Shown here piece by piece: positions 1 through 64,000 of a stretch of 64,000 bases of DNA (position 1 is its first letter; each line of letters starts with the position of its first letter). Below the pieces are notes generated by a model. The model was not told the DNA's origin. It did no database searches and saw only the letters and a list, made by a program, of their open reading frames with translations. The position numbers and the translations under genes are program-made. Source of the DNA: Chroogloeocystis siderophila 5.2 s.c.1 (GTDB lineage: Bacteria; Cyanobacteriota; Cyanobacteriia; Cyanobacteriales; Chroococcidiopsidaceae); NCBI RefSeq assembly GCF_001904655.1, contig NZ_MRCC01000007.1, positions 62,001 through 126,000 of the forward strand, written 5' to 3'.

Positions 1-1647
1 TTAGAACCAGGGGGAATTGTTAATATCATTCCGAAAAGACCCTTACGCGATCCGTTCTACGCGGCTGAAGTGCAAGTGGGTAATTTTGGTCTAATTCGAC
101 CGCAAATTGATGTTTCTGAACCATTAAACGCTGAGCGATCGCTGTACCGCTTGAATGTTGCCTACGAACGCGCGCAAGGCTTTCGTGATTTTGAACAAGA
201 TATCGAGCGCGTGTTTATTGCTCCCGTGTTTTCCTGGGCGATTAGCGATCGTACTAATCTCTTACTTGAGTTTGAATATCTCCGAGATGAGCGACCGTTT
301 GATCGAGGTTTAGTTGCAATTGGTGACACTATTGCCGATATTCCCATAGACCGCATTTTAGGCGAACCTGATGATTTTAGACGCAATGAAGCGGTGAGTG
401 CTGGATACGCACTCGAACATCGCTTGAGCGAAAATTGGCAGATCCGTAACGCATTTCGCTTCTCAGCATCAGATACACTCGACTTCAAAGCTGATCCTGA
501 TAGTTTAGACGAAACGACTGGGAATCTCTCGCGAACTTTTAGTTCTAACGATGACCTGCGGGAAACCTATGAGTTACAAACTGCGTTGCTGGGACAATTT
601 ACAACAGGTGAAATTGCGCATCAAGTTGTGTTTGGTGTAGATTTAGCCCGCGTCTTCTCTCAAGGTACGAATTTCTTATTGCCCGAGGGTGAGACTCCTA
701 GCATTAATATTTTTGCTCCAGTTTATGATGCGATCGCACGACCAACGCTCAATGACTTAACCGAGTTAGGTCGAGATAGTAGATCGCAAGTAGACTCATT
801 AGGAATTTACCTGCAAGATCAAGTCAGTATTCTTGATAACTTGAAACTACTTGTTGGCGGTCGCTTCGACATTGTTGAACAAGACAGTGTATTTAACGAT
901 TCTCCTTCAGCACGCCGCGATGATGTTTTTAGTCCCCGTTTTGGGTTAGTGTATCAACCGATCAACCCAATTTCACTTTACGCGAGCTACAGTCAGTCGT
1001 TTGCACCCAACTTTGGCACTACCGCCGATGGTACACCTTTGGAACCTGAACGCGGGACACAGTATGAAATTGGTGTGAGAGCAGAGTTACTAGAAGGCAG
1101 ATTAATTTCAAATCTCGCCTTCTACGAACTGACAAAAACAAACATTGCCACATCAGATCCGAACGATCCTACGTTTAATTTTTACATTCCCATCGGCGAA
1201 CAACGCAGTCGCGGTATTGAACTCGATATCGGGGGTGAAATTCTTCCTGGCTGGAACGTTATTGCATCTTATGCTTACACCGATGCTGTTATTACTTCAG
1301 GCACTTTTGGGATTCCTGATGGAAATTTACCCGCAAACGTTCCGCAACATAGCGGTAGTTTATGGACAACCTACGAAATTCAGCGCGGTAATTTACAAGG
1401 ATTAGGCTTTGGTCTTGGTTTATTTTTAGTTGGAGCGCGACAAGGAGATAATGAGAATACTTTTGAGCTACCAAGTTATCTTCGTACCGATGCAGCGGTG
1501 TATTACCGACAAGATAACTGGAGGTTAGCACTTAATTTGCGCAACTTATTTGATGTCGCCTATTTTGAAAGTGTTGAATATGGGCGAACGACGATTAAGC
1601 CTGGTGCGCCTTTTACAGTAGTCGGATCAATAGCAATCGAGTTTTGA
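1..1647 (+). CDS. TonB-dependent siderophore receptor, 5' end cut off by window
   Basis: Outer-membrane receptor that imports ferric siderophores using TonB energy. The frame is open from base 1 and begins with LEPGGIVNIIPKRP, the typical end of the plug domain of siderophore receptors, so the signal peptide, TonB box and most of the plug lie outside the window. The remaining 548 residues are beta-barrel, with alternating aromatic strands, a QSFAPNFGTTADGTPLEPERGTQ-like loop in the middle and a C-terminal Phe (IAIEF) as expected for barrel assembly. The stop TGA overlaps a TTG 4 bases before the downstream ATG, so it is translationally close to the binding-protein gene. No Fur box can be judged because the promoter is missing. 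Confidence 0.93.
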   Translation, partial: LEPGGIVNIIPKRPLRDPFYAAEVQVGNFGLIRPQIDVSEPLNAERSLYRLNVAYERAQGFRDFEQDIERVFIAPVFSWAISDRTNLLLEFEYLRDERPFDRGLVAIGDTIADIPIDRILGEPDDFRRNEAVSAGYALEHRLSENWQIRNAFRFSASDTLDFKADPDSLDETTGNLSRTFSSNDDLRETYELQTALLGQFTTGEIAHQVVFGVDLARVFSQGTNFLLPEGETPSINIFAPVYDAIARPTLNDLTELGRDSRSQVDSLGIYLQDQVSILDNLKLLVGGRFDIVEQDSVFNDSPSARRDDVFSPRFGLVYQPINPISLYASYSQSFAPNFGTTADGTPLEPERGTQYEIGVRAELLEGRLISNLAFYELTKTNIATSDPNDPTFNFYIPIGEQRSRGIELDIGGEILPGWNVIASYAYTDAVITSGTFGIPDGNLPANVPQHSGSLWTTYEIQRGNLQGLGFGLGLFLVGARQGDNENTFELPSYLRTDAAVYYRQDNWRLALNLRNLFDVAYFESVEYGRTTIKPGAPFTVVGSIAIEF

Positions 1648-1649
1648 AT

Positions 1650-2600
1650 ATGAATTACTGTAGACGTTGGCAAGCGTTGCTCCTATTTTTCATAAGCGTC
1701 TGCATTAGCGTATTTGTGGCTTGCACCCACAATACTGATACCGTCGAAACTGTTCCTACCCGATCCGTCCGCCTTGTCAAACACGCTTTAGGAGAAACAC
1801 AAGTCCCTACAAATCCTCAACGGATTGTCACGCTTGATAGTTATACCTTAGAAGCCGTACTAGCACTCAATACAAAACCGATAGGTGCAGCACGAACCGA
1901 CTGGGAGCATTTGCGCGATCGCCTCGACGGGGTAACAAATATAGGACTCTCTGGGGAACCAAGTCTAGAGAAAGTTCTGACGCTCAAGCCTGATTTAATT
2001 TTGGGCAATTCCTACCAACAATCAGTCTACAATCCACTATCGCAAATTGCCCCAACAGTTATTGCCAAGTTTGAAAATAGTGGCGATTGGAAAGCAATCT
2101 TTACATTGGTTGGTCAGGCATTAGGAACCAACACAAGTCCTGTAATGGAGCGATACTATGCCCGATTAGAAGATTTTAAGACACGTATGGGCGATCGCCT
2201 CAATTGGTTTGAGGTTTCTGTTATCACCGTTCCACCGGCTGGTGGCTTCTATATCTACGGTAGCGATACCTTTTCTGGAACCATTCTTGCTGATGCAGGT
2301 TTACGTCGCCCAGCAGCACAACAAAATGCCGCTATAACGTCGCTGCGACTATCACGCGAACGCTTGAGCAATGCTGATGGCGATGTCATTTTTTTGTGGA
2401 ATTACAGTAGCCCTGACGAACAAGTTGCACAAATCCAAGCTACAGCAAAACTCAAAGCAGATCCCTTATGGCAACAGTTGAATGCTGTCAAGCAAGGCAA
2501 AGTTTATGAAGTGCCGCACTACTGGATTGGTACAGGTGCGATTGCTGCGAATTTAGTGATTGATGACTTGTTTACCTACTTACTCGCACTCAAGAAGTGA
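1650..2600 (+). CDS. Iron-siderophore ABC transporter substrate-binding lipoprotein (FecB/FepB-like)
   Basis: Periplasmic binding protein that receives ferric siderophore after passage through the receptor encoded just upstream. The N-terminus is a lipoprotein signal: hydrophobic stretch followed by VFVAC with the lipidated Cys at about residue 25. The body carries the TroA/FecB fold markers PQRIVTLD, LKPDLILGN and a helical backbone, 316 residues in all, usual for the family. I chose ATG 1650; a TTG at 1644 overlaps the receptor stop but is weaker. The permease and ATPase of the transporter are not in the window. The next gene follows within 3 bases, so the three form one operon. Confidence 0.9.
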   Translation: MNYCRRWQALLLFFISVCISVFVACTHNTDTVETVPTRSVRLVKHALGETQVPTNPQRIVTLDSYTLEAVLALNTKPIGAARTDWEHLRDRLDGVTNIGLSGEPSLEKVLTLKPDLILGNSYQQSVYNPLSQIAPTVIAKFENSGDWKAIFTLVGQALGTNTSPVMERYYARLEDFKTRMGDRLNWFEVSVITVPPAGGFYIYGSDTFSGTILADAGLRRPAAQQNAAITSLRLSRERLSNADGDVIFLWNYSSPDEQVAQIQATAKLKADPLWQQLNAVKQGKVYEVPHYWIGTGAIAANLVIDDLFTYLLALKK

Positions 2601-2602
2601 AT

Positions 2603-3601
2603 ATGACTAAACTTACACTACGCAATTGCCGCTTTTGTACCGAGGTTGCGAAACAAAATGGTGAAGATCCGATTGGCACAACAGAGACTTACGATCACTG
2701 GTTAATCTTTGAATTACCGCTACCTTGGGCAAAAACAATTTGGATGGAACCGAATCCCGTACCGCAACACATCCATGAAGCACTAGCGATCGTTTGGCAA
2801 GAAAATGTTCGATTAAGACCTTTAGCGATCGCTCCTGATCGTGAATATTCTCAGCCAGATCGTATGCGTGTGTTGTACTACGCTAGACCTGCGGGAGCGT
2901 TTGCACGGTTAACTAAGTATGAGTATCTTTTACCTCTTGATGCTGTAGCATCACTTGTCCTCGCCTTATTTAAACAACCGGAACAACTTGCTACGTTTGC
3001 TGCCTATCAACAAGATACGCAACACATCCGTGATTTACTCGTGTGTACTCATGGTAATGTTGATGCTGCTTGCGCTCGGTTTGGCTATCCAATTTATCGA
3101 CAATTACGCCAGCAGTATGCTTCACAATCCTTACGTGTATGGCGATGTAGTCATTTTGGTTACCACCAATTTGCACCCACTTTACTTGATATGCCAGAGG
3201 GACGCTGCTGGGGAAAGCTTGAGCCAAGCGTGTTGGAACTTCTCGTGCATCGTAGTAGTTCAGTGACAGGATTACGTCCCTATTATCAAGGGTGGACTGG
3301 ATTGACAAAGTTTGAACAAATTGCCGAACGCGAGATTTTGATGCTTGAAGGTTGGGCATGGTTAGATTATTTCAAGCAAGGAAAAGTATTGGCAGTGGAT
3401 GAAACCAATATTGAGCCTGACTGGGTAGAAGTTCAAATTTATTTTGCATCCCCCGATGGTAGTATTTCGGGAACCTATCAAGCACGAATCGAGTTAAGCA
3501 GTCGGGTGACAACTGCTTGGTGGACATCAAGCTATGACGACGATGAACCGTTGGTAGAAGTGAAGCAATATCGCGTCAGTCGTTTAGTTAAAGTTATATA
3601 A
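2603..3601 (+). CDS. Sucrase/ferredoxin-like family protein (thioredoxin-like [2Fe-2S] fold)
   Basis: Member of the sucrase/ferredoxin-like family, named from plant and fungal proteins and with no settled enzyme role. Visible markers are an N-terminal NCRFC motif (Cys 9 and 12) and a ferredoxin-type block VCTHGNVDAACARFGYPIY followed by RCSHFGYHQFAPT, giving Cys and His residues that could hold a [2Fe-2S] cluster. It is 332 residues. It starts 2 bases after the stop of the siderophore-binding protein; in cyanobacteria this family often sits beside TonB receptors, so a role in reductive iron release is a reasonable inference, not shown by sequence. GTG 2597 is an alternative start; ATG 2603 preferred. 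Confidence 0.85.
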   Translation: MTKLTLRNCRFCTEVAKQNGEDPIGTTETYDHWLIFELPLPWAKTIWMEPNPVPQHIHEALAIVWQENVRLRPLAIAPDREYSQPDRMRVLYYARPAGAFARLTKYEYLLPLDAVASLVLALFKQPEQLATFAAYQQDTQHIRDLLVCTHGNVDAACARFGYPIYRQLRQQYASQSLRVWRCSHFGYHQFAPTLLDMPEGRCWGKLEPSVLELLVHRSSSVTGLRPYYQGWTGLTKFEQIAEREILMLEGWAWLDYFKQGKVLAVDETNIEPDWVEVQIYFASPDGSISGTYQARIELSSRVTTAWWTSSYDDDEPLVEVKQYRVSRLVKVI

Positions 3602-3605
3602 GTGT

Positions 3606-3797
3606 TTATGACTTAGAAGATTGTTGTTGGAAACGTTGGAATAAGGCGATCGCCATAACTATACTCGGCAATAAAACAACAATCAACGCATTAATTGTCG
3701 TTGGAACGATTAGCACGTACGAACCACCATACTTGATCAAAACTGATATGACAGCAGATAACAGCAGTACTTTAAAAATAAATCCAGTTTGATTCAT
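3606..3797 (-). CDS. Small two-helix membrane protein, unknown function
   Basis: A 63-residue hydrophobic protein with two predicted membrane segments (about residues 7-24 and 31-54) and a charged, Gln-rich tail ending QQQSSKS. I do not recognise a named family, although small proteins of this appearance (YLIKYGGSYVLIVPTT-like core) are common in cyanobacteria. It is convergent with the sucrase/ferredoxin-like gene, 4 bases apart, so the two transcripts probably overlap at their ends. Length and codon use look like a real gene, but no motif confirms it. Confidence 0.6.
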   Translation of the reverse strand: MNQTGFIFKVLLLSAVISVLIKYGGSYVLIVPTTINALIVVLLPSIVMAIALFQRFQQQSSKS

Positions 3798-4257
3798 GAA
3801 TCAGCGTTATGATTTCAAGTCTTCAATAACAATTGAAGGTGTACTTGTGCAGAAATGACTTGTGTAAGCAATTAACGCTTAAATTACTAAAATGCCAACA
3901 CACAGTTATTTTTTTTACTTCGTGTAAGCTCTCGATTGATTCGAGGATAGCAGTTAATTGCAATTCAAGTTTAAAATTTTGCCTACCCCATAATCAAGTA
4001 AAATTGACAATCTAAAGCGCCGTCACCGCAATAAAAAAATCTCTGCATTGAATCAATATCTGTTACAAAAAATACTAAAAACCAAAACTAACGCCAACAA
4101 GTGCGCGATTAGTAGGCAAAACCGTACTTTCTGATTAGCGTTTTCTTCCCAAGGAATCTGAGTTTAGGTCGATACAATCAAAGTGCGACTTAAGTAATGC
4201 TGTATCTAAATACAGGTTGCAATGCAGTTACAGCATTATCAGGAGAGCAAACAGAAT
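3798..4257. other. Intergenic region, AT-rich, no gene seen
   Basis: 460 bases between two divergently read genes. A 60-codon open frame at 3833-4015 on the plus strand has no ribosome site and looks random. The stretch must hold the promoter of the HtpX-like gene; no convincing -35/-10 pair or operator was identified. Confidence 0.5.
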
Positions 4258-5142
4258 ATGAAAAATCAATTAAGAACTGTCGCTTTATTGGGATTGCTAA
4301 GTGGTTTACTCATTGCGATTAGCTATTGGGTAATCGGCGGGTTAGGAGGCGTCATTATTGGAATCGCGCTAGCGGCGGTAACAAATTTAATGTCATGGTA
4401 TCAATCTGATAAGATTGCTTTGGCAGCATATCGCGCACAACCTGTTAGCTTCAATCAAGCGCCAGAGTTATACCAAATGGTGCAACGATTGTGCGATCGC
4501 GCTAACTTACCAATGCCAGGAATTTATATTGTTCCTAGCCCTGCTGCGAATGCTTTTGCGACGGGGCGCGATCCAGAACACGCCGCAGTTGCAGTGACAG
4601 AAGGTATTTTACAGATATTGCCAAAAGATGAACTTGAAGGTGTTATTGCGCACGAACTTACCCACATTGCCAATCGTGACACTTTAACTCAAGCTGTCGC
4701 GGCTACGATTGGTGGCGCGATTTCGATGTTAGCGCAAATCGTGAGCTATAGCTTATGGTTTCCTTCTTCACGCGATGGTAATCGAGGTGCAAATCCACTC
4801 GGCTTACTCTTGACGATTTTTTTAGCCCCAATGGCTGCGACGGTTATTCAACTAGCCATCTCGCGCACGCGGGAGTTTGAAGCAGATGCAGGGGCTGCTA
4901 GAATTACACGCAATCCTAGAGCATTGGCGCGTGCTTTGCAACGCTTGGAAAGTACTGCGCGTCAGTTACCAATGAATGCCAACCCAGCGTTTGAACCATT
5001 GTTGATTGTAAATTCTATCTCTGGTCAATTCTTAGGCAATTTATTTTCTAGCCATCCACCAACCGAAACACGAATTCAACAGCTATTGAAGTTAGAACAA
5101 GAACTTCCGCAATCGCCTTCTGAACTTTCCTTTGGGCGATAA
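4258..5142 (+). CDS. M48 family zinc metalloprotease, HtpX-like
   Basis: Membrane-bound zinc endopeptidase of the HtpX group that degrades damaged membrane proteins. Two N-terminal membrane helices (about residues 8-25 and 27-45) precede the catalytic HELTH motif at residues 132-136; the third ligand is in EFEADAGAAR near residue 205, and two further helices lie between them. At 294 residues it is of normal size. ATG 4258 is preferred to ATG 4222 because AGGAGA at 4241-4246 sits 11 bases upstream. The following small gene starts 43 bases downstream and may be co-transcribed. Function follows from the family. Confidence 0.92.
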   Translation: MKNQLRTVALLGLLSGLLIAISYWVIGGLGGVIIGIALAAVTNLMSWYQSDKIALAAYRAQPVSFNQAPELYQMVQRLCDRANLPMPGIYIVPSPAANAFATGRDPEHAAVAVTEGILQILPKDELEGVIAHELTHIANRDTLTQAVAATIGGAISMLAQIVSYSLWFPSSRDGNRGANPLGLLLTIFLAPMAATVIQLAISRTREFEADAGAARITRNPRALARALQRLESTARQLPMNANPAFEPLLIVNSISGQFLGNLFSSHPPTETRIQQLLKLEQELPQSPSELSFGR

Positions 5143-5185
5143 TGCAAAATTTTTCAGTTAACTTTAAAATTTAGGAGCAACAACG

Positions 5186-5608
5186 ATGACTGCTGAACCT
5201 AACAACACCGATACTTCTGTAGAAGTTCAAATTATTCCGCAAACAACACAGATATCTCCCCAAACTAATGATCTCGTTGAAACTGAAATGGCTGGGGAGA
5301 GTGACGATCTCAAAAACGAAACAAAAGCTTTGATTGATGCGCTCAAAAAACGCGCCCAAGCCGAAGCTCAATCCGCAGGAACACTGACACGTGAGGCGTA
5401 TCTCAACGCCGTACGTCGAGCGCGGGAAACAATTGAAGGCAATCAACTGATTGAACGCGATCGCATTGAATACTCTTTTTCTTTGATTCAGAAGGAAGCA
5501 GAAAAGAATTGGAACTCCGTTGTTAAAGAAGTTGCTGAATTAGGCGATCGCTTAGCGGATGCTGCCAAAGCTGCTTGGGAGGTGCTGACGGCTCCTCGCC
5601 CACGTTAA
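5186..5608 (+). CDS. Conserved cyanobacterial hypothetical protein, helical and charged
   Basis: A 140-residue soluble protein with a disordered Thr/Gln/Asn-rich N-terminus (about 1-45) and a long amphipathic helical body rich in Glu, Lys and Arg (TREAYLNAVRRARETIEGN, then DRIEYSFSLIQKEAEKNW). AGGAGC lies 7-12 bases before the ATG, which supports this start. It recalls short cyanobacterial proteins annotated only as hypothetical; no catalytic motif is visible. A strong terminator follows directly, so it is the last gene of the htpX-like unit. Confidence 0.75.
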   Translation: MTAEPNNTDTSVEVQIIPQTTQISPQTNDLVETEMAGESDDLKNETKALIDALKKRAQAEAQSAGTLTREAYLNAVRRARETIEGNQLIERDRIEYSFSLIQKEAEKNWNSVVKEVAELGDRLADAAKAAWEVLTAPRPR

Positions 5609-5631
5609 TTTACAATATTTTCTCTTTCGAG

Positions 5632-5664
5632 AGTGCTGGAAACACTTATTTCCAGCACTTTTTT
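5632..5664 (+). terminator. Rho-independent terminator
   Basis: Perfect 11-bp stem (AGTGCTGGAAA with TTTCCAGCACT) around a 6-base loop, followed by a run of six T. It ends the transcript of the small helical protein gene 24 bases upstream. Confidence 0.9.
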
Positions 5665-5987
5665 ATTTCTGTTAGTAATATTACTAATTTGAGAAACTAC
5701 GTAATCTTAATTACAATTTGCAAAATCACTCGCTTCAAAAATATAGCGGCTAGCAATTTCTTCTGTTAACTCTTAGCTTTTTAAAAGCTTACCAGCGCAA
5801 TACATTTACTCAATCTACTAGTATTTAACCTGAATGCGTCTTGCTATATCATTCTGGAAATTCATACCAAAGAGTGATGCAAATTCTGCATCTTTTATAT
5901 CTAACCTTAAACACATTTATACAAAATATTGCGAATTGTAAAAATACTTGTTAAATTGCAAGAGAAGGGATCAGAAGTGATAAACCT
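5665..5987. other. Intergenic region, nothing recognised
   Basis: 323 AT-rich bases between a terminator and the rhodanese gene. AGAAGGGA about 20 bases before the rhodanese ATG could serve in translation, but no operator or promoter stands out. Confidence 0.4.
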
Positions 5988-6368
5988 ATGCATAAATTTC
6001 TGGGAATTATTCCCATGCCACCACCCTTAAAAGCTCAATCACTTGTTTATGACTTGAAAACAAGGTTAGATTGGGGAGATCCAGCATTAACAATTATCGA
6101 CGTGCGCGATCGCAATGAGTATAACTATAGTCACATTTTAGGAGCCATTCCCGTACCACTCGCAGAGTTGACAGACCGGACTTTATCTACTCTAGAACTC
6201 ACACGCGATATTTATATCTACGGCGAAACTGACGAGGAAACTGCACTAGCAGCGGATAAGTTGCGCGCCGTGGGATATCACAATGTCTCACAAATACGCG
6301 GTGGTGTTGCGGCTTGGAAAGCAGTTGGCTATCCTGTTGAATCTATCGTACAGATATTATCAATTTAG
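5988..6368 (+). CDS. Rhodanese-like domain protein without catalytic cysteine
   Basis: Single rhodanese domain, 126 residues. The family landmarks are IIDVRDRNEYNYSHILGAIPVPLAEL at about 36-60 and QIRGGVAAWKAVGYPV near the C-terminus. The active-site loop normally reads Y-C-x-x-G; here it is YIYGETDEE, with Gly 79 where the sulfur-carrying Cys should be, and the protein contains no cysteine at all. It therefore cannot work as a sulfurtransferase and probably binds or regulates a partner. An internal ATG at 6015 would remove 9 residues. It stands alone, with more than 300 bases on either side. Confidence 0.88.
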   Translation: MHKFLGIIPMPPPLKAQSLVYDLKTRLDWGDPALTIIDVRDRNEYNYSHILGAIPVPLAELTDRTLSTLELTRDIYIYGETDEETALAADKLRAVGYHNVSQIRGGVAAWKAVGYPVESIVQILSI

Positions 6369-6681
6369 TGACTTTAGTTAGAGATTTTGCAAGTCAAGCT
6401 GTTAGCTGTTATTTTGTTTGCTGTAAGTTGACAGTTGCTTGATGAAGCAATCCCTAAGAAATTAATTCGACGTACTTGCTGCAATCAAATACTAAGAATA
6501 AGCAAGAATTTTCACAAAAGCAATTTGTACTCTTTACTACAAGACATAAAACAGTTACGCTAGAAGCGCTCTAGCTTAATTTCGGTATGCTGGCAGTGTA
6601 TTAGGTAGCAGCGGGCGCTTTATGGTGCAAGTTGCTGCTTACAATGAGTGTCGTTGGTTTGCGCAGTTTAGGAGACAAAAA
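6369..6681. promoter_or_regulatory. Leader region of the ccmK gene with inverted repeat
   Basis: 313 bases without a gene. An inverted repeat GCTAGAAGCGCTCTAGC lies at 6559-6575 and is followed by a TATGCT at 6586-6591 that could be a -10 element. AGGAGA at 6670-6675 is the ribosome site for the CcmK start at 6682. The palindrome could be an operator; no regulator can be named. Confidence 0.35.
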
Positions 6682-6996
6682 ATGCCAGCAGCAGTTGGTA
6701 TGGTTGAAGTTAAGGGACTTCCCCCTGCTTTAGCAGTAGCAGATGCCATGGTGAAAGCTGCTCGTGTAACCTTAGTTGGTTATGAAAAAGTTAGCAGTGC
6801 TCGATATACGATTATTGTCAGAGGGGATGTTGCGGAAGTACAAACCTCGGTTTCGGCGGGAGTTGATTCAGTTAGGCAAGTTAACACTGAAGAAGAGTTA
6901 TTACTTTCCTATCATGTTATTGCTCGTCCTCACGAAAATGTCGAGACTGTATTGCCGATTGACTACAGACAATCCGTAGAGCAGTTCCGCGTTTAG
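6682..6996 (+). CDS. ccmK: CcmK-type carboxysome shell protein (BMC-H), solitary paralog
   Basis: Hexamer-forming shell protein of the beta-carboxysome. The 104 residues are one BMC domain: [34 protein letters not shown] at the N-terminus, [20 protein letters not shown], then the signature [22 protein letters not shown] 6-11 bases before ATG 6682 decides the start over in-frame sites upstream. The pore loop reads K-V-S-S-A-R (residues 36-41), where CcmK1/K2 have K-I-G-S-G-R, and there are two extra residues before the ARPHEN strand. No other carboxysome gene is nearby, so this is a satellite copy of the K3-K6 kind; which one needs a tree. Confidence 0.93.
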
Positions 6997-7042
6997 TGCT
7001 TAAAAATTACACTTCACTCTTGTCTCGAACCTGACAACTACG

Positions 7043-7774
7043 ATGCCTGGTGTATCAATCATCATCCCTACTTTGAATGAAGGAAGTTGTTTAGAACGTA
7101 CCTTACGCAACCTTAGGCTGTTAGAACCTCCGGCGCAGGAAGTGTTCGTTGTTGATGGTGGAAGCAAAGATCAAACAATTACGATTGCACAACAAGCTGG
7201 TGTAAAAGTTATTCACTCGCAGGGGCGGGGGCGATCGCTGCAAATGAATCAAGGTGCAGCCGCAGCAACAGGAGAAATCTTGTGTTTTTTACATGCTGAT
7301 ACTTTATTGCCTGATGATGGGATCGCCGTGATTGAGCAAACTCTAAAAGATCAGAGTATTGCTGGCGGTGGTTTTATTTCTTTGATGGTAGGAGAACAAA
7401 CAACACGTTGGGGAATTTCCTTACATAACTATCTCAAAACTTACTACGCTCCTCTAGTCTTTCGACCGCATCTTTTTTTTAGAGGACTGCGGTTACTTTT
7501 TGGCGATCAGGTTATGTTTTGTCGTCGCGCTGATTTTTGGACTTGTGGCGGTTTTGATAGCGAACTTCCTATTTTAGAAGAAGCTGATTTATGCTTGAAA
7601 CTTGTGCGCTGTGGGCGATTGTGTCAAGTAAATCGTGTTGTTCAAAGTTCAGATCGACGAGTAGCGCGTTGGGGTTCGCTCCAGGCAACAGCAATTTATG
7701 TTTATATTGGTTTTTTGTGGGGCTTTGGTGTTTCCGCAGCTTACTTAAAGCAGTTTTATGAAGATGTTCGTTAG
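7043..7774 (+). CDS. Glycosyltransferase family 2 (TIGR04283-like)
   Basis: GT-A fold glycosyltransferase of the TIGR04283 group. The start VSIIIPTLNEGSCL, the nucleotide-binding VVDGGSKDQT and the metal-binding LHADT (about residue 88) are in the normal places, and the C-terminus is hydrophobic, suggesting membrane contact. Relatives are annotated as arsenosugar biosynthesis glycosyltransferases when linked to arsenic genes; none are seen here, so the substrate stays open. It lies 47 bases after ccmK on the same strand, but nothing in the sequence ties it to the carboxysome. Confidence 0.87.
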   Translation: MPGVSIIIPTLNEGSCLERTLRNLRLLEPPAQEVFVVDGGSKDQTITIAQQAGVKVIHSQGRGRSLQMNQGAAAATGEILCFLHADTLLPDDGIAVIEQTLKDQSIAGGGFISLMVGEQTTRWGISLHNYLKTYYAPLVFRPHLFFRGLRLLFGDQVMFCRRADFWTCGGFDSELPILEEADLCLKLVRCGRLCQVNRVVQSSDRRVARWGSLQATAIYVYIGFLWGFGVSAAYLKQFYEDVR

Positions 7775-7825
7775 TTGTACGCAAGCGTAAAATCTAATAT
7801 TAAAGGTTTATACGGGGTAGTTGTC

Positions 7826-8299
7826 ATGCGCTGGAAGAATGTCATTAAATTTTTACTCGGTATCAGTTTAGCTGCACTTATTTTGATTAGTGGTGGCGTA
7901 GCAGCAGCTTTGTACTTTCTGCATCGAGTAACAACACCTCCACCTAAACCAATTTTTGCCAATGATACCGCAGAAGTCAAAGCACGAGGCTCTGCTCCTA
8001 CGGCACCTACAACTACAACGTCCTCAAATACTCAGTCGAATACCACGACAAATACAAGCAAAGACTCTTCCGCAACACTAGCCCCAGGAACATACAGGGC
8101 GCGAGTGACTTGGGTGCAAGGTTTGAGCGTACGCTCGGAACCCAATGCCGATGCGGAACGCATTGCTGGAGTAGGTTATAACGAAGAGATTACCGTTTTG
8201 GAAACAAGTTCTGATAACAGTTGGCAAAGAATCCGCTTGGCAAATAGCGAACAAGAAGGTTGGGTTAAAGCAGGTAACGTAGAAAGAATTGCAGAATAG
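7826..8299 (+). CDS. SH3 domain protein, membrane-anchored (position of Anabaena alr1690)
   Basis: 157 residues: short cytoplasmic Arg/Lys start, one membrane helix (about 8-30), a long Thr/Ser/Asn/Pro-rich linker and a bacterial SH3 domain from about residue 90 (VTWVQGLSVRSEPNADAERIAGVGYNEEITVLE ... GWVKAGNVERI). SH3b domains bind peptidoglycan or proteins, so a periplasmic cell-wall role is likely. ATG 7826 was chosen because the TTG at 7775 has no ribosome site and lengthens the protein only upstream of the helix. It is convergent with fur 51 bases away. The order SH3 protein, fur, sigC matches alr1690-furA-sigC of Anabaena PCC 7120. Confidence 0.85.
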   Translation: MRWKNVIKFLLGISLAALILISGGVAAALYFLHRVTTPPPKPIFANDTAEVKARGSAPTAPTTTTSSNTQSNTTTNTSKDSSATLAPGTYRARVTWVQGLSVRSEPNADAERIAGVGYNEEITVLETSSDNSWQRIRLANSEQEGWVKAGNVERIAE

Positions 8300-8318
8300 T
8301 GAGTTGGCAAGTATTTGA

Positions 8319-8346
8319 GTAAAGTGTTTCTTCTTGTTCACTTTAC
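8319..8346. terminator. Hairpin between convergent SH3 gene and fur, weak terminator
   Basis: Perfect 8-bp stem GTAAAGTG/CACTTTAC with a 12-base loop, placed between two convergent stops. There is no T-run on either strand, so termination may be leaky in both directions. Confidence 0.45.
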
Positions 8347-8350
8347 GAAT

Positions 8351-8806
8351 TTACAAAGGTAACAAAGCCCTTTGGCAAGAAGGACATACCGCATGAATTG
8401 TCAATTGACAGTCTAGTAGGTGATATCCTTCCTTTTGAGCAGTTTTTGTCCCTATTTTTAAAATGGAATCGTTCTTAAACTCGATTGTTTTGTTGCAACG
8501 AACGCAAATTAGGTGATGATGGTGATAGGGGTATGGCTGGTTTAGCTCATAGTGCTTGTGTCCTTCGCCTAATTCTAATTCACGGAGAATGCCCATCCGC
8601 GCCATTAGTTTTAGCGTCCGATAGATTGTAGATAAACTAATACCTTCTCCTTGAGCATCTAAGTGATGATACAAATCTTCAGCACTGAGATGTTCGCCCT
8701 TGGGAAGCTCTTGAAAAACGTGTAGAATAATTTCTCGCTGGGGAGTTAAACGCCAACCACGATCGTTGAGTTCCGCCTTGAGCGAGGTAGCTGTGTAAAC
8801 AGTCAT
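8351..8806 (-). CDS. fur: Ferric uptake regulator Fur (FurA type)
   Basis: Iron-responsive repressor of uptake genes. All 151 residues fit cyanobacterial FurA: winged-helix DNA-binding part with SLSTIYRTLKLMARMGILREL at about 57-77, the HHHH metal patch at 95-98, and two CxxC pairs (Cys 101/104 and Cys 141/144) plus Cys 133. These are the length and Cys positions reported for Anabaena FurA, which separates it from the shorter Zur (FurB) and from PerR (FurC). It follows sigC on the same strand but has its own promoters. A Fur-like AT sequence (TTGATAATTATAAG at 8834-8847) overlaps the -10, consistent with autoregulation. Confidence 0.93.
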   Translation of the reverse strand: MTVYTATSLKAELNDRGWRLTPQREIILHVFQELPKGEHLSAEDLYHHLDAQGEGISLSTIYRTLKLMARMGILRELELGEGHKHYELNQPYPYHHHHLICVRCNKTIEFKNDSILKIGTKTAQKEGYHLLDCQLTIHAVCPSCQRALLPL

Positions 8807-8839
8807 GGCAACCTTCTCAACAAAGCATATTTATTGATA

Positions 8840-8869
8840 ATTATAAGAAAGATTCGCAGTAATTGTCAA
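8840..8869 (-). promoter_or_regulatory. Proximal fur promoter
   Basis: On the minus strand TTGACA (8864-8869) and TATAAT (8840-8845) are separated by 18 bases, a near-consensus sigma-70 promoter. The -10 is 33 bases from the fur ATG, and a GAGAAGG ribosome site lies between them. The -35 belongs to the first copy of the 94-bp duplication, the -10 lies just outside it. Confidence 0.8.
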
Positions 8870-9039
8870 CAAGACTAGACTATTGCAAATGATTTCCAAT
8901 AGAAAGTTGCGAATACTTTAAACTCAACTAGACCTTTATAAAATTATTCGCAGTAATTGTCAACAAGACTAGACTATTGCAAATGATTTCCAATAGAAAG
9001 TTGCGAATACTTTAAACTCAACTAGACCTTTATAAAATT
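8852..9039. repeat. Perfect tandem duplication, 2 x 94 bp, in the fur promoter region
   Basis: Bases 8852-8945 and 8946-9039 are identical, starting ATTCGCAGTAATTGTCAAC and ending TTATAAAATT. No difference was found over the full unit, so the event is recent or is under gene conversion. Each unit carries the fur -35 TTGACA on the minus strand. Confidence 0.95.
8935..8963 (-). promoter_or_regulatory. Distal fur promoter created across the duplication junction
   Basis: In the second repeat copy TTGACA lies at 8958-8963 (minus strand). Seventeen bases downstream, across the junction into the first copy, is TATAAA at 8935-8940. This gives a second, well-spaced promoter upstream of the proximal one. 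Confidence 0.6.
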
Positions 9040-9047
9040 AGAAGATT

Positions 9048-9077
9048 TGTTGGGGGATGACATGTCATGCCCCAACA
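9048..9077 (-). terminator. Long palindrome after sigC, probable terminator
   Basis: A 30-base inverted repeat: outer arms TGTTGGGG/CCCCAACA, one G:G mismatch, inner ATGACA/TGTCAT with no loop. It sits 21 bases past the sigC stop. The T-tract on the minus strand is poor, so it may act as a leaky terminator or RNA-stability element. Confidence 0.55.
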
Positions 9078-9097
9078 ATGCCCCAACGAGGAACGCG

Positions 9098-10339
9098 TTA
9101 GCTTAAAGTCTCTAGATAGTCACGGACTTGGTTGCGGCGCTTGGGTTGGCGCAACTTCTGTAAAGCTTTAGATTCAATCTGACGTACGCGTTCGCGAGAC
9201 AAATCTAAGGCGCGGCCAATCTCAGCTAGCGAGTAGGAATGACCATCTCCTAAGCCAAAGCGCATCAAAATCACATCACGTTCGCGATCGGTTAAATCCG
9301 CAAGTAAATGCTGTAAATCGCGCTGTAGAGCTTCTCGCATTAAGACTTCTTCTGGTGAAATACTGTCTGTCTCAAGTAATTCTCCAAGTTCTGTATCTTT
9401 CTCCTTACCAACTTTGGTTTCTAAAGATACCGAGCGTGGGACACGCAAGAGAACTTCTCTAACTTGCGGTGGTGTCATTTCTAACTCCGCAGCAATATCG
9501 TCAATGGTTGGTGTACGACCTTTTTCTTGCGAAATTTTACGTTGTGCCTTCTTGATTTTATTGAGTTTTTCTGTTATGTGGACAGGGAGGCGAATTGTTC
9601 GGCTTTGGGTAGCGATCGCGCGTGTAATACCCTGGCGAATCCACCAATACGCATAAGTGCTAAATCGATAACCTTTAGTAGGATCAAACTTATCTACGGC
9701 TCTTTCTAAACCAAGCGTTCCTTCTTGTACGAGATCGAGTAGCTCTAAACCGCGATTTTGATACTTTTTCGCAACTGACACAACTAGGCGTAAATTCGCC
9801 TTGATCATGTGTTCTTTCGCGCGGTTTCCTTCGCTTTGAATTTGCTCTAACTCTTGTACAGTTAAGCCGGTAATTTCAGCCCAACGCCGTTTACCTTTAA
9901 TAAGCAAGGGTTTGAGTTCTGCGACCTCTATGCCAGCGCTAGTCGCCCAACGCTCCAAAGAAGGGCGATGTCCTAGTTCAGATGTTAAGCGCTCTTGAAC
10001 CGCCATAAGTTGTTCGTAGGGAACCATAATTTCGTCCCCGTTTTTTGCTGCTTTTGCGCGCAGTTCTACCAAGCGTATGTAGCGTTGCACTTTTTGAGCT
10101 TCGGAAACTTCTTCGTCTCGCCCTAAAAGATGCACTCGACCAATTTCTTGTAGATATAAACGTACTAAATCGGTCGTGCGACGATTAACGTTTGGCTGCG
10201 AGTTAGCAGCATCGTTAGACTCCATATCGAAGTCGATTAGATCTCCCTCAATTAGATCAGCTTCATTAGGCTCATGCTGAAAATCTTGAGAGGATTGCTC
10301 TTCGTAAGCTGTGTAGGCGTAAAAAGATGTTGCTGGCAT
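9098..10339 (-). CDS. sigC: RNA polymerase group 2 sigma factor SigC
   Basis: Alternative, non-essential sigma-70 family factor that redirects RNA polymerase. 413 residues with region 1.2 (TTDLVRLYLQEIGRVHLLGRDEEV at about 55-78), region 2 (AKEHMIKANLRLVVSVAKKYQNRGLELLDLVQEG, then KGYRFSTYAYWWIRQGITRAI), region 3 and region 4.2 (SLAEIGRALDLSRERVRQIESKALQKLR). It lacks the long acidic region 1.1 of SigA. The N-terminus MPATSFYAYTAYEEQ and the position beside fur match SigC of Anabaena (all1692 next to furA). GGAG lies upstream of the start. It is followed by a palindrome and then fur on the same strand. Confidence 0.92.
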   Translation of the reverse strand: MPATSFYAYTAYEEQSSQDFQHEPNEADLIEGDLIDFDMESNDAANSQPNVNRRTTDLVRLYLQEIGRVHLLGRDEEVSEAQKVQRYIRLVELRAKAAKNGDEIMVPYEQLMAVQERLTSELGHRPSLERWATSAGIEVAELKPLLIKGKRRWAEITGLTVQELEQIQSEGNRAKEHMIKANLRLVVSVAKKYQNRGLELLDLVQEGTLGLERAVDKFDPTKGYRFSTYAYWWIRQGITRAIATQSRTIRLPVHITEKLNKIKKAQRKISQEKGRTPTIDDIAAELEMTPPQVREVLLRVPRSVSLETKVGKEKDTELGELLETDSISPEEVLMREALQRDLQHLLADLTDRERDVILMRFGLGDGHSYSLAEIGRALDLSRERVRQIESKALQKLRQPKRRNQVRDYLETLS

Positions 10340-10749
10340 AGGGGTCGTTTCAATCGCTCCAGGTGATTATTAGGGTGCGTAGCTACTTCCTGTTGCTATT
10401 GTTCCCGCTATCTAAGATGGAATAACAGGTTTGAGAGTTCCATTAACTAAATCTTTAAGTAGTTATTTTGTGTTCTTTTTGTTACTAGTAATATGTGTTT
10501 AAACTTGTATAACCAAGAAAACGTGGTTAATTAACCTTGTTTCTAGTATAAAAAGCAACAATTGTATACGTAAAATTAGCAAATTTGTAGCTATTTTAGA
10601 CAATGAATTATAAAAGTATTGCAGGCAAAATAGCTGTGACCTCAGTCAAAGGATAAATTAATCTACAACTGTGCTATGTCGATTTCCTGAGGATCGCGCT
10701 CAGTTCTTGTGCAGCAAAGCATGGTTGATAAGAGTTTTGTACACTAAAC
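10340..10749. other. Upstream region of sigC
   Basis: 410 AT-rich bases without a gene; ftsH ends on the far side and sigC starts on the near side. It must contain the sigC promoter, but no single -10/-35 pair or operator is convincing. Confidence 0.4.
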
Positions 10750-10784
10750 AAAAAAAAAGGACAACATATACAACAACGTCGTCC
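10750..10784 (-). terminator. Terminator of ftsH
   Basis: On the minus strand a 7-bp stem (GGACGAC with GTTGTCC, one G:U pair) and a 12-base loop are followed by nine T. It lies 34 bases past the ftsH stop. Confidence 0.75.
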
Positions 10785-10817
10785 CTGTTGATTATTTAAT
10801 TGTGAGCGAACTACCTA

Positions 10818-12698
10818 CTATGCTGTAACAGATTGCTTGTCAGGCACATCAGTATACTCAGCAACAATCTGGCGGAACTCTTCGCCATCGATCGTTTCTT
10901 TCTCGATGAGTAGATCGACTAAGCGATCGACAACGACACGATTCTCGCGGATGATCTTTTTGGCGTTTTCGTAACACTCTTCCACAATGGTGCGGACTTG
11001 AGCATCGATTCTTGAGGCGATCGCTTCGGAGTATTCGGAGCGAGTCATCCAATCACGACCTAAAAAGACTTCTCCACTTTGGCTTTCTAACGACAGTGGT
11101 CCTAGCTCAGACATCCCAAAGCGAGTGACCATCTGACGTGCCATTGCACTAATTTGCTGTAAATCGCCACCTGCACCCGTGGTAATTTCTGCCGCGCCAA
11201 AGATAATATCTTCAGCTGCTCTACCACCCAATGCACCAGTGATTCTTGCTTTTAGCTGCGCGCGTGAAATTAATCCTTGGTCTTCACTCGGAGTAAACCA
11301 TGTTAGTCCTTGTGCTTGTCCGCGCGGAATCAGCGTGACTTTTTGCACGGGGTCGTGGTCTTTAAGTACAGTACCGATTAAAGCGTGACCGATTTCATGA
11401 TAAGCAATTAAGCGCTTGCTCTTGCTATCGACAAGTGGTGTCCCTTCCATTCCTGCGACAACGCGGTCGATCGCATCATCTATTTCTAACAATGTAATCG
11501 CTTCTTTGCGTCGCCGTGCGGTCAAAATTGCCGCTTCGTTGAGCAAGTTGGCTAAATCGGCTCCGGTAAATCCTGGCGTCCGCCGTGCGACTGCATCTAA
11601 CGACACATTCGGGTCAAGCTTTTTATTTCGTGCATGAACTTTGAGAATTTCTTGACGTCCTTTAACATCGGGCGCATCGACAATGACTTGGCGGTCAAAT
11701 CTGCCAGGGCGCAGTAATGCTGCATCGAGCACATCAGGGCGGTTCGTCGCGGCGATAATAATGATTCCTGTGTTGCCTTCAAAGCCGTCCATCTCGGTGA
11801 GTAGCTGATTGAGTGTTTGTTCGCGTTCATCATTACCACCACCGATTCCCGTACCGCGTTGTCTTCCTACCGCGTCGATTTCATCGATGAAGATCAAGCA
11901 GGGCGCGTTGTCTTTGGCTTTTTTGAATAAGTCGCGGACGCGCGAAGCACCAACACCAACGAACATTTCGACGAATTCGCTACCAGAGATACTAAAGAAT
12001 GGAACTCCAGCCTCACCTGCGATCGCTTTTGCCAAAAGAGTTTTTCCAGTTCCTGGAGGTCCGACTAATAAAACACCTTTAGGAATCCTGGCACCTACAG
12101 CGGTAAAGCGTTCGGGTTGCTTAAGGAACGTGACAACTTCTTGAAGTTCTTCTTTTGCTTCTTCGATTCCAGCAACATCATCAAACTTCACACCCGTTTT
12201 AGCTTCCATCTGAAAGCGGGCGCGGGATTTACCAAAGTTCATTGCTTGTCCTGGTCCACCAGGAATATTGCTCGAACGTCGGAACAAGAAGAACAAACCA
12301 CCAATCAACAAAATGGGAAAGATTAAGTTACCGAGTAGCCCCCAAATTGCTCCATCATTACGAAGTGGATGCGAATCGAAGCTGATGTTGGCATCTCTGA
12401 GCTTAGAAATCAGTTCAGGAGCGTTATAAGGTAAATCTACCCGTAGACGTTGGATGCGGTTGTCTAATTCTGGGTCAACAGCTTCGACAATGGCGGTGCG
12501 ACCACCTTCATATAGATCTACACTCGTGACACGACCAGAATCTAGGTAATCTAAGAAGCGACCGTAGGTCATGCGGGTACTGGCTGTGTTCTTGCTCATG
12601 TCTGTAGGCGCGGAAGCAAACGCTCCTTGCCAAAAGAAGAAGCCAATTACCAGCGCAGGCAATGTCCACAGTAAGAGTACTCTCCAAGAAAGTTTCAT
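10818..12698 (-). CDS. ftsH: ATP-dependent zinc metalloprotease FtsH (FtsH2 type)
   Basis: Membrane-anchored AAA+ protease that extracts and degrades membrane proteins, in cyanobacteria including damaged photosystem II D1. 626 residues: membrane helices at about 7-28 and 119-140, Walker A GPPGTGKT at 213-220, Walker B IFIDEID near 269-275, second region of homology [21 protein letters not shown], and zinc motif HEIGH at 434-438. The C-terminal half ([37 protein letters not shown]) closely resembles Synechocystis Slr0228, so it is the thylakoid FtsH2 form. It is a single-gene unit with its own terminator. Confidence 0.96.
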
Positions 12699-12975
12699 CA
12701 GTTAGTTGCCTTTTGATGCATATACAACAGTTCAGCTTTTCTACTATCGGGTGCTGTACCCTTTAAAAATAGAGCTTTTAAGTGATATTTTTAACTTTTT
12801 TACCGCTGATCCCCAGTTCTGAGATGCGGTTAAAGCCAATTGCAATCTTAATTAAATGTAACGTAATTTTAATTCTTTGGACTAGACTGCGGAAGTATAA
12901 TGCTTCGCTTGCGCTGGAGATCGCCGTTTTACCCCAGTATGATAAAAACAGGTGTAAAGAAATGTAAAGGCGTGT

Positions 12976-13689
12976 ATGCAAAATAAAGTTGTTGTCGTTG
13001 TTGGTGCGACTGGGGGTATTGGTTCAGCCTTAAGCCATAAACTAGCGCGTCAAGGAGCACAGTTAGTACTAGCAGCAAGAGATAGTCACAAACTATCGCA
13101 TCTCGTGAGTCAACTTGATGCAAGCGCAGGGCAAACTTTAGCGGTGCCTACAGATATTACTGATCGACAACAAGTCGATATCTTAATGGAGAAAACGATT
13201 GCGCAGTTTGGTCAAATCGATGTTTTGGTTAATGCTGCGGGTGCGGGGGTGATGAAGCCGTATGGTAACTTGGAACCTGCTGATTTAGAAGCGATGCTTG
13301 ATGTCAACCTCAAGGGAAGCTTTTATACAAGTCAAGCTGCTGCTGAATTGATGCAAGAGCGGAAATCAGGGCATATTTGTAATGTTGTCGGCATTTTAGG
13401 CAAGCATTCGATGCCGATGGCGGCGGCGTATTGTGCTTCTAAGTATGCCGTTGTTGGGTTTAGTAAGTGTATGGCGGAAGAGTTAAAGCGATTTGGCGTA
13501 AAATTCACGTTATTCTACTTTGGTGGTGTAAACTCTCCATTTTGGGATAACGTACAGTTGAAGGTAGATCGCAAAAAAATGCTAAGTACGGAAACGGCTG
13601 CAGAGGCGATTTTGTACGCATTATCAGCCCAGCCGCAAGCTGTCCCCATGGAAATTAACATTCAGCCCGATAGTCATTTGTTCTTCTAA
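12976..13689 (+). CDS. Short-chain dehydrogenase/reductase (classical SDR)
   Basis: NAD(P)-dependent oxidoreductase of 237 residues. The nucleotide motif VVGATGGIGSALS is at about 7-19, NAAGAG at about 87-92 and the catalytic YCASK at about 155-159; a Ser is expected upstream and the HICNVVGILGK strand provides the region. Substrate unknown; the sequence of the substrate loop (FYFGGVNSPFWDNVQ) does not single out fatty acid or sugar reductases. It is divergent from ftsH and lies 100 bases before HPPD on the same strand, but no shared pathway is evident. Confidence 0.88.
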   Translation: MQNKVVVVVGATGGIGSALSHKLARQGAQLVLAARDSHKLSHLVSQLDASAGQTLAVPTDITDRQQVDILMEKTIAQFGQIDVLVNAAGAGVMKPYGNLEPADLEAMLDVNLKGSFYTSQAAAELMQERKSGHICNVVGILGKHSMPMAAAYCASKYAVVGFSKCMAEELKRFGVKFTLFYFGGVNSPFWDNVQLKVDRKKMLSTETAAEAILYALSAQPQAVPMEINIQPDSHLFF

Positions 13690-13789
13690 TCAATGAAGGA
13701 GGATTCTTGCTTAAGAGTGACCTGCAAATCCAGCGAAATTAGGCAAAATTTACACACAGGTAAGCTGTTGTGCTGGATTGTTGGAGGAT

Positions 13790-14821
13790 ATGAGGATCGA
13801 TCGCGTTCATTTTTACGTACAAGATGCCCCAGCATCGTGTAACTGGTTTGTTCAACATTTAGGCTTTCAATCAGTCGCACGCGGCGTCAGCGAACACACT
13901 CGCACGGAAGTCGTCAAAAGTGGCTCCGTGTATTTTGTACTATCTTCGCCACTGACGCCCCACAGCCCTGTCGCATCGTATTTACAGCAGCATCCGCCTG
14001 GTGTTGCTGATGTGACGTTTGGGGTTGAAGATCTTGAAGCTGTATTGCAGCAAGCGATCGCCTACGGTGCGAAAGTTTTACAGCCTATTCAACACGACAA
14101 TAAAATTAGAACTGCCAAAATTGCGGGTTGGGGATCGCTATCACATACTTTGATTGAGCATTCAGGGTACGATGACTTTTTGTTATCAACTGAAGAATTG
14201 CGATCGCCTTTGAGCTTTACGGGTATCGATCACATTGTTCTTAATGTAGCGGCAGGCGATTTAGAGCAGGCGGTAACGTGGTATCAAAATACTTTGGGTT
14301 TTCAAACGAAGCAGTCATTTAACATTCAAACTGAGCGATCTGGTTTGTATAGCCAAGTTTTAGTGTCGCGCGATCGCCAAGTGCAACTACCTATCAACGA
14401 ACCTGCATCCGCTAATTCTCAAATTCAAGAATTTTTGGATGTCAATCGCGGACCTGGAATTCAACATATTGCTTTACAAACAGCCAACATTGTGCCGAGT
14501 GTGGCAAAATTTCGCGAGTGGGGACTGTCGTTTCTTCCGGTGCCTCCGAGTTATTACACTCAGCTTCAAGAACGCTATAAACTTCCTTTATCAATCGAGG
14601 AACTTCAGGAAATTGCGCAGCAACAAATTTTGGTTGATTGGCAAGATACTAGTCCTGATGCCTTGCTTTTGCAAATTTTTACGCAACCAATTTTTAGCGA
14701 ACCCACTTTTTTCTTTGAGTTAATCGAGCGCCGACTGCAAGCGCCTGGATTCGGTGAGGGTAACTTTCGAGCGTTGTTTGAAGCAATTGAACGCGAACAA
14801 ATCAAACGCGGCAGTATGTAA
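13790..14821 (+). CDS. hppD: 4-hydroxyphenylpyruvate dioxygenase
   Basis: Non-heme iron enzyme converting 4-hydroxyphenylpyruvate to homogentisate, in cyanobacteria the entry to tocopherol synthesis. 343 residues in two vicinal-oxygen-chelate domains: the N-terminal one (DRVHFYVQDAPASCNWFVQHLGF) and the catalytic one with iron ligands in IDHIVLNVAAGD, IQHIALQTANIV and FFFELIERR, and a C-terminal GFGEGNFRALFEAIEREQ. ATG 13790 has GGAGG at 13783-13787 with tight spacing, which decides it against the in-frame TTG at 13778. The later tocopherol genes are not in the window. Confidence 0.95.
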   Translation: MRIDRVHFYVQDAPASCNWFVQHLGFQSVARGVSEHTRTEVVKSGSVYFVLSSPLTPHSPVASYLQQHPPGVADVTFGVEDLEAVLQQAIAYGAKVLQPIQHDNKIRTAKIAGWGSLSHTLIEHSGYDDFLLSTEELRSPLSFTGIDHIVLNVAAGDLEQAVTWYQNTLGFQTKQSFNIQTERSGLYSQVLVSRDRQVQLPINEPASANSQIQEFLDVNRGPGIQHIALQTANIVPSVAKFREWGLSFLPVPPSYYTQLQERYKLPLSIEELQEIAQQQILVDWQDTSPDALLLQIFTQPIFSEPTFFFELIERRLQAPGFGEGNFRALFEAIEREQIKRGSM

Positions 14822-14926
14822 AAAGTGCTATTAGATTAGTAATCTTAAACATAGAGATTAAATATTTAAAACACAGTGGTACCAAATATTAGCTAACGTG
14901 TAAATAAAGTTTACATTATTTGCTAA

Positions 14927-15625
14927 ATGTTAAGACTTATTACCGATTTTGATGGTCCTATTATTGATGTATCAGAAAGATACTATCAAGTTTACAAACT
15001 CTGCTTGGAGAAGACGCGACGTCGAGATCAGCAAGTAAAACAACTTACTAAAGCCGAATTTTGGAAGTTAAAACGAGCGCGGATTTCAGAGAAGAAAATC
15101 GGGATGATTTCCGGTTTAAATGAATTACAGGCGCAAGAATTCGCGCAGTTACGACGCGAAACTGTCCATACTCAGCCTTACTTTGAGTACGATCACCTTG
15201 CTTCTGGTGCTATCACCGCTTTAGAAGAAGTACAACGCGCTGGGATAGATTTGGCAGTAATGACAATGCGACGCGTCCGCGAACTAGAATTCGCGTTTGA
15301 GCAGCACGATCTCGGTCGATTTTTCCCAAGAAATCGGTGTTATTGCTTAAGTAACGATTACGTTAAGACGCGCGATGTTGATGATAAACCATTACTAATG
15401 GAGCGCGCACTTGTTGAGTTACCACCTGCTTATGAGACATGGATGGTGGGAGATACCGAAGCTGATATTGTGACTGCTAAAAAGCATGGAGTCAAAGTTA
15501 TGGCAGTATTGTGCGGTATTCGCGATCGCACGCAATTGGAAAAGTACGAGCCAGACTTAATTGTTAATAACTTGCAAGAAGCCGTAGATATCTTGTTGTA
15601 TGAGTTTTTGCCACAGGTTGGTTAA
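14927..15625 (+). CDS. HAD family hydrolase
   Basis: Haloacid-dehalogenase-fold phosphatase of 232 residues. Motif I is DFDGPIID (nucleophile Asp 7, acid/base Asp 9), motif II MTMR near residue 124, and motif III VGDTEADIVTAKKHG near residue 178, all intact. A helical cap with many Arg and Lys residues lies between motifs I and II, as in phosphoglycolate-phosphatase-like enzymes. The substrate cannot be read from the sequence. The ATG has no obvious ribosome site. Confidence 0.87.
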   Translation: MLRLITDFDGPIIDVSERYYQVYKLCLEKTRRRDQQVKQLTKAEFWKLKRARISEKKIGMISGLNELQAQEFAQLRRETVHTQPYFEYDHLASGAITALEEVQRAGIDLAVMTMRRVRELEFAFEQHDLGRFFPRNRCYCLSNDYVKTRDVDDKPLLMERALVELPPAYETWMVGDTEADIVTAKKHGVKVMAVLCGIRDRTQLEKYEPDLIVNNLQEAVDILLYEFLPQVG

Positions 15626-15631
15626 TCACAA

Positions 15632-15671
15632 TGGGGTTAAGGAATCAAATTCCTTGAACCCCACTATTTTT
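15632..15671. terminator. Bidirectional terminator between convergent genes
   Basis: Stem TGGGGTTAAGGAA (15632-15644) pairs with TTCCTTGAACCCCA (15650-15663) with one bulge; TATTTTT follows on the plus strand. It separates the HAD gene from the convergent CPP1-like gene. Confidence 0.8.
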
Positions 15672-16296
15672 AGCGGAGGAAGCTACTGATTATCCATAGC
15701 AGAACGAAAGTCAGCACTGTAGAAAATTGTTCTACTGATACTCCTATAATGCTCACCTGGGGCAAGAGTATGCTACTGAGTATTCCGCCTGCAATAAGTC
15801 CGATAATGAGACCCATCGCAGTTAGCAGCACGGCTCTGCCGAACTTTTTCTCTTTACGGTATAAAAAGAAGAAACTCGCTCCCACACCAGCTATCAAGGC
15901 GAGTTGTAGGGCTTGAATGCTTGCTGCTGTAGAAAGAATACTTAAAGCACTTAATCCTAGAAATATAGTGCCAGGTACTATGATGTCTGTTGGGCTTGGT
16001 TGGTCGAGCAGCCGTTGTACCCACTCAGGTGACTTCTTAGTAGGCGCTGGTTTTTCTTGAGGGGGTGCTTGTGAAAGTCGTTCGGCAAACCGAATGCCTT
16101 CAGGCACTTTAATTTTACCTTCTTGACGCATCCGCAGCCGTTCCATCAGAATTGCGTCGTAAGCAGCTTCGACTACTTCTAGATGCTTAGAGTCGCCACT
16201 GTACTGTTGCAGAAGGCGATTGCGAGCCTCTTGAATTTCATCGAACGTAGCGTCTTCGGTTACCCCAAGCTTTTCGTAGTAATTTTGATCGCCCAT
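15670..16296 (-). CDS. CPP1-like J-domain membrane protein
   Basis: 208 residues: a degenerate J-domain at the N-terminus (YYEKLGVTEDATFDEIQEARNRLLQQYSGDSKHLEVVEAAYDAIL, about 6-51) without the HPD tripeptide, a Pro-rich linker and three to four C-terminal membrane helices from about residue 105. This is the architecture of CPP1, the plant and cyanobacterial chaperone-like protein that stabilises light-dependent protochlorophyllide oxidoreductase. The role here is by family. It is convergent with the HAD gene, sharing the terminator. Confidence 0.85.
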   Translation of the reverse strand: MGDQNYYEKLGVTEDATFDEIQEARNRLLQQYSGDSKHLEVVEAAYDAILMERLRMRQEGKIKVPEGIRFAERLSQAPPQEKPAPTKKSPEWVQRLLDQPSPTDIIVPGTIFLGLSALSILSTAASIQALQLALIAGVGASFFFLYRKEKKFGRAVLLTAMGLIIGLIAGGILSSILLPQVSIIGVSVEQFSTVLTFVLLWIISSFLR

Positions 16297-16600
16297 GTTG
16301 ACTTAATCGCAGGAGCAGCCAGTGGAGGAGAACATTTAATTTAATTCGTGTCGGTCGAGTTAACTACCAACAAACGATTACCAATACTCAATTTAGCACA
16401 ACCTGAATCCGAGTTAGGGAAACGATGAATAATTTATCAATGCGTCATTTACATTAAGAAGCAATAGTAGAATTGCGGAAGACGCTTGGCATTAGTGGCT
16501 TATAAGCTGATAATTGTTTAAGCATTGTAGTTCTTGTTGCCGAATCGCGCGATCGCGTTCTTTGCGTACCTGAAGATCCTTTTGTTTGTTGTACAAAGTG

Positions 16601-17320
16601 ATGACTATGGCTCTTGCCAAGATTCTTGTCGTTGATGACGATCCTGCCATCCGTAATTTAATCCAACGCTTTTTATCAAGCAAGAACTATCAGGTGGAGT
16701 CTGCCGAAGATGGTAAGACTGCACTTACGGCTTTTGAGCAATTTAATCCTGACTTAGTGATTCTCGACGTCAATTTACCGGATGTCCTTGGCTATACACT
16801 TTGCCAAGATATGCAAAATCGCACTAAGGTTTTTGTCTTGATGCTGACGAGTCGAGCGGATGAAGCCGATAAAATTCGGGGATTTGCTCAAGGTGCGGAT
16901 GATTATCTTACTAAGCCCTTTAGTTTGGGTGAATTAGAAGTGAGAGTTGCTGCTATTTTGAAGCGTCAGCGAGTTGTCACAGCGGCAGAAAAACAGCGCT
17001 TGACGTTTGAAAAGCTGGTGATCGATCCCGAACGAAGAGAAGTGACGCTCAATAACCAACTCATTCCGTTAACTGCGCTAGAGTTCGACTTGTTGCGTTT
17101 TTTAGCGAGCCATCCAGGGCGAGTTTGGCGGCGTGCGGAACTGATTCAAGAAGTTTGGGATTACGACTACGTAGGCGATCAAAGAGTTGTTGATGTGCAT
17201 ATTGGTCAAATTCGCAAGAAGATTGAAATTGATGCGACTCAACCAATTTTGATTCAGACTGTTCGTGGTGTAGGTTATAAGTTCGAGGCTCCGAATCTAC
17301 CAGAGCAGAGTAATTCTTAA
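16601..17320 (+). CDS. OmpR/PhoB-family response regulator
   Basis: DNA-binding response regulator of about 240 residues. The receiver has the acidic pocket VVDDDP, phosphoacceptor Asp in LVILDVNLPDV (Asp 54 counted from MALAK), Thr in MLTSR and Lys in DDYLTKPF. The winged helix follows with LTALEFDLLRFLASHPGRVWRR and VDVHIGQIRKKIE. ATG 16601 and ATG 16607 are both possible; the longer TTG form at 16586 is not supported. No histidine kinase is adjacent, so its partner is elsewhere. I cannot assign it to RpaA, RpaB or ManR with confidence. Confidence 0.9.
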   Translation: MTMALAKILVVDDDPAIRNLIQRFLSSKNYQVESAEDGKTALTAFEQFNPDLVILDVNLPDVLGYTLCQDMQNRTKVFVLMLTSRADEADKIRGFAQGADDYLTKPFSLGELEVRVAAILKRQRVVTAAEKQRLTFEKLVIDPERREVTLNNQLIPLTALEFDLLRFLASHPGRVWRRAELIQEVWDYDYVGDQRVVDVHIGQIRKKIEIDATQPILIQTVRGVGYKFEAPNLPEQSNS

Positions 17321-17346
17321 TATCTTGCGATATATTTACATATCTA

Positions 17347-17384
17347 GCGGCTGCCGTATTCTTATTTTCAGGGAAGGCAGCCGC
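17347..17384 (+). terminator. Hairpin after the response regulator
   Basis: Perfect 9-bp GC-rich stem GCGGCTGCC/GGCAGCCGC with a 20-base loop, followed by GATTTATTG. It lies 27 bases past the stop; the large loop and short T-tract make it a moderate terminator. Confidence 0.6.
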
Positions 17385-17461
17385 GATTTATTGTATGCAG
17401 TTGTTGCTTGAAATTCGCAATGCTTAAGTCAGTTAGTTACTACGATGCACTTACTCTTACT

Positions 17462-17662
17462 CTAGCCACAGTGGTGAAATAAGCTTTCGAGGTATACTCT
17501 AGCCGCACGGCGATCGCCGTTGCCATTTTGGAGCAAAAACAGCGATAGCGCAGCCGTGAATACACGGTCTTGATCCCAGGTGGGATGACTTTCTAAGTAG
17601 CTTTTGAGTGATTCGTGTAGTTCTTCAGGAATTTCGGTCAGGATGCTAACTGTAGCGTTCAT
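17462..17662 (-). CDS. DUF2811 family small protein
   Basis: A 66-residue protein starting MNATVSILTEIPEELHESLKSYLESHPTWDQDRVFTAALSLFLLQNG, which is the DUF2811 signature, a small cyanobacterial family of unknown function. The sequence resembles a ribbon-helix-helix-like fold in pattern, but that is speculation. It is flanked by long non-coding stretches and may mark a conserved spot, because the DnaA-box cluster lies about 270 bases upstream of it. Confidence 0.85.
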   Translation of the reverse strand: MNATVSILTEIPEELHESLKSYLESHPTWDQDRVFTAALSLFLLQNGNGDRRAARVYLESLFHHCG

Positions 17663-18246
17663 CGAGGATCTCCCTAAGTAAAGGTAAAGAGTGAAAATGA
17701 CTTGTAGTGGCGGGGATACGGTGCAACTTCGGTTTTCCCCACCGCTTTAATTTTGTTGGGTCAGGTGCATTATTGTCCGGCAAGAATCACTGTCCCGTCA
17801 ATGCTGCGAAATATTACAAGAGACTTTATGTAAAAAAAATATTTACGTAAGAATCAGCTTTTGATGCGATTTTTTATTACATATCTTTACATGATATCCG
17901 TGTTGTTTGAGGATACCGCAACCGCACACAAAATCCACAGATCATCTATCAAACGATTATTTAACGTCATTACCTGTGGAAAACTTGCGTACATCTGTGG
18001 AAAAACTGCGATTAACCTGTGGAAATGGTGGGGAATGCGTGGGGAAAAGTTGCGACAAAAATAAGAATTGCAAAGAATTTAGAGTTATGAAGACAGACAG
18101 CTTTGTATTTAGAGATGCATGGCGTTTGTTTATACATGATTTAGAGACAGCCAACTATCAAGACACGAGGATTTTCTGGCAAATAACAGCCTCCTGCCCC
18201 TATACCTCTCTTGAGTAAAATCCCAACTGATGCGGTGTACCTATAG
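17663..18246. other. 584-bp non-coding region holding the DnaA-box cluster
   Basis: No credible gene on either strand; open frames across 17861-18218 have no ribosome site and run through the repeats. The section 17860-17900 (TTTTTTATTACATATC and neighbours) is AT-rich and could unwind easily. The rest to 18246 shows nothing else. Confidence 0.5.
17931..18026. promoter_or_regulatory. Cluster of four DnaA-box-like sites
   Basis: TGTGGAAAA occurs at 17975-17983 and 17996-18004, TGTGGAAAT at 18018-18026, and AAATCCACA in the other orientation at 17931-17939. These are the reverse complement of, or one mismatch from, the cyanobacterial DnaA box TTTTCCACA. Starts of the three direct copies are 21 and 22 bases apart, so they lie on one face of the helix. 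A weaker GTGGGGAAA follows at 18039-18047. Confidence 0.6.
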
Positions 18247-18561
18247 TTAACTAGGTGAACTTTTTTTTGTAGCTTGTTGAATTAGGAGTTGAATTGCTAA
18301 ACAGATTAAGCCTAAAGCGACTAGACCAAAGATTCCAGTTCCTAACGCAGTGATTCCGACTACTAAAGTACGAACAGCGGAGGCGATATTAATAACTGCT
18401 GGATTATCAGAATGAATTGGTTTGGTGGCAAAAGTTTGGGCGATCGCACTTGTTAGCGAGTAAAGCGCGATCGCGAGTCCTCCAGAAATGAGAGATCCTG
18501 TTAAACAACGTAGTGGGGTTGGAGTGGTGTTTGCAGTTTCAGTCTTATCTTGGTTATTCAT
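18247..18561 (-). CDS. DUF3082 membrane protein
   Basis: 104 residues with two long membrane helices (about 20-45 and 62-93) and short polar ends; LRCLTGSLISGGLAIALY and the GLVALGLICLAIQLL region fit the cyanobacterial DUF3082 family. Function unknown. It follows ispE by 6 bases on the minus strand, and rsmA-ispE-DUF3082 is a recurrent cyanobacterial gene order, so it is the last gene of that operon. Confidence 0.82.
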   Translation of the reverse strand: MNNQDKTETANTTPTPLRCLTGSLISGGLAIALYSLTSAIAQTFATKPIHSDNPAVINIASAVRTLVVGITALGTGIFGLVALGLICLAIQLLIQQATKKSSPS

Positions 18562-18567
18562 CGTTTT

Positions 18568-19521
18568 TTACTTAGCACTAGCAGCTATTTGAACACCTGT
18601 ACTAGACGTTTGTGCTAGCCAGAGTTCCAAATCTGGGTCGGGAATTGCCTTTCTGACATACTGCTGTACTTGTTGTGCTTGCTCGTACGACTCGCATAAA
18701 GCAAATACCGTAGGGCCTGAACCGGACATCAGAGTACCATTACCTCCAGCTTCTTGAAACACTTGACGTAGCTGTGCGACTTGGGGGTATTCTGGTAACA
18801 CGACACGCTCTAAATCATTGTGGAGTTTTTCTGCGATTTGCACGCTATCTTTACGGATGATCGCTTTAACAATTGGTCCTGAGTGGACAGCAGTGGCGCG
18901 TGAAGTTAGGCTGTGGGTGTCGGTTAAATAAGAATCACCAAATTGCTGTCGATAAGTTTGGTAAGCCCAGGCTGTAGAAACGGCAAGACTGCGATATTTT
19001 CCTAAGACTAAATGTAAATGATCTAGGTTTGGTAATGGCGAAAGTTCGTTACCTCTACCTGTGGCGATCGCGGTTCCACCTGCAATACAGAAGGGAACAT
19101 CCGAACCTAGTTTTCCTGCAAGTTCTTCGAGTTCAGATTGCGTGAGTCCTAGTTCCCACAATAAATCGATTCCTACTAACACAGCAGCGGCGTTTGTCGA
19201 TCCTCCGGCTAATCCAGCAGCGACAGGAATTTGCTTGTTGATTGTGATTTCTACACCACCATACTGGGCAAAAGCATCGGGGAATTGGTTTGCCATCAAT
19301 GCTGCTGCTTTGTACGCCAAGTTACTTTTATCGGTAGGGACTTGAGGATGTTCGCAGCGGACGCGGATTGTGTCGGTACTTGCGGCGCGGATATCGATTT
19401 GATCGGCTAAGTTGATACTTTGAAGAATCATTGCCAATTCGTGATACCCATCAGGGCGATCGCCGATGATCTCTAAATACAAGTTAATTTTGGCGGGTGC
19501 AATGAGTGAATAGGAATGCAT
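18568..19521 (-). CDS. ispE: 4-diphosphocytidyl-2-C-methyl-D-erythritol kinase
   Basis: Kinase of the MEP isoprenoid pathway, phosphorylating CDP-methylerythritol. 317 residues of the GHMP kinase family: substrate part APAKINLYLEIIGDRPDGYHEL at the N-terminus, the ATP loop PVAAGLAGGSTNAAAVL at about 95-111, and the C-terminal GNGTLMSGSGPTVFALC. MEP-pathway carotenoid and chlorophyll precursors depend on it. It starts 9 bases after rsmA and is read with it. Confidence 0.96.
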   Translation of the reverse strand: MHSYSLIAPAKINLYLEIIGDRPDGYHELAMILQSINLADQIDIRAASTDTIRVRCEHPQVPTDKSNLAYKAAALMANQFPDAFAQYGGVEITINKQIPVAAGLAGGSTNAAAVLVGIDLLWELGLTQSELEELAGKLGSDVPFCIAGGTAIATGRGNELSPLPNLDHLHLVLGKYRSLAVSTAWAYQTYRQQFGDSYLTDTHSLTSRATAVHSGPIVKAIIRKDSVQIAEKLHNDLERVVLPEYPQVAQLRQVFQEAGGNGTLMSGSGPTVFALCESYEQAQQVQQYVRKAIPDPDLELWLAQTSSTGVQIAASAK

Positions 19522-19530
19522 TTTTGGTGG

Positions 19531-20352
19531 TTAGTGGCTAGAAACTTCTAGCTGATTACTTAAGGATATCCATTGATTAACGCTGAGGTCTTCAGCGCGG
19601 GCTTGGGGGTTAATTTCTAAATTTTCTAGCAATTCGGTTAAGTGATCGCGTTCGACGATGCCTTTCAAATTATTTCGTAACATTTTGCGTTTGGCACCGA
19701 AACCGAGTTGGATGAGAGTTTCTAGATGGTGTGGATTTAGTGGTAAAGATTGTAATTGTCGCGGACGTAATCTAACGACAGCAGAATCAACTTTGGGTGG
19801 TGGATAAAAGCTTTTTGCGCTGACGTGATAGATGAATTCGCATTCGGCTAAGTATTGAACGCGGACGGAGAGTGCGCCGAAGGTTTTTGACCCTGGTTTA
19901 GCGTACAAGCGATCCGCAACTTCTTTTTGAACGAGCAGTACGATCGAGTCAAAGGGGTGAGGATTGGGGTTGGCGATCGTTCCGAGTAGTTTTTCAAGAA
20001 TTGGTCCAGTGATGTTGTAGGGAATATTTGCGACGACTTTATTGGGATTTTGAAAGTTAGGGAAAGGAGTTAATAAATAGGGTAAATCTATTTCTAGGAA
20101 ATCACCTTGTAGTAGTAAGAAGTTTTTGGTGTTTCCTAACTTTTTAGCTAACAATTCACACAAATCAGGATCAATTTCTACAGCAACTACTGATTCAGCT
20201 AAAGCTAATAGGCGACGAGTTAATATTCCGGTTCCAGGACCAATTTCGAGGATGCGATCGCGTGGTGTGATTTCGGCGGCGGTGACAATTTGGTTAAGGG
20301 CTTTTTCATTTTTGAGCCAATGCTGCGCAAAGACCCTGCGCGGTTTTACCAT
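19531..20352 (-). CDS. rsmA: 16S rRNA (adenine(1518)-N(6)/adenine(1519)-N(6))-dimethyltransferase
   Basis: Dimethylates two adjacent adenines in the 3'-terminal helix of 16S rRNA during small-subunit assembly. 273 residues: FAQHWLKNEKALNQIV, SAM motif I ILEIGPGTGILTRRLL, and the adenine-methylase motif ANIPYNITGPI, then PPPKVDSAVVRL and GAKRKMLRNNLKG. Start and length match the family. First gene of the rsmA-ispE-DUF3082 operon; 127 bases separate it from the recombinase upstream. Confidence 0.96.
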   Translation of the reverse strand: MVKPRRVFAQHWLKNEKALNQIVTAAEITPRDRILEIGPGTGILTRRLLALAESVVAVEIDPDLCELLAKKLGNTKNFLLLQGDFLEIDLPYLLTPFPNFQNPNKVVANIPYNITGPILEKLLGTIANPNPHPFDSIVLLVQKEVADRLYAKPGSKTFGALSVRVQYLAECEFIYHVSAKSFYPPPKVDSAVVRLRPRQLQSLPLNPHHLETLIQLGFGAKRKMLRNNLKGIVERDHLTELLENLEINPQARAEDLSVNQWISLSNQLEVSSH

Positions 20353-20479
20353 CTATACTTCTCTTTGTGCTTAACTTTCAAGCCTTTTTGTTAATATTGT
20401 TTCTTAGTTTTTGCTTACTTTTTTGTCTTGCTATTTGCTTAAGCTTATATTGACTTTATGATAGATGTATGTTGGGTAT

Positions 20480-21934
20480 CTAGCTTAGCAGTTTACCTAG
20501 TTGGTGTTTGATCAGTAATTCCCTCAAAGATTTCACTTCGGCTTTGAGAACAGCATTTTCTACTTCTAACTCATCTACTCTTGCTTTGAGTACTTCTTGA
20601 GTATTCGCTTTTTGAATCACGATTTCTTTATAAATTTCTAAGTTCGTATCTTCATTCATCCATCGTTGGTACGTCTTCGTATGCTCTTGTACAGTATGAC
20701 CCATATAATCAGCCATCGTTTTTATGGGAATACGCAAGCGATGTCCGCGTATAGCATAAGCGTGGCGCAAATCATAAGGCTTAAAATTTATATGAGTCGT
20801 TCTAAACCGAATGTGAATTTTAGCAGTTTGATTATTTAAAGTTCCTCCTGTATTGGGAAACTTAACGTTTTTTAAATCAAATAACTCAACCCATTGAGGA
20901 TGCAATGGTGGAATTCCACACGTACGTTCGCCTGTTTTTGTACCACCTGTAAGACTCGGATTAAGCGTAACTAAATGAAATATATTTGATGGAGTAGTGA
21001 AAGCCTTGAGATCTACAGCAAATAATTCATGAGGTCTTAAACCATAGGTAGCTAACATTCCATATACCCATTGCCACTGTTCAGGTTGTGTTAGATTTTC
21101 TTTACTAGCATAGGGTGATAGAGAAGTTCCTATGGTATCAAAACCTTGAATAATCTCTTCATCAGTAGGAATTTTGCGAAGACTTGGTAATGGTTGAGGA
21201 GTCGTATACGAATCAATAATTTTATTAGCATCAACACCACAAAAATCACAAAACTTTTTGAGTTGCCAAGCTAAATAAAATCTTGTTGAGGTATTGGGTG
21301 GAACTGATTCTAAAGCTTTTTCCAAGGCTTTTTGAGTTAAGGGAACATCTTGAGGAAGTTTTTTGAGATGTCGCAGATAATGCGTTTCCCACGTACGGAT
21401 TCCTTGGCGATTTTTCTCATGAGTTTTCCAAAATTCTCGCTCGTACTCTTGAATCAGTACGCTGATCGGCTTTATTATGTCTGGTAACACATTTTTTTGA
21501 GCTTGCTTACCTAAAAGTTCCGGTGTCCACTGAAATTGCTTTGTCATTAACAGTAAGTCTAATTCTCGTGCTTTAGCGACAGCCGTTTTTACACCAGCAT
21601 CACTCGCAGGAAACCCCAGTGAAATTGTGTATTGCTTATTAGAAGTTCCGTTTTTACCTACGTCGCCAGGCTTACAAGGAAAAGTCCCTTGCAAGCCAAT
21701 TGATTTAGCTGTCGTTAGCTTGAGTTTGACTTTGACTCGATCGATACTTAATGCAGTGTTTGCTTGAGCGATCGCATACTTAATTCTCAGATACTCGCGT
21801 TCTATTTTCGCTATCTCATCCTTTGGGGAATTTGGTTTCCACTGCTTCCAGTCAGATGGTTTCCATTTATCAATAGAAGTACCATTCCATTCGGCTTGAC
21901 GCGGATCGTAAGAATTAAATTGCTGGCTTGGCAT
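20480..21934 (-). CDS. Site-specific tyrosine recombinase/integrase, orphan
   Basis: 484 residues. The catalytic half carries the tyrosine recombinase pattern: Arg in TYGLRPHEL, a Lys in GGTKTGERT, YDLRHAYAIRG where the usual HxxR reads Y-D-L-R, MGH in ADYMGHTVQEHT, and the nucleophile in KTYQRWM. The C-terminal 50 residues are a heptad-like coiled coil (VLKARVDELEVENAVLKAEVKSLREL). A SAM-like core-binding domain with basic residues lies in the middle. No excisionase, phage gene, tRNA or flanking direct repeat was found, so it is either a domesticated orphan or acts on a distant site. The His to Tyr change may be tolerated. Confidence 0.85.
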   Translation of the reverse strand: MPSQQFNSYDPRQAEWNGTSIDKWKPSDWKQWKPNSPKDEIAKIEREYLRIKYAIAQANTALSIDRVKVKLKLTTAKSIGLQGTFPCKPGDVGKNGTSNKQYTISLGFPASDAGVKTAVAKARELDLLLMTKQFQWTPELLGKQAQKNVLPDIIKPISVLIQEYEREFWKTHEKNRQGIRTWETHYLRHLKKLPQDVPLTQKALEKALESVPPNTSTRFYLAWQLKKFCDFCGVDANKIIDSYTTPQPLPSLRKIPTDEEIIQGFDTIGTSLSPYASKENLTQPEQWQWVYGMLATYGLRPHELFAVDLKAFTTPSNIFHLVTLNPSLTGGTKTGERTCGIPPLHPQWVELFDLKNVKFPNTGGTLNNQTAKIHIRFRTTHINFKPYDLRHAYAIRGHRLRIPIKTMADYMGHTVQEHTKTYQRWMNEDTNLEIYKEIVIQKANTQEVLKARVDELEVENAVLKAEVKSLRELLIKHQLGKLLS

Positions 21935-22017
21935 GAATCGATTGAGTGCAGTTATCTTATGTTTTACCCGACTGCATCAAGATTATGTTATTTTGCCCTA
22001 TTTGAGTCGCTTGTGTG

Positions 22018-23043
22018 CTACACCAATCGAGTTAAAATTTCATCCTCAGTAGCATAGTCGAATAACTCCAATCCTGTCCATTTAGGCATTTCTGGCGGCG
22101 GGTTGCTACGTTCCCATTCAATCGTTTGTTTCAGTGCTTCCGCTTGGGATACAACCTCGCTGTAACCAAGTTCTTGACGAATGCGTGTTGTATCAGCAAA
22201 CCAATGTTGTTCAGTATTAAAAGGTAAGTTCCAACCTGCTGGTAAATAGTGTCTAGGAACAGATATTACTTCACCTTGCCATCCAGCCGCTTTCCCCACT
22301 TGATTTAGGCGTTCAGCTTCGGAAACTTGTAAATCTGCCAGATGATAGATGCGCCCCGTGGCTTGGGGATTAGTTACTGCAAGTGCGATCGCATGTGCGA
22401 CATTGTCAACATATCCATAACAGCCACGCCATTGCGCAAAATTTTCTGGTAACAAAATTACTGGACGATTTTCATCCATTCTTTTTAGATAAGGAAACAG
22501 ACGATGTAGAGGATCTTTTGGTCCGTACACCATTGGTAAACGAATGATTGTACCAGGTAACTCAGCATCACTCATTACGACTCGTTCAACTAAGATTTTG
22601 TCGTAATCCGCAGGAGCATTGAGCGCTCTTTGTGGCATATCTTGAAAAGGATAGAGTTGCTGACGTAGTGGCGAATCTTCGGTAAGTGGTACAGGGATAA
22701 TACCCGATTCCTTCCCTAAAAGCACGTCGTAAGCACGATACACATCCATACTACTAATCGCAACAACACGCTGAGCGATGTCTTTAAACGTTTTCATGCT
22801 TATCAGCGCATCTTGCTCAGTATAAAGAATCATGTCTAAAACGACATCAGGTGAAAGTTGCTGAAACTCACTTTTTAGTTCAAGAAGTTGAGCACGATCG
22901 CCTTTAATTTCCTTTACTCCTAACGGTAATTCAGCTAAAGTTTTTCCTCGATGAAATATAGTAACCTCATGACCCATTGCATGAATTCGATGTACTACCG
23001 AAGGACCAATAAAATTGGTTCCCCCTATAATTAAAATTTTCAT
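22018..23043 (-). CDS. NAD-dependent epimerase/dehydratase (extended SDR)
   Basis: 341 residues with ILIIGGTNFIGPSVVHRI at the N-terminus (Rossmann GxxxxxG variant), AISSMDVYRAYDV, the catalytic YDKILVE at about 148-154 and IRLPMVYGPKDP. It resembles sugar-nucleotide epimerase relatives found in chloroplast stem-loop-binding proteins (CSP41-like), without proof of substrate. Its start overlaps the stop of the ClpP-like gene by 4 bases (ATGA), so the two are translationally coupled, which is an unusual partnership. Confidence 0.87.
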   Translation of the reverse strand: MKILIIGGTNFIGPSVVHRIHAMGHEVTIFHRGKTLAELPLGVKEIKGDRAQLLELKSEFQQLSPDVVLDMILYTEQDALISMKTFKDIAQRVVAISSMDVYRAYDVLLGKESGIIPVPLTEDSPLRQQLYPFQDMPQRALNAPADYDKILVERVVMSDAELPGTIIRLPMVYGPKDPLHRLFPYLKRMDENRPVILLPENFAQWRGCYGYVDNVAHAIALAVTNPQATGRIYHLADLQVSEAERLNQVGKAAGWQGEVISVPRHYLPAGWNLPFNTEQHWFADTTRIRQELGYSEVVSQAEALKQTIEWERSNPPPEMPKWTGLELFDYATEDEILTRLV

Positions 23044-23636
23044 GGTATTTTTGTGATAAGGCTGTCGATTAAGCCGTATTTTTTCGCTTCTTCAGCACTC
23101 AAAAACAAGTTTCTACTTAAATCGATTTCAATTTGCTTGCGTGTTCTTCCAGTATTTTCAGCAAGAATTTGATTCAGTGTCTCTTTAAGATATAAAATCT
23201 CCTGAGCAGCTACCTCAATATCAGTTGCGTTTCCTTCAGTATTTCCTGACGGTTGCTGTAATTTAATTCGGGCGTGTGGTGAAGCATATCTTTTGCCCTT
23301 AGTTCCAGAAGCAAGTAAGAAAGCGCCCATTGCAGCAGCAGTACCAACACAAACTGTAGTAACATCTGTGCGAATTTGTTTCATCGCATCGTAAACAGTT
23401 ATTGCTGCGGTTGCTAAACCACCATCAGAGTTGATGAATAAAGAAATATCTTTTTCTGGATCTTCAGCATCAAGAAATAGTAGTTGTGCAACAATTAAGT
23501 TAGCTACTTCCTCAGTTAATTCACCCTTTAAAAAGACAATTCGCTCAGCAAGTAATCGCGAATAAATATCGAACGTTTGGTCTTTATGAAGAAAAGGTTG
23601 AATGACTGGAATGCTGAGTGGGATGGGAGTATTCAT
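23040..23636 (-). CDS. ClpP-like protein lacking the whole catalytic triad
   Basis: 198 residues aligned throughout with bacterial ClpP: TFDIYSRLLAERIVFLKGELTEEVANLIVAQLLFLDAEDPEKDISLFINS and the YGLIDSLI end. With a constant offset of 5 from E. coli mature numbering, Ser97 is Ala 102 (GTAAAMG for GLAASMG), His122 is Gln 127 (RIKLQQP for RIMIHQP) and Asp171 is Asn 176 (SRNLF for DRDFF). The NSPGGS oxyanion strand is NSDGGL. It therefore cannot cleave peptides and is functionally ClpR-like, but the sequence is close to ordinary ClpP, not to the known ClpR with its long N-terminal extension. Coupled to the epimerase. Confidence 0.92.
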   Translation of the reverse strand: MNTPIPLSIPVIQPFLHKDQTFDIYSRLLAERIVFLKGELTEEVANLIVAQLLFLDAEDPEKDISLFINSDGGLATAAITVYDAMKQIRTDVTTVCVGTAAAMGAFLLASGTKGKRYASPHARIKLQQPSGNTEGNATDIEVAAQEILYLKETLNQILAENTGRTRKQIEIDLSRNLFLSAEEAKKYGLIDSLITKIP

Positions 23637-23730
23637 TGTAGTTACTAAAAAGATGTCTTAGTGAGCAGGCAAGATGCCTACTCCACAGTTAATATTTAGA
23701 GTGATAGCAGTTCTAAGTAGCTTCGCTTCC

Positions 23731-24270
23731 TTAAGAAAGTGCGAAATTGTCTTGTGTTTCCTGTGCTAAAACTTCCGCAAGTTTGTGATTGATTAGATAT
23801 TCCCATTTACCACTAAAGTAGGAATTGAGGAGAATACTGCCAAATTGTTGGGATTCCGAAATGCGATCGCTTAGCAAGACTTGATGCGTTAGCTGTGCTT
23901 GCCAAGATTGAGTAGGACGTGTAGGTTGATTAATAGCGATCGCATCTTGTTGATAGCCGCGATGTTCTAAATGTAGTTGCGTACCGCCATCAACAGGCGT
24001 AAGCTTCCAAGTCACAATTGAGGGAGATTCCATCAAGTTATCTTGCCAAGAATAAGCAAGTTCGTGTGGTTCTCTAAGTTTTAGGACTTCGCAATAAATA
24101 ATCTCGTTTAACCCTGGTAATTGCGATTGAAAACAAAACTTGTGTCCTAAACAGGGTTCAAAGTCATTTTCCATTAACCATTTTGCTAATGAAGAACGAT
24201 TTGCGATCGCCTTCCATACTTTTTCTGGCGGATAAGGATAGAAAACTTCCATCTTTACGACTCGGAACAT
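23731..24270 (-). CDS. SRPBCC (AHSA1/START-like) domain protein
   Basis: 179 residues in the SRPBCC ligand-binding fold: MEVFYPYPPEKVWKAIANRSSLAKWLMENDFEPCLGHKFCF at the N-terminus, then CEVLKLREPHELAYSWQ, VTWKLTPVDGGTQLHLEHRG and a C-terminal helix. AHSA1-type proteins paired with ArsR regulators are common and usually of unknown ligand. It overlaps the arsR stop by 16 bases and must be translated from the same mRNA. Confidence 0.85.
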   Translation of the reverse strand: MFRVVKMEVFYPYPPEKVWKAIANRSSLAKWLMENDFEPCLGHKFCFQSQLPGLNEIIYCEVLKLREPHELAYSWQDNLMESPSIVTWKLTPVDGGTQLHLEHRGYQQDAIAINQPTRPTQSWQAQLTHQVLLSDRISESQQFGSILLNSYFSGKWEYLINHKLAEVLAQETQDNFALS

Positions 24271-24572
24271 GACTCCTCCAGATATTCACCCAGGTTATCG
24301 AGTTTCGCTTGCCAAAACTGTTCGTAGTGCGAAACCCAATTTTTCACTTGTTGCAATGGTTCGGGATTGAGTTGATATATCCGCTGACGCCCTAAGCGCC
24401 GTTGAGTAACTAAACCCGCCTCACACAAAATCTGTAAATGCTGCGAAATTGCAGGTAAAGACATTGCAAAAGGTTCTGCAAGTTGTTTTACGGGTTGTTC
24501 TCCATCCCGCAGGCGATCTAAAATTGCCCGACGTGTTGGATCGGCGATCGCTTGAAAAATATCTCCTCGCAT
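24255..24572 (-). CDS. ArsR/SmtB-family transcriptional regulator
   Basis: 105-residue winged-helix repressor: MRGDIFQAIADPTRRAILDRLRDGEQPVKQLAEPFAMSLPAISQHLQILCEAGLVTQRRLGRQRIYQL. The cysteine-containing metal site of classic SmtB (ELCVCDL) is absent and the QLAEPFAM segment replaces it, as in the ArsR subgroup linked to AHSA1 proteins. First gene of a two-gene operon; two copies of one palindrome lie upstream and are probably its own operators. Confidence 0.92.
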   Translation of the reverse strand: MRGDIFQAIADPTRRAILDRLRDGEQPVKQLAEPFAMSLPAISQHLQILCEAGLVTQRRLGRQRIYQLNPEPLQQVKNWVSHYEQFWQAKLDNLGEYLEESCSES

Positions 24573-24587
24573 AAAACAGCAAATACT

Positions 24588-24602
24588 TAAGTAAATGCTT
24601 AA
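24588..24602. promoter_or_regulatory. Proximal ArsR operator candidate
   Basis: TAAGTAAATGCTTAA, an imperfect palindrome 16-30 bases before the arsR start codon. It matches the distal site at 12 of 15 positions, and their starts are 32 bases apart. Confidence 0.6.
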
Positions 24603-24619
24603 CTGTTTTCTAGAATATA

Positions 24620-24634
24620 TAAGTAATTACTTAA
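24620..24634. promoter_or_regulatory. Distal ArsR operator candidate
   Basis: TAAGTAATTACTTAA, with a perfect palindrome over its first 14 bases (TAAGTAATTACTTA). Together with the proximal site it forms a pair three helical turns apart, typical of cooperative autoregulation. Confidence 0.65.
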
Positions 24635-24739
24635 ATGTCAAGGAGCAAGCTATTTCGGATCTGTCATAAATCTTTTCGAGTTCTTGACTTTGGTTTCCTA
24701 CAGTGAAATGGCAAACCCAAATTAAGGGAATTTCACACA

Positions 24740-25324
24740 ATGAAAACGACAACCAAAATTATCCTAGCAACAGCTTTTATCGGTACTTTAGGTCTTGGAG
24801 GAGTAGCTAAAGCGGTTAATGCTAGACAAGTACAATCTCAAGCAGCAATTACGCCGCAATATAGCAGTACGCAAATAGCTGAAACTAGCGACGGCGATGG
24901 CGAAGTTAATGACGCCACCGAAGTGAATGCAAATACTAATCAATTGCAAGCCCAAGCCACGAGCAACAATCGTCATTCTCGCACACACAAAGAAATGGAT
25001 GACGATCGAGAAGATCAGCAAGAAGCCGCAAAACTCCAACCATTAGCTAAAATTACCATCCAAGAAGCCAAGCAAGCTGCCCAAACCGCAGTAGCAGGTA
25101 CAGCCAGCAGCGTCAAGCTTGAAAATGAAAATGGCAACTTAGTCTATGAAGTAGTTATCGGACAACAGGAAGTTATGGTAGACGCTGGTAACGGCAACGT
25201 ACTATACACTGAGAATATTAATCAAGAAGACGAACACAACGAAACTTCGCGACCTAAGAGTAGTATTCAAGTATCCGACAGCAATGAACGTAATGCTGAA
25301 ACTAACGACAATGGAGGACAGTAG
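24740..25324 (+). CDS. Secreted PepSY domain protein
   Basis: 194 residues with a Sec signal peptide (MKTTTKIILATAFIGTLGLGGVAKAVNA), a long polar, Asn/Gln/Asp-rich linker, and one PepSY domain at about 104-157 (ITIQEAKQAAQTAVAGTASSVKLENENGNLVYEVVIGQQEVMVDAGNGNVLYTE). PepSY domains are thought to inhibit peptidases or act in the cell envelope. The acidic, Asn-rich C-terminus is low complexity. It stands alone, divergent from arsR. Confidence 0.82.
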   Translation: MKTTTKIILATAFIGTLGLGGVAKAVNARQVQSQAAITPQYSSTQIAETSDGDGEVNDATEVNANTNQLQAQATSNNRHSRTHKEMDDDREDQQEAAKLQPLAKITIQEAKQAAQTAVAGTASSVKLENENGNLVYEVVIGQQEVMVDAGNGNVLYTENINQEDEHNETSRPKSSIQVSDSNERNAETNDNGGQ

Positions 25325-25401
25325 CAAAGTTGAATAAATAATTCGAGTTCTACATTCTTAGTTAGTTGTTTAGGGTGGTTCCTTATCACCCTAATTGCAT
25401 A

Positions 25402-25630
25402 TTAAAATCTTGACATCTTTTGTAATTTCAGCATTGTAATACACAGCATCAACCACAAAAATCCTACTCCATAACCGGCAATTACATCTGTGTACGCCTA
25501 AATACAAGCGGCTGAAACCAATTGCGCTAATTAAAATAACTGCCAGAATATAAATAACTTTGGAAAACTTAGGATAATGTGTGGTAAGCAAGTCAGCAAT
25601 TAACCGATACAAGATTAAAGAACGAACTCT
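25402..25630 (-). pseudogene. Fragment of PAP2-family phosphatase, frameshifted
   Basis: Reading on the minus strand gives SLILYRLIADLLTTHYPKFSKV and then VILISAIGFSRLYLGVH, the C-terminal catalytic part of a type 2 phosphatidic acid phosphatase. After GVH the frame changes: the next frame continues DVIAGYGVGFLWLMLCITM to LQKMSRF and a stop at 25402-25404. The two or three residues expected at the join are missing (near 25488-25494). The GHAMSS motif and the N-terminal membrane part are absent upstream. This is a truncated and broken gene. Confidence 0.75.
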
Positions 25631-25765
25631 GATGTTGCCAGTAAATTTAAATTTTGCGGATTATATTTAAACTAATATTCCTCCAGCATATGTCGCTGTT
25701 ATTAAAAACTTAGAAAGAAAAATCTCTCAGGTGATACGATATAGCGGCGATCGCGCAAATATGCG

Positions 25766-26461
25766 ATGATATACATCCACATCACGCCCGATTGTGTTAC
25801 CAAGTTGCTTAAGCATCTCGACGCACGACCCCGACTACTAATTTCTGTTTTGGTTTCTGTCTTAGCGTGCATCCTACTCCCGTCATGGATGTTACTACCA
25901 ACTCGGATCGTTGTTACATGGAATATAGGCACGATTTGTTTTTTGATTTTAGCTTGGGTGATGATAAACAACGCGACTCCACAAGGAATGCGTCGTAGCG
26001 CCCAACGTGAAGATAGTAGCCGTTTAACCGTTTTAATACTCGTTGTTGCAGCTGCATGTATGAGTTTGCTAGCAATTACTTTTATGCTGCAAGGTGGCAA
26101 AAGTTTACCTGCAAGGATATTAGCACTGCACGTAATTTTTGCAGTTATCACAATTGTTAGTTCTTGGTTACTGATACATACAATGTTTGCATTACAATAC
26201 GCACATTATTATTATCGCGATCGCCGTGAAGATACCACAATAAGCAACGCTGAAGGTTTAGACTTTCCGCAAGACAAACAGCCGGATTATTGGGACTTTC
26301 TTTATTTCTCGTTTGTCGTCGGCATGACGTGTCAAGTTAGTGATGTGCAAATAACATCAAGCTTAATGCGCCGACTCGCTTTAGTACATGGAATTGTGAC
26401 GTTTTTCTTTAATACTGTGATTCTAGCGCTTAGCATTAATATTATTGCTGCGTTACTCTAA
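25766..26461 (+). CDS. DUF1345 membrane protein
   Basis: 231 residues with about five membrane helices, the central QREDSSRLTVLILVVAAACMSLLAITFML and, near the C-terminus, PDYWDFLYFSFVVGMTCQVSDVQITS, a DUF1345 hallmark, then a final helix ending in LSINIIAALL. The function is unknown; the family is widespread in bacteria. A Fe- or nickel-related role cannot be inferred. It is followed 20 bases later by another membrane protein on the same strand. Confidence 0.85.
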   Translation: MIYIHITPDCVTKLLKHLDARPRLLISVLVSVLACILLPSWMLLPTRIVVTWNIGTICFLILAWVMINNATPQGMRRSAQREDSSRLTVLILVVAAACMSLLAITFMLQGGKSLPARILALHVIFAVITIVSSWLLIHTMFALQYAHYYYRDRREDTTISNAEGLDFPQDKQPDYWDFLYFSFVVGMTCQVSDVQITSSLMRRLALVHGIVTFFFNTVILALSINIIAALL

Positions 26462-26481
26462 CAGAATTCGGCGAAAACTTT

Positions 26482-26931
26482 ATGCAAAACCAGCGTCCAC
26501 TTGGATTAATTGTAATCGTCATGTATAAAGCTTTTGTAGCTTTACTACTGGCAATTACAGCTATATTCTTACTTTTAGCTTTAAAAAACTATCAAAGTCT
26601 TGCAGTCTTTTCTGAGTCTTATCTTTTAGAAGGTAAACTACATATTATTGAATTTATTCTCGAACAAATTATTCGCCTCAAGCGGCAAACTTTACTTTTT
26701 AGTGGCCTTGCTGCTGGTATCTATGGAATTTTAACAGCAATTGAAGCACTTGGTTTATGGTATAGAAAAAAGTGGGCAGGATTATTAGTTTTGGCACTAG
26801 TCGGTGTTAGTATTCCTCTAGAAGTAGTTGAGTTAATAAAGGGATTAACCATTCTTAAATTAGGAGTATTTTTAGGAAATATAGCTATATTGTGGTACTT
26901 GATTCGCCATTTCCCGAAATCCAAAAGCTAA
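26482..26931 (+). CDS. DUF2127 membrane protein
   Basis: 149 residues with four hydrophobic helices; LGLIVIVMYKAFVALLLAI and AIEALGLWYRKKWAGLLVLALVGVSIPLEVVELIKG fit DUF2127. Short loops and a C-terminal RHFPKSKS tail. No catalytic residues are visible. Probably translated together with the DUF1345 gene; it is convergent with the histidine kinase gene, 8 bases away. Confidence 0.83.
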   Translation: MQNQRPLGLIVIVMYKAFVALLLAITAIFLLLALKNYQSLAVFSESYLLEGKLHIIEFILEQIIRLKRQTLLFSGLAAGIYGILTAIEALGLWYRKKWAGLLVLALVGVSIPLEVVELIKGLTILKLGVFLGNIAILWYLIRHFPKSKS

Positions 26932-26939
26932 TATAGGTT

Positions 26940-28181
26940 TTATTGAAATTGCTGCATATTCTTAGAGAAGCGCACGCTAAAACAACTACCAACTTTTAAT
27001 TGGCTGCTGACAGTAATTATGCCACCGTGATTATGAGCAATAGCTTGGGCGATCGCTAATCCCAAACCCGACCCACCATTCCAATACGAACGCGACTCAT
27101 CTGCACGCCAAAATCGCTCAAAAACTTTATTGATATTCTCTTTTGCAATACCAATACCTGTATCTTTTACTTCAATAAGTATGTCAGAATTAATAGCAAT
27201 ACCGATAATATCAACTGTACCCAAGGGCGCAGTATAGTATATAGCATTTTGAATCAAGTTTGTAAATAAACGTGTTAGTTGAACTACGTCGCCTGATAGA
27301 TATAAGATTTGATTTAATTGAGTTCTTAAAGTAATTTTTTTAGCAATTGCTTGCGGCTGATAAAGTTCTACCAAATCTTGTAATAATAAAGTTAAATTAA
27401 CCTTTTCATAGTGTTGAGGAATTTTATCATAACGTGCTAGAAATAGTAAATCTTCAGTTAGACGAGTCATTTGGTTAGTAGCACTAGTAATTGCTTGAAA
27501 TTTCTGTACATCAGTTTCTCGTATTCCTTCAGAATATTTTAATGCTACTGCTGCATTGCTTTTAATTGCCATTAAAGGACTACGCAATTCGTGCGATGCA
27601 TCGGCTGTAAACTGTTGCAATCTTTGAAAACTTTCTTCTATCGGTTGCATTGCTTGACGAGTTAAAACAATACCACCAATACCGCTAAAAATTAATGCGA
27701 TCGCAATTCCTCCGCCTAGCCCCAAATCTAATCTATGTAATGTTTCCTTAAAATCTTCTAACGATTGACTTGCCCGCACATAGCCAACCAACTGGTGATC
27801 GTCGCTTCCTATGATTGGAAGTGTAACCGCTCGAATATTTGCTTGTGTTTGAATTTGTACAGAGTTATCAGGAGAAAATGGTAGAGTCAGAACATCTGTT
27901 CCTTGTTGACTAACCAATTTGCCTTGAGGATTGAACCATTGTAATGCTTGATTTTGCAATTTTAGGTTACTTATAGAAAAGTCACTTTCAATTTTGATCT
28001 GACCATTTTCTAATTCTGCATTAGCCGCTGCTCCTTGAGCTAAAGTCGTTAATCTATCTGTAAATTGTTGAGAAAGACTGCGCGTAAAGACAACTCGAAC
28101 GGCGATTGCAAATCCAGCTAATATTGATGCTAGAATACCTAAATAAGATAATAGTAAACGATACTTAATATTTGTAAACAC
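26940..28181 (-). CDS. Sensor histidine kinase (RppB/NrsS-like)
   Basis: 413 residues: two membrane helices (about 8-31 and 156-172) enclosing a periplasmic sensor of about 125 residues, a dimerisation domain with the phosphoacceptor in TADASHELRSPL (His 197), and the ATPase boxes NLIQNAIYY, VKDTGIGIAKENI and GGSGLGLAIAQAIAHNHGG. The order and sequence resemble Synechocystis RppB/NrsS, a nickel or redox sensor, but the ligand cannot be read here. Its gene follows the response regulator by 11 bases. Confidence 0.92.
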   Translation of the reverse strand: MFTNIKYRLLLSYLGILASILAGFAIAVRVVFTRSLSQQFTDRLTTLAQGAAANAELENGQIKIESDFSISNLKLQNQALQWFNPQGKLVSQQGTDVLTLPFSPDNSVQIQTQANIRAVTLPIIGSDDHQLVGYVRASQSLEDFKETLHRLDLGLGGGIAIALIFSGIGGIVLTRQAMQPIEESFQRLQQFTADASHELRSPLMAIKSNAAVALKYSEGIRETDVQKFQAITSATNQMTRLTEDLLFLARYDKIPQHYEKVNLTLLLQDLVELYQPQAIAKKITLRTQLNQILYLSGDVVQLTRLFTNLIQNAIYYTAPLGTVDIIGIAINSDILIEVKDTGIGIAKENINKVFERFWRADESRSYWNGGSGLGLAIAQAIAHNHGGIITVSSQLKVGSCFSVRFSKNMQQFQ

Positions 28182-28192
28182 AATCGCTTAAA

Positions 28193-28867
28193 TTATTCAG
28201 CACTTAGACGATAACCAATACCGTAAACAGTTTCAATTAAATTGTCGCAACTACCTGCGGCTTTAAGTTTTCGACGTATGTTTGTAATATGCGTTTTTAT
28301 TGTTTCTTCACTTGACAATTTATCAAAATCCCATAATTTTTCTAAAATGGCTGCTTTAGTAAAAACTTGAGTAGGGTAACGTAGAAAATATTCAATTATT
28401 GTAAATTCCTTTGGTGTTAAAGACACTATCTTCCCCTGATAAGTCACTTGACAGGTATGAGAATCAAGTTGTAAATCTCCATGAACCAAAATCGGCAAAC
28501 GAATTTCGGGAGTTCTCCGAGATAAGGCACGAATTCGTGCTGATAGTTCTTCTAATTCAAACGGCTTAACTAAATAATCATCTGCACCAGCGTCAAGTCC
28601 CACAACTTTGTCAATAGTAGTATCTCTCGCTGTCAACACTAAAATTAAAGCATTATATTTGACTGTACGTAAACGTTTACATAAAGTAATTCCATCCAAT
28701 TGAGGTAGCATTAAATCGAGCAAAATTAGATCATATTGCGTAGCACTAGCATATTCCCATCCCTCAAATCCATTAGTAGCAATATCTATAACATGATGTT
28801 GACGTTTTAAATCTTCAGCTAGGGGATCGGCAATGCGATCGTCGTCTTCAATTATTAATATTTTCAT
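28193..28867 (-). CDS. OmpR-family response regulator (RppA/NrsR-like)
   Basis: 224 residues. Receiver with IIEDDDRI, phosphoacceptor Asp 51 in ILLDLMLP, VLTARD and DDYLVKPFELEE, then the winged helix VSLTPKEFTIIEYFLRYPTQVFTK and TIKTHITNIRRKLK. It is the direct partner of the histidine kinase gene downstream. The four-repeat membrane protein gene upstream is on the same strand, 104 bases away, and is a plausible target. Confidence 0.93.
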   Translation of the reverse strand: MKILIIEDDDRIADPLAEDLKRQHHVIDIATNGFEGWEYASATQYDLILLDLMLPQLDGITLCKRLRTVKYNALILVLTARDTTIDKVVGLDAGADDYLVKPFELEELSARIRALSRRTPEIRLPILVHGDLQLDSHTCQVTYQGKIVSLTPKEFTIIEYFLRYPTQVFTKAAILEKLWDFDKLSSEETIKTHITNIRRKLKAAGSCDNLIETVYGIGYRLSAE

Positions 28868-28971
28868 AGTTAATAGCGCATTTATTTGAGTTGCAAGTTT
28901 TTTTCAAAACTAAGTATAGAAGTTACAGAGGAAACGCACCCTTACTAGATAGACAAAAAACACCTAATGAA

Positions 28972-29772
28972 CTAATGTCGTTCAGTGTGAGAAGGTTTAG
29001 CTAGTAGGATTAGCCTTTTCTGCTGTAGAGTTGTGACTAGGATGCAGACTCCAAGTATTGACAAAAGAACTATAGATGAACCGACCGTACCATAACCAAG
29101 ACCACCTTTTTGGTGCGCTTTTGTCAGAAAGTCCCCCAGGGTTGCACCAAATGGTCGGGTAAGAACAAATGCAACCCAAAACAAAACAACGTCAGAAATT
29201 TGGGTAAAACAATATGCTGCTAAAACTAAGGCAAGTAAACTAGCAATTAGAGACGCTCCTCCTACAAACCCAAGTCCAGAACTATCCGCAAGGAAATCGC
29301 CCAGAGCAGTACCTAAAGTATTTGAAAATAAAATTGCTATCCAATAAAGCAGTTCAACTTTTGCTGTTCTAACATGAGTAACAGATAACGAGCCAACACT
29401 AAATCGCCAAAATACCAAAATAGCTAAGAGAATGGTAACCAAAATTACAGAACCCTTAGCATAGCCAAGCCCTAAAGTGCGATCCATGTAATCAGACATC
29501 GTTGTTCCAGCGGTACTAGTTGAAAGAATAACAGTCCAATAAAGTAATGGATTATAAGTTTTCGATACTAGTTGAGTTGCAAGAGTAGCTAAAAACACTC
29601 CAATCAATATAGTAGAACTGACTGCGTAGCCCACATTTAGCGTCATCGATAAAAGGTCTCCTGCTGTTTCTCCCAATGTGGTAGCGCAGATTTTCATGAT
29701 CCAGAAGAATGCAGTGATTTGTGGAAGTTTGCTCATGGTTGCTTCTACTTGCTGTATGTATTGCAGCTTCAT
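28972..29772 (-). CDS. COG4705-type membrane protein with four internal repeats
   Basis: About 266 residues of an uncharacterised membrane family. Four repeats of about 30 residues are spread along it, each with an aromatic pair then a Thr/Ser-rich helix and Gly-Asp: FWIMKICATTLGETAGD (23-39), YWTVILSTSTAGTTMSD (78-94), YWIAILFSNTLGTALGD (143-159) and FWVAFVLTRPFGATLGD (198-214), each followed by LGY or LGF. Repeated conserved Asp and Thr in a membrane could form an ion path. TTG 29784, ATG 29772 or ATG 29736 may start it. It precedes the two-component genes. Confidence 0.8.
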   Translation of the reverse strand: MKLQYIQQVEATMSKLPQITAFFWIMKICATTLGETAGDLLSMTLNVGYAVSSTILIGVFLATLATQLVSKTYNPLLYWTVILSTSTAGTTMSDYMDRTLGLGYAKGSVILVTILLAILVFWRFSVGSLSVTHVRTAKVELLYWIAILFSNTLGTALGDFLADSSGLGFVGGASLIASLLALVLAAYCFTQISDVVLFWVAFVLTRPFGATLGDFLTKAHQKGGLGYGTVGSSIVLLSILGVCILVTTLQQKRLILLAKPSHTERH

Positions 29773-29850
29773 CGTAGAGAGCAAAAGTCAAGAACTTGGA
29801 AAGAGTTCAGAGGGATTGAAAATTCAGTACTAATTCGTAATTGAGTACTA

Positions 29851-30477
29851 TTAAAGTTTGGAAACCGCAGGACAATCTTTGATGTACCACCGCCACGGGA
29901 GATCGACGCCTTGAGTAAGTCCAATGCGGGTAGTTTGCACCAAATTAGTAGCTTGATTTTCAAGCTGTTGTTGAAATTCTAATGAACGATGTTCTAACCA
30001 CAATGGTTCACCAGGTTGGAGCATTAATGCATTTAAGCTGCGATCAATCTGTAAAGCTAAACACAACTTGCCAGGTCCAGCCGCAATGCGGTGCGGTTTT
30101 TTAGCTGGTATTTCCGCAGGGAAAGATTCTAGTTGTAAAGCACGAATTAAAACTGCACTCGGCACGCCATCCGCATCGGTAACGACATTGAAACAGTGAT
30201 AAATTCCATAGATGAGATAAACATAACTTCTACCAGCAGGTCCAAACAGTACCGCATTACGTTCAGTGCGACGGCGGTACGCATGAAACGCCGGATCTCC
30301 AACTGCATAAGCTTCAGTTTCCACAATTAACCCCCGCAGAAGTTGTCCGTCAGGAACTTTACGTACAAGTGTACACCCGAGTAAGTCTGGTGCAACTTCA
30401 GGAGATGGACGCTCTAACCAAGAAGGTTCTACAATCTGATTGAGTGTAGTTGAATTCACGCAATTTACATAAGTCAA
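29851..30477 (-). CDS. DNA-3-methyladenine glycosylase (AAG/MPG type)
   Basis: 208 residues of the AlkB-unrelated AAG family, which excises alkylated and deaminated purines. The core is [71 protein letters not shown], with the catalytic Glu in VETEAY and the Tyr of the wedge in [11 protein letters not shown], followed by [11 protein letters not shown]. Full length. Standalone repair gene. Confidence 0.93.
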
Positions 30478-30527
30478 AGTTGACTTTGGTAATTTTATCC
30501 TGAAGTGAAGGTTGAGGAAGTGAAAAA

Positions 30528-30650
30528 ATGGATGTAAAGCTGATTCTCGTGGGATTGACAGTCATTTTTACAGTATCGTGCTTATTCTTTGGTACTAAAA
30601 ACGGCTTTTATGACACAGATAATTATCATGGTAATGGTTCTGCTCACTAA
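30528..30650 (+). CDS. 40-residue single-helix protein, probably NDH-1 subunit NdhP
   Basis: A short gene with GAGGAAG 8-14 bases before the ATG. The protein is [19 protein letters not shown] then [21 protein letters not shown]: one membrane helix followed by a polar GFYDTDxYHGNG tail. This size, topology and tail recall NdhP, a small subunit of cyanobacterial NADPH dehydrogenase needed for the large complex in cyclic electron flow. I am confident it is a real gene and moderately confident of the identity. It is divergent from the glycosylase gene. Confidence 0.72.
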
Positions 30651-30746
30651 AACAGCGATCGCTTGGTTAAATCAGGGGTGAGATTCATTAATCAGATCGT
30701 CTATTTTCTAGCTTTTAGCTTGCACTGGGTTTAGGTAGAGGTCTAC

Positions 30747-32402
30747 ATGAGTGATCGTATACCTACAGCCTCCCGTCCTGCTGGAGAAACAAGTTCCGAA
30801 CTAGAATGTTTCCCGTACAGCGTTCATCATGCTGATGAAGGCGTGTGTTTATTAGTACGGATGGGACCTTATCGCATTTTACTCGACTGTGGCATTGACG
30901 ATATTTCTATCTTGAAAAAAGGGAAGCGATCGCCACCAGCCGATTTAGTTTTATGCAGTCACGCGCATCCCGATCACGCCCAAGGCTTACTTGCACTACA
31001 TCAGGCTTTTCCTTCGTTACCCATCTACGCTAGCGAAGCGACAACGCAATTATTACCCCTCAACTGGTTAGGGACACAGAACATTCCGCAGTTTTGTCAA
31101 GCATTACCGTGGCGATCGCCTGTGGAGTTTCAAGATGGTTTGAGTGCGGAGTTGTTTCCGGCGGGACATTTACCAGGTGCAGCCGCAATTTTATTGACGT
31201 ACACTACACCACAGCGGACGTATACGTTACTCTATACAGGAGACTTCTTTTTATCGAATTCGCGCTTAGTTGAAGGAATGCCGTTGGAGGAATTGCGCGG
31301 ATTGAAGCCTGATGTCTTAATAATTGAAGGAAGCTACGGAACTGCACGCCATCCGCATCGGCGATCGCAAGAAAATCAACTTGCTGAACGCATCAATCGC
31401 GCGATCGCTCAAGGTTACTGTGTTTTAATGCCAACTCCAACGCTGGGAATTGGACAAGAAATTCTCATGTTACTGCGGAGTCATCACAGTTTTACTGGTC
31501 GCGATTTAGATATTTGGGTTGATGGGATGGTCGCTACTGGCTGCGATGCTTACCTAGAAATGCTACCTCAACTACCTGCAGCAGTACAAAACTTTGCTCG
31601 CCATCAACCATTATTTTGGGATGAACGCGTACGTCCGCGAATGCGTAGGTTAACACCACAACAGCGCACTGATGTTGGCAAATTGCCGTGTATTGTGATT
31701 ACTGACGAAAACGCAGATTTACAACAATATTGCCAGCCCGAAACTGGTCCTTGGCTGATTCTCTTTCCAGAAAAACCAGGGCGTTTACTTCCTCATCCTC
31801 AGTCTTTGCCAGAATTAGCACCGCAACCCTCAACTACCGTAGAAACGTATTTACTAGCACAACATAGCGATGGTCCTGGAATTACGCAACTGATTCACAA
31901 TCTACGACCACAGCACGTTATTTTTGTTCATGGTTCGCCTGCTTATTTAGCAGATCTCACCAGCTTAGATGAGTTACAAAATCGCTACCATTTGCATTCG
32001 CCGGCGAGTGGGACAGCAGTAGATTTACCCGTTGGCGATACTTTTATTCAACCAGCAGCGCCAGAAACTAACTATGAAGGTGAACTAAATGAGTTGGGTA
32101 CAGTAATTACAATCACACTACCGGAAGCCATCATTGCCGATCCTCGTTGGCGTGTTTTTGCGGATACAGGATTAGTTGAAGCCCGTTGGCAAGGTGAAGA
32201 ATTAGTTATTCGCGGTTTGTCACAGCGGGAGTTGCTGAATCAAACCAGCGATCGCCTCATCGCTAGCGAAGTCAGTTGCTGCGCTACTTGTAAATTTCAA
32301 CGCGGACAGCGATGCTGGAATCAATCATCTCCTTTATTCGGGTTTAAGGTGACACCCGAAGGTTACTGTCCTGTATATGAACGTAGTAGTAATGAAGAAT
32401 AA
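30747..32402 (+). CDS. MBL-fold metallo-hydrolase of the beta-CASP group with C-terminal Cys motif
   Basis: 551 residues. The metallo-beta-lactamase signature LCSHAHPDHAQG places His 72, His 74, Asp 76 and His 77, with further ligands in PAGHLPGAA, YTGDF and HVIFVHGSP. The spacing of the insert and the RNA-processing-like organisation suggest the beta-CASP/RNase J-CPSF group. The C-terminal 45 residues carry a CxxC-x7-C-x17-C arrangement (Cys 512, 515, 523 and 541) that could bind zinc or an Fe-S cluster. Substrate not known; DNA or RNA is the best guess. Confidence 0.88.
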   Translation: MSDRIPTASRPAGETSSELECFPYSVHHADEGVCLLVRMGPYRILLDCGIDDISILKKGKRSPPADLVLCSHAHPDHAQGLLALHQAFPSLPIYASEATTQLLPLNWLGTQNIPQFCQALPWRSPVEFQDGLSAELFPAGHLPGAAAILLTYTTPQRTYTLLYTGDFFLSNSRLVEGMPLEELRGLKPDVLIIEGSYGTARHPHRRSQENQLAERINRAIAQGYCVLMPTPTLGIGQEILMLLRSHHSFTGRDLDIWVDGMVATGCDAYLEMLPQLPAAVQNFARHQPLFWDERVRPRMRRLTPQQRTDVGKLPCIVITDENADLQQYCQPETGPWLILFPEKPGRLLPHPQSLPELAPQPSTTVETYLLAQHSDGPGITQLIHNLRPQHVIFVHGSPAYLADLTSLDELQNRYHLHSPASGTAVDLPVGDTFIQPAAPETNYEGELNELGTVITITLPEAIIADPRWRVFADTGLVEARWQGEELVIRGLSQRELLNQTSDRLIASEVSCCATCKFQRGQRCWNQSSPLFGFKVTPEGYCPVYERSSNEE

Positions 32403-32412
32403 TTTGTAAGTT

Positions 32413-32448
32413 GAGAAAGTAAGAAGTTTTAAGGCTTCCTACTTTCTC
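32413..32448. terminator. Hairpin between convergent genes
   Basis: Stem GAGAAAGTA (32413-32421) and TACTTTCTC (32440-32448) with an inner GAAG/CTTC pair. It lies between the convergent MBL and DUF6679 genes; T-tracts are short on both strands. Confidence 0.6.
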
Positions 32449-32458
32449 TCTAACTGTT

Positions 32459-32767
32459 TTAATCGGGATTCGAGTCGGTGTAACGACGAATGCGTTCTGC
32501 TTCGGGACAATCCTCGGAAACTAAAGGTTCAGCGTTACCGCGTGGTACTGAAGCTAACTTTTGTGTCACAGCACCAATGCTTTCGAGACGAACCATTTCT
32601 TCCCAAGAGCAAACTTCGTCTTCTTCTTCTGTTTCATAACGCAGGGTAACTAAATCACCTTCAATGTCGATGATGCGGGCGCGTTCTATCCAGCGTTGCT
32701 GGTCCCGCAAGAAAACGCATACTTCACGCCCGTCGCCACACAGTTGATAAATCTTGCGGTGTAGCAT
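32459..32767 (-). CDS. DUF6679 family protein
   Basis: 102 residues beginning MLHRKIYQLCGDGREVCVFLRDQQRWIERARIIDIEGDLVTLRYETEEEDEVCSWEEMVRLESIGAVTQKL. This is a small cyanobacterial family (DUF6679) of unknown function, with an Sm-like or SH3-like beta pattern in its first 60 residues. The last 30 are acidic and charged. Convergent with the MBL gene. Confidence 0.82.
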   Translation of the reverse strand: MLHRKIYQLCGDGREVCVFLRDQQRWIERARIIDIEGDLVTLRYETEEEDEVCSWEEMVRLESIGAVTQKLASVPRGNAEPLVSEDCPEAERIRRYTDSNPD

Positions 32768-33232
32768 CTATCGCTTCTGCCCTTTTACAACGTAAGTTAA
32801 ATCTGTACATAGTTCTGGGGTGTAATCCCAGTTAAATACTGCTCAGAGTGAACAATTTCCACTTTTAGTTATGTGCGGCAATCTTGCCAGCAACTTTTAT
32901 TGTTTTTAGTTTCATGTGCCTCCTGAGTCGCTAGCTAGATGGTTGCTACTGAGCTTGGAATGTTTGCTTCGCAGCATTGTTTAAAGATTAGGTTTTAGTG
33001 TACAGCAATTAGGCGTTTGCCTCGATCAAGCCGATGTTTGCCATTGACTAGAACTTTGTTTCTCATGAGCGAAACATACACATTTCTACCGTAAATTCGG
33101 TAATCTTTGTTACCACTTTGTATTTAAGTGATATCAGTTCGAGTCGAGGGACTCGCGTAGCTTGATCCTAATGTAAATGATCTTAACTCATTGTTTTGCG
33201 ATACTTCATCTTTTTTCTAGCAAAATTATTAG
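32768..33232. other. 465-bp gene-poor region with two tiny frames
   Basis: Nothing of ordinary size is coded here. On the minus strand a 16-residue frame (32865-32915, MKLKTIKVAGKIAAHN) has AGGAGG three bases before its ATG, which is closer than usual; a second, 23-residue basic frame lies around 32996-33070. A short inverted repeat ACCGTAAATTCGGT is near 33090-33105. None is certain. Confidence 0.3.
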
Positions 33233-34042
33233 TTAATATTTACCGTAAAATTGCCTAAAATCTTCATCTTTTTGGCTTAATTGTACCCACTCAAGGCTTA
33301 AATTTTGCAATTTTGCAACGAGTTGGGCGCAAGCAGGGCGTTCAGTCGCATAATGTCCGGCGTCGATGAGAATTAAACCGCGATCGCGACTTTCCTGAAA
33401 TTGATGGAATTTACAATCAGACGTTAAATAGGCTTGTGCACCAGTTTTAACAACATCTGAGATAAAACTAGCTCCTGAACCACCTAATACGGCAAGACGT
33501 TCAATTGTTTGCTTTCGATTTGCTTCAGGAGAGAAGATGAGATCAGGTGGGTGTAACTGAGTGTAAATTTTGGTAAGAAGTTCCTGTAAAGTTAAAGTAG
33601 GCTCTAGAACCCCTACACGACCGTATCCTAAGCCTGCTTGCGTTTCTACAATGGGTGTAGCGTGCTTGAGTTCTAACACCTGCGCTAGGACATCAGCCGT
33701 ACCATCAGCAACTTGATCGAAATTCGTATGCGCTGTGTAAATGCCAATTTGATGATGAAATGACAATCGTGTTATTTCGGTGATCGCATCTCCAGTTTGT
33801 AAAGATTTAACTGGCTTAAAAATCAAAGGATGGTGGGCAAAAATCAAATTGACAGGAGTACCTACATTTTGGAGGGCGATCGCTTCTTCCATCACTGCTA
33901 GAGTGGGAGTCAAGCAAACAAGCACCTGTGCTGATTCTTCTAAAACTCCAGGTTCAATCTGCCAGCCACAATTATCCCAGCTTTCTTGCCAAGCCGGATT
34001 TGCCCATGCTTCAAACCAAGCGATTAGTTCCGCAATTTTCAT
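33233..34042 (-). CDS. Nif3-like dinuclear metal center protein (YbgI/DUF34)
   Basis: About 269 residues of the Nif3 family: ELIAWFEAWANPAWQESWDNCGWQIEPG, NLIFAHHPLIFKPVKSL with the metal-binding His pair, HTNFDQVADGTADVLAQVLEL and, at the C-terminus, DAGHYATERPACAQLVAKL with the remaining ligands. Family members are hexameric toroids with a two-metal site and are often annotated as GTP cyclohydrolase I type 2; the real reaction is unsettled. ATG 34042 is preferred to GTG 34063, which runs into the preceding gene's end. Confidence 0.9.
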   Translation of the reverse strand: MKIAELIAWFEAWANPAWQESWDNCGWQIEPGVLEESAQVLVCLTPTLAVMEEAIALQNVGTPVNLIFAHHPLIFKPVKSLQTGDAITEITRLSFHHQIGIYTAHTNFDQVADGTADVLAQVLELKHATPIVETQAGLGYGRVGVLEPTLTLQELLTKIYTQLHPPDLIFSPEANRKQTIERLAVLGGSGASFISDVVKTGAQAYLTSDCKFHQFQESRDRGLILIDAGHYATERPACAQLVAKLQNLSLEWVQLSQKDEDFRQFYGKY

Positions 34043-34059
34043 ATGCTGTCTAACTTGAT

Positions 34060-34786
34060 TCACTGTCTGCGTACAGCAATTGTATAACTTGGTCGCTGCG
34101 ATGCTTCACGTTGCTTTCTCACAATTCGGAGATCGCGATCTACATAAAGATGCTCCAACTGGGGAGTCGCTAAGTAAGTTTTCTCCAATTTCTTCACAGT
34201 CTTGCGGTCTAATTTTAAATCAAGCGCTTGCGGAAGTTCTTCTTGTACCGATTGAAATTTATTATTAACTACACTACTAAACCAGTTGTCTGCATCTTCA
34301 ATCGTTAAAGGAACTTCTCGATTCCGAAAAGCCTGCTCAATACCTACATTTTGGATGTACCATTTGTTATCTCGTACGGCATACTTTTGCAGTACCATTA
34401 AATCGATTGCTGGTAATTTCGTAGACAGTTTTTTGCCAGAAAGTATTTTGTCCTGGAGTATATCGAGCAATGTTAGCGTAGTAGCTGTCATCATGAAAAA
34501 TTTGATACGATTGTTCTCTACTGCGCCCTGGTAGAGTATCGTGAAAAGGTATCGTTGACCATATAGGTGTCCAAACGCCAAGAACAAGGGGAATTTGTTC
34601 TGCTGCTACTGGATAGGGATTTCGTTGCGTCAACTCCTCAATATATGGTGTCAGTATATTTTTATGATACTGAACTTTAGTATTTAAAGAATCAGTATCT
34701 CGTCCTGTAACTCGCTCTAATAGTTCAGCTTTAAGTTCTGATGTACTTTGAGAACTTAATTGATTTGGATTAAATACATTAACCAT
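34060..34786 (-). pseudogene. PAP/fibrillin family protein, frame broken at an A6 run
   Basis: Two frames on the minus strand make one cyanobacterial PAP/fibrillin (plastid lipid-associated) protein of about 240 residues. Frame one gives VNVFNPNQLSSQSTSELKAELL through VWTPIWSTIPFHDTLPG and HDDSYYANIARYTPGQNTFWQK. Frame two continues LSTKLPAIDLMVLQKYAVRDNKWYIQNVG to RPSYTIAVRRQ. The join is a homopolymer of six A (T at 34429-34434); five would restore the frame. It is not a classical -1 slippery site because a +1 shift is required. Everything else looks intact, so a sequencing error must be excluded. Fibrillins bind lipids in thylakoid membranes. Confidence 0.8.
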
Positions 34787-34978
34787 TAAAATTTGCACCC
34801 TGAAATCTCAAGGAATTTCACTGCCTATAAAGATAAAAACCATGTTAAAAGAGTAGGTTTATAGAGAAGTAGCCTACGTATAATTTAGAGCAGGTTTTAC
34901 TTAACTCAACACAATTTTCTACTCTCTATTACCTACTACTAAATCTCACTGAATCAAGCAAGAATCTGGCGTCAATCT

Positions 34979-35311
34979 TTACCACCAAATACGATTTCCT
35001 TTGTCATCGACTCGTGCTAGACGAATGACATCAGAAATTTTTTTGGCATCTCTTACATGGTGTAGAGCTTGTTTTTCACCGTCTGGGTATTCGACAATAA
35101 AGTACGTTGGAACTAAAATCCAGTCACCTGTGATATCTGGCGTATCTACAGCAACTTGCTGCGCTTTTTCTTCAACAGATTTTGATTCATCCGTGACAAT
35201 ATCACCAGGGTTAACGGTTAAATTTCTTTCTTTAGCAGTTGGTTCCTTGCGTGTATGCCAATCTCGACTTACAGGCTGTTCGATTGGTTTCTTTTCGAGT
35301 TGCTTAGCCAT
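34979..35311 (-). CDS. Hypothetical protein, not recognised
   Basis: 110 residues from ATG 35311 (MAKQLEKKPIEQPVSRDWHTRKEPTAKERN...). The first half is polar and probably disordered, the second folds around DITGDWILVPTYFIVEYPDGEKQALHHVRDAKKISDVIRLARVDDKGNRIWW, a compact beta-type unit ending in Trp-Trp. I do not know a family. Spacing from neighbours is wide on both sides, so it stands alone. Confidence 0.6.
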   Translation of the reverse strand: MAKQLEKKPIEQPVSRDWHTRKEPTAKERNLTVNPGDIVTDESKSVEEKAQQVAVDTPDITGDWILVPTYFIVEYPDGEKQALHHVRDAKKISDVIRLARVDDKGNRIWW

Positions 35312-35583
35312 AATACTTTTTAGTAAGTTGAACCTCATGAACTTACTAAATTCAATGTAGAAAATTTAAAAATTAGTTTGCTCTCTCATTAGAGAGAAAC
35401 TTGTCAGGCTATATCTGTCGAAAAAACCGTATTCTTTGTTACAGGTTATCCGTACTATAGAAGTTAAGTTACTTATTTACAGTAATAATGCTTAATTATT
35501 AAGGCACAGGTTAATAGAAAAACGCTTAACGATTGAACCCGCAGCAACAATCAAATGCATGAAAGCAATCAGCCAAACGCTTC

Positions 35584-35997
35584 TTACATTCCCGTAATGT
35601 GAACAACAAGTTCTCTATTATGGCTACGCCGTCGATGCTCCCAAATATATATACCTTGCCAAGTACCTAACAATAACTCACCTTTAGCAATCGGAATTTG
35701 TTCTGATGTATGCGTAAGTACTGTACGAATATGTGCTGGCATATCATCAGATCCTTCAGCGCTGTGGATGTAATAAGCATCTTCAGGAACGAGTTTCGCT
35801 AAGAAGTTTTCTAAATCTTTTAGTACGTCAGGATCGGCATTTTCTTGAATCACAAGACTAGCCGAAGTATGACGTAAAAAGAGATGACAAATTCCTGTTT
35901 CTATAACTGATTCAGCAACAATTGATTCAATTTTGGTAGTCACATTATTAAGAGACTTGCCTTGCGTGGGAATTCTTAAGATTTTTTGGTAATGCAT
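35584..35997 (-). CDS. YjbQ/UPF0047 family protein
   Basis: 137 residues of the UPF0047 fold. The signatures are ICHLFLRHTSASLVIQENADPDVLKDLENFLAKLVPE, the His/Asp pair in HSAEGSDDMPAHIRTVL and KGELLLGTWQGIYIWEHRRRSHNRELVVHI. The family has been linked to a minor thiamin-phosphate synthase activity in some bacteria. It follows the glycosyltransferase-like gene by 10 bases on the minus strand. Confidence 0.9.
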   Translation of the reverse strand: MHYQKILRIPTQGKSLNNVTTKIESIVAESVIETGICHLFLRHTSASLVIQENADPDVLKDLENFLAKLVPEDAYYIHSAEGSDDMPAHIRTVLTHTSEQIPIAKGELLLGTWQGIYIWEHRRRSHNRELVVHITGM

Positions 35998-36007
35998 CGT
36001 TAGTGAA

Positions 36008-37081
36008 TTACTGAAAATAGTCTAAAACAGCATGGGCGATCGCTTCATTACCATCGAGGGCAATTCCTTGCGACTTTCTTGGTGTCAAAGGTGCTTGTTC
36101 GAGAAATTCCCAACCACTGTGGAAAAATTCGTCTGGGCTAATAACTTGGTGATGCGCATAATCTGTAATTCCTTCAATCAACAAAGCTGCTTCCGCAAAA
36201 TCATCACGGGTCAGAGTAATAATAGGCACCTGTTGGTGAATTGCTTCGGCGAATGTACTAAAACCAGGTTTGGAAACAACTCTGCCACAAAGCTGCATAA
36301 AATCAACTGGACGATACTGCGGATCGCTGATTTTAAGTAAGTTAGGTAAATCTGGGGCGTTACGCGCAAACGTGATAAATTGCCAATCGGGAAATCGTTG
36401 TACATTATTGTATGGAATTTGCTGTAAGCCCAAGCCACCGAAAGTTAATAAGATTGTGCGCTCTTTTGGTGTTGTGATCTTCCATTTAGATCGTAGCGCA
36501 TCAGATTGGTGGGATGGAGAACCACCAGGTAGCCCAAAGTCTGTGATATTTTGAAACGCACTCATGGGTTCGTGGAATGGTAGGCGGAGTAAGCGATCGC
36601 ACTGACTGTAGCAATCGGAAATCCAATCCGCGATTTCCTGAAATTCACTTCCCCAATCACGATAAATAAAGTCCCAACCAAAATTGCTGATAGTCCAACA
36701 CGGAACATTTGCGGTTTTCCCAATTACGCTAGCTAAATGGGGAACATCCGCTAAGATTAAATCGACGCGATTTTGCTTGATAAAGTTAACTTCTCCGGCG
36801 ACAATTGCGTTTTGTTGACTGCGGATATGCTGCATTTTTTCGAGTGTGGCGGCTTTGTCCATTTTGAGACTATCGCTTTGTACTACACCAACATCAAACG
36901 ATCGCGGACGGTAGATAAAATCATTTTGAAAGTATGATTCGAGAAACCAACGTGGTGTTGTAGTAACGAAAATTACCAACGTTTCTGGACAGAGTTTTTT
37001 GATCGTCGCAACAACCGATGCAGTCCGCGCTGCATGACCAAATCCGTGACTGGTAACGGCTACGTAGATAATGGGAGACAT
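36008..37081 (-). CDS. GT-B-like glycosyltransferase (MurG/L-arabinokinase N-domain type)
   Basis: 357 residues. The N-terminus IIYVAVTSHGFGHAARTASVVATIKKL and the C-terminal half with LLTFGGLGLQQ and GRVVSKPGFSTFAEAIHQQVPIITLTRDDFAE follow the pattern of GT-B nucleotide-sugar enzymes, also seen in the N-terminal domain of plant L-arabinokinase. Donor and acceptor are not evident. It is followed by yjbQ, so the two may be co-transcribed; 113 bases and a short dispersed repeat separate it from the cystine lyase gene upstream. Confidence 0.78.
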   Translation of the reverse strand: MSPIIYVAVTSHGFGHAARTASVVATIKKLCPETLVIFVTTTPRWFLESYFQNDFIYRPRSFDVGVVQSDSLKMDKAATLEKMQHIRSQQNAIVAGEVNFIKQNRVDLILADVPHLASVIGKTANVPCWTISNFGWDFIYRDWGSEFQEIADWISDCYSQCDRLLRLPFHEPMSAFQNITDFGLPGGSPSHQSDALRSKWKITTPKERTILLTFGGLGLQQIPYNNVQRFPDWQFITFARNAPDLPNLLKISDPQYRPVDFMQLCGRVVSKPGFSTFAEAIHQQVPIITLTRDDFAEAALLIEGITDYAHHQVISPDEFFHSGWEFLEQAPLTPRKSQGIALDGNEAIAHAVLDYFQ

Positions 37082-37087
37082 ATATTA

Positions 37088-37104
37088 GGGGTCAGAGGTC
37101 AGGG
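37088..37104 (+). repeat. Short dispersed repeat GGGGTCAGAGGTCAGGG
   Basis: The same core occurs at 55736-55753 and, as its shared 11-base part on the other strand, at 38466-38476. All three are between genes. Such short repeats are common in cyanobacterial intergenic DNA. Confidence 0.6.
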
Positions 37105-37194
37105 AGTTGTGAGTTATGAATGTTGAGTTATGAGTTTAAGAGATTTAAGACAATTCTTTTAATTCAAAACTTAAAACTAGCTACTAACCACTAG

Positions 37195-38385
37195 TCACTT
37201 TCTACAATAACTTTCGATTCCGGTAATGAGTTGATCGATCTCACTTGTTGTCGTGAAGTAGTGAACACACCCACGAATGCAATCAGGATCGAGGAGTGTC
37301 CGCGTCATCATGTTTTGTGATTCTAAGTACTGTACTAGCTGTTTATGACTACCAGGTTGTTTTTGTTTTAACTGAAAAGAAACAAGACTCGATTCGGGTG
37401 GAGTAGCGCGTAAACAGAGAATATCAGAAAGTTCGTTTAACCGTTGCCAAAGATAGTGACTCAGTTGCAGAATTTGTTCGTAGCGTTGTTTTGCGCTTCC
37501 CCATTGTTGATGCGTTGCGATCGCTGCTCTTAATCCGCAATACTGTCCAAAGGCAGAAGTGGCGACTTCATAGCGTCGTCCATCCGGTTGCCAATCTACA
37601 GGCTTACCTCGGCTATCCATCGTGATACTACGCCAGCCGATAAACGTTGGTTGCAGTGATTCCCTAGCTTCGGGACGGATATATAATCCACCCACGCCCA
37701 TTGGACCACACCACCATTTATGACCTGTAAAAGCATAAAAGTCTGCTTCAAGTTCAGTTAAATTTAACGGTAATAACCCAACTGACTGCGCTGCATCGAC
37801 TAAAATTTGTATTCTACTATTGTACTCGCGGCAAACTTGCGCAATTTTGTTCACAGGTAAAACCTGACCTGTATTCCAAAGAATATGACTTAAAACAACG
37901 AGTCGCGTATTTGGGGTAAGGTTTTGCGCAATCACTTCCGCAGGATCGCCGCCATTCAGAGTTGCCATAATTGGACAAAAAGAAACTTCGACATTGAAAC
38001 GTCGGGAAATTTCTTGCGTTGTCGCGATGACTCCTGGGTGTTCGCAGTCGGTAAGTAAAATGCGATCGCCTGCTTGCCAATCGATACCCCATAAGGCAAT
38101 GTTACAGCCCACTGTGACATCTTCGGTAATTGTTATTGTGTCAGTTGGGACATTGAGTTCTGAGGCGATCGCTTCTCGCGTTTGTCTGACCTCCTCAACT
38201 ATCCAACTATTCACCTTTGTCGAAAAAGGACCATATGTTTGAATATATTCTTGTGCTTGATTAATAGCATCGATCGCCGCTTGCGGCATTGGTCCTTGAC
38301 CACCATAGTTAAAATAAGCCTTATTTGCTAAAGCGGGAAATTGTTGTCGGTGTTGTTCAGTCTGAGTAGCAGAAATACTTATCAT
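37195..38385 (-). CDS. L-cysteine/cystine C-S lyase (C-DES type), aminotransferase class V
   Basis: 396 residues of a pyridoxal-phosphate enzyme that breaks cystine, releasing persulfide used for Fe-S cluster assembly. The start HRQQFPALANKAYFNYGGQGPMPQAAIDAI, the motif ILLTDCEHPGVIATTQEISRRFNVEV and the PLP lysine in FYAFTGHKWWCGPMGVGGLYI closely resemble C-DES of Synechocystis. The catalytic Cys loop of NifS/SufS is not present, as expected for C-DES. It is a single gene, divergent from the TM0106-type gene. Confidence 0.88.
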   Translation of the reverse strand: MISISATQTEQHRQQFPALANKAYFNYGGQGPMPQAAIDAINQAQEYIQTYGPFSTKVNSWIVEEVRQTREAIASELNVPTDTITITEDVTVGCNIALWGIDWQAGDRILLTDCEHPGVIATTQEISRRFNVEVSFCPIMATLNGGDPAEVIAQNLTPNTRLVVLSHILWNTGQVLPVNKIAQVCREYNSRIQILVDAAQSVGLLPLNLTELEADFYAFTGHKWWCGPMGVGGLYIRPEARESLQPTFIGWRSITMDSRGKPVDWQPDGRRYEVATSAFGQYCGLRAAIATHQQWGSAKQRYEQILQLSHYLWQRLNELSDILCLRATPPESSLVSFQLKQKQPGSHKQLVQYLESQNMMTRTLLDPDCIRGCVHYFTTTSEIDQLITGIESYCRK

Positions 38386-38505
38386 TGTTAGAAGTAGCTC
38401 GCTGTTAGTGAATAGTATGACGCGATCGCACTCATAATAAAGGAATCAGGAAACCTAAAATATCTCCTCTGACCCCTAACCTCTTAAAATTGCTAGTCTA
38501 GAGTC

Positions 38506-39978
38506 ATGCTAATGACTGCTGAACTGCTGCTGCAATATCAACGTTGTCAAAGACGCGCTTTTTTGGATACTCATGGCGATCGCAGCCAGCGAGATTCTCC
38601 GAGTGAGTTTTTACTACGACTACAACAAGACAAATTAATTCATCAACAAAATGCTTTAGCGCAACAAAATCATCAGCAACCTGATTATTACAAAGGAAAC
38701 TGGGAAGCAGGTGCGATCGCAACACTCGAACTTATGCAGCAAGGCGTTGAGCGTATTAGTCAAGGAATCTTACTCACTACCTATCTAGAAAAATATACCC
38801 TGCTCAGTCGTCCAGATTTACTGATCAAACAACCAGGAAAGTCATCTTTCGGTGATTGGGTTTATATTCCTGCGCAAATCGAATTGGGAAAGCGCCCTAA
38901 GTTAGAGTATCAAATTATCGCGGCGTACAACGCGCACGTATTAGAGCAAATTCAAGGAATTGCACCAAAAACAGCATGGTTATTTCTGCGTCGTCCAGAA
39001 GTTTATACTGTAGATGTTGCAAGATGGACATCGCAGATGCAGCGTAGTTTAGATCGCTGTCTGGAAATCTTAGAAGCAGAATTAGCACCCGAAGTTTTTA
39101 TTTCGCGACAGCGATGTAGTCTTTGTCGTTGGTACAGTCAGTGTTATGCGATCGCAAAAGATCAACAACATCTCTCGCTCATTCCTGGAGTCACTCCTAA
39201 TCGCTACACGCAATTACAAGCTTTAAACGTTGTTACTCTCGAATCTCTGACTCAAGTCAATCCTACACAATTAGAATCGCTACCAGGATTTGATCGCCAA
39301 GTCGCACACAAGTTAGTTTTACAAGCGCAAGCCGTATTTGAAAATCGTCCAATTTTGTTAAATACAACTTGTGAGATAGCTGTATCACCTGCACCGATAG
39401 AACTTTACTTTGATATCGAAGCCGAACCTGATCTTAATTTAGATTACTTGCTAGGAATATTAGTCATTGATCGTCAAACAGGAACCGAAACATTTCATGA
39501 ATTTTTAGCCGAAACACCCGCTCAAGAAGAAACTGTTTGGCAGCAATTTTTAGATTTAGTTCACCAGTATCCGACTGCACCAATTTATCATTTTTGTGCG
39601 TATGAAGTCGATACAGTCAAACGCTTAGGTAAGCTTTATCACACTCCACGATCGCAAATTAAAACACTTCTAGCGCGGTTTGTAGATGTGTATGAGCAAG
39701 TTATCCAAACGGTTGCTTTACCAGTAGAAAATTATACTTTAAAAGCGATCGCGCGTTGGTTAGGGTTCGAGTGGCGCGATCCACAAGCAAATGGTTCGCA
39801 TTGTATTTATTGGTACGATCAGTGGTTAGCTACAGGCGACCGCGCGTTATTAGATGCGATTGTCCGCTACAACGAAGACGACTGTCATGCGACACGTCAT
39901 GTCAAAGATTGGTTATTAGATTTTATTGCGATCGCAGAGGTTAGAGAGCAGAGGACTAAGGCACTGCCTTGCCCATAG
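38506..39978 (+). CDS. TM0106-family RecB-like nuclease with RNase H-like domain
   Basis: 490 residues: an N-terminal RecB/Cas4-like nuclease part with LLLQYQRCQRRAFLD and YIPAQIELGKR, an Fe-S type cysteine set (Cys in CQRR plus CSLCRWYSQC at about 205-214), a helix-hairpin-helix segment (TQVNPTQLESLPGFDRQVAHKL) and a C-terminal RNase H-like exonuclease (LYFDIEAEPDLNLDYLLGILVI through YNEDDCHATRHV). Relatives are annotated as putative RecB-family nucleases. No cas genes are near, so this is not a CRISPR Cas4. ATG 38506 and ATG 38512 are both possible. Confidence 0.88.
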   Translation: MLMTAELLLQYQRCQRRAFLDTHGDRSQRDSPSEFLLRLQQDKLIHQQNALAQQNHQQPDYYKGNWEAGAIATLELMQQGVERISQGILLTTYLEKYTLLSRPDLLIKQPGKSSFGDWVYIPAQIELGKRPKLEYQIIAAYNAHVLEQIQGIAPKTAWLFLRRPEVYTVDVARWTSQMQRSLDRCLEILEAELAPEVFISRQRCSLCRWYSQCYAIAKDQQHLSLIPGVTPNRYTQLQALNVVTLESLTQVNPTQLESLPGFDRQVAHKLVLQAQAVFENRPILLNTTCEIAVSPAPIELYFDIEAEPDLNLDYLLGILVIDRQTGTETFHEFLAETPAQEETVWQQFLDLVHQYPTAPIYHFCAYEVDTVKRLGKLYHTPRSQIKTLLARFVDVYEQVIQTVALPVENYTLKAIARWLGFEWRDPQANGSHCIYWYDQWLATGDRALLDAIVRYNEDDCHATRHVKDWLLDFIAIAEVREQRTKALPCP

Positions 39979-40059
39979 AGATCAGGGTTAAAACCTCCTA
40001 GAAGAGACGATGTAAGCATCCCTTCGATTGCTATAGTTAATCCTCTATTTGATCTCCAA

Positions 40060-41199
40060 ATGATTAAAACACCCTATATGTCATTGAGCCGCAAACTATT
40101 ACAGCCAATTATATTAATTTTCCTTAGTTTATTATTTGCTGTTATTTTTATTACACGGCAAACCACACCCGCAGTACCAGTCACCGCAGTTAATTTTTTA
40201 GGAGAAGCAACAATTCCTACTGGGTTTTCTTTTCAAGGTACAGAACTCGGTGGGTTATCAGGAATTACTTATGATTCTACAAAAGATGTCTATTACGCAG
40301 TGTCTGATGATCGCAGCGAAAAAGCACTAGCGCGATTTTATACATTGCAAATTAACATAAATCAGGGATTGCAACAGGGTAATGTGACACCTTTAAACGT
40401 AACGACTCTGTTAAACACAGAAAATCAACCTTTTGAAAGATATCGTATCGATGCGGAGGGAATTGCGTTAACGAATCGCGAAACGGTGTTTATTTCCTCT
40501 GAAGGTGATGCGCAAAGATTAATCAATCCGTTTATCAAAGAATTCTCCTTAACAAGTGGGAAAGAATTGCGATCACTGCCCATACCCGAACGATTTTTAC
40601 CCACAGCAAGCCGCGATCGCGGTATTCGGAATAATAATGCATTTGAAAGTTTGACAGTGACACCCAATCAGCAATATCTCTATACCGCCACCGAGAATGC
40701 ATTGCTGCAAGATGAACCAATAGGGCAACCTGATACGAGTTCGCCATGTCGAATTTTGCAATATGACTTACGTTCGGGCAAGCGATCGCATGAATATCTT
40801 TACATTACCGAAGCTGTACCAACACAAATCAATTTACCTCGATTTATGCGTGTTGGGCTTGTTGATTTATTCGCTGTCGATGACAATGGCAATTTTATTA
40901 GCTTAGAACGTGCATTTACAGGCTTAGGATACAGCATTCGCTTGTACGAAGTCTCCTTAACAGACGCCGATGATATAAGTGATATCGAGAGTCTACGTCA
41001 GGTTGAGATTAGCAGTATCAAACCTGTCAAAAAAAGATTGTTGCTCGACCTCAAAACCTTAAAAAACGTCACATTAGATAACATCGAAGGCGTGACTTTA
41101 GGACCCGCATTAACGGATGGGCGATCACTCCTGCTCGTCAGTGATAACAACTTTCAGCCTGCGCAGCGTACTCAATTCCTCGCCATTGAGATTAGATAA
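40060..41199 (+). CDS. Esterase-like activity of phytase family protein, secreted
   Basis: 379 residues with an N-terminal membrane or signal segment ([19 protein letters not shown]) followed by a phytase-like beta-propeller: [90 protein letters not shown] and ILQYDLRSG, each a blade with conserved Asp and Gly. This is the esterase-like phytase family (DUF2268-unrelated, PF13449 type). Probably phosphoester hydrolysis in the periplasm, with alkaline-phosphatase-like roles possible. No SphR box was seen upstream. Confidence 0.85.
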
Positions 41200-41249
41200 A
41201 GTTTGACAAATCTAGAAAAGTATGCGATGATAGAAATCGGTCAAAAATT

Positions 41250-41323
41250 GGGACTGTAGTTCAATTGGTTAGAGCACCGCCCTGTCACGGCGGAAGTTGC
41301 GGGTTCGAGCCCCGTCAGTCCCG
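41250..41323 (+). tRNA. tRNA-Asp (anticodon GTC)
   Basis: 74-nt cloverleaf: acceptor GGGACTG/CAGTCCC with discriminator G, anticodon loop CTGTCAC (GTC at 41284-41286) closed by CCGCC/GGCGG, and T-loop GTTCGAG. The CCA end is not encoded. Confidence 0.97.
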
Positions 41324-41339
41324 TTCCTAGTAGATAAGA

Positions 41340-41364
41340 CATAGGTTAGGATAATAAACCTATG
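41340..41364. terminator. Inverted repeat after tRNA-Asp
   Basis: Perfect 8-bp stem CATAGGTT/AACCTATG with a 9-base loop, 17 bases after the tRNA. No T-run follows, so it may be a processing signal or a weak terminator. Confidence 0.4.
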
Positions 41365-41431
41365 CTCATAGGGTAGTAGAAGCGTTATCTGCTACACCTG
41401 TTAAACCTTACAGCTAAAATCTAAAGTTAAC

Positions 41432-42880
41432 ATGACTGTTAGAGTTCGGATCGCCCCTAGTCCTACAGGGAATCTACACATTGGAACTGCAAGAACTGCG
41501 GTATTTAACTGGTTATTTGCTCGTCATCATGGCGGTCAGTTTATTCTACGAATTGAGGATACTGATACAGAGCGATCGCGTGAAGAATACACGCAAAATA
41601 TCCTCGACGGTTTAACGTGGTTAGGATTGAATTGGGACGAAGGACCAATCTTTCAGTCACACCGTTTGGATGTGTATCGCCAAAAAGTTCAAGATCTACT
41701 CGATCAAGGGCTAGCATACTACTGCTATTGTTCGGAAGAAGAACTCAACGCCATGCGCGAAGCCCAAAAAGCCCGCAATGAAGCGCCGCGTTACGATAAC
41801 CGCCATCGCAATCTCACACCCGAACAACAAGCCGCGTTTGCAGCCGAAGGGCGTCGTCCAGTGATTCGTTTCAAGATAGAAGACGATCGCGAAATTGTCT
41901 GGAATGACATGGTGCGCGGACACATGAGTTGGTGCGGTAGTGACTTGGGAGGCGATATGGTAATCGCCCGTGCGGCGCAAGCTGGGGACATCGGTCAACC
42001 GTTGTATAATTTTGCCGTGGTTGTCGATGACATCGATATGCAAATTACCCATGTGATCCGCGGAGAAGACCACATTGCCAATACTGCTAAGCAAATTCTA
42101 CTTTATGAAGCTTTTGGGGCAACTGTTCCAGAGTTCGCGCATACACCCCTGATTTTAAACGCAGAGGGACGCAAGCTTTCCAAACGCGACGGAGTAACAT
42201 CGATTTTTGACTTTAAAGAAATGGGCTTTGTCGCCGAAGCGATGGTCAATTATATGACTTTACTCGGTTGGTCGCCGCCAGATTCAACACAGGAATTGTT
42301 TACTTTGGAAGAAGCGGCGCAGCAATTCGGTTTTGAACGCGTTAATAAAGCTGGGGCAAAATTTGACTGGGCAAAGTTAGATTGGATTAATAGTCAGTAT
42401 CTGCACGCAATGCCTGCCAAGAAACTGACAGATTTATTGATACCATATTGGCAAGCTGCAGGGTATGAATTTGACCCGATCGGCGATCGCGTTTGGTTAG
42501 AAAAGATCGCCAGTGTCATTGGTCCTAGTTTAACTCGTCTCAAAGATGCGGTAGAAATGAGTTGGCTATATTTTACTAATTCGTTGACCTACAGCGACGA
42601 TGCAATGCATCAATTACAGCAAGAAGGTTCTAAAGCAGTACTTGAAGGTGTTTTAGCTGCACTCAATAATAGAACGGAATTAACCGAAGCAAGTAGTCAG
42701 GAAATTATTAAACACGTTGTCAAAGAAAAGAATGTCAAGAAAGGATTGGTCATGCGATCGCTGCGTGCAGCCTTAACTGGAGATATGCAAGGTCCAGACT
42801 TAATTCAATCTTGGGTTATTTTACATCAACGCCAGTTCGATAAACCAAGATTAGAAAGTGCGATCGCAACTGTTCACTAA
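41432..42880 (+). CDS. gltX: Glutamyl-tRNA synthetase
   Basis: Class I aminoacyl-tRNA synthetase charging tRNA-Glu (and, in cyanobacteria, feeding the C5 pathway to tetrapyrroles). 482 residues: [28 protein letters not shown] with the HIGH motif at about 15-18, [13 protein letters not shown], and [10 protein letters not shown], the KMSKS loop, near residue 249. The anticodon-binding C-terminal part is complete and ends before a terminator. The non-encoded tRNA-Asp upstream is a separate transcript. Confidence 0.97.
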
Positions 42881-42885
42881 AACAA

Positions 42886-42908
42886 AGCCTGCTGCGGCGG
42901 GCTTTTTT
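42886..42908 (+). terminator. Rho-independent terminator of gltX
   Basis: AGCCTGC and GCGGGCT pair over 7 bases (one G:T) around TGCG, followed by TTTTTT. It begins 6 bases past the gltX stop. Confidence 0.9.
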
Positions 42909-42990
42909 GGAACTATCTTGGTTTTCCAGAAGTCGAATGAATGAAGGAGTAAGGTTCTGCTATTCCATCTATGACTTTGATAAATCCAGA

Positions 42991-43470
42991 ATGCCCAACA
43001 AAGTGCTAAATTTAAGCGTAATTTTAGCGATTTCTATCGCTATTGTTGGACTCAGAATACCCAAAGTTCAAGCACAGCCAGCACCACTATTCGAGAATGT
43101 AACAATTGATCGCAATTTCTCCTCACCTTTGACGCTGAGAGGAATTAGTGGTGGTTCAGTACCAGCCCAAAAAGTAGCAGGAAGAACTGAAACTGTGAAT
43201 GGACTATGTGTCGGTTTCGTCGATGCAGAACCCGATCACACTTTAGTATTAAAAGACTTTTTTGAGTATCTCCGACTTCAGATACAAAGTCCTCAAGATA
43301 CTACTATTATTGTGCGCGGTTTTGGTGGTACTTGGTGTAACGATGACGCAGAAGGAAAAAATCCTGGTATCGGCGGAGAGTGGCTAGCTGGTAGCTATGA
43401 TATCTGGGTAGGTTCGTTTGATCGAGATAATTATTATCCTTATATTTTGAGAATGACTAAAGAGCGCTAG
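42991..43470 (+). CDS. Secreted hypothetical protein
   Basis: 159 residues from ATG 42991, chosen because it opens a clear Sec signal peptide (MPNKVLNLSVILAISIAIVG, cleavage after VQA near residue 27). The mature part FENVTIDRNFSSPLTLRGISGGSVPAQKVAGRTETVNGLCVGFVDAEPDHTLVLKDFFEYLRLQIQSPQDTTIIVRGFGGTWCNDD has two Cys that could form a disulfide, with Gly-rich beta structure. Conserved hypothetical in cyanobacteria; no function assigned. Upstream in-frame ATGs at 42907 and 42937 overlap the gltX terminator region. Confidence 0.7.
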   Translation: MPNKVLNLSVILAISIAIVGLRIPKVQAQPAPLFENVTIDRNFSSPLTLRGISGGSVPAQKVAGRTETVNGLCVGFVDAEPDHTLVLKDFFEYLRLQIQSPQDTTIIVRGFGGTWCNDDAEGKNPGIGGEWLAGSYDIWVGSFDRDNYYPYILRMTKER

Positions 43471-43541
43471 TCTAAATTGTAGGTTTTTAGAAATAACCAC
43501 AAAGGATAAAAAGCACGAATGCGATCGCAAATAAATTCACA

Positions 43542-43602
43542 GCTACACAAACTAAGTTCAAGGACTATTTGAACTTCGTTTGTGTAGCCTCGACTTCAGT
43601 CG
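43542..43602. repeat. REP-like double hairpin element, copy 1 (diverged)
   Basis: Long hairpin: arms GCTACACAAAC/GTTTGTGTAGC and inner AAGTTCA/TGAACTT, loop of 9, followed by the small hairpin CGACTTCAGTCG at 43591-43602. Its arrangement (18 to 47-base hairpin, then a short GCGA/TCGC-type hairpin ending near GGCG) matches copies 2 and 3 in plan, with changed sequence. Confidence 0.6.
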
Positions 43603-43663
43603 AATGGCGTCTGTGATTCCCTCGTATATATCTAAATTTCAAATAGTTTTTGCGTAAGTCCTC

Positions 43664-44387
43664 ATGACAACAGTTTGTTTGCATGATAAAAATGAAATTG
43701 AGACACTACTATGTCAAAATACTTTTCTCCATCTCTACAGTGTTGGAGATTTAGACAATTTTTTCTGGCGACACACAACTTGGTACGGCTTACACGAAGA
43801 TACGCTGAAGCAAGTTGTTTTAATATATACAGGTTCTGATCTACCTGTACTTTTGGGTTTGACAGTAGAACCAAATTTAATGACACGTCTACTACAGTCA
43901 ACCATACATCTTCTTCCAAGACGAATTATACGCATCTAAGTGGAAACTTAGCTCAAATATTTGCTGAGGATTATCAAGTACAATCCCACGGCTTGCATAA
44001 CAAAATGGCTTTAACTAATAGTCAGTTTTCAACTAAGTTTGATACATCTGAAGTTGTTCAACTTACAGTAGAAGATGCAGATGAAATAGCAGAATTTTAT
44101 CCCGTGAGTTATCCAGAAAACTGTTTTGATTCGCGGATGCTAGCAACTGGATATTACTACGGTATTCGATGCGGCAACACGCTTGTTAGTATCGCAGGAG
44201 TCCATGTATATTCGCCACAGTACAAAGTCGCAGCCTTAGGAAAAATTGCAACGCATCCACAATTTCGCGGACAAGGGTTGAGTAAAAAAGTTGTAGCGTG
44301 GAATATATCGGTTTAAATGTGAAAGCCGATAATGCGATCGCGATCAGGTGTTATGAAAAACTTGGTTTTGAGTGGATAGCTACTTAA
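43664..44387 (+). pseudogene. GNAT-family N-acetyltransferase, two frame breaks
   Basis: One acetyltransferase spread over three frames. Frame one (from ATG 43664) gives MTTVCLHDKNEIETLLCQNTF to STIHLLPRR. Near 43922-43930 it moves into NYTHLSGNLAQIFAEDYQ through CFDSRMLATGYYYGIR and ALGKIATHPQFRGQGLSKKVVA, the acetyl-CoA loop Q-x-x-G-x-G. Near 44293-44302 a second break joins VEYIGLNVKADNAIAIRCYEKLGFEWIAT, with about 15 expected residues missing. Two independent lesions make this a real pseudogene. Confidence 0.8.
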
Positions 44388-44466
44388 CTTTATGCTGACT
44401 ATCAACAATTACTTTTACTTTTACTCATCGTAGTGATACAAAACTTTGAGCAGCAAGATCGCGACA

Positions 44467-44517
44467 GTTAACCAAAGGTTAACTTTTTTCTAACCATTTA
44501 TTATAGCCTCTTAACCA
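44467..44517 (+). promoter_or_regulatory. Pho box (SphR/PhoB-type) upstream of pstS
   Basis: Three 8-base repeats GTTAACCA (44467-44474), GTTAACTT (44478-44485) and TCTAACCA (44489-44496) with 3-base spacers, an 11-bp period, and a fourth CTTAACCA at 44510-44517. This fits the SphR box of cyanobacteria. A TATTCT at 44526-44531 could be the -10. Confidence 0.85.
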
Positions 44518-44579
44518 TAGACCAGTATTCTATCTGTAGTGAGATTTCTACGTGTTTTTAGAATCAATACACAGATAAT

Positions 44580-45635
44580 ATGCTGCGTCACAAAATGAGT
44601 ATCAAACTTGGTCACTTGCAAGCAAATGTGACAACTCGAAAAGCGATCACCTCTCTTTTCGTAGCGGGTGCAACAATTGGTTTGTCAATACCCGCAGTGC
44701 GTTCTCAAAATCCAACGACAATCCGAGTTGATGGTTCTAGTACAGTTTTCCCCATTACTGAAGCTGTAGCCGAAGACTTTCAAAAACAAAACGGCGGGAG
44801 AACGCGAGTCACAGTTGGTATTTCTGGTACTGGAGGTGGCTTTAAAAAGTTCTGTCGTGGCGAAACCGAAATTTCTAACGCTTCTCGACCAATTAAAGCT
44901 GAAGAAATGGCAGCTTGTAAGAGCGCTGGGATTCAATACATCGAAATTCCCGTAGCTTACGACGCTTTAACAGTCGTTGTCAATCCTAGAAACAACTGGG
45001 TAAACAGCATGACTGTCGCCGAGTTGAAGCGCATTTGGGAACCAGCTGCCCAAGGTAAGATTACGAATTGGAGTCAAGTACGTAAAGGATTTCCCAATTC
45101 TCCAATGAAATTGTATGGTCCTGGCGCAGATTCAGGAACTTTTGAATACTTTACTGAAGCGGTAGTAGGTAAAGCAAAGTCTAGCCGCACAGACTACACA
45201 GCTAGTGAAGATGATAACGTCCTTGTACAAGGAGTCAGCCGCGATCGCGGTGCTTTAGGTTATTTTGGTTATGCGTACTACGAAGCCAACAAAAATCGCT
45301 TAAAAGCCTTAGCAATTGATAATGGTAACGGTAAACCTGTGTTACCTTCTAGAGCAGCAGTAGAAAACGGTACATACCAACCTTTATCGCGTCCTTTATT
45401 TATTTACGTAAACGCTAAAGCAGCAGGTAGAGAGGATGTAAAACAATTCATCAACTACTACATCAGCAATGCGCCTAAATTAGTGAGTGAAGTTGGTTAT
45501 GTAGCTTTACCCGCCCGTGCTTACACTTTAGCAAGTAACCATTTCCGACAAAATAAAGTAGGAACGGTCTTCGGAGGCAAAGAAGCTGTTGGACTGCGTA
45601 TTGAAGAATTATTACAGCGTGAAGCTAGACTGTAA
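44580..45635 (+). CDS. pstS: Phosphate ABC transporter substrate-binding protein PstS
   Basis: Periplasmic binding protein for inorganic phosphate, 351 residues. A Sec signal ([23 protein letters not shown]) precedes the PstS core [63 protein letters not shown] with the phosphate-binding Ser/Thr residues in DGSSTVFP and SGTGGG and [13 protein letters not shown] 44580 or ATG 44595 may start it. Strongly expressed under phosphate starvation judging by the Pho box. The other pst genes follow after a repeat-bearing gap. Confidence 0.96.
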
Positions 45636-45711
45636 ATAATAGTTATAAAACTCGCGATTAGTAGTTAGCATAAAGCTGATTTCTAATCGCTCAACCATAA
45701 AATTTTTCTTC

Positions 45712-45756
45712 AGTCCACGTACGTGGACTTGATTTTTAAGCCGCGAATTCATTCGC
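45712..45756. repeat. REP-like double hairpin element, copy 2
   Basis: Perfect 18-bp palindrome AGTCCACGTACGTGGACT (45712-45729), then TTGATTTTTAAGCC and the hairpin GCGAATTCATTCGC (45743-45756). Nearly identical to copy 3 at 55879-55923. It lies between pstS and pstC. Confidence 0.85.
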
Positions 45757-45781
45757 CAGGCGCATAAGATGTACTTACATT

Positions 45782-46708
45782 ATGGTAGAAAGGCAACTAC
45801 AAATTACAATAAAACCCTCATCATCAAGATTACTGCGGAATATTCAGGAGAAAGCAATTGAAATTTTATTATTTCTCGCTGCTTGTTCTTCCGTAGCAAC
45901 AACGATTGCCATTATTGGAATTTTGGTGTATGAATCAATAACTTTTTTTAGAGAGGTTTCTTTAATAAACTTTCTCACAGATACACAATGGTCGCCGCTA
46001 TTTGATGATGCGCATTATGGAATTTTACCACTACTTTCGGGTACGTTAGTAACGACTACTGTGGCTTTGTCAGTCGCAGTACCTTTAGGAACTATAGCAG
46101 CAATTTATTTAAGTGAATTTGCACCTTTTCGATTTCGTGAATTGATTAAACCGTGTTTAGAGTTATTAGCTGGTATTCCGACAGTAGTTTATGGTTATTT
46201 TGCGCTTTTATTTGTAACACCTTTATTACAAAACTTTTTATGGGATCTTCCTGGATTTAATATGTTAAGTGCTGGCATTGTGATGGGAATTATGATTATT
46301 CCCTATGTCAGTTCAGTTAGTGAAGATGCGATGCGATCTGTCCCTGTGCAACTACGCGAAGGTTCGTACGCAATGGGTGCGACGCGCTTACAAACAGCGT
46401 TAAAAGTTGTCTTTCCCGCAGCCATTTCAGGAATTACAGCAGCTTATATTTTGGGAATTTCGCGTGCAGTTGGTGAAACAATGATTGTGGCGATCGCTGC
46501 TGGTTTACAACCGACTCTCACCTGGAATCCGATGAATGAAGCTGCAACAATTACCGCCTATATTGTCTCAGTTAGTCTAGGCGATTTACCTCATGGTAGT
46601 TTAGAGTACCAAACAATCTTTGCTGCTGGGCTAACGCTGGTATTAATGACTTTAGTTCTTAATATTTTTGGTTATTTTCTCAGCAGACGTTATCGCGAAA
46701 AATACTAA
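45782..46708 (+). CDS. pstC: Phosphate ABC transporter permease PstC
   Basis: 308 residues, six membrane helices in the MetI-like permease fold. The EAA loop sequence is SYAMGATRLQTALKVVFPAAISGITAAYILGISRAVGETMIVAIAAG. It forms a heterodimer with PstA that lets phosphate through. GTG or other starts were not needed: ATG 45782 follows REP copy 2 by 25 bases. Two bases separate it from pstA. Confidence 0.95.
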   Translation: MVERQLQITIKPSSSRLLRNIQEKAIEILLFLAACSSVATTIAIIGILVYESITFFREVSLINFLTDTQWSPLFDDAHYGILPLLSGTLVTTTVALSVAVPLGTIAAIYLSEFAPFRFRELIKPCLELLAGIPTVVYGYFALLFVTPLLQNFLWDLPGFNMLSAGIVMGIMIIPYVSSVSEDAMRSVPVQLREGSYAMGATRLQTALKVVFPAAISGITAAYILGISRAVGETMIVAIAAGLQPTLTWNPMNEAATITAYIVSVSLGDLPHGSLEYQTIFAAGLTLVLMTLVLNIFGYFLSRRYREKY

Positions 46709-46710
46709 TT

Positions 46711-47631
46711 ATGCAGCAAGACTTACAACAAATTAAAACAATTATTGCCCGTAATAAACTTTGGCAAGGTTTGTTTGCTGTCGTTGGCTTGTTGTCTATA
46801 TTAGTAGGAATTGTAACACTTATTACATTGATTCTAGATTTATTTATTGATGGCTTACCTCGTTTATCGTGGCAATTTTTAATATCTTTTCCTAGCCGGA
46901 AGCCCGAAGAAGCAGGAATTTTAGCTGCTTGGGTAGGAACAATTCTTGTGATGATTGTCACTGCGATCGCCTCCATACCTGTGGGAATTGCTTCGGGAAT
47001 TTATTTAGAAGAATATGCTGGGAAAAATTGGTTAACAGGGTTAATCGAAATCAATGTAACTAACCTAGCAGGTGTTCCTTCAATTATTTACGGACTTTTA
47101 GCATTGGGTTTATTTGTCTATCAATTCAATTTAGGTGAAAGTGTTCTTACTGCGGGATTAACTCTTGCGTTACTTGTTTTACCAATCGTTATTGTTACGA
47201 CACGCGAAGCATTACGCGCAATTCCTAACAGTATCCGCGAAGCAGCTTACGCAATGGGTGCAAGTAAATGGCAAACAATTTGTGATCATGTGTTACCCTA
47301 CTCAATTGGTAGTATTCTTACTGGTGTTATCATTGGTTTATCACGTGCAGTTGGTGAGACTGCACCTTTAATTACAATCGGGGCGCTAACGTTTATTGCT
47401 TTTTTACCCGATCCACCCATCAAAGCAGAATTTCCTTACATTTCTTTCAGTTGGTTACAAGCGCCCTTTACAGTAATGCCAATTCAAATGTTTAATTGGG
47501 TATCGCGTCCTGAACCAGATTTTCAAATTAATGCTGCTGCTGCTGGTGTCGTATTAATCTGTATGACATTAGGAATGAATGCTTTGGCAATTTATCTCCG
47601 CTATCGTATCCGTAAGCAAATCAAATGGTAG
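46711..47631 (+). CDS. pstA: Phosphate ABC transporter permease PstA
   Basis: 306 residues with six membrane helices, partner of PstC. Signature region [56 protein letters not shown]. The C-terminus is complete and its stop overlaps the pstB start by 7 bases, ensuring coupled translation. Confidence 0.95.
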
Positions 47632-48404
47632 AAGCAACATCCATTAAAACTAAAGCTAAAGTTAACAACCTGAACTTTTACTATGGCACAGTACAGGCGT
47701 TGAAAAATATCAGTTTGCTTGTACCAGAAAATAAAGTAACAGCTTTAATTGGACCTTCAGGGTGTGGTAAAACTACCTTACTACGCTGTTTTAATCGGAT
47801 GCACGATCTTTATCCTGGTAATCGTTACGAAGGGGAAATTATACTCGATTCTGAACGAATAAATATTTTAAGTCGTCGCATCGATCCCATTGAAATCCGA
47901 ATGCGGATTAGTATGGTGTTTCAAAAGCCAAATCCCTTCCCAAAATCAATTTATGAAAATGTAGCGTATGGATTGCGCGTGCGAGGCGAATCGCGACGCA
48001 ATATCATCGATGAAAAAGTAGAACAAGCTTTACACAATGCTGCGCTTTGGGATGAAGTGAAAGATCGCTTGTACGATTTAGCTTTCAATCTTTCTGGCGG
48101 ACAACAGCAGCGGTTGTGTATTGCACGCGCCTTAGCAACAAACCCCGAAATAATTCTTTTTGATGAACCTACATCAGCACTCGATCCAATCTCTACAAGT
48201 AGCATTGAAGCATTAATTACTCGATTAAAAGAACAAGTAACAATCTTAATTGTGACGCACAATATGCAGCAAGCTGCGCGCATTTCAGATTACACAGCTT
48301 TTATGTATCTTGGTGAAATTATCGAGTTTGAACACACAAAGCAAATGTTTACACATCCTAATAAGAAACAAACTGAGGATTATATTCGCGGTAGATTTGG
48401 GTAG
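47625..48404 (+). CDS. pstB: Phosphate ABC transporter ATPase PstB
   Basis: 259-residue ATPase energising PstCA. Walker [13 protein letters not shown]-loop [19 protein letters not shown], signature [15 protein letters not shown], Walker [15 protein letters not shown] and H-loop [19 protein letters not shown] are all present. Start ATG 47625 lies inside the pstA end. PhoU is not in the window. Confidence 0.96.
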
Positions 48405-48464
48405 GAGAGTAGTTAATATTTGGTAGCTAGAAAATGAGGGATATCCAGGTATTTTGTAAGTAAT

Positions 48465-49283
48465 ATGAATCAGTCTAGTTTACTAGGGAAAAAACTACCC
48501 CCCATAATACATTTTTTATATCGACCCATGCTGTTTATTTCTTTGACTTTGCATGGAATAGTTTTGATGCTACCAATACCACATTCAACAAAACCGCAAG
48601 TTGAACAAAAACCACAACAAGAAAAATTAGAAATTACCCAGTTACTCGCACCACCGAAGAAACCTTCTCCTCAACCATCTGTACAAAAAACACCTTTACA
48701 GCGTCAGCAAGTTGCACAGCCAACCCCTAAAATTACACCAAAGCAGGTAAAATCGCCAATAATATCACAGCCAAAACCATCTCCCAGTATTTCTCCAACA
48801 CCTCAAGCAACAATAAGTCCTACACCTACACCCCTTGCATCACCAACTCCAGAACCAACGCCTGAATCAACAATAGAAGCATCTCCTAACGTTTCAGATG
48901 ATAATGTTACAGAATTTCAAAATCTTTTCGGAGAAGTTTCAGGAGAAGTGCCGGAAGAATTGGGAGTTGATCCAAGTTATTTTGCACAGCCAGAATTATT
49001 TTTTACACCAGAAAGTTTAGCGACAGATGAACCGCAACAAAAACAGGAGATTGCGCGGATTAAATGGATTTCACTCAAAACACCCGAACAAGTCTTTACT
49101 GAAATTGAACAACAGCTAAAAAGTAGTGGAATGGAAGTTTCCTCGCAAGGCGAATACGGCGGGGGAAATATTTATAAGCTACAAAAAGGCAATTTTGTCA
49201 AGTATTTAAACTTAGTCCCTACAGCAACAAGTATCGGGACAATGATTGTTGTATGGAATAGCGATCCGAATGCTAATCAATAG
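48465..49283 (+). CDS. TonB-like energy transducer candidate, Pro-rich
   Basis: 272 residues: one N-terminal membrane helix (FLYRPMLFISLTLHGIVLMLPI, about 18-40), a Pro/Lys/Gln-rich linker of about 100 residues (LAPPKKPSPQPSVQ and PSPSISPTPQATISPTPTPLASPTPEPTP), and a compact C-terminal domain from about 180. The arrangement is that of TonB, whose periplasmic end contacts receptors, but the typical TonB C-terminal consensus (YP..A..R..G.V) is not seen. Its last 11 bases overlap the convergent exbD. The three ExbB/ExbD genes beside it support the TonB assignment. Confidence 0.68.
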   Translation: MNQSSLLGKKLPPIIHFLYRPMLFISLTLHGIVLMLPIPHSTKPQVEQKPQQEKLEITQLLAPPKKPSPQPSVQKTPLQRQQVAQPTPKITPKQVKSPIISQPKPSPSISPTPQATISPTPTPLASPTPEPTPESTIEASPNVSDDNVTEFQNLFGEVSGEVPEELGVDPSYFAQPELFFTPESLATDEPQQKQEIARIKWISLKTPEQVFTEIEQQLKSSGMEVSSQGEYGGGNIYKLQKGNFVKYLNLVPTATSIGTMIVVWNSDPNANQ

Positions 49284-49671
49284 CTAAAGAAACGCGATCG
49301 CCTCCGACATCACGCATCTCTCCTAATAGTTGCACAACCAATTCATAAGGTAATTTGCTATCCGGTTGCAGTAAAACAGAACCTTGAGGATTTTGCTGAA
49401 GATAAACTCGCATTTGTTGTAAGAGTTGTTGTTTAGTTACTTGTTGTTGATCGAGTAAAATTTGTTTTTCCTTGAATTCTACAAGTAGTGGTGGTGCGTT
49501 TTCTAGTGATATAGTATTATCTTGTGCAGGTAGCTGAATATTAACGCCTTGTTCGTTTGTCAATGTCATAGAAACTAAGACAAAAAAAGCCAAAGTTGCC
49601 ATCATTACGTTCAACATTGGCGTTAAATCAATTGTAGGTATTACACTACGTTGTTGATGTTTAAATCGCAT
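49273..49671 (-). CDS. exbD: Biopolymer transport protein ExbD, copy 2
   Basis: 132 residues: short cytoplasmic start, one membrane helix (about 16-38, VIPTIDLTPMLNVMMATLAFFVLVSMTL with the functional Asp in IDLTPM), periplasmic domain ending VGGDRVSLAID. ExbD forms the proton channel with ExbB to energise TonB. It is third in exbB-exbD-exbD and its end overlaps the TonB-like gene. Confidence 0.93.
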   Translation of the reverse strand: MRFKHQQRSVIPTIDLTPMLNVMMATLAFFVLVSMTLTNEQGVNIQLPAQDNTISLENAPPLLVEFKEKQILLDQQQVTKQQLLQQMRVYLQQNPQGSVLLQPDSKLPYELVVQLLGEMRDVGGDRVSLAID

Positions 49672-49675
49672 AGTA

Positions 49676-50092
49676 TTAATTTCTTTCGATAGCTAAAGAG
49701 ACGCGATCGCCTCCGACATCCCGCATTTTTCTTAACACTTGAACCACTTGTTTATACTGGAGTTTTTTATCAGCTTTCAGTATTACTAATGCTTGAGGAC
49801 TTTGCTCTAAATATAATTTTATTTTCGGCTCTAGTGCTGTTATAGTAATAGACTTATCGTCAATTATAATCTCTCCACGTTGATTTAAACCGACAATTAG
49901 AGGTTCTAGCAGAGAACTTTGTTCGCGTACACCATTACCTACTGCTGGTAAACTTACATTAGCGATTCTTCTACCTGATAATGTCATTGAAGTGATGATG
50001 AAAAACGTGAGAACAGACATCAACACATCCATCATCGGTATTAAATTAACTTCCGGTATCTGCGAGGAATGCCTTTGCTGATTTCTAAACAA
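49676..50092 (-). CDS. exbD: Biopolymer transport protein ExbD, copy 1
   Basis: 138 residues with the same design: SQIPEVNLIPMMDVLMSVLTFFIITSMTL, and a periplasmic end VQVLRKMRDVGGDRVSLAIERN that is nearly identical to copy 2, showing a local duplication. The conserved acidic residue sits in the membrane-start motif (VNLIPMMDV, Asp shifted compared with copy 2). Twenty-seven bases downstream of exbB. Confidence 0.93.
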   Translation of the reverse strand: MFRNQQRHSSQIPEVNLIPMMDVLMSVLTFFIITSMTLSGRRIANVSLPAVGNGVREQSSLLEPLIVGLNQRGEIIIDDKSITITALEPKIKLYLEQSPQALVILKADKKLQYKQVVQVLRKMRDVGGDRVSLAIERN

Positions 50093-50119
50093 AATAAATC
50101 ACCAGTTACCAGTTACCAA

Positions 50120-50794
50120 TTACTCATTACCCTGAGTACTATTTTGTCCAATCGAACTGAACATCGGTTCATACCAAGTTTGGCGATAGATGAGTTCTAA
50201 TTCACTACCCACATCTGAAAAGTAATCAATTTGTTGAGATTGTAACGTCACGAAAACTCGGAAAAAAATTAACGCAATAATTGCCACAATCATTCCCGTA
50301 GCAGTAGTAATTAAGGCTTCACCAATACCCGCAGCTGCGCGTGTAGCTTCCGCAGTTGTTCCACCGCCACCAATATTTAAATTATTAAACGTACCAATTA
50401 AACCTGTAACTGTGCCTAATAATCCTAATAAAGGCGCAAGCGCTACGACAGTTTCTAATAATTTATCACCTTTACGCATTTGCGTAAATTCTTTATCTCC
50501 CGCCGCTTCCATTGCCAAACGAAAAGTTTCAGGAGTAGGCTGCGTTAACTTTAAAGGCGCAAATAAAAAACGACCAATTGGTAAAAATTGAGCTTTTTGA
50601 GCTATATTCGCAGCTTTCATCAAATCAAAACGTGCTGCTGCTAACACATCATGAACAATTCGATCTTCTTTACTGAGTAATTGAAACCAAAACCAAGCAC
50701 GTTCCAAAGCACAAGCAAACGTTAAAATAGAAAGCCCTAACAAGGGCAACATCACCGGACCACCTGCAATTAAGGTGTCATATACTCTAGCCAT
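50120..50794 (-). CDS. exbB: MotA/TolQ/ExbB proton channel family protein
   Basis: 224 residues with three membrane helices (about 13-33, 112-134, 155-177) and the conserved VVALAPLLGLLGTVTGLIGTFNNL ... TRAAAGIGEALITTATGMIVAIIALIFF core with Thr and Glu that line the proton path. It pairs with the two ExbD proteins downstream. No Fur box was found in the 104 bases between this gene and the divergent LysE remnant. Confidence 0.93.
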   Translation of the reverse strand: MARVYDTLIAGGPVMLPLLGLSILTFACALERAWFWFQLLSKEDRIVHDVLAAARFDLMKAANIAQKAQFLPIGRFLFAPLKLTQPTPETFRLAMEAAGDKEFTQMRKGDKLLETVVALAPLLGLLGTVTGLIGTFNNLNIGGGGTTAEATRAAAGIGEALITTATGMIVAIIALIFFRVFVTLQSQQIDYFSDVGSELELIYRQTWYEPMFSSIGQNSTQGNE

Positions 50795-50898
50795 GTTTAT
50801 TTTCTCTGGCTCTTGAAATCGCTGTGTATGTAGATACCTGTTCTACTTAAATACACTGTTAAAGTTAAGAGAGGATTATCAAATCAACAAAACAAGTC

Positions 50899-51495
50899 AT
50901 GCTTGATTCGAGTCTTGTCGTATTCATCGGTACTGCCATTACAATGGCAGTACCTTTGATTGTGAAGCCTGATCCAGGAATGCTATATGTAACTGCACGT
51001 ACTCTAAAACAAGGACAACGCGTTGGTGCAATTTCTGCAATTGGATTAAGTGTAGGAATTCTTGTTCATGTATTAACCGCAGCCGCTGGACTTTCCGCGC
51101 TTTTGATGACATCAACAGTAGCGTAAAACATTGTTAAATATGTAGGTGCGGGGTATCTAATTTACTTAGGAATTCAAACACTTTTAGAGCGCGATCGCAA
51201 TCCCACCGTCACAATTCCACAAACAATAACGCTATCAAACACCTTCTCGCAAGGATTACTCACCAATATTTTCAACCCCGAAGGTGATGCAGCACTACAA
51301 ACAATCACATTAGAAATGCTATTTGTTATCCTCTCAATTCTTTGGCTTACTGTCGTTGTTCTATTCCTCAATAAAGCTGGTACTTGGCTACAAACGTGGT
51401 TGCGCAATTCCGGTATAGCTAAAGTCCAAAAATGGCTAGCAGGCTCAATTCTCATCTTCATTAGACTCCGCCTCGCCATAGCCGAACAAGAATAA
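50899..51495 (+). pseudogene. LysE-family exporter, in-frame stop and internal deletion
   Basis: A LysE/RhtB amino-acid exporter in one frame, interrupted by TAA at 51124-51126. Before it: MLDSSLVVFIGTAITMAVPLIVKPDPGMLYVTARTL to LSALLMTSTVA; after it: NIVKYVGAGYLIYLGIQTLLE to the stop at 51493-51495. The section around LLTNIFNPEGDAALQTITLEMLF lacks about 15-20 residues (FFLAFLPQFV) expected there. A 26-base perfect palindrome lies at 50929-50954 inside the N-terminus. Decayed. Confidence 0.8.
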
Positions 51496-51765
51496 CCTTA
51501 TCTGGAATTTGAAAAATCAAAAGCGCACAAAATCAAAGTTCCCGCACCGATTAGGCTTTTTGGCACAGCCGTAAGGTATCCATTCCGACGGTTGGTACGC
51601 AAGGACATTTTCACTAAATAAAAACTGCCTATCTTTTGTTGTAACTTCAGTATAGTGCGATCTGTCCGTTTCGCATAGTGCAGCTTTTAAACTGACACAA
51701 CGAAAAGAAGATCAATTTGTATTCAATTAGCAATATGTGTTATCTTAGTTAAACTAGATTCTGCT

Positions 51766-51836
51766 GCGGGCATAGTTTAGTGGTAAAACCATAGCCTTCC
51801 AAGCTATTGATGCGAGTTCGATTCTCGCTGCCCGCT
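51766..51836 (+). tRNA. tRNA-Gly (anticodon TCC)
   Basis: 71-nt tRNA: acceptor GCGGGCA/TGCCCGC with discriminator T, anticodon loop CTTCCAA with TCC, and T-loop GTTCGAT. CCA is not encoded. Confidence 0.95.
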
Positions 51837-51847
51837 TAAAATTTAAA

Positions 51848-52261
51848 CTACCGACAAACCCACTTCCATAATGGATGAGTCGCACCTTGTTGACGAATGC
51901 GATGCACTTGTTGTTCTAAACGGCGCTTTTCCTGCGAAGGTATTCCCCAGAGGATATTGCGACTTTGCCATATTAAGACACCTAAAGTCATCCCAATACA
52001 GATTGCTAAACCCAAAGTTGATATTGGGTTGTAGTACAAGCCATAGCGCACTGCTACCCAGGTGAAATACTGTCGCCACAAAGCAATTTCTTCGCGTAAC
52101 CCCCACAAGCTCAACAAACCAATCGTTAGCCACAATATACCTACAAACAACCATCTACCGTAGACAGTTAGCTGATATAGCTTCTCAACCTGCTGTTTTA
52201 AAGTTGTGTCGTGATAAATTTCAGATTGATTGTAATAGCGTGGCTGATCGGGTTGAGCCAT
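51848..52261 (-). CDS. Conserved cyanobacterial membrane protein, unknown
   Basis: 137 residues with two membrane helices (about 35-56 and 82-100), a short loop with LREEIALWRQYFTWVAVRYGLYY between them, and a basic C-terminal helix (QEKRRLEQQVHRIRQQG). The start MAQPDQPRYYNQSEIYHDTTLKQQVEKLYQLTVYGRWL recurs in cyanobacteria without a function. It is the last gene of the secD-secF unit, 16 bases after secF. Confidence 0.75.
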   Translation of the reverse strand: MAQPDQPRYYNQSEIYHDTTLKQQVEKLYQLTVYGRWLFVGILWLTIGLLSLWGLREEIALWRQYFTWVAVRYGLYYNPISTLGLAICIGMTLGVLIWQSRNILWGIPSQEKRRLEQQVHRIRQQGATHPLWKWVCR

Positions 52262-52277
52262 AGTGAGGGTAGGATTT

Positions 52278-53249
52278 CTAAGGATCTTCCGGTGAGGAAT
52301 TAATCACAGATGCACCTTGTGTTGCCAAACGTTGACCACTACGTTCGCGCCACCAAGCAAGGAGGGTACTCGCGATGAAGATGCTGGAGTAAGCACCACA
52401 AATGAAACCGATAATCAATGCTAAGGCAAAGTTTTTTAAAGTTTCTCCACCAAATAGAAAAATAGAAAACAACGCGAGTAATGTTGTTAATGTCGTGTTA
52501 ATTGATCTTGTGAGCGTTTGATTGACAGCATCATCGACAATATCACTAATCGGACGGTCAGGACTTGTTTTTAATATTTCCCGAATTCGGTCATAAATTA
52601 CCACAGTATCGTTAACCGAAAAACCCGTGATGGTGAGTAAAGCAACAATAAATAAACTGTCTACCTCAACACCCCACACTAAGCCTAAAATGGCAAAAAC
52701 GCCTGCCGTTGTCAACACATCATGCAGGAGCGCGATAATTCCAAATACGGCAAAATCCAACTGAAACCGCAGACTAATATAGATGATAATGCCGACAAAG
52801 GAGACAATTAACGCCAACAAGCCAGAAGTTAACAACTGGCGACCGATTGTTGGACCTACGGTGTCGATCTGCGTCGATTGCGGATCGAATGCACCAATTT
52901 GTTGACTTAATGCATCTTGCAACTGTGTGCGTTGCTCGACGTTTAAGGTACTCGTGCGAATCGAGATTCCTTGTTGTTCTTGCCCCAAAATCTGAATGCT
53001 GCTGTTAGAAAGTCCTTGCGCGGCGAGAACTTCGCGCACCGCAGTAATATCTATCGGTTGAGCGCAATTATTTGGTTGACTGCAATCGCGTTCGAGTTGT
53101 AATCGCGTACCGCCAATAAAATCTAAACTAGGACGCAATGGCGCGCCAATTTGCTGCCAAGAAATCAGCATTGCCACTAACCCAGCAATAATTGCGGCGG
53201 TAGAAATTGTCCACCATAGTTTTCGCGATTGGTTAATACTCAGTTTCAT
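52278..53249 (-). CDS. secF: Protein translocase subunit SecF
   Basis: 323 residues, six membrane helices with the SecF pattern ([15 protein letters not shown] in the first periplasmic domain, then [27 protein letters not shown], and [20 protein letters not shown]). With SecD it uses the proton gradient to aid protein release in Sec export. Overlaps secD by 4 bases. Confidence 0.95.
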
Positions 53250-54661
53250 CGTGTCACCTCTGCCCTCCGAACTGCTGGTAGGTTTGGGCAGTACAATTCT
53301 GGTTTACGCAACGAAGGCAAGCTAATGGCAATAAACATCAGCGTACGACTACAAGTAATTGCTGTAAACATACTCACTGCGATACCAAGCGCCAAAGTTA
53401 AGGCAAAACCACGTACTAAACCTGCTCCTAACCAGAACAATGCTGCGCAAGCAATCCAGGTTGTTACATTGCTATCTAAAATACTGGAAAAAGCGCGGTA
53501 AAATCCTGATTCAACTGAACGATACAGCGACTTACCAGCACGAAGTTCCTCGCGCGTTCGCTCAAAAATCAGGACGTTAGCGTCAACTGCCATACCAATA
53601 CTAAGAATAAAACCCGCAATGCCAGGCAATGTCAAGGTAACACCAAGTAAGGCAAAACTCGCCCAGGTGAGTAAAGCATAAACGACAAGTGATAGATTGG
53701 CGATTAAACCAGGAAGGCGATAGTAGATGACCATGAAGATCAATACAAGAATCAAACCACCAATACCAGCATAGATACTGCGTTGAATGCTGTCTCTTCC
53801 TAAGGTGGCACCTACAGTCCGATTCTCGACAATTTCAACAGGGACAGGTAACGCACCACCACGTAATTGAATTGCTAAATCGTTCGCTTCTTGGGCGGTA
53901 AAGCGTCCTGTAATTACGGCTGATCCTCCAGTGATTCCGGTTTGCGCAAATTCAGGACCTACTGTAGGAGCGCTAATTAATTCGTTATCAAGAAAAATAC
54001 CGATACTGCGTCCTGTTCCCGCAAGATTGCGCGTCAATTGCGCAAAAAGTTCAGCACCAGGTGCATCGAAGCGAATCCCAACTTCCCAGTTGTTGGCGAC
54101 CTGCGTGGGTTGACCAAACGCATCTTCGAGGTTTCTGCCTGTCAGGGGAGGATTCGTGCTTTCAAATAACTGCGCGATCGCTGTATTACTACGGTCAATC
54201 GCTTCCTGATTTTGCTGAATTTCTGCGGTGTTACCTGTCGTACGTAACTCTTGCTGTTTTGCTAGCAGTGCCAATCGCACTTGCTGTTCGGCAAATAATT
54301 GGGCTTCGGTGCCAGGTCGTTGCGTGCGAAACTCTAACTGGGCAGTACCGCCAAGCACGCGCTCAGCTTGCTCTGGATCGCTTACTCCAGGTAGTTGAAC
54401 GAGAATTTGGTCTTGCCCGACTGTTTGCACAACGGGTTCCGAAACACCCAAACCATTAATTCGATTTTCTATTACCCTCTGAACGGCTTCTAGTTCGCGG
54501 TCAGTAATTTGTGGAATTTCCGCTGTTGGTTGGACTTGAATTGTTAATTGCGAACCACCTTGGAGGTCTAGCCCCAAGGAAATCGGAATTCTGGCGATCG
54601 CCACGATCGCAGCGATTACCAAAACGACGATCAAAGCCAATAGCGATCGCTGTCTTTGCAT
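53246..54661 (-). CDS. secD: Protein translocase subunit SecD
   Basis: 471 residues: N-terminal helix, large periplasmic part with [21 protein letters not shown] and [28 protein letters not shown], and five C-terminal helices with [26 protein letters not shown]. It is upstream of secF, to which it is translationally coupled. PdhB lies 34 bases upstream on the same strand; a shared promoter is possible. Confidence 0.95.
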
Positions 54662-54695
54662 ACTCTAAACCCGCCTGCAACAATGTAAATGCGTT

Positions 54696-55679
54696 CTAAA
54701 CGCGCAACGCCACCATTTTCTCGACTGCTTCGATAATTTGCTCAGGCTGCACAATTGTCAATCGTTCTAATGTTCCATTGTAAGGTGTCGGAATATCTTG
54801 TGAAGACAAGCGCAGCACGGGTGCATCGAGTTCATCGAAAAGGCGATCGTTAATTGAAGCAATGAGTTCTGCCCCAATTCCTCCAGTACGCATACACTCT
54901 TCCACAATAATGACACGATGCGTTTTGCGAATCGACTCGCCAATCGTCTCAAAATCGAGAGGCTTGAGCGAAATTAAATCGATCACCTCAGGGTCAAAGC
55001 CATTTTTTTCTAAAGTTTTGACCGCTTGCATCACGTGATGCCGCATTCGCGAGTACGTCAAAATTGTCACGTCCTTGCCTTGGCGGACAACTTCGGCTTT
55101 ATCTAAAGGCAATAAATATTCAGTTTCTGGTAAATCTTCTTTTAAGTTGTACAGCAGTACGTGTTCAAAAAATAGTACTGGATTCTCGTCACGAATCGCT
55201 GACTTGAGTAATCCTTTGGCGTTATAAGGAGTAGAACAGGCGACAATCTTTAACCCTGGAACTGCCTGAAAATAAGCTTCTAGCCGTTGCGAGTGTTCGG
55301 CACCGAGTTGCCTACCCACGCCACCAGGACCGCGAATCACCATCGGAATTTTGAAGTTACCGCCTGAGGTATAGCGTAGCATTCCAGCATTATTCGCAAT
55401 TTGGTTAAAAGCAAGTAGTAAAAACCCCATGTTCATGCCTTCAACAATCGGGCGCAATCCGGTCATTGCCGCACCTACAGCGAGTCCGGTAAAACTATTT
55501 TCGGCAATTGGTGTGTCGAGTAGCCGCAGTTCACCGTACTTCTTATAAAGGTCTTTGGTAACTTTGTACGAACCGCCGTAGTGTCCGACGTCTTCACCGA
55601 GAACAAATACGGTGGCATCACGTGCCATTTCTTCATCAATGGCGGCACGCAGCGCGTTAAAAAAGAGTGTTTCTGCCAT
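54696..55679 (-). CDS. pdhB: Pyruvate dehydrogenase E1 component, beta subunit
   Basis: 327 residues of the transketolase pyrimidine-binding family: [80 protein letters not shown] with the Glu that activates thiamin diphosphate, then [30 protein letters not shown]. The E1 alpha subunit is elsewhere in the genome, as is usual in cyanobacteria. Divergent from sdhA. Confidence 0.95.
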
Positions 55680-55993
55680 GAACGCAAGGTGGATGAGTTT
55701 AATCGGTTAGTCTATAATATTAACCCTTTTTAAGAGGGGTCAGAGGTCAGGGGAACTTCTTTGATGTTTTGGTTGTTAAGGTTGCGTGCTGTTTTGAAAC
55801 TAAGAAAAGACGCGGTTGAAACCGCCACTAAATAAACAGAACCTGTCTTCACAGATTTTTACAGCCTTGATCTTCTTTAGTCCATGTAGGTGGACTTTGT
55901 TTTTAAGCCGCGAATTCATTCGCTAGGCGTTACAGATTTCAGACCACAATAGATTTATAAGCTAAATTAAAAGCAAAAATTTTATACTAAATC
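55680..55993. repeat. Intergenic region with REP-like element copy 3 and short repeat
   Basis: 314 bases between divergent pdhB and sdhA. The short repeat GGGGTCAGAGGTCAGGGG lies at 55736-55753. REP copy 3 lies at 55879-55923: AGTCCATGTAGGTGGACT, a T-rich spacer, then GCGAATTCATTCGC at 55910-55923, as in copy 2. No clear promoter was picked out for either gene. Confidence 0.75.
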
Positions 55994-57721
55994 ATGCTCA
56001 AACACGATGTTGTTATAGTTGGTGGCGGATTAGCCGGATGTCGCGCCGCAGTAGAAATTGCCCGCACTGATCCAAAACTAGATATTGCGGTTGTTGCCAA
56101 GACGCACCCAATTCGATCGCACTCGGTCGCCGCGCAAGGGGGAATTGCTGCAACGCTCAAAAACGTCGATGCTAGTGACACTTGGGAAGCCCATGCATTT
56201 GATACGGTTAAAGGTTCCGACTACCTCGCCGATCAAGATGCGGTGGAATTGCTAGCGCGAGAAGCACCGGATGTGGTGATCGATCTGGAACACATGGGGG
56301 TGTTATTTTCCCGTTTACCTGATGGGCGGATTGCGCAACGTGCGTTTGGGGGACACTCACATAACCGCACTTGCTACGCAGCCGATAAAACTGGTCATGC
56401 AATTTTACACGAACTCGTCAATAATTTACGGCGGTATGGCGTCCAGATTTACGATGAGTGGTACGTTCTGCGCTTGATTTTAGAAGATGGTCAAGTTAAA
56501 GGTATTGTGACGTACAACATTCGCGATGGACATTTAGAGGTTGTCCGCGCTAAGGCAGTGATGTTTGCAACAGGTGGTTATGGTCGCGTTTATAATACTA
56601 CCTCGAATGATTATGCTTCCACAGGTGATGGGTTGGCAATGACCGCAATGGCGGGATTGCCGTTGGAAGATATGGAGTTTGTGCAATTTCACCCCACAGG
56701 TTTGTATCCAGTCGGCGTTTTGATTTCCGAAGCTGTGCGCGGTGAAGGTGCGTATTTAATTAATAGCGAAGGCGATCGCTTTATGGCGAATTATGCACCA
56801 AGTCGCATGGAATTAGCACCACGCGATATCACATCGCGCGCGATCGCTCTTGAAATTCGTGCAAGTCGCGGTATTCATCCTGATGGTAGTGCAGGAGGAC
56901 CATTTGTCTATCTCGATTTGCGTCATATGGGACAAGAAAAAATCATGAGTCGCGTTCCCTTTTGTTGGGAAGAAGCCCACCGCTTAGTGGGAATTGACGC
57001 AGTACATCAACCGATTCCGGTACGCCCGACGGTGCATTATTCGATGGGAGGAATTCCGGTAAATACCGATGGACAAGTCCGCAGTAGTGGTGACAATTTA
57101 GTTGAGGGTTTCTTCGCGGCGGGTGAGTGTGCGTGCGTCTCGGTGCATGGCGCAAATCGTCTAGGAAGCAATTCACTACTTGAATGTGTCGTTTACGGGC
57201 GGAGAACAGGGGCGGCGATCGCTCAATATGTGCAAAATCGCAAGTTACCCATAATCGACGAGCAACGTTACATCACAGAAGCCCAGCGTCGCCTACAAGC
57301 CTTACTCGAACAACCAGGAAAGTATCGCATCAACCAAGTTCGTACCGCATTTCAAGACTGCATGACGCAGCATTGTGGCGTCTTTCGTACCGCAGAAATT
57401 ATGCAAGAAGGTTTACAACAAATCCAACAATTGCAACTACAATATCCAGATATTTATTTAGACGATAAAAGTACGTGTTGGAATACAGAAATTATTGAAG
57501 CATTAGAACTTCAAAGTTTATTTGTTGTCGGACAAGTCATTCTCGCCTCAGCATTGAATCGCCAAGAAAGTCGTGGCGCCCATTACCGTGAAGATTACTC
57601 TGATCGCAATGATACTGAGTTTCTCAAACACACAATGGCTTACTATTCACCTGCAGGAATTGACCTACAATATCGTCCTGTAACAATTACGATGTTTGAA
57701 CCACAAGAAAGAAAGTATTAA
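55994..57721 (+). CDS. sdhA: Succinate dehydrogenase/fumarate reductase flavoprotein subunit
   Basis: 575 residues carrying covalent FAD. N-terminal [19 protein letters not shown], the FAD-linking His in [13 protein letters not shown] (His 43), the substrate region ATGGYGRVY ... [25 protein letters not shown] and the C-terminal [27 protein letters not shown]. In cyanobacteria it feeds electrons to plastoquinone. The iron-sulfur and membrane subunits are not adjacent. Confidence 0.95.
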
Positions 57722-57745
57722 TCGGTAATGGACAGTTTATAGTTG

Positions 57746-57788
57746 ACAGTTGACAAAGTCTTCTTACACTCTCTTCACTGTCAACTGT
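57746..57788. terminator. Inverted repeat after sdhA, possible terminator
   Basis: Ten-base arms ACAGTTGACA and TGTCAACTGT with a 23-base loop, 25 bases after the sdhA stop. Loop size and lack of a clean T-run keep this tentative. Confidence 0.45.
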
Positions 57789-57832
57789 TGTTCTGGTGAT
57801 TTAGCCGGAGATGATATCATTTATTTACTACA

Positions 57833-59262
57833 TCAAAATTGATAGCGAATTTCTCATTTAACAACTTGTTCGTTAAAATTATCGCGCCCGATTGCGGTTT
57901 CGTAATCAATCAAACCTAAGGCATTTTCCGAAAAGACTATCTGTGCGCCAATGCCTAATTTGACGTAAGCGCGATCGCGATTGCCTACACGAGTGCGCAG
58001 CGGAATTCCTGGCTGGGTAACAAATTCCGTTACAATTTCTCGATTATTATCAGCTAATTCGCGTTCGTAACTGGCACGGAGATGCGGAATAACCGTACCA
58101 GCATCAGTATTAAAAGCAACAGATGCTTGGGCGCCAACACTTAGCACAAACGATTCGGCATGTTGGTCATTAACCCTCATATTCAAGCTACCAGCATTGT
58201 TTTCAGTGTAGCTGTCAATATTAATGCGAGCGTATCTCAAACCAAGTGTCGGTTCATAGGCAACATTTCCTGAACGAATCACGTAACCGCTATTGAGAAC
58301 TGCTGAAAATTGATTGCTATTCGTATCCACCGTAGCAGTACGGTTATAAAAATTCGTTCGGCGCGCGATATCAAAGTTATTATTGCCGTAGCTGAGAACC
58401 GCGTCGGTATAAAAGTTGTTTTGGACAAAGTTGCTATAAACTGAAACAGCATAGCCATCAACGTTGATGTCGCCCAAGTTGTTACTTAAATTAGTGTCAT
58501 TATCGACATAACCTAACGCAACACCAAGCGCCAGATTATTTGTAACGCGGTAGTCTACACCTGCCGTGATATGAGTGTTGATAAAGTCGTAGCCAAGTTC
58601 GTTACTTGTTGTATTGCGATCGCCAAAGTTAACATTGCCATTCAGGAATACACCTAAACGCCCGTCAGTAGAAGTTTGAACTCCACGCAGCGCTGATAAG
58701 CGTGCATCGATATGCTGTACGTGCCTTTTGGCAATATTCAAAGCAATATCAGTTTGGGGAATAATTGCTTGCGGTGCAGTAATGACAGCTGCCACATATT
58801 CACTAATAATACGATGACTTTGCGCTGAAGGATGAATTCCATCCCAGAATAAGAATTGATCGGGGTTAGTGCAGTTTGGGTTCCCTAAGCATGAATCAGT
58901 AACATTTGTCAAGCCATAAGTTGCCGGCTCAGCCGTTACCTCACTCAATAGCGCATTGACATCGAGTGGAATAATATTGACGTCACGATTTGCCGCTAAT
59001 CCTTGCAACGCAGTTCTTAAATTAGCATTATGGCTATTGGTTAACGCTGTTAGTGCTGTTGCAGTTGGTAAAACACTTCTTGGGGAGTATTACCCAAATC
59101 AGGTAAGTTAGGCACGATTAAATTACGCGCCCCAGCACCGATGAGCGTTGTAAGTGCATTAGACAGATTGTTGACTACCGCTTGGGTATCAGTTGTCCGT
59201 AGTTCTGGTGGCAAAATGATATAATCATTTGCGCCTGCCCACAACACACACAATGCATCAGT
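57833..59262 (-). pseudogene. SGNH-hydrolase autotransporter (EstA-like), three lesions
   Basis: Outer-membrane esterase remnant. It lacks its beginning: recognisable homology starts at DALCVLWAGANDY (block III), just after the end of the ABC permease gene, so signal peptide and GDSL nucleophile are missing. A frameshift at a C4 run (G at 59082-59085) separates NLIVPNLPDLGNTP from VLPTATALTALTNSHNANLRTALQGLAANRD; the block V DGIHP follows. The beta-barrel of about 280 residues is then in frame, but a TGA at 57854-57856 cuts off EIRYQF, the last strand ending in Phe. Dead on all three counts. Confidence 0.85.
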
Positions 59263-59273
59263 ACCCATCACAA

Positions 59274-60092
59274 TCAATCTTGTTGATGCGCAAACTGATA
59301 TGCTCCTAGCATCGATAATGCGATCGCACACCCTAGTAAAATTGGGATGCTATACCACGGAAACTGCGACAGCGGTAAGTAAGCAGCAGCACGTAATCCT
59401 GTACTTGTATAGGTAAGAGGTAAAAGATAAACAATCACTTTTAAGGCGGCGGGTAAGCTAGCAGGATCAAAAAAGGTTGCGCCTAAAAAAGACATCGGAA
59501 TAATTAAAAAATTGTTATATAGTCCAACACTTTCAAGTGATCGCACATTTAATCCGACAAGAACTCCTAACCCTGCAAAGACAGCACAATTAAGTACAAG
59601 CAACAGCAGAAATAACGGGTTAAGGAAACTCCAAATTTTCCCAGTAAATAGAATAGCGATAAGAATCACTGAACCGGACGTCATCAATCCGCGCACAATA
59701 CCTGCCAGCATTTTACCGATATGCAACGCCAGCGGATGAACCGGAACAAGCAGCATTTCTTCAAACGTTTTGGTAAACAAGCGATCCCCACAAATGGAAA
59801 ACGTCGTACCTCCAAAACTAATCGTCATGGACGACAATGCCACCATTCCTGGCAGAATAAACTCTAAATAACTATTACCAATCGCTGGCTGCGGTAAGGA
59901 GCTACCCAAACCGAGTCCGAAAGCTAAAATATAAATCAGTGGTGACACTAGCCCAGAGGCTGCTATTTGGGCAATGCGTACGCGCAACTTCAACCAATCA
60001 CCCCAAAACACCGTGAGGCTATCCGTGATGAGCGATCGCCATTGAGAAGACTGATTCGTTTTACCGAGTTGTAGTGAGCTTTGAGAATTCAC
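59274..60092 (-). CDS. ABC-2 type transporter permease
   Basis: 272 residues, six membrane helices of the DrrB/NodJ-type ABC-2 family: WLKLRVRIAQIAASGLVSPLIYILAFGLGLG, LEFILPGMVALSSMTISFGGTTFSI, RLFTKTFEEMLLVPVHPLALHIGKMLAGIVRGL. Its ATPase is not adjacent; it may be in the genome outside this window. The stop coincides with the broken end of the esterase pseudogene, suggesting a past deletion joined them. Confidence 0.87.
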   Translation of the reverse strand: MNSQSSLQLGKTNQSSQWRSLITDSLTVFWGDWLKLRVRIAQIAASGLVSPLIYILAFGLGLGSSLPQPAIGNSYLEFILPGMVALSSMTISFGGTTFSICGDRLFTKTFEEMLLVPVHPLALHIGKMLAGIVRGLMTSGSVILIAILFTGKIWSFLNPLFLLLLVLNCAVFAGLGVLVGLNVRSLESVGLYNNFLIIPMSFLGATFFDPASLPAALKVIVYLLPLTYTSTGLRAAAYLPLSQFPWYSIPILLGCAIALSMLGAYQFAHQQD

Positions 60093-60246
60093 TGTTGTTG
60101 AGAAATCAAGTTGTGTTAATTAATTTACATCTAATGTAAAAACAGTGCATCTCGCGCACACGATCCAAGCACCCCACTTGCCCTAAACTATTGCGAGAAT
60201 AAGATCGTCCTACTATTTATCTAGTAACTGGCATAACCAAGCAAAA

Positions 60247-60774
60247 ATGAAACGTAAATATACTAGAACTCCTGAAACTAAATCTCCTGGCTTTGTATCA
60301 ACAGCATTTAATTTGACCTCAATGTTTGTGTTAGCAGGGGTTTTCATTTTAGGAATTGGCATTGGCATTGCCTTCAGTTCCACGACAACACTCAGCCCTT
60401 CCAACGTAGCCTCTAGGGAATTTATCGACCAAAGCGCCCCCAATCCTCAACTGTGCGTTCAATTTGGCGCTAGCGCGATGGTAATGGACACGCGTTTATT
60501 CGTATCGCTCAACCCCTTTAATGTTTACGTAGCGCAGCCGAGTTTACGCCCTGGATGCGTATTGCGTACCAACAACTGGGCAATTTTAGAGCAGCGTAAC
60601 CTTGTTTCATCGCAGCAAGTACGCGATTGTAAGAACCGGATGAATACGTTTGCTTTTACAGGCGACTTAGGTAGTTCACCTGAAATTAACTGCGTTTATC
60701 AAAACGATTCGGCTAAAAACTTCTATCTCAATCAACCTGGTACAGTTGCACCACAAGAGTCGCAAAGATTTTAA
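60247..60774 (+). CDS. DUF3172 protein
   Basis: 175 residues: an N-terminal basic stretch, one membrane helix (about 21-45, TAFNLTSMFVLAGVFILGIGIGIAFSS), and a soluble domain with SREFIDQSAPNPQLCVQFGASAMVMDTRLFVSLNPFNVYVAQPSLRPGCVLRTNNWAILEQRNLVSSQQVRDCKNRMNTFAFTGDL. It fits DUF3172 of cyanobacteria and chloroplasts, function unknown. Confidence 0.86.
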   Translation: MKRKYTRTPETKSPGFVSTAFNLTSMFVLAGVFILGIGIGIAFSSTTTLSPSNVASREFIDQSAPNPQLCVQFGASAMVMDTRLFVSLNPFNVYVAQPSLRPGCVLRTNNWAILEQRNLVSSQQVRDCKNRMNTFAFTGDLGSSPEINCVYQNDSAKNFYLNQPGTVAPQESQRF

Positions 60775-60890
60775 TAAGTGGTGGGTAGAAGTAAATGTAA
60801 TGAGAAGGTTGGTCATTGGTAAGAATATGGAACAATTACTCATTACCCATTACCCGACCTCAACAAGTACGATATCGCTCATCTAAGTTG

Positions 60891-62030
60891 CTAATCACTT
60901 CCCGGTTTTATGAGATCTTGAGTTAAGCGAATTTGGACAATTTTGCCTGGTTCTATCGTTGTCGCGTTAGCAGCAGCGACTTTATCAGCGGCGTCAAGAA
61001 TACCTGATTCAGCCGCTAAAGGCAAATTTTGACCTTGAAGCGCGATCGCCTGCGCCACAAAGCGACTACCACGAGTATCGGTTTCAAATTCTCCAATGAT
61101 CGTAGTACCGGCGGGGGCGATTAAATTATCGATAACAACACTTTGAGCATTCAGATTGCGATCTCGAACATCTTCTGCGAGAACCATTTTTGCTGGTTGG
61201 GGAACGCCTGCTTTGAGAAGTAACGGTGATTCACCAGCGTAGCGAAGGTTAAGCCTTGTACCTGCGAGTAATAGGACATCGGGTGACTGTCTGCTCAACA
61301 TCGCCGTATTGGGTAAAGCCGTATTAGGAAGTGGTGCAGGACTCGCAGGAACAACGATAACAGGTGCTGTAACATTACTAGAGGGAGTTGGCGACGGCGT
61401 TGGAATTGGCGGTGTAACGCTTGGCGCAGTTGTAGGTAACGGTTGCCCAAAATCAATAATTAGTTCGTTGGGTGCAGAACTCGCGGTAGGCGATGGTTGT
61501 AACGGTGGTACGCTTACAACGGGTTGTTGGGGGCTAGGAAGCGTTGCGGGCGGTAGTGTAGTAGGAAGTGACGTTTGACGCGCAATTTGGGGACGTAATA
61601 CCCAGCGATCGCCACTATCCGCTTGCGGTGTTGTTCGTTGCAGTTGCACCATTTGCCCTGTATTTAAAATAGTATCGGGCGCAAGTTCTAAAACAATTCG
61701 AGTGACATTTTTATCAAACTGCGAAACGCGAACTTGACGAACTGCCCCAGTATAATCTTGTTGTGTCGCGACTTTTCCTAACTGCGTGTTCGGTAAATCA
61801 AGAACAATCCGTAACGGCTGATCGAGCAAAAAGTAATTAGGTGTTGTTTTTGCTTCTAGCGTAATTTCTAACTGATTTGCCGCAGGATCGAAGCGCCAAC
61901 TTGATAAAGTTGCAGCAGGAGATGCAGGCTTTGTACCACTTTCTACAGCGACTATTGTCACTAACCCCATCAACGGTATCAAACCGAATCGACTTCCCAA
62001 ACGCTCGTTACCCAAATATCTCCTATTCAT
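60891..62030 (-). CDS. AMIN-domain protein, secreted, Pro-rich
   Basis: 379 residues with an N-terminal hydrophobic segment (GSRFGLIPLMGLVTIVAVES), an AMIN domain at about 40-130 (LSSWRFDPAANQLEITLEAKTTPNYFLLDQPLRIVLDLPNTQLG ... VRVSQFDKNVTRIVLELAPD), a Pro/Thr/Ser-rich linker of about 100 residues and a further C-terminal domain. AMIN domains bind peptidoglycan and place amidases or secretins. No amidase motif is present here. Confidence 0.85.
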   Translation of the reverse strand: MNRRYLGNERLGSRFGLIPLMGLVTIVAVESGTKPASPAATLSSWRFDPAANQLEITLEAKTTPNYFLLDQPLRIVLDLPNTQLGKVATQQDYTGAVRQVRVSQFDKNVTRIVLELAPDTILNTGQMVQLQRTTPQADSGDRWVLRPQIARQTSLPTTLPPATLPSPQQPVVSVPPLQPSPTASSAPNELIIDFGQPLPTTAPSVTPPIPTPSPTPSSNVTAPVIVVPASPAPLPNTALPNTAMLSRQSPDVLLLAGTRLNLRYAGESPLLLKAGVPQPAKMVLAEDVRDRNLNAQSVVIDNLIAPAGTTIIGEFETDTRGSRFVAQAIALQGQNLPLAAESGILDAADKVAAANATTIEPGKIVQIRLTQDLIKPGSD

Positions 62031-62594
62031 TATTCCGAGTTGGCTAGCTTGTCACTTTTGGATTGTAGAGGCAATCTCAGCCGCAAAACCTTAAATCTCT
62101 TTAACGAAAGAAGTTTTATCTTTTGTTACCAAAAAGCATTTAGCTAATTCAGCAGTTACCTACTTGAATGCTATTTTGTCAATCTGAGTGTCGCGATCGC
62201 ATTCATGTAGCGTAATTTTGTCGCAGGCGATCGCTCAGCATGACATTAACTGCGTAAGTTCTACAGATATTTCATAGTAGCAAACAAGGATATCTTCAAC
62301 AAAGTTGTGTTCTAAGTAGGTAGTAAGTCGAAGAAACTACTTAGGCTTTCAACTATCGCCCTCTTACTCTGGCAACCCTTACGTTTAAACTCCTACTTCT
62401 TTTGTCGTCAACAAGGGCTAATCTTCAAACTAACACACTTTTGTAAAGGAAACCACCTCTATAAAATGTTCAAACCCGCACTCGAACATCATTTGTACTG
62501 AGGAAACAAAAATCCGTGGTAACAACAAGTACAACAGCTAAGTAGCTTTGCCAAAATTGGCATACGTAACAACTACTTGCTAGAAGAAAAGTCA
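62031..62594. other. 564-bp intergenic region, nothing recognised
   Basis: No gene, strong repeat or operator was found. It contains HIP1-like GCGATCGC sites as elsewhere. Confidence 0.4.
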
Positions 62595-63061
62595 ATGTCC
62601 CGTTTCCTTCAAAGTATTAAAACTGTTTTTGCTCTCGCTTCTATTCTAACTACTTTTATTTATACAGCCTCAGCTAACGCAAGCCAGTGCCAAGGACTAA
62701 GTGGAACACAATGTTATGTTATAAAGTTATCTTGGCTAGTGTAGGAGCAGTAGATAGATATGTTCCCCATTTCGGCTCTGAAATCGCATTACTCAACTTT
62801 GCTAGAACAATTGGTAATAACACTTGCTCAGCAATGATTGATGCGAATATGACCGTTGAAAGTGCTTCTGAGTCAGCAAAGGGGCAATACCGCTCTCAAC
62901 TGATGAATAAAGGTATGAGTAGACTGGAAGCTGAACACTTGACTTCTGCTGCTGTACTTGCTGGTACTGAGGTCGATTGCCCTACACACGTTAATCGTGC
63001 TCTGGATGGAACTCGCATTATAGACCTGAGATGGCAAAAATCAACTTCTAAATTTTTGTAG
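62595..63061 (+). pseudogene. Small secreted protein, probable frameshift
   Basis: From ATG 62595 a Sec signal peptide MSRFLQSIKTVFALASILTT then FIYTASANASQCQGLSG is followed by 20 residues and a stop at 62742-62744. Another frame, closed upstream of 62675, continues to 63061 with CYKVILASVGAVDRYVPHFGSEIALLNFARTIGNNTCSAMIDANMT and ends DLRWQKSTSKFL. One shift between about 62690 and 62742 would make a single secreted protein of about 150 residues. I know no family for either half. It could instead be two features. Confidence 0.4.
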
Positions 63062-63219
63062 ATTAGGCCATTTATTTGCTGTTCTAATTTAAAGTTTTCA
63101 GATCGTCCATCTTGTATTAGCAATTGCTTCATTAGGTGTAAAGCTCCTTAATTAATCTCCTAGCCTGGCTAAGAAGTTTCCAAATCACTCAAGCTTGCAG
63201 CAATTTTATTCATAAGGAA

Positions 63220-63888
63220 TTAATCATCACTTTTACTTAACTTATCGGCAATTCGCGTCGTTTCTGGTAAGCGGTATTTTGGCGTACATTGCAAAACATA
63301 ATCAATTGCTGTTGGTAAACTTACGCGATGACCACTCGAAATATACACTGGCTTTGTACCTACACGCGTTCGTAATGCTGCCCCAATCGTTTCTTTACGA
63401 TGGATTATCGGTTGCCAACTGCCTTTGACATTCGGTACTTCTTGATGTTTACCAACCAACAAAGATTTCGCAACGCCAATCGTTGGCATATCTAAAATTA
63501 ACCCTAAATGCGAGGCAATCCCTAAACGACGTGGATGTGCAATTCCTTGACCATCGCAGAGAATTAAATCTGGTGTAGTATTAATTTTTTCCAAGGCATC
63601 GAGTAAAGCAGGAATTTCACGAAACGATAGCAATCCTGGTATGTAAGGAAACGATGTCGGGCGACGCGCGATCGCATACTCTTGCAATTGCAACGCTGGA
63701 AAACTTAACACAGCTACAGCCGCACGACTAATTGTTCCAGCCGATTCAAATCCCATATCTACCCCAGCAACATACCGCACTGGCTGCGGAATTTGATCTA
63801 CCGTAATCACTTCTTTTGTCAACTTTTCTTGCAGCGCGATCGCCTCTTCGACTGTGAGTACCCAAGAATGATGTTGGCGAATTTTCAT
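63220..63888 (-). CDS. nfi: Endonuclease V
   Basis: 222-residue DNA repair enzyme cutting near deoxyinosine. Motifs: AGVDMGFE (Asp 44), SFPYIPGLLSFREIPALLDAL with the PYIPG wedge and Glu, LILCDGQGIAHPRRLGIASHLGLIL with the catalytic Asp, and YISSGHRVSLPTAIDYVL. Full length; it stands alone, 112 bases from the right edge of the window. Confidence 0.94.
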   Translation of the reverse strand: MKIRQHHSWVLTVEEAIALQEKLTKEVITVDQIPQPVRYVAGVDMGFESAGTISRAAVAVLSFPALQLQEYAIARRPTSFPYIPGLLSFREIPALLDALEKINTTPDLILCDGQGIAHPRRLGIASHLGLILDMPTIGVAKSLLVGKHQEVPNVKGSWQPIIHRKETIGAALRTRVGTKPVYISSGHRVSLPTAIDYVLQCTPKYRLPETTRIADKLSKSDD

Positions 63889-64000
63889 TAAACTTTTTGA
63901 GTTTTTCCTAAATAGCAGCGATACTAATTGTAGTGAACATTAACGGAAAATAAGTTCAGCTTCTATAAGGGTAGATTATTGCTAAAACAGCGCAACAGAA

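Follow-up and report, generated by a model that had tools for sequence, protein, structure and literature searches.

An arsR-led cassette in cyanobacteria carries a ClpP paralogue predicted to be catalytically inactive and apparently distinct from ClpR

The window (the whole 64,000-nucleotide stretch of Chroogloeocystis siderophila DNA that was analysed) contains a run of minus-strand genes headed by an ArsR-family regulator, among them a gene for a ClpP paralogue that is called cassette ClpP here. The features of the locus, in the direction of transcription, are:

24614..24641, minus strand: promoter-like TTGACA-16-TATATT, with a first dyad between and over the hexamers; TTGACATTTAAG, identical in 31/31 loci
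24587..24602, minus strand: second dyad, TTAAGCATTTACTTAA, downstream of the -10 and before the arsR ATG at 24572
24255..24572, minus strand: ArsR-family regulator gene (domain search), with a 16-base overlap with the AHSA1 gene; present in 31/34 clp loci
23731..24270, minus strand: SRPBCC/AHSA1-domain gene (PF08327, domain search); present in 31/34 clp loci
23040..23636, minus strand: inactive ClpP paralogue (cassette ClpP), 198 aa; PF00574 at 1.7e-69, triad A/Q/N, clade M support 100/98, inactive group support 99/96
23331..23333, minus strand: codon 102, Ala at the catalytic Ser position
23256..23258, minus strand: codon 127, Gln at the catalytic His position
23109..23111, minus strand: codon 176, Asn at the catalytic Asp position
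22018..23043, minus strand: SDR gene (PF01370, domain search), YxxxK not seen by eye; present in 26/34 clp loci

The clp frame starts with ATG and is open over 198 aa. PF00574 covers residues 19-195, a full-length ClpP domain, and the nearest PDB matches were bacterial ClpP at about 1e-64. An earlier sequence-only reading of this DNA held that the whole triad had been lost, and translation confirmed all three replacements: A102 in GTAAAMGAFL, Q127 in RIKLQQPS, and N176 in DLSRNLFLS. The oxyanion motif that it gave as NSDGGL was likewise seen in the frame, as INSDGGL. Its view that the rest of the protein is well conserved and under selection agreed with NG86 dN/dS values of 0.139-0.243, obtained for eight pairs among the window clp and its five closest orthologues from the two nearest genera. 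Given the open frame and these ratios, clp is not pseudogene-like, and the low dN/dS indicates that the cassette ClpP sequence is under constraint. A chance open reading frame at 23040-23636 was considered and rejected or disfavoured. An AlphaFold monomer model of cassette ClpP, built on 33 sequences, reached a mean pLDDT of 51 and was set aside as poor. A search of PADLOC defence families gave zero matches for the clp, SDR, and AHSA1 proteins, and the ArsR protein matched 10 models (under the names Csa3, CARF3, CasR, and PDC-M05A; best 1.3e-16).

The SDR and clp frames share four bases (23040-23043), as had been claimed for clp and an extended-SDR gene. The related claim that clp is coupled to an epimerase gene held only in part: the SDR gene is linked to clp, but the pair belongs to a larger cassette headed by arsR and AHSA1, and since YxxxK was not seen by eye, "epimerase" is to be taken as a family name only. 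A PDB sequence search with the SDR returned no match. The closest PDB folds to its model (mean pLDDT 71) were UDP-sugar epimerases (TM about 0.55, 17% identity), which points to a general epimerase type only. The four-base overlap recurred in 6 of the 26 loci with an SDR, all six from the two nearest genera. In the remaining loci, the distance between clp and SDR is variable, or the SDR is upstream. When SDR presence was scored as a match at E 1e-40 or better to a profile made from cassette SDRs, 21 of the 388 genomes of the order had both genes, 4 had clp alone, 5 had SDR alone, and 358 had neither, counts that ignore kinship.

A survey of 34 clp loci (33 fetched plus the window) revealed a conserved order of arsR, SRPBCC(AHSA1), cupin or other enzymes, clp, and SDR. 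ArsR and AHSA1 were each found in 31 loci, SDR in 26, and cupin in 11; arsR was on the clp strand in 31/31 loci, and the outer neighbours of the cassette vary among lineages. Three loci had no arsR in the fetched flanks: in G221 it lies about 9 kb upstream, in G271 it is on another contig, and the third locus is that of Hyella. In some loci (G221, G303), as much as 9 kb of other or opposite-strand ORFs separates arsR from clp, and in some genomes the cassette occurs without clp; both observations count against the main reading. Overall, the compared sequences show that clp is cargo of a conserved arsR/SRPBCC-led cassette. Adjoining the cassette in the window is a 484-aa gene (20480-21934) whose end resembles a tyrosine recombinase, as judged by eye only, and whose order is kept in close relatives; it had no Pfam or NCBIfam match.

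The promoter region upstream of arsR is nearly invariant: TTGACATTTAAG is identical in 31/31 loci and is followed by a -10-like hexamer and the second dyad. In the window, TTGACA lies at 24641-24636, TATATT at 24619-24614, and the second dyad at 24602-24587, ahead of the arsR ATG at 24572. An exact TTAAGC-N4-GCTTAA dyad was present in 15 of the 31 loci. A generic promoter scan found 5 sites where 6.1 were expected, which is not above chance, so the argument for a promoter rests on conservation. A 22-base pattern drawn from the arsR-upstream loci matched a single site in the own genome and occurred in 40/388 genomes of the order, once in each, compared with 2/388 for the reversed pattern used as control. 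It was present in 25/25 clp genomes, largely by construction, since 23 of the 25 had supplied loci for the pattern; for this reason Fisher values, which also ignore kinship, are not counted as evidence for the promoter. The two independent ones, G221 and G271, both have the site before arsR. In the 15 genomes scored as without clp, which likewise played no part in drawing the pattern, the site lies ahead of arsR and on its strand in 15/15, with AHSA1 recognised in 13. A single site per genome, in all 15 of these cases before arsR, makes the site look dedicated to the arsR locus. We infer that ArsR binds the two palindromes.

What follows arsR and AHSA1 differs among genomes scored as without clp. 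For example, a hydrolase and GST are found in G081 and G158, a nucleotidyltransferase-like gene in G132 and G171, an amino-acid-permease-like gene in G012, and a cupin-SDR pair in G172; in G032 and G360, arsR follows the promoter site and AHSA1 was not recognised. In G012, the promoter site is followed by a single 241-aa frame that joins ArsR to AHSA1 (L207:1977-2702), and the downstream neighbours are the same as in the window, with clp and SDR absent. G221 has a ten-gene version (L219:1486-12001) in which arsR-AHSA1 is followed by genes for NTase-like, ABC-exporter-like, M14-like, VioC-like FAD, and lactonase-like MBL proteins, GST, clp, and SDR, and which includes one opposite-strand ORF; NCBIfam matches for five of the G221 proteins and the GST were all below their cut-offs. 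Cargo outside the window includes GST, FAD-monooxygenase-like, MBL-fold, and ABC-exporter-like proteins, a set that fits a chemically induced operon.

The genome to which the window belongs also encodes the ordinary Clp subunits. Its 43 contigs gave six PF00574 matches, comprising five full ClpP-family genes and one weak match (21.6 bits); besides cassette clp, the full genes are those for ClpP1, ClpP2, and ClpP3, whose triads are intact, and for one ClpR. In the section of a review used here, the cyanobacterial set consists of three ClpP and a single ClpR (PMC7966870). ClpP2 is flanked by trigger-factor-like and ClpX-like ORFs, and the ClpR-ClpP3 gene pair lies on contig C5, with cassette clp on C7; neighbour names (trigger factor, ClpX, KsgA, IspE) were assigned by eye and not by family search.

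To delimit the family, a profile built from the first ten cassette ClpPs was searched against the 388 genomes of the order. It scored at least 300 bits in 24 of them, with the next score at 288 or below; G352 (285.8 bits, under some ordinary ClpPs) was accepted into the family once its sequence and its place in the tree had been inspected, giving 25/388 genomes with cassette clp. Another member, G407, is from a different order and was found among 388 genomes of the class. Among the named genera that carry the gene are Gloeocapsopsis, Brasilonema, Hassallia, Pelatocladus, Scytonematopsis, Fischerella, Hydrococcus, and Hyella. Two genomes with pieces of clp were scored as without it, namely G239, where a contig end interrupts the gene, and G253, where the clp copy is truncated to a 117-aa fragment. 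The tree excludes L049, L053, L054, and L055, as well as L043, L044, L047, and L050, which were identical to other rows; L051 is in the tree and absent from alignment A2.

In the IQ-TREE phylogeny of 81 rows, the cassette ClpPs form one clade, M (36 rows, support 100/98), drawn beside ClpP1/ClpP2, with ClpR (100/100, on a very long branch of 1.47) and ClpP3 (99/91) placed elsewhere. AU tests did not reject a single clade of inactive rows and ClpR (p 0.093, or 0.186 in a reduced set), nor one of the entire clade M and ClpR (p 0.321). The insert that ClpR has after its GG motif is absent from cassette ClpP in both sequence and alignment columns, and cassette ClpP has neither the characteristic N-terminus of ClpR nor its adjacency to clpP3. 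The residues also differ: in ten genomes, ClpR has G at the Ser position (10), H (8) or N (2) at the His position, and L, T, I, or M at the Asp position, a pattern that counts for cassette ClpP being distinct. The sequence-only reading had proposed a separate, later-derived inactive subunit, to be abandoned if the protein grouped tightly with canonical ClpR; on the best tree it does not, and the missing insert, the location, and the pattern of triad loss favour the proposal. On that tree, cassette ClpP falls outside the lineage of clpR, although the AU tests alone are insufficient to separate the two. Two side observations concern other triad-intact ClpPs: an extra group near ClpP1 in G006, G009, and G379 (L092, L097, L142; support 100/99), and another gene in G407 (L171:9897-10508), which adjoins the arsR-AHSA1-clp cassette in divergent orientation and may be the ClpP1 of that genome.

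Triad residues vary within clade M. Ser-His-Asp is kept in seven basal rows (G407, Brasilonema copy 1, G232, G343, G355, G373, and G377), all of them (six loci of the order and G407) inside arsR-AHSA1 cassettes. The other 29 are inactive and form a single group (99/96), with residues ARD in 13 rows, AQN in 4, SQD in 4, SRD in 2, GAD in 2, and AQD, AQT, MSD, and GAE in 1 each. His is lost in 29/29, Ser in 23/29, and Asp in 6/29; all three are gone in six rows (four AQN, AQT, and GAE). The minimum numbers of changes on the tree are 1 for His, 3 for Ser, and 3 for Asp. These sequences show that His was lost in one sublineage, after which Ser and Asp changed several times while the rest of the protein stayed constrained. 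Close relatives with the same gene and an intact triad had been named as evidence against a derived inactive subunit; the seven intact rows of clade M go part of the way towards this, and the five nearest orthologues have no intact triad. Brasilonema sp. UFV-L1 has triad-intact and inactive cassette clp in tandem (L039:9923-11554). Its inactive copy 2 contains one in-frame TAA stop and the frames of the other 28 inactive rows are open; together with the truncated G253 copy, this stop shows occasional decay.

In the ring-ring handle, the inactive group has G>N/S at E. coli position 127 in 23/29 rows and Q>E at 129 in 23/29, changes found in 0/7 triad-intact members. Agreement of the group with the P1/P2 consensus was 0.53 for the handle, 0.63 for the presumed pocket, and 0.60 for all columns; handle and presumed docking-pocket columns are therefore not conserved above the rest, and no preferred partner is indicated. 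At columns that we take to be docking/ADEP sites, clade M has mostly T, S, or F at column 60, versus Y or Q in P1/P2, and mostly Y at column 112, versus M; window cassette ClpP is further changed at two positions that presumably belong to the same sites (62 F, 114 S). The changed residues of the presumed pocket across the clade would fit either altered unfoldase contact or insensitivity to ClpP-targeting compounds.

On the reading that we favour, held with a little less than even confidence, clp would encode an inducible, catalytically dead subunit that is released by ArsR derepression, joins housekeeping ClpP rings, and alters their activity or docking, as ClpR and ClpP_ADEP do. The operon would stay under ArsR repression in the absence of a small-molecule signal, which the SRPBCC protein, as ligand sensor, would probably help to detect. 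The dead subunit would then enter rings with housekeeping ClpP (P1/P2 or P3/R), resulting in fewer active sites and altered unfoldase docking, and SDR, cupin, GST, and similar cargo would act on the inducing compound. Mixed rings seem the likeliest outcome because of the precedents: ClpP3/ClpR rings (PMC4673316), Streptomyces ClpP_ADEP, which interferes with ClpP1P2 formation (PMC12607617), and inactive plant CLPP3, which complements a null mutant (PMC6508832), each as described in excerpts of these reports. A broader version, which we regard as possible and advance tentatively, is that cyanobacteria have a second, independent ClpR-like pseudo-subunit whose supply is switched by an ArsR/SRPBCC sensor, such that a small molecule would reprogramme the Clp protease by subunit exchange; the stages would still be visible as an intact single copy, an intact and dead tandem pair, loss of His, and loss of all three residues.

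Some of the same evidence could be read as self-protection, which we think unlikely: the cassette would sense a ClpP-targeting molecule, and a nucleophile-less, pocket-changed subunit would replace or disrupt the sensitive rings. The chemical-defence-like cargo of some genomes (GST, FAD-monooxygenase-like, ABC-exporter-like) and the clade M differences from P1/P2 at presumed docking/ADEP columns are consistent with this, although the pocket residues are presumed ones, basal members of the clade retain the triad, and a biosynthetic cluster was not noticed when the ORFs of about 18-29 kb of the window and the fetched flanks were read by eye. Its precedent is ClpP_ADEP, as portrayed in the excerpted report (PMC12607617). 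It is doubtful that cassette ClpP instead forms a homomeric non-proteolytic chamber or a scaffold for cassette enzymes. An SDR match at E 1e-40 or better in 21/25 clp genomes versus 5/363 others would suit a scaffold; however, SDR follows arsR-AHSA1 with no clp recognised in G132, G172, and G279, clp occurs without such a match in G011, G194, G232, and G303, and triad-intact members occupy the same cassette position.

Two further possibilities seem very improbable. If cassette ClpP were a diverged canonical ClpR, the missing working triad of both would be explained, and the AU tests of inactive rows with ClpR were not significant; against this, the tree separates the two with strong support on either side, inactive rows have a mean identity of 63% to triad-intact cassette ClpPs versus 38% to ClpR, and have 7 diagnostic sites in common with the former versus 2 with the latter, the insert after GG is missing, and the genome's own ClpR adjoins ClpP3. 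A functionless, decaying gene, to which the lost catalytic residues, the truncated G253 copy, and the Brasilonema stop might point, is largely refuted by the dN/dS of the eight pairs, and the open frames of the other 28 inactive rows and the conserved promoter and cassette position also speak against it.

If the favoured reading of an inducible dead subunit is correct, cassette ClpP may enable cells to retune their principal proteolytic machinery in response to a chemical signal. The second inactive lineage, its triad-intact cousins, and the living intermediates together offer a natural series in which to ask why dead subunits came to be part of Clp rings, and with a single conserved promoter the question is testable by induction. 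No description of the cassette or of this inactive ClpP lineage was found among the titles and abstracts listed in searches of open-access papers.

Cassette ClpP is apparently a second, separately evolved inactive ClpP version in cyanobacteria. Like cyanobacterial ClpR, it is a ClpP homologue without a working triad that occurs alongside active ClpPs, and ClpR provides the mixed-ring precedent, according to the excerpted source (PMC4673316). In contrast to ClpR, it forms a separate clade on the best tree, has no insert, is not beside clpP3, belongs to an arsR-led cassette, and occurs in 25/388 genomes of the order; His is kept in 8/10 ClpR and lost in all inactive cassette rows. Streptomyces ClpP_ADEP is similarly an extra ClpP encoded near chemistry-related genes and is described as interfering with housekeeping ClpP assembly, an effect that for cassette ClpP is a proposal. 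It differs in belonging to another phylum and in its reported functional complex with ClpP2, and the excerpted text makes no mention of triad loss (PMC12607617); nor was a biosynthetic cluster noticed by eye at the window cassette (ORFs of about 18-29 kb and fetched flanks). Plant CLPR1-4 and CLPP3 S164A resemble cassette ClpP as inactive subunits in a mixed core, which in their case is the plastid core of plants, as given in part of that report (PMC6508832). Within clade M itself, the triad-intact cassette ClpPs (Brasilonema copy 1, G343, and G407) have the same arsR-AHSA1 neighbours and the same promoter word (with one change in G407), and differ in retaining Ser-His-Asp.
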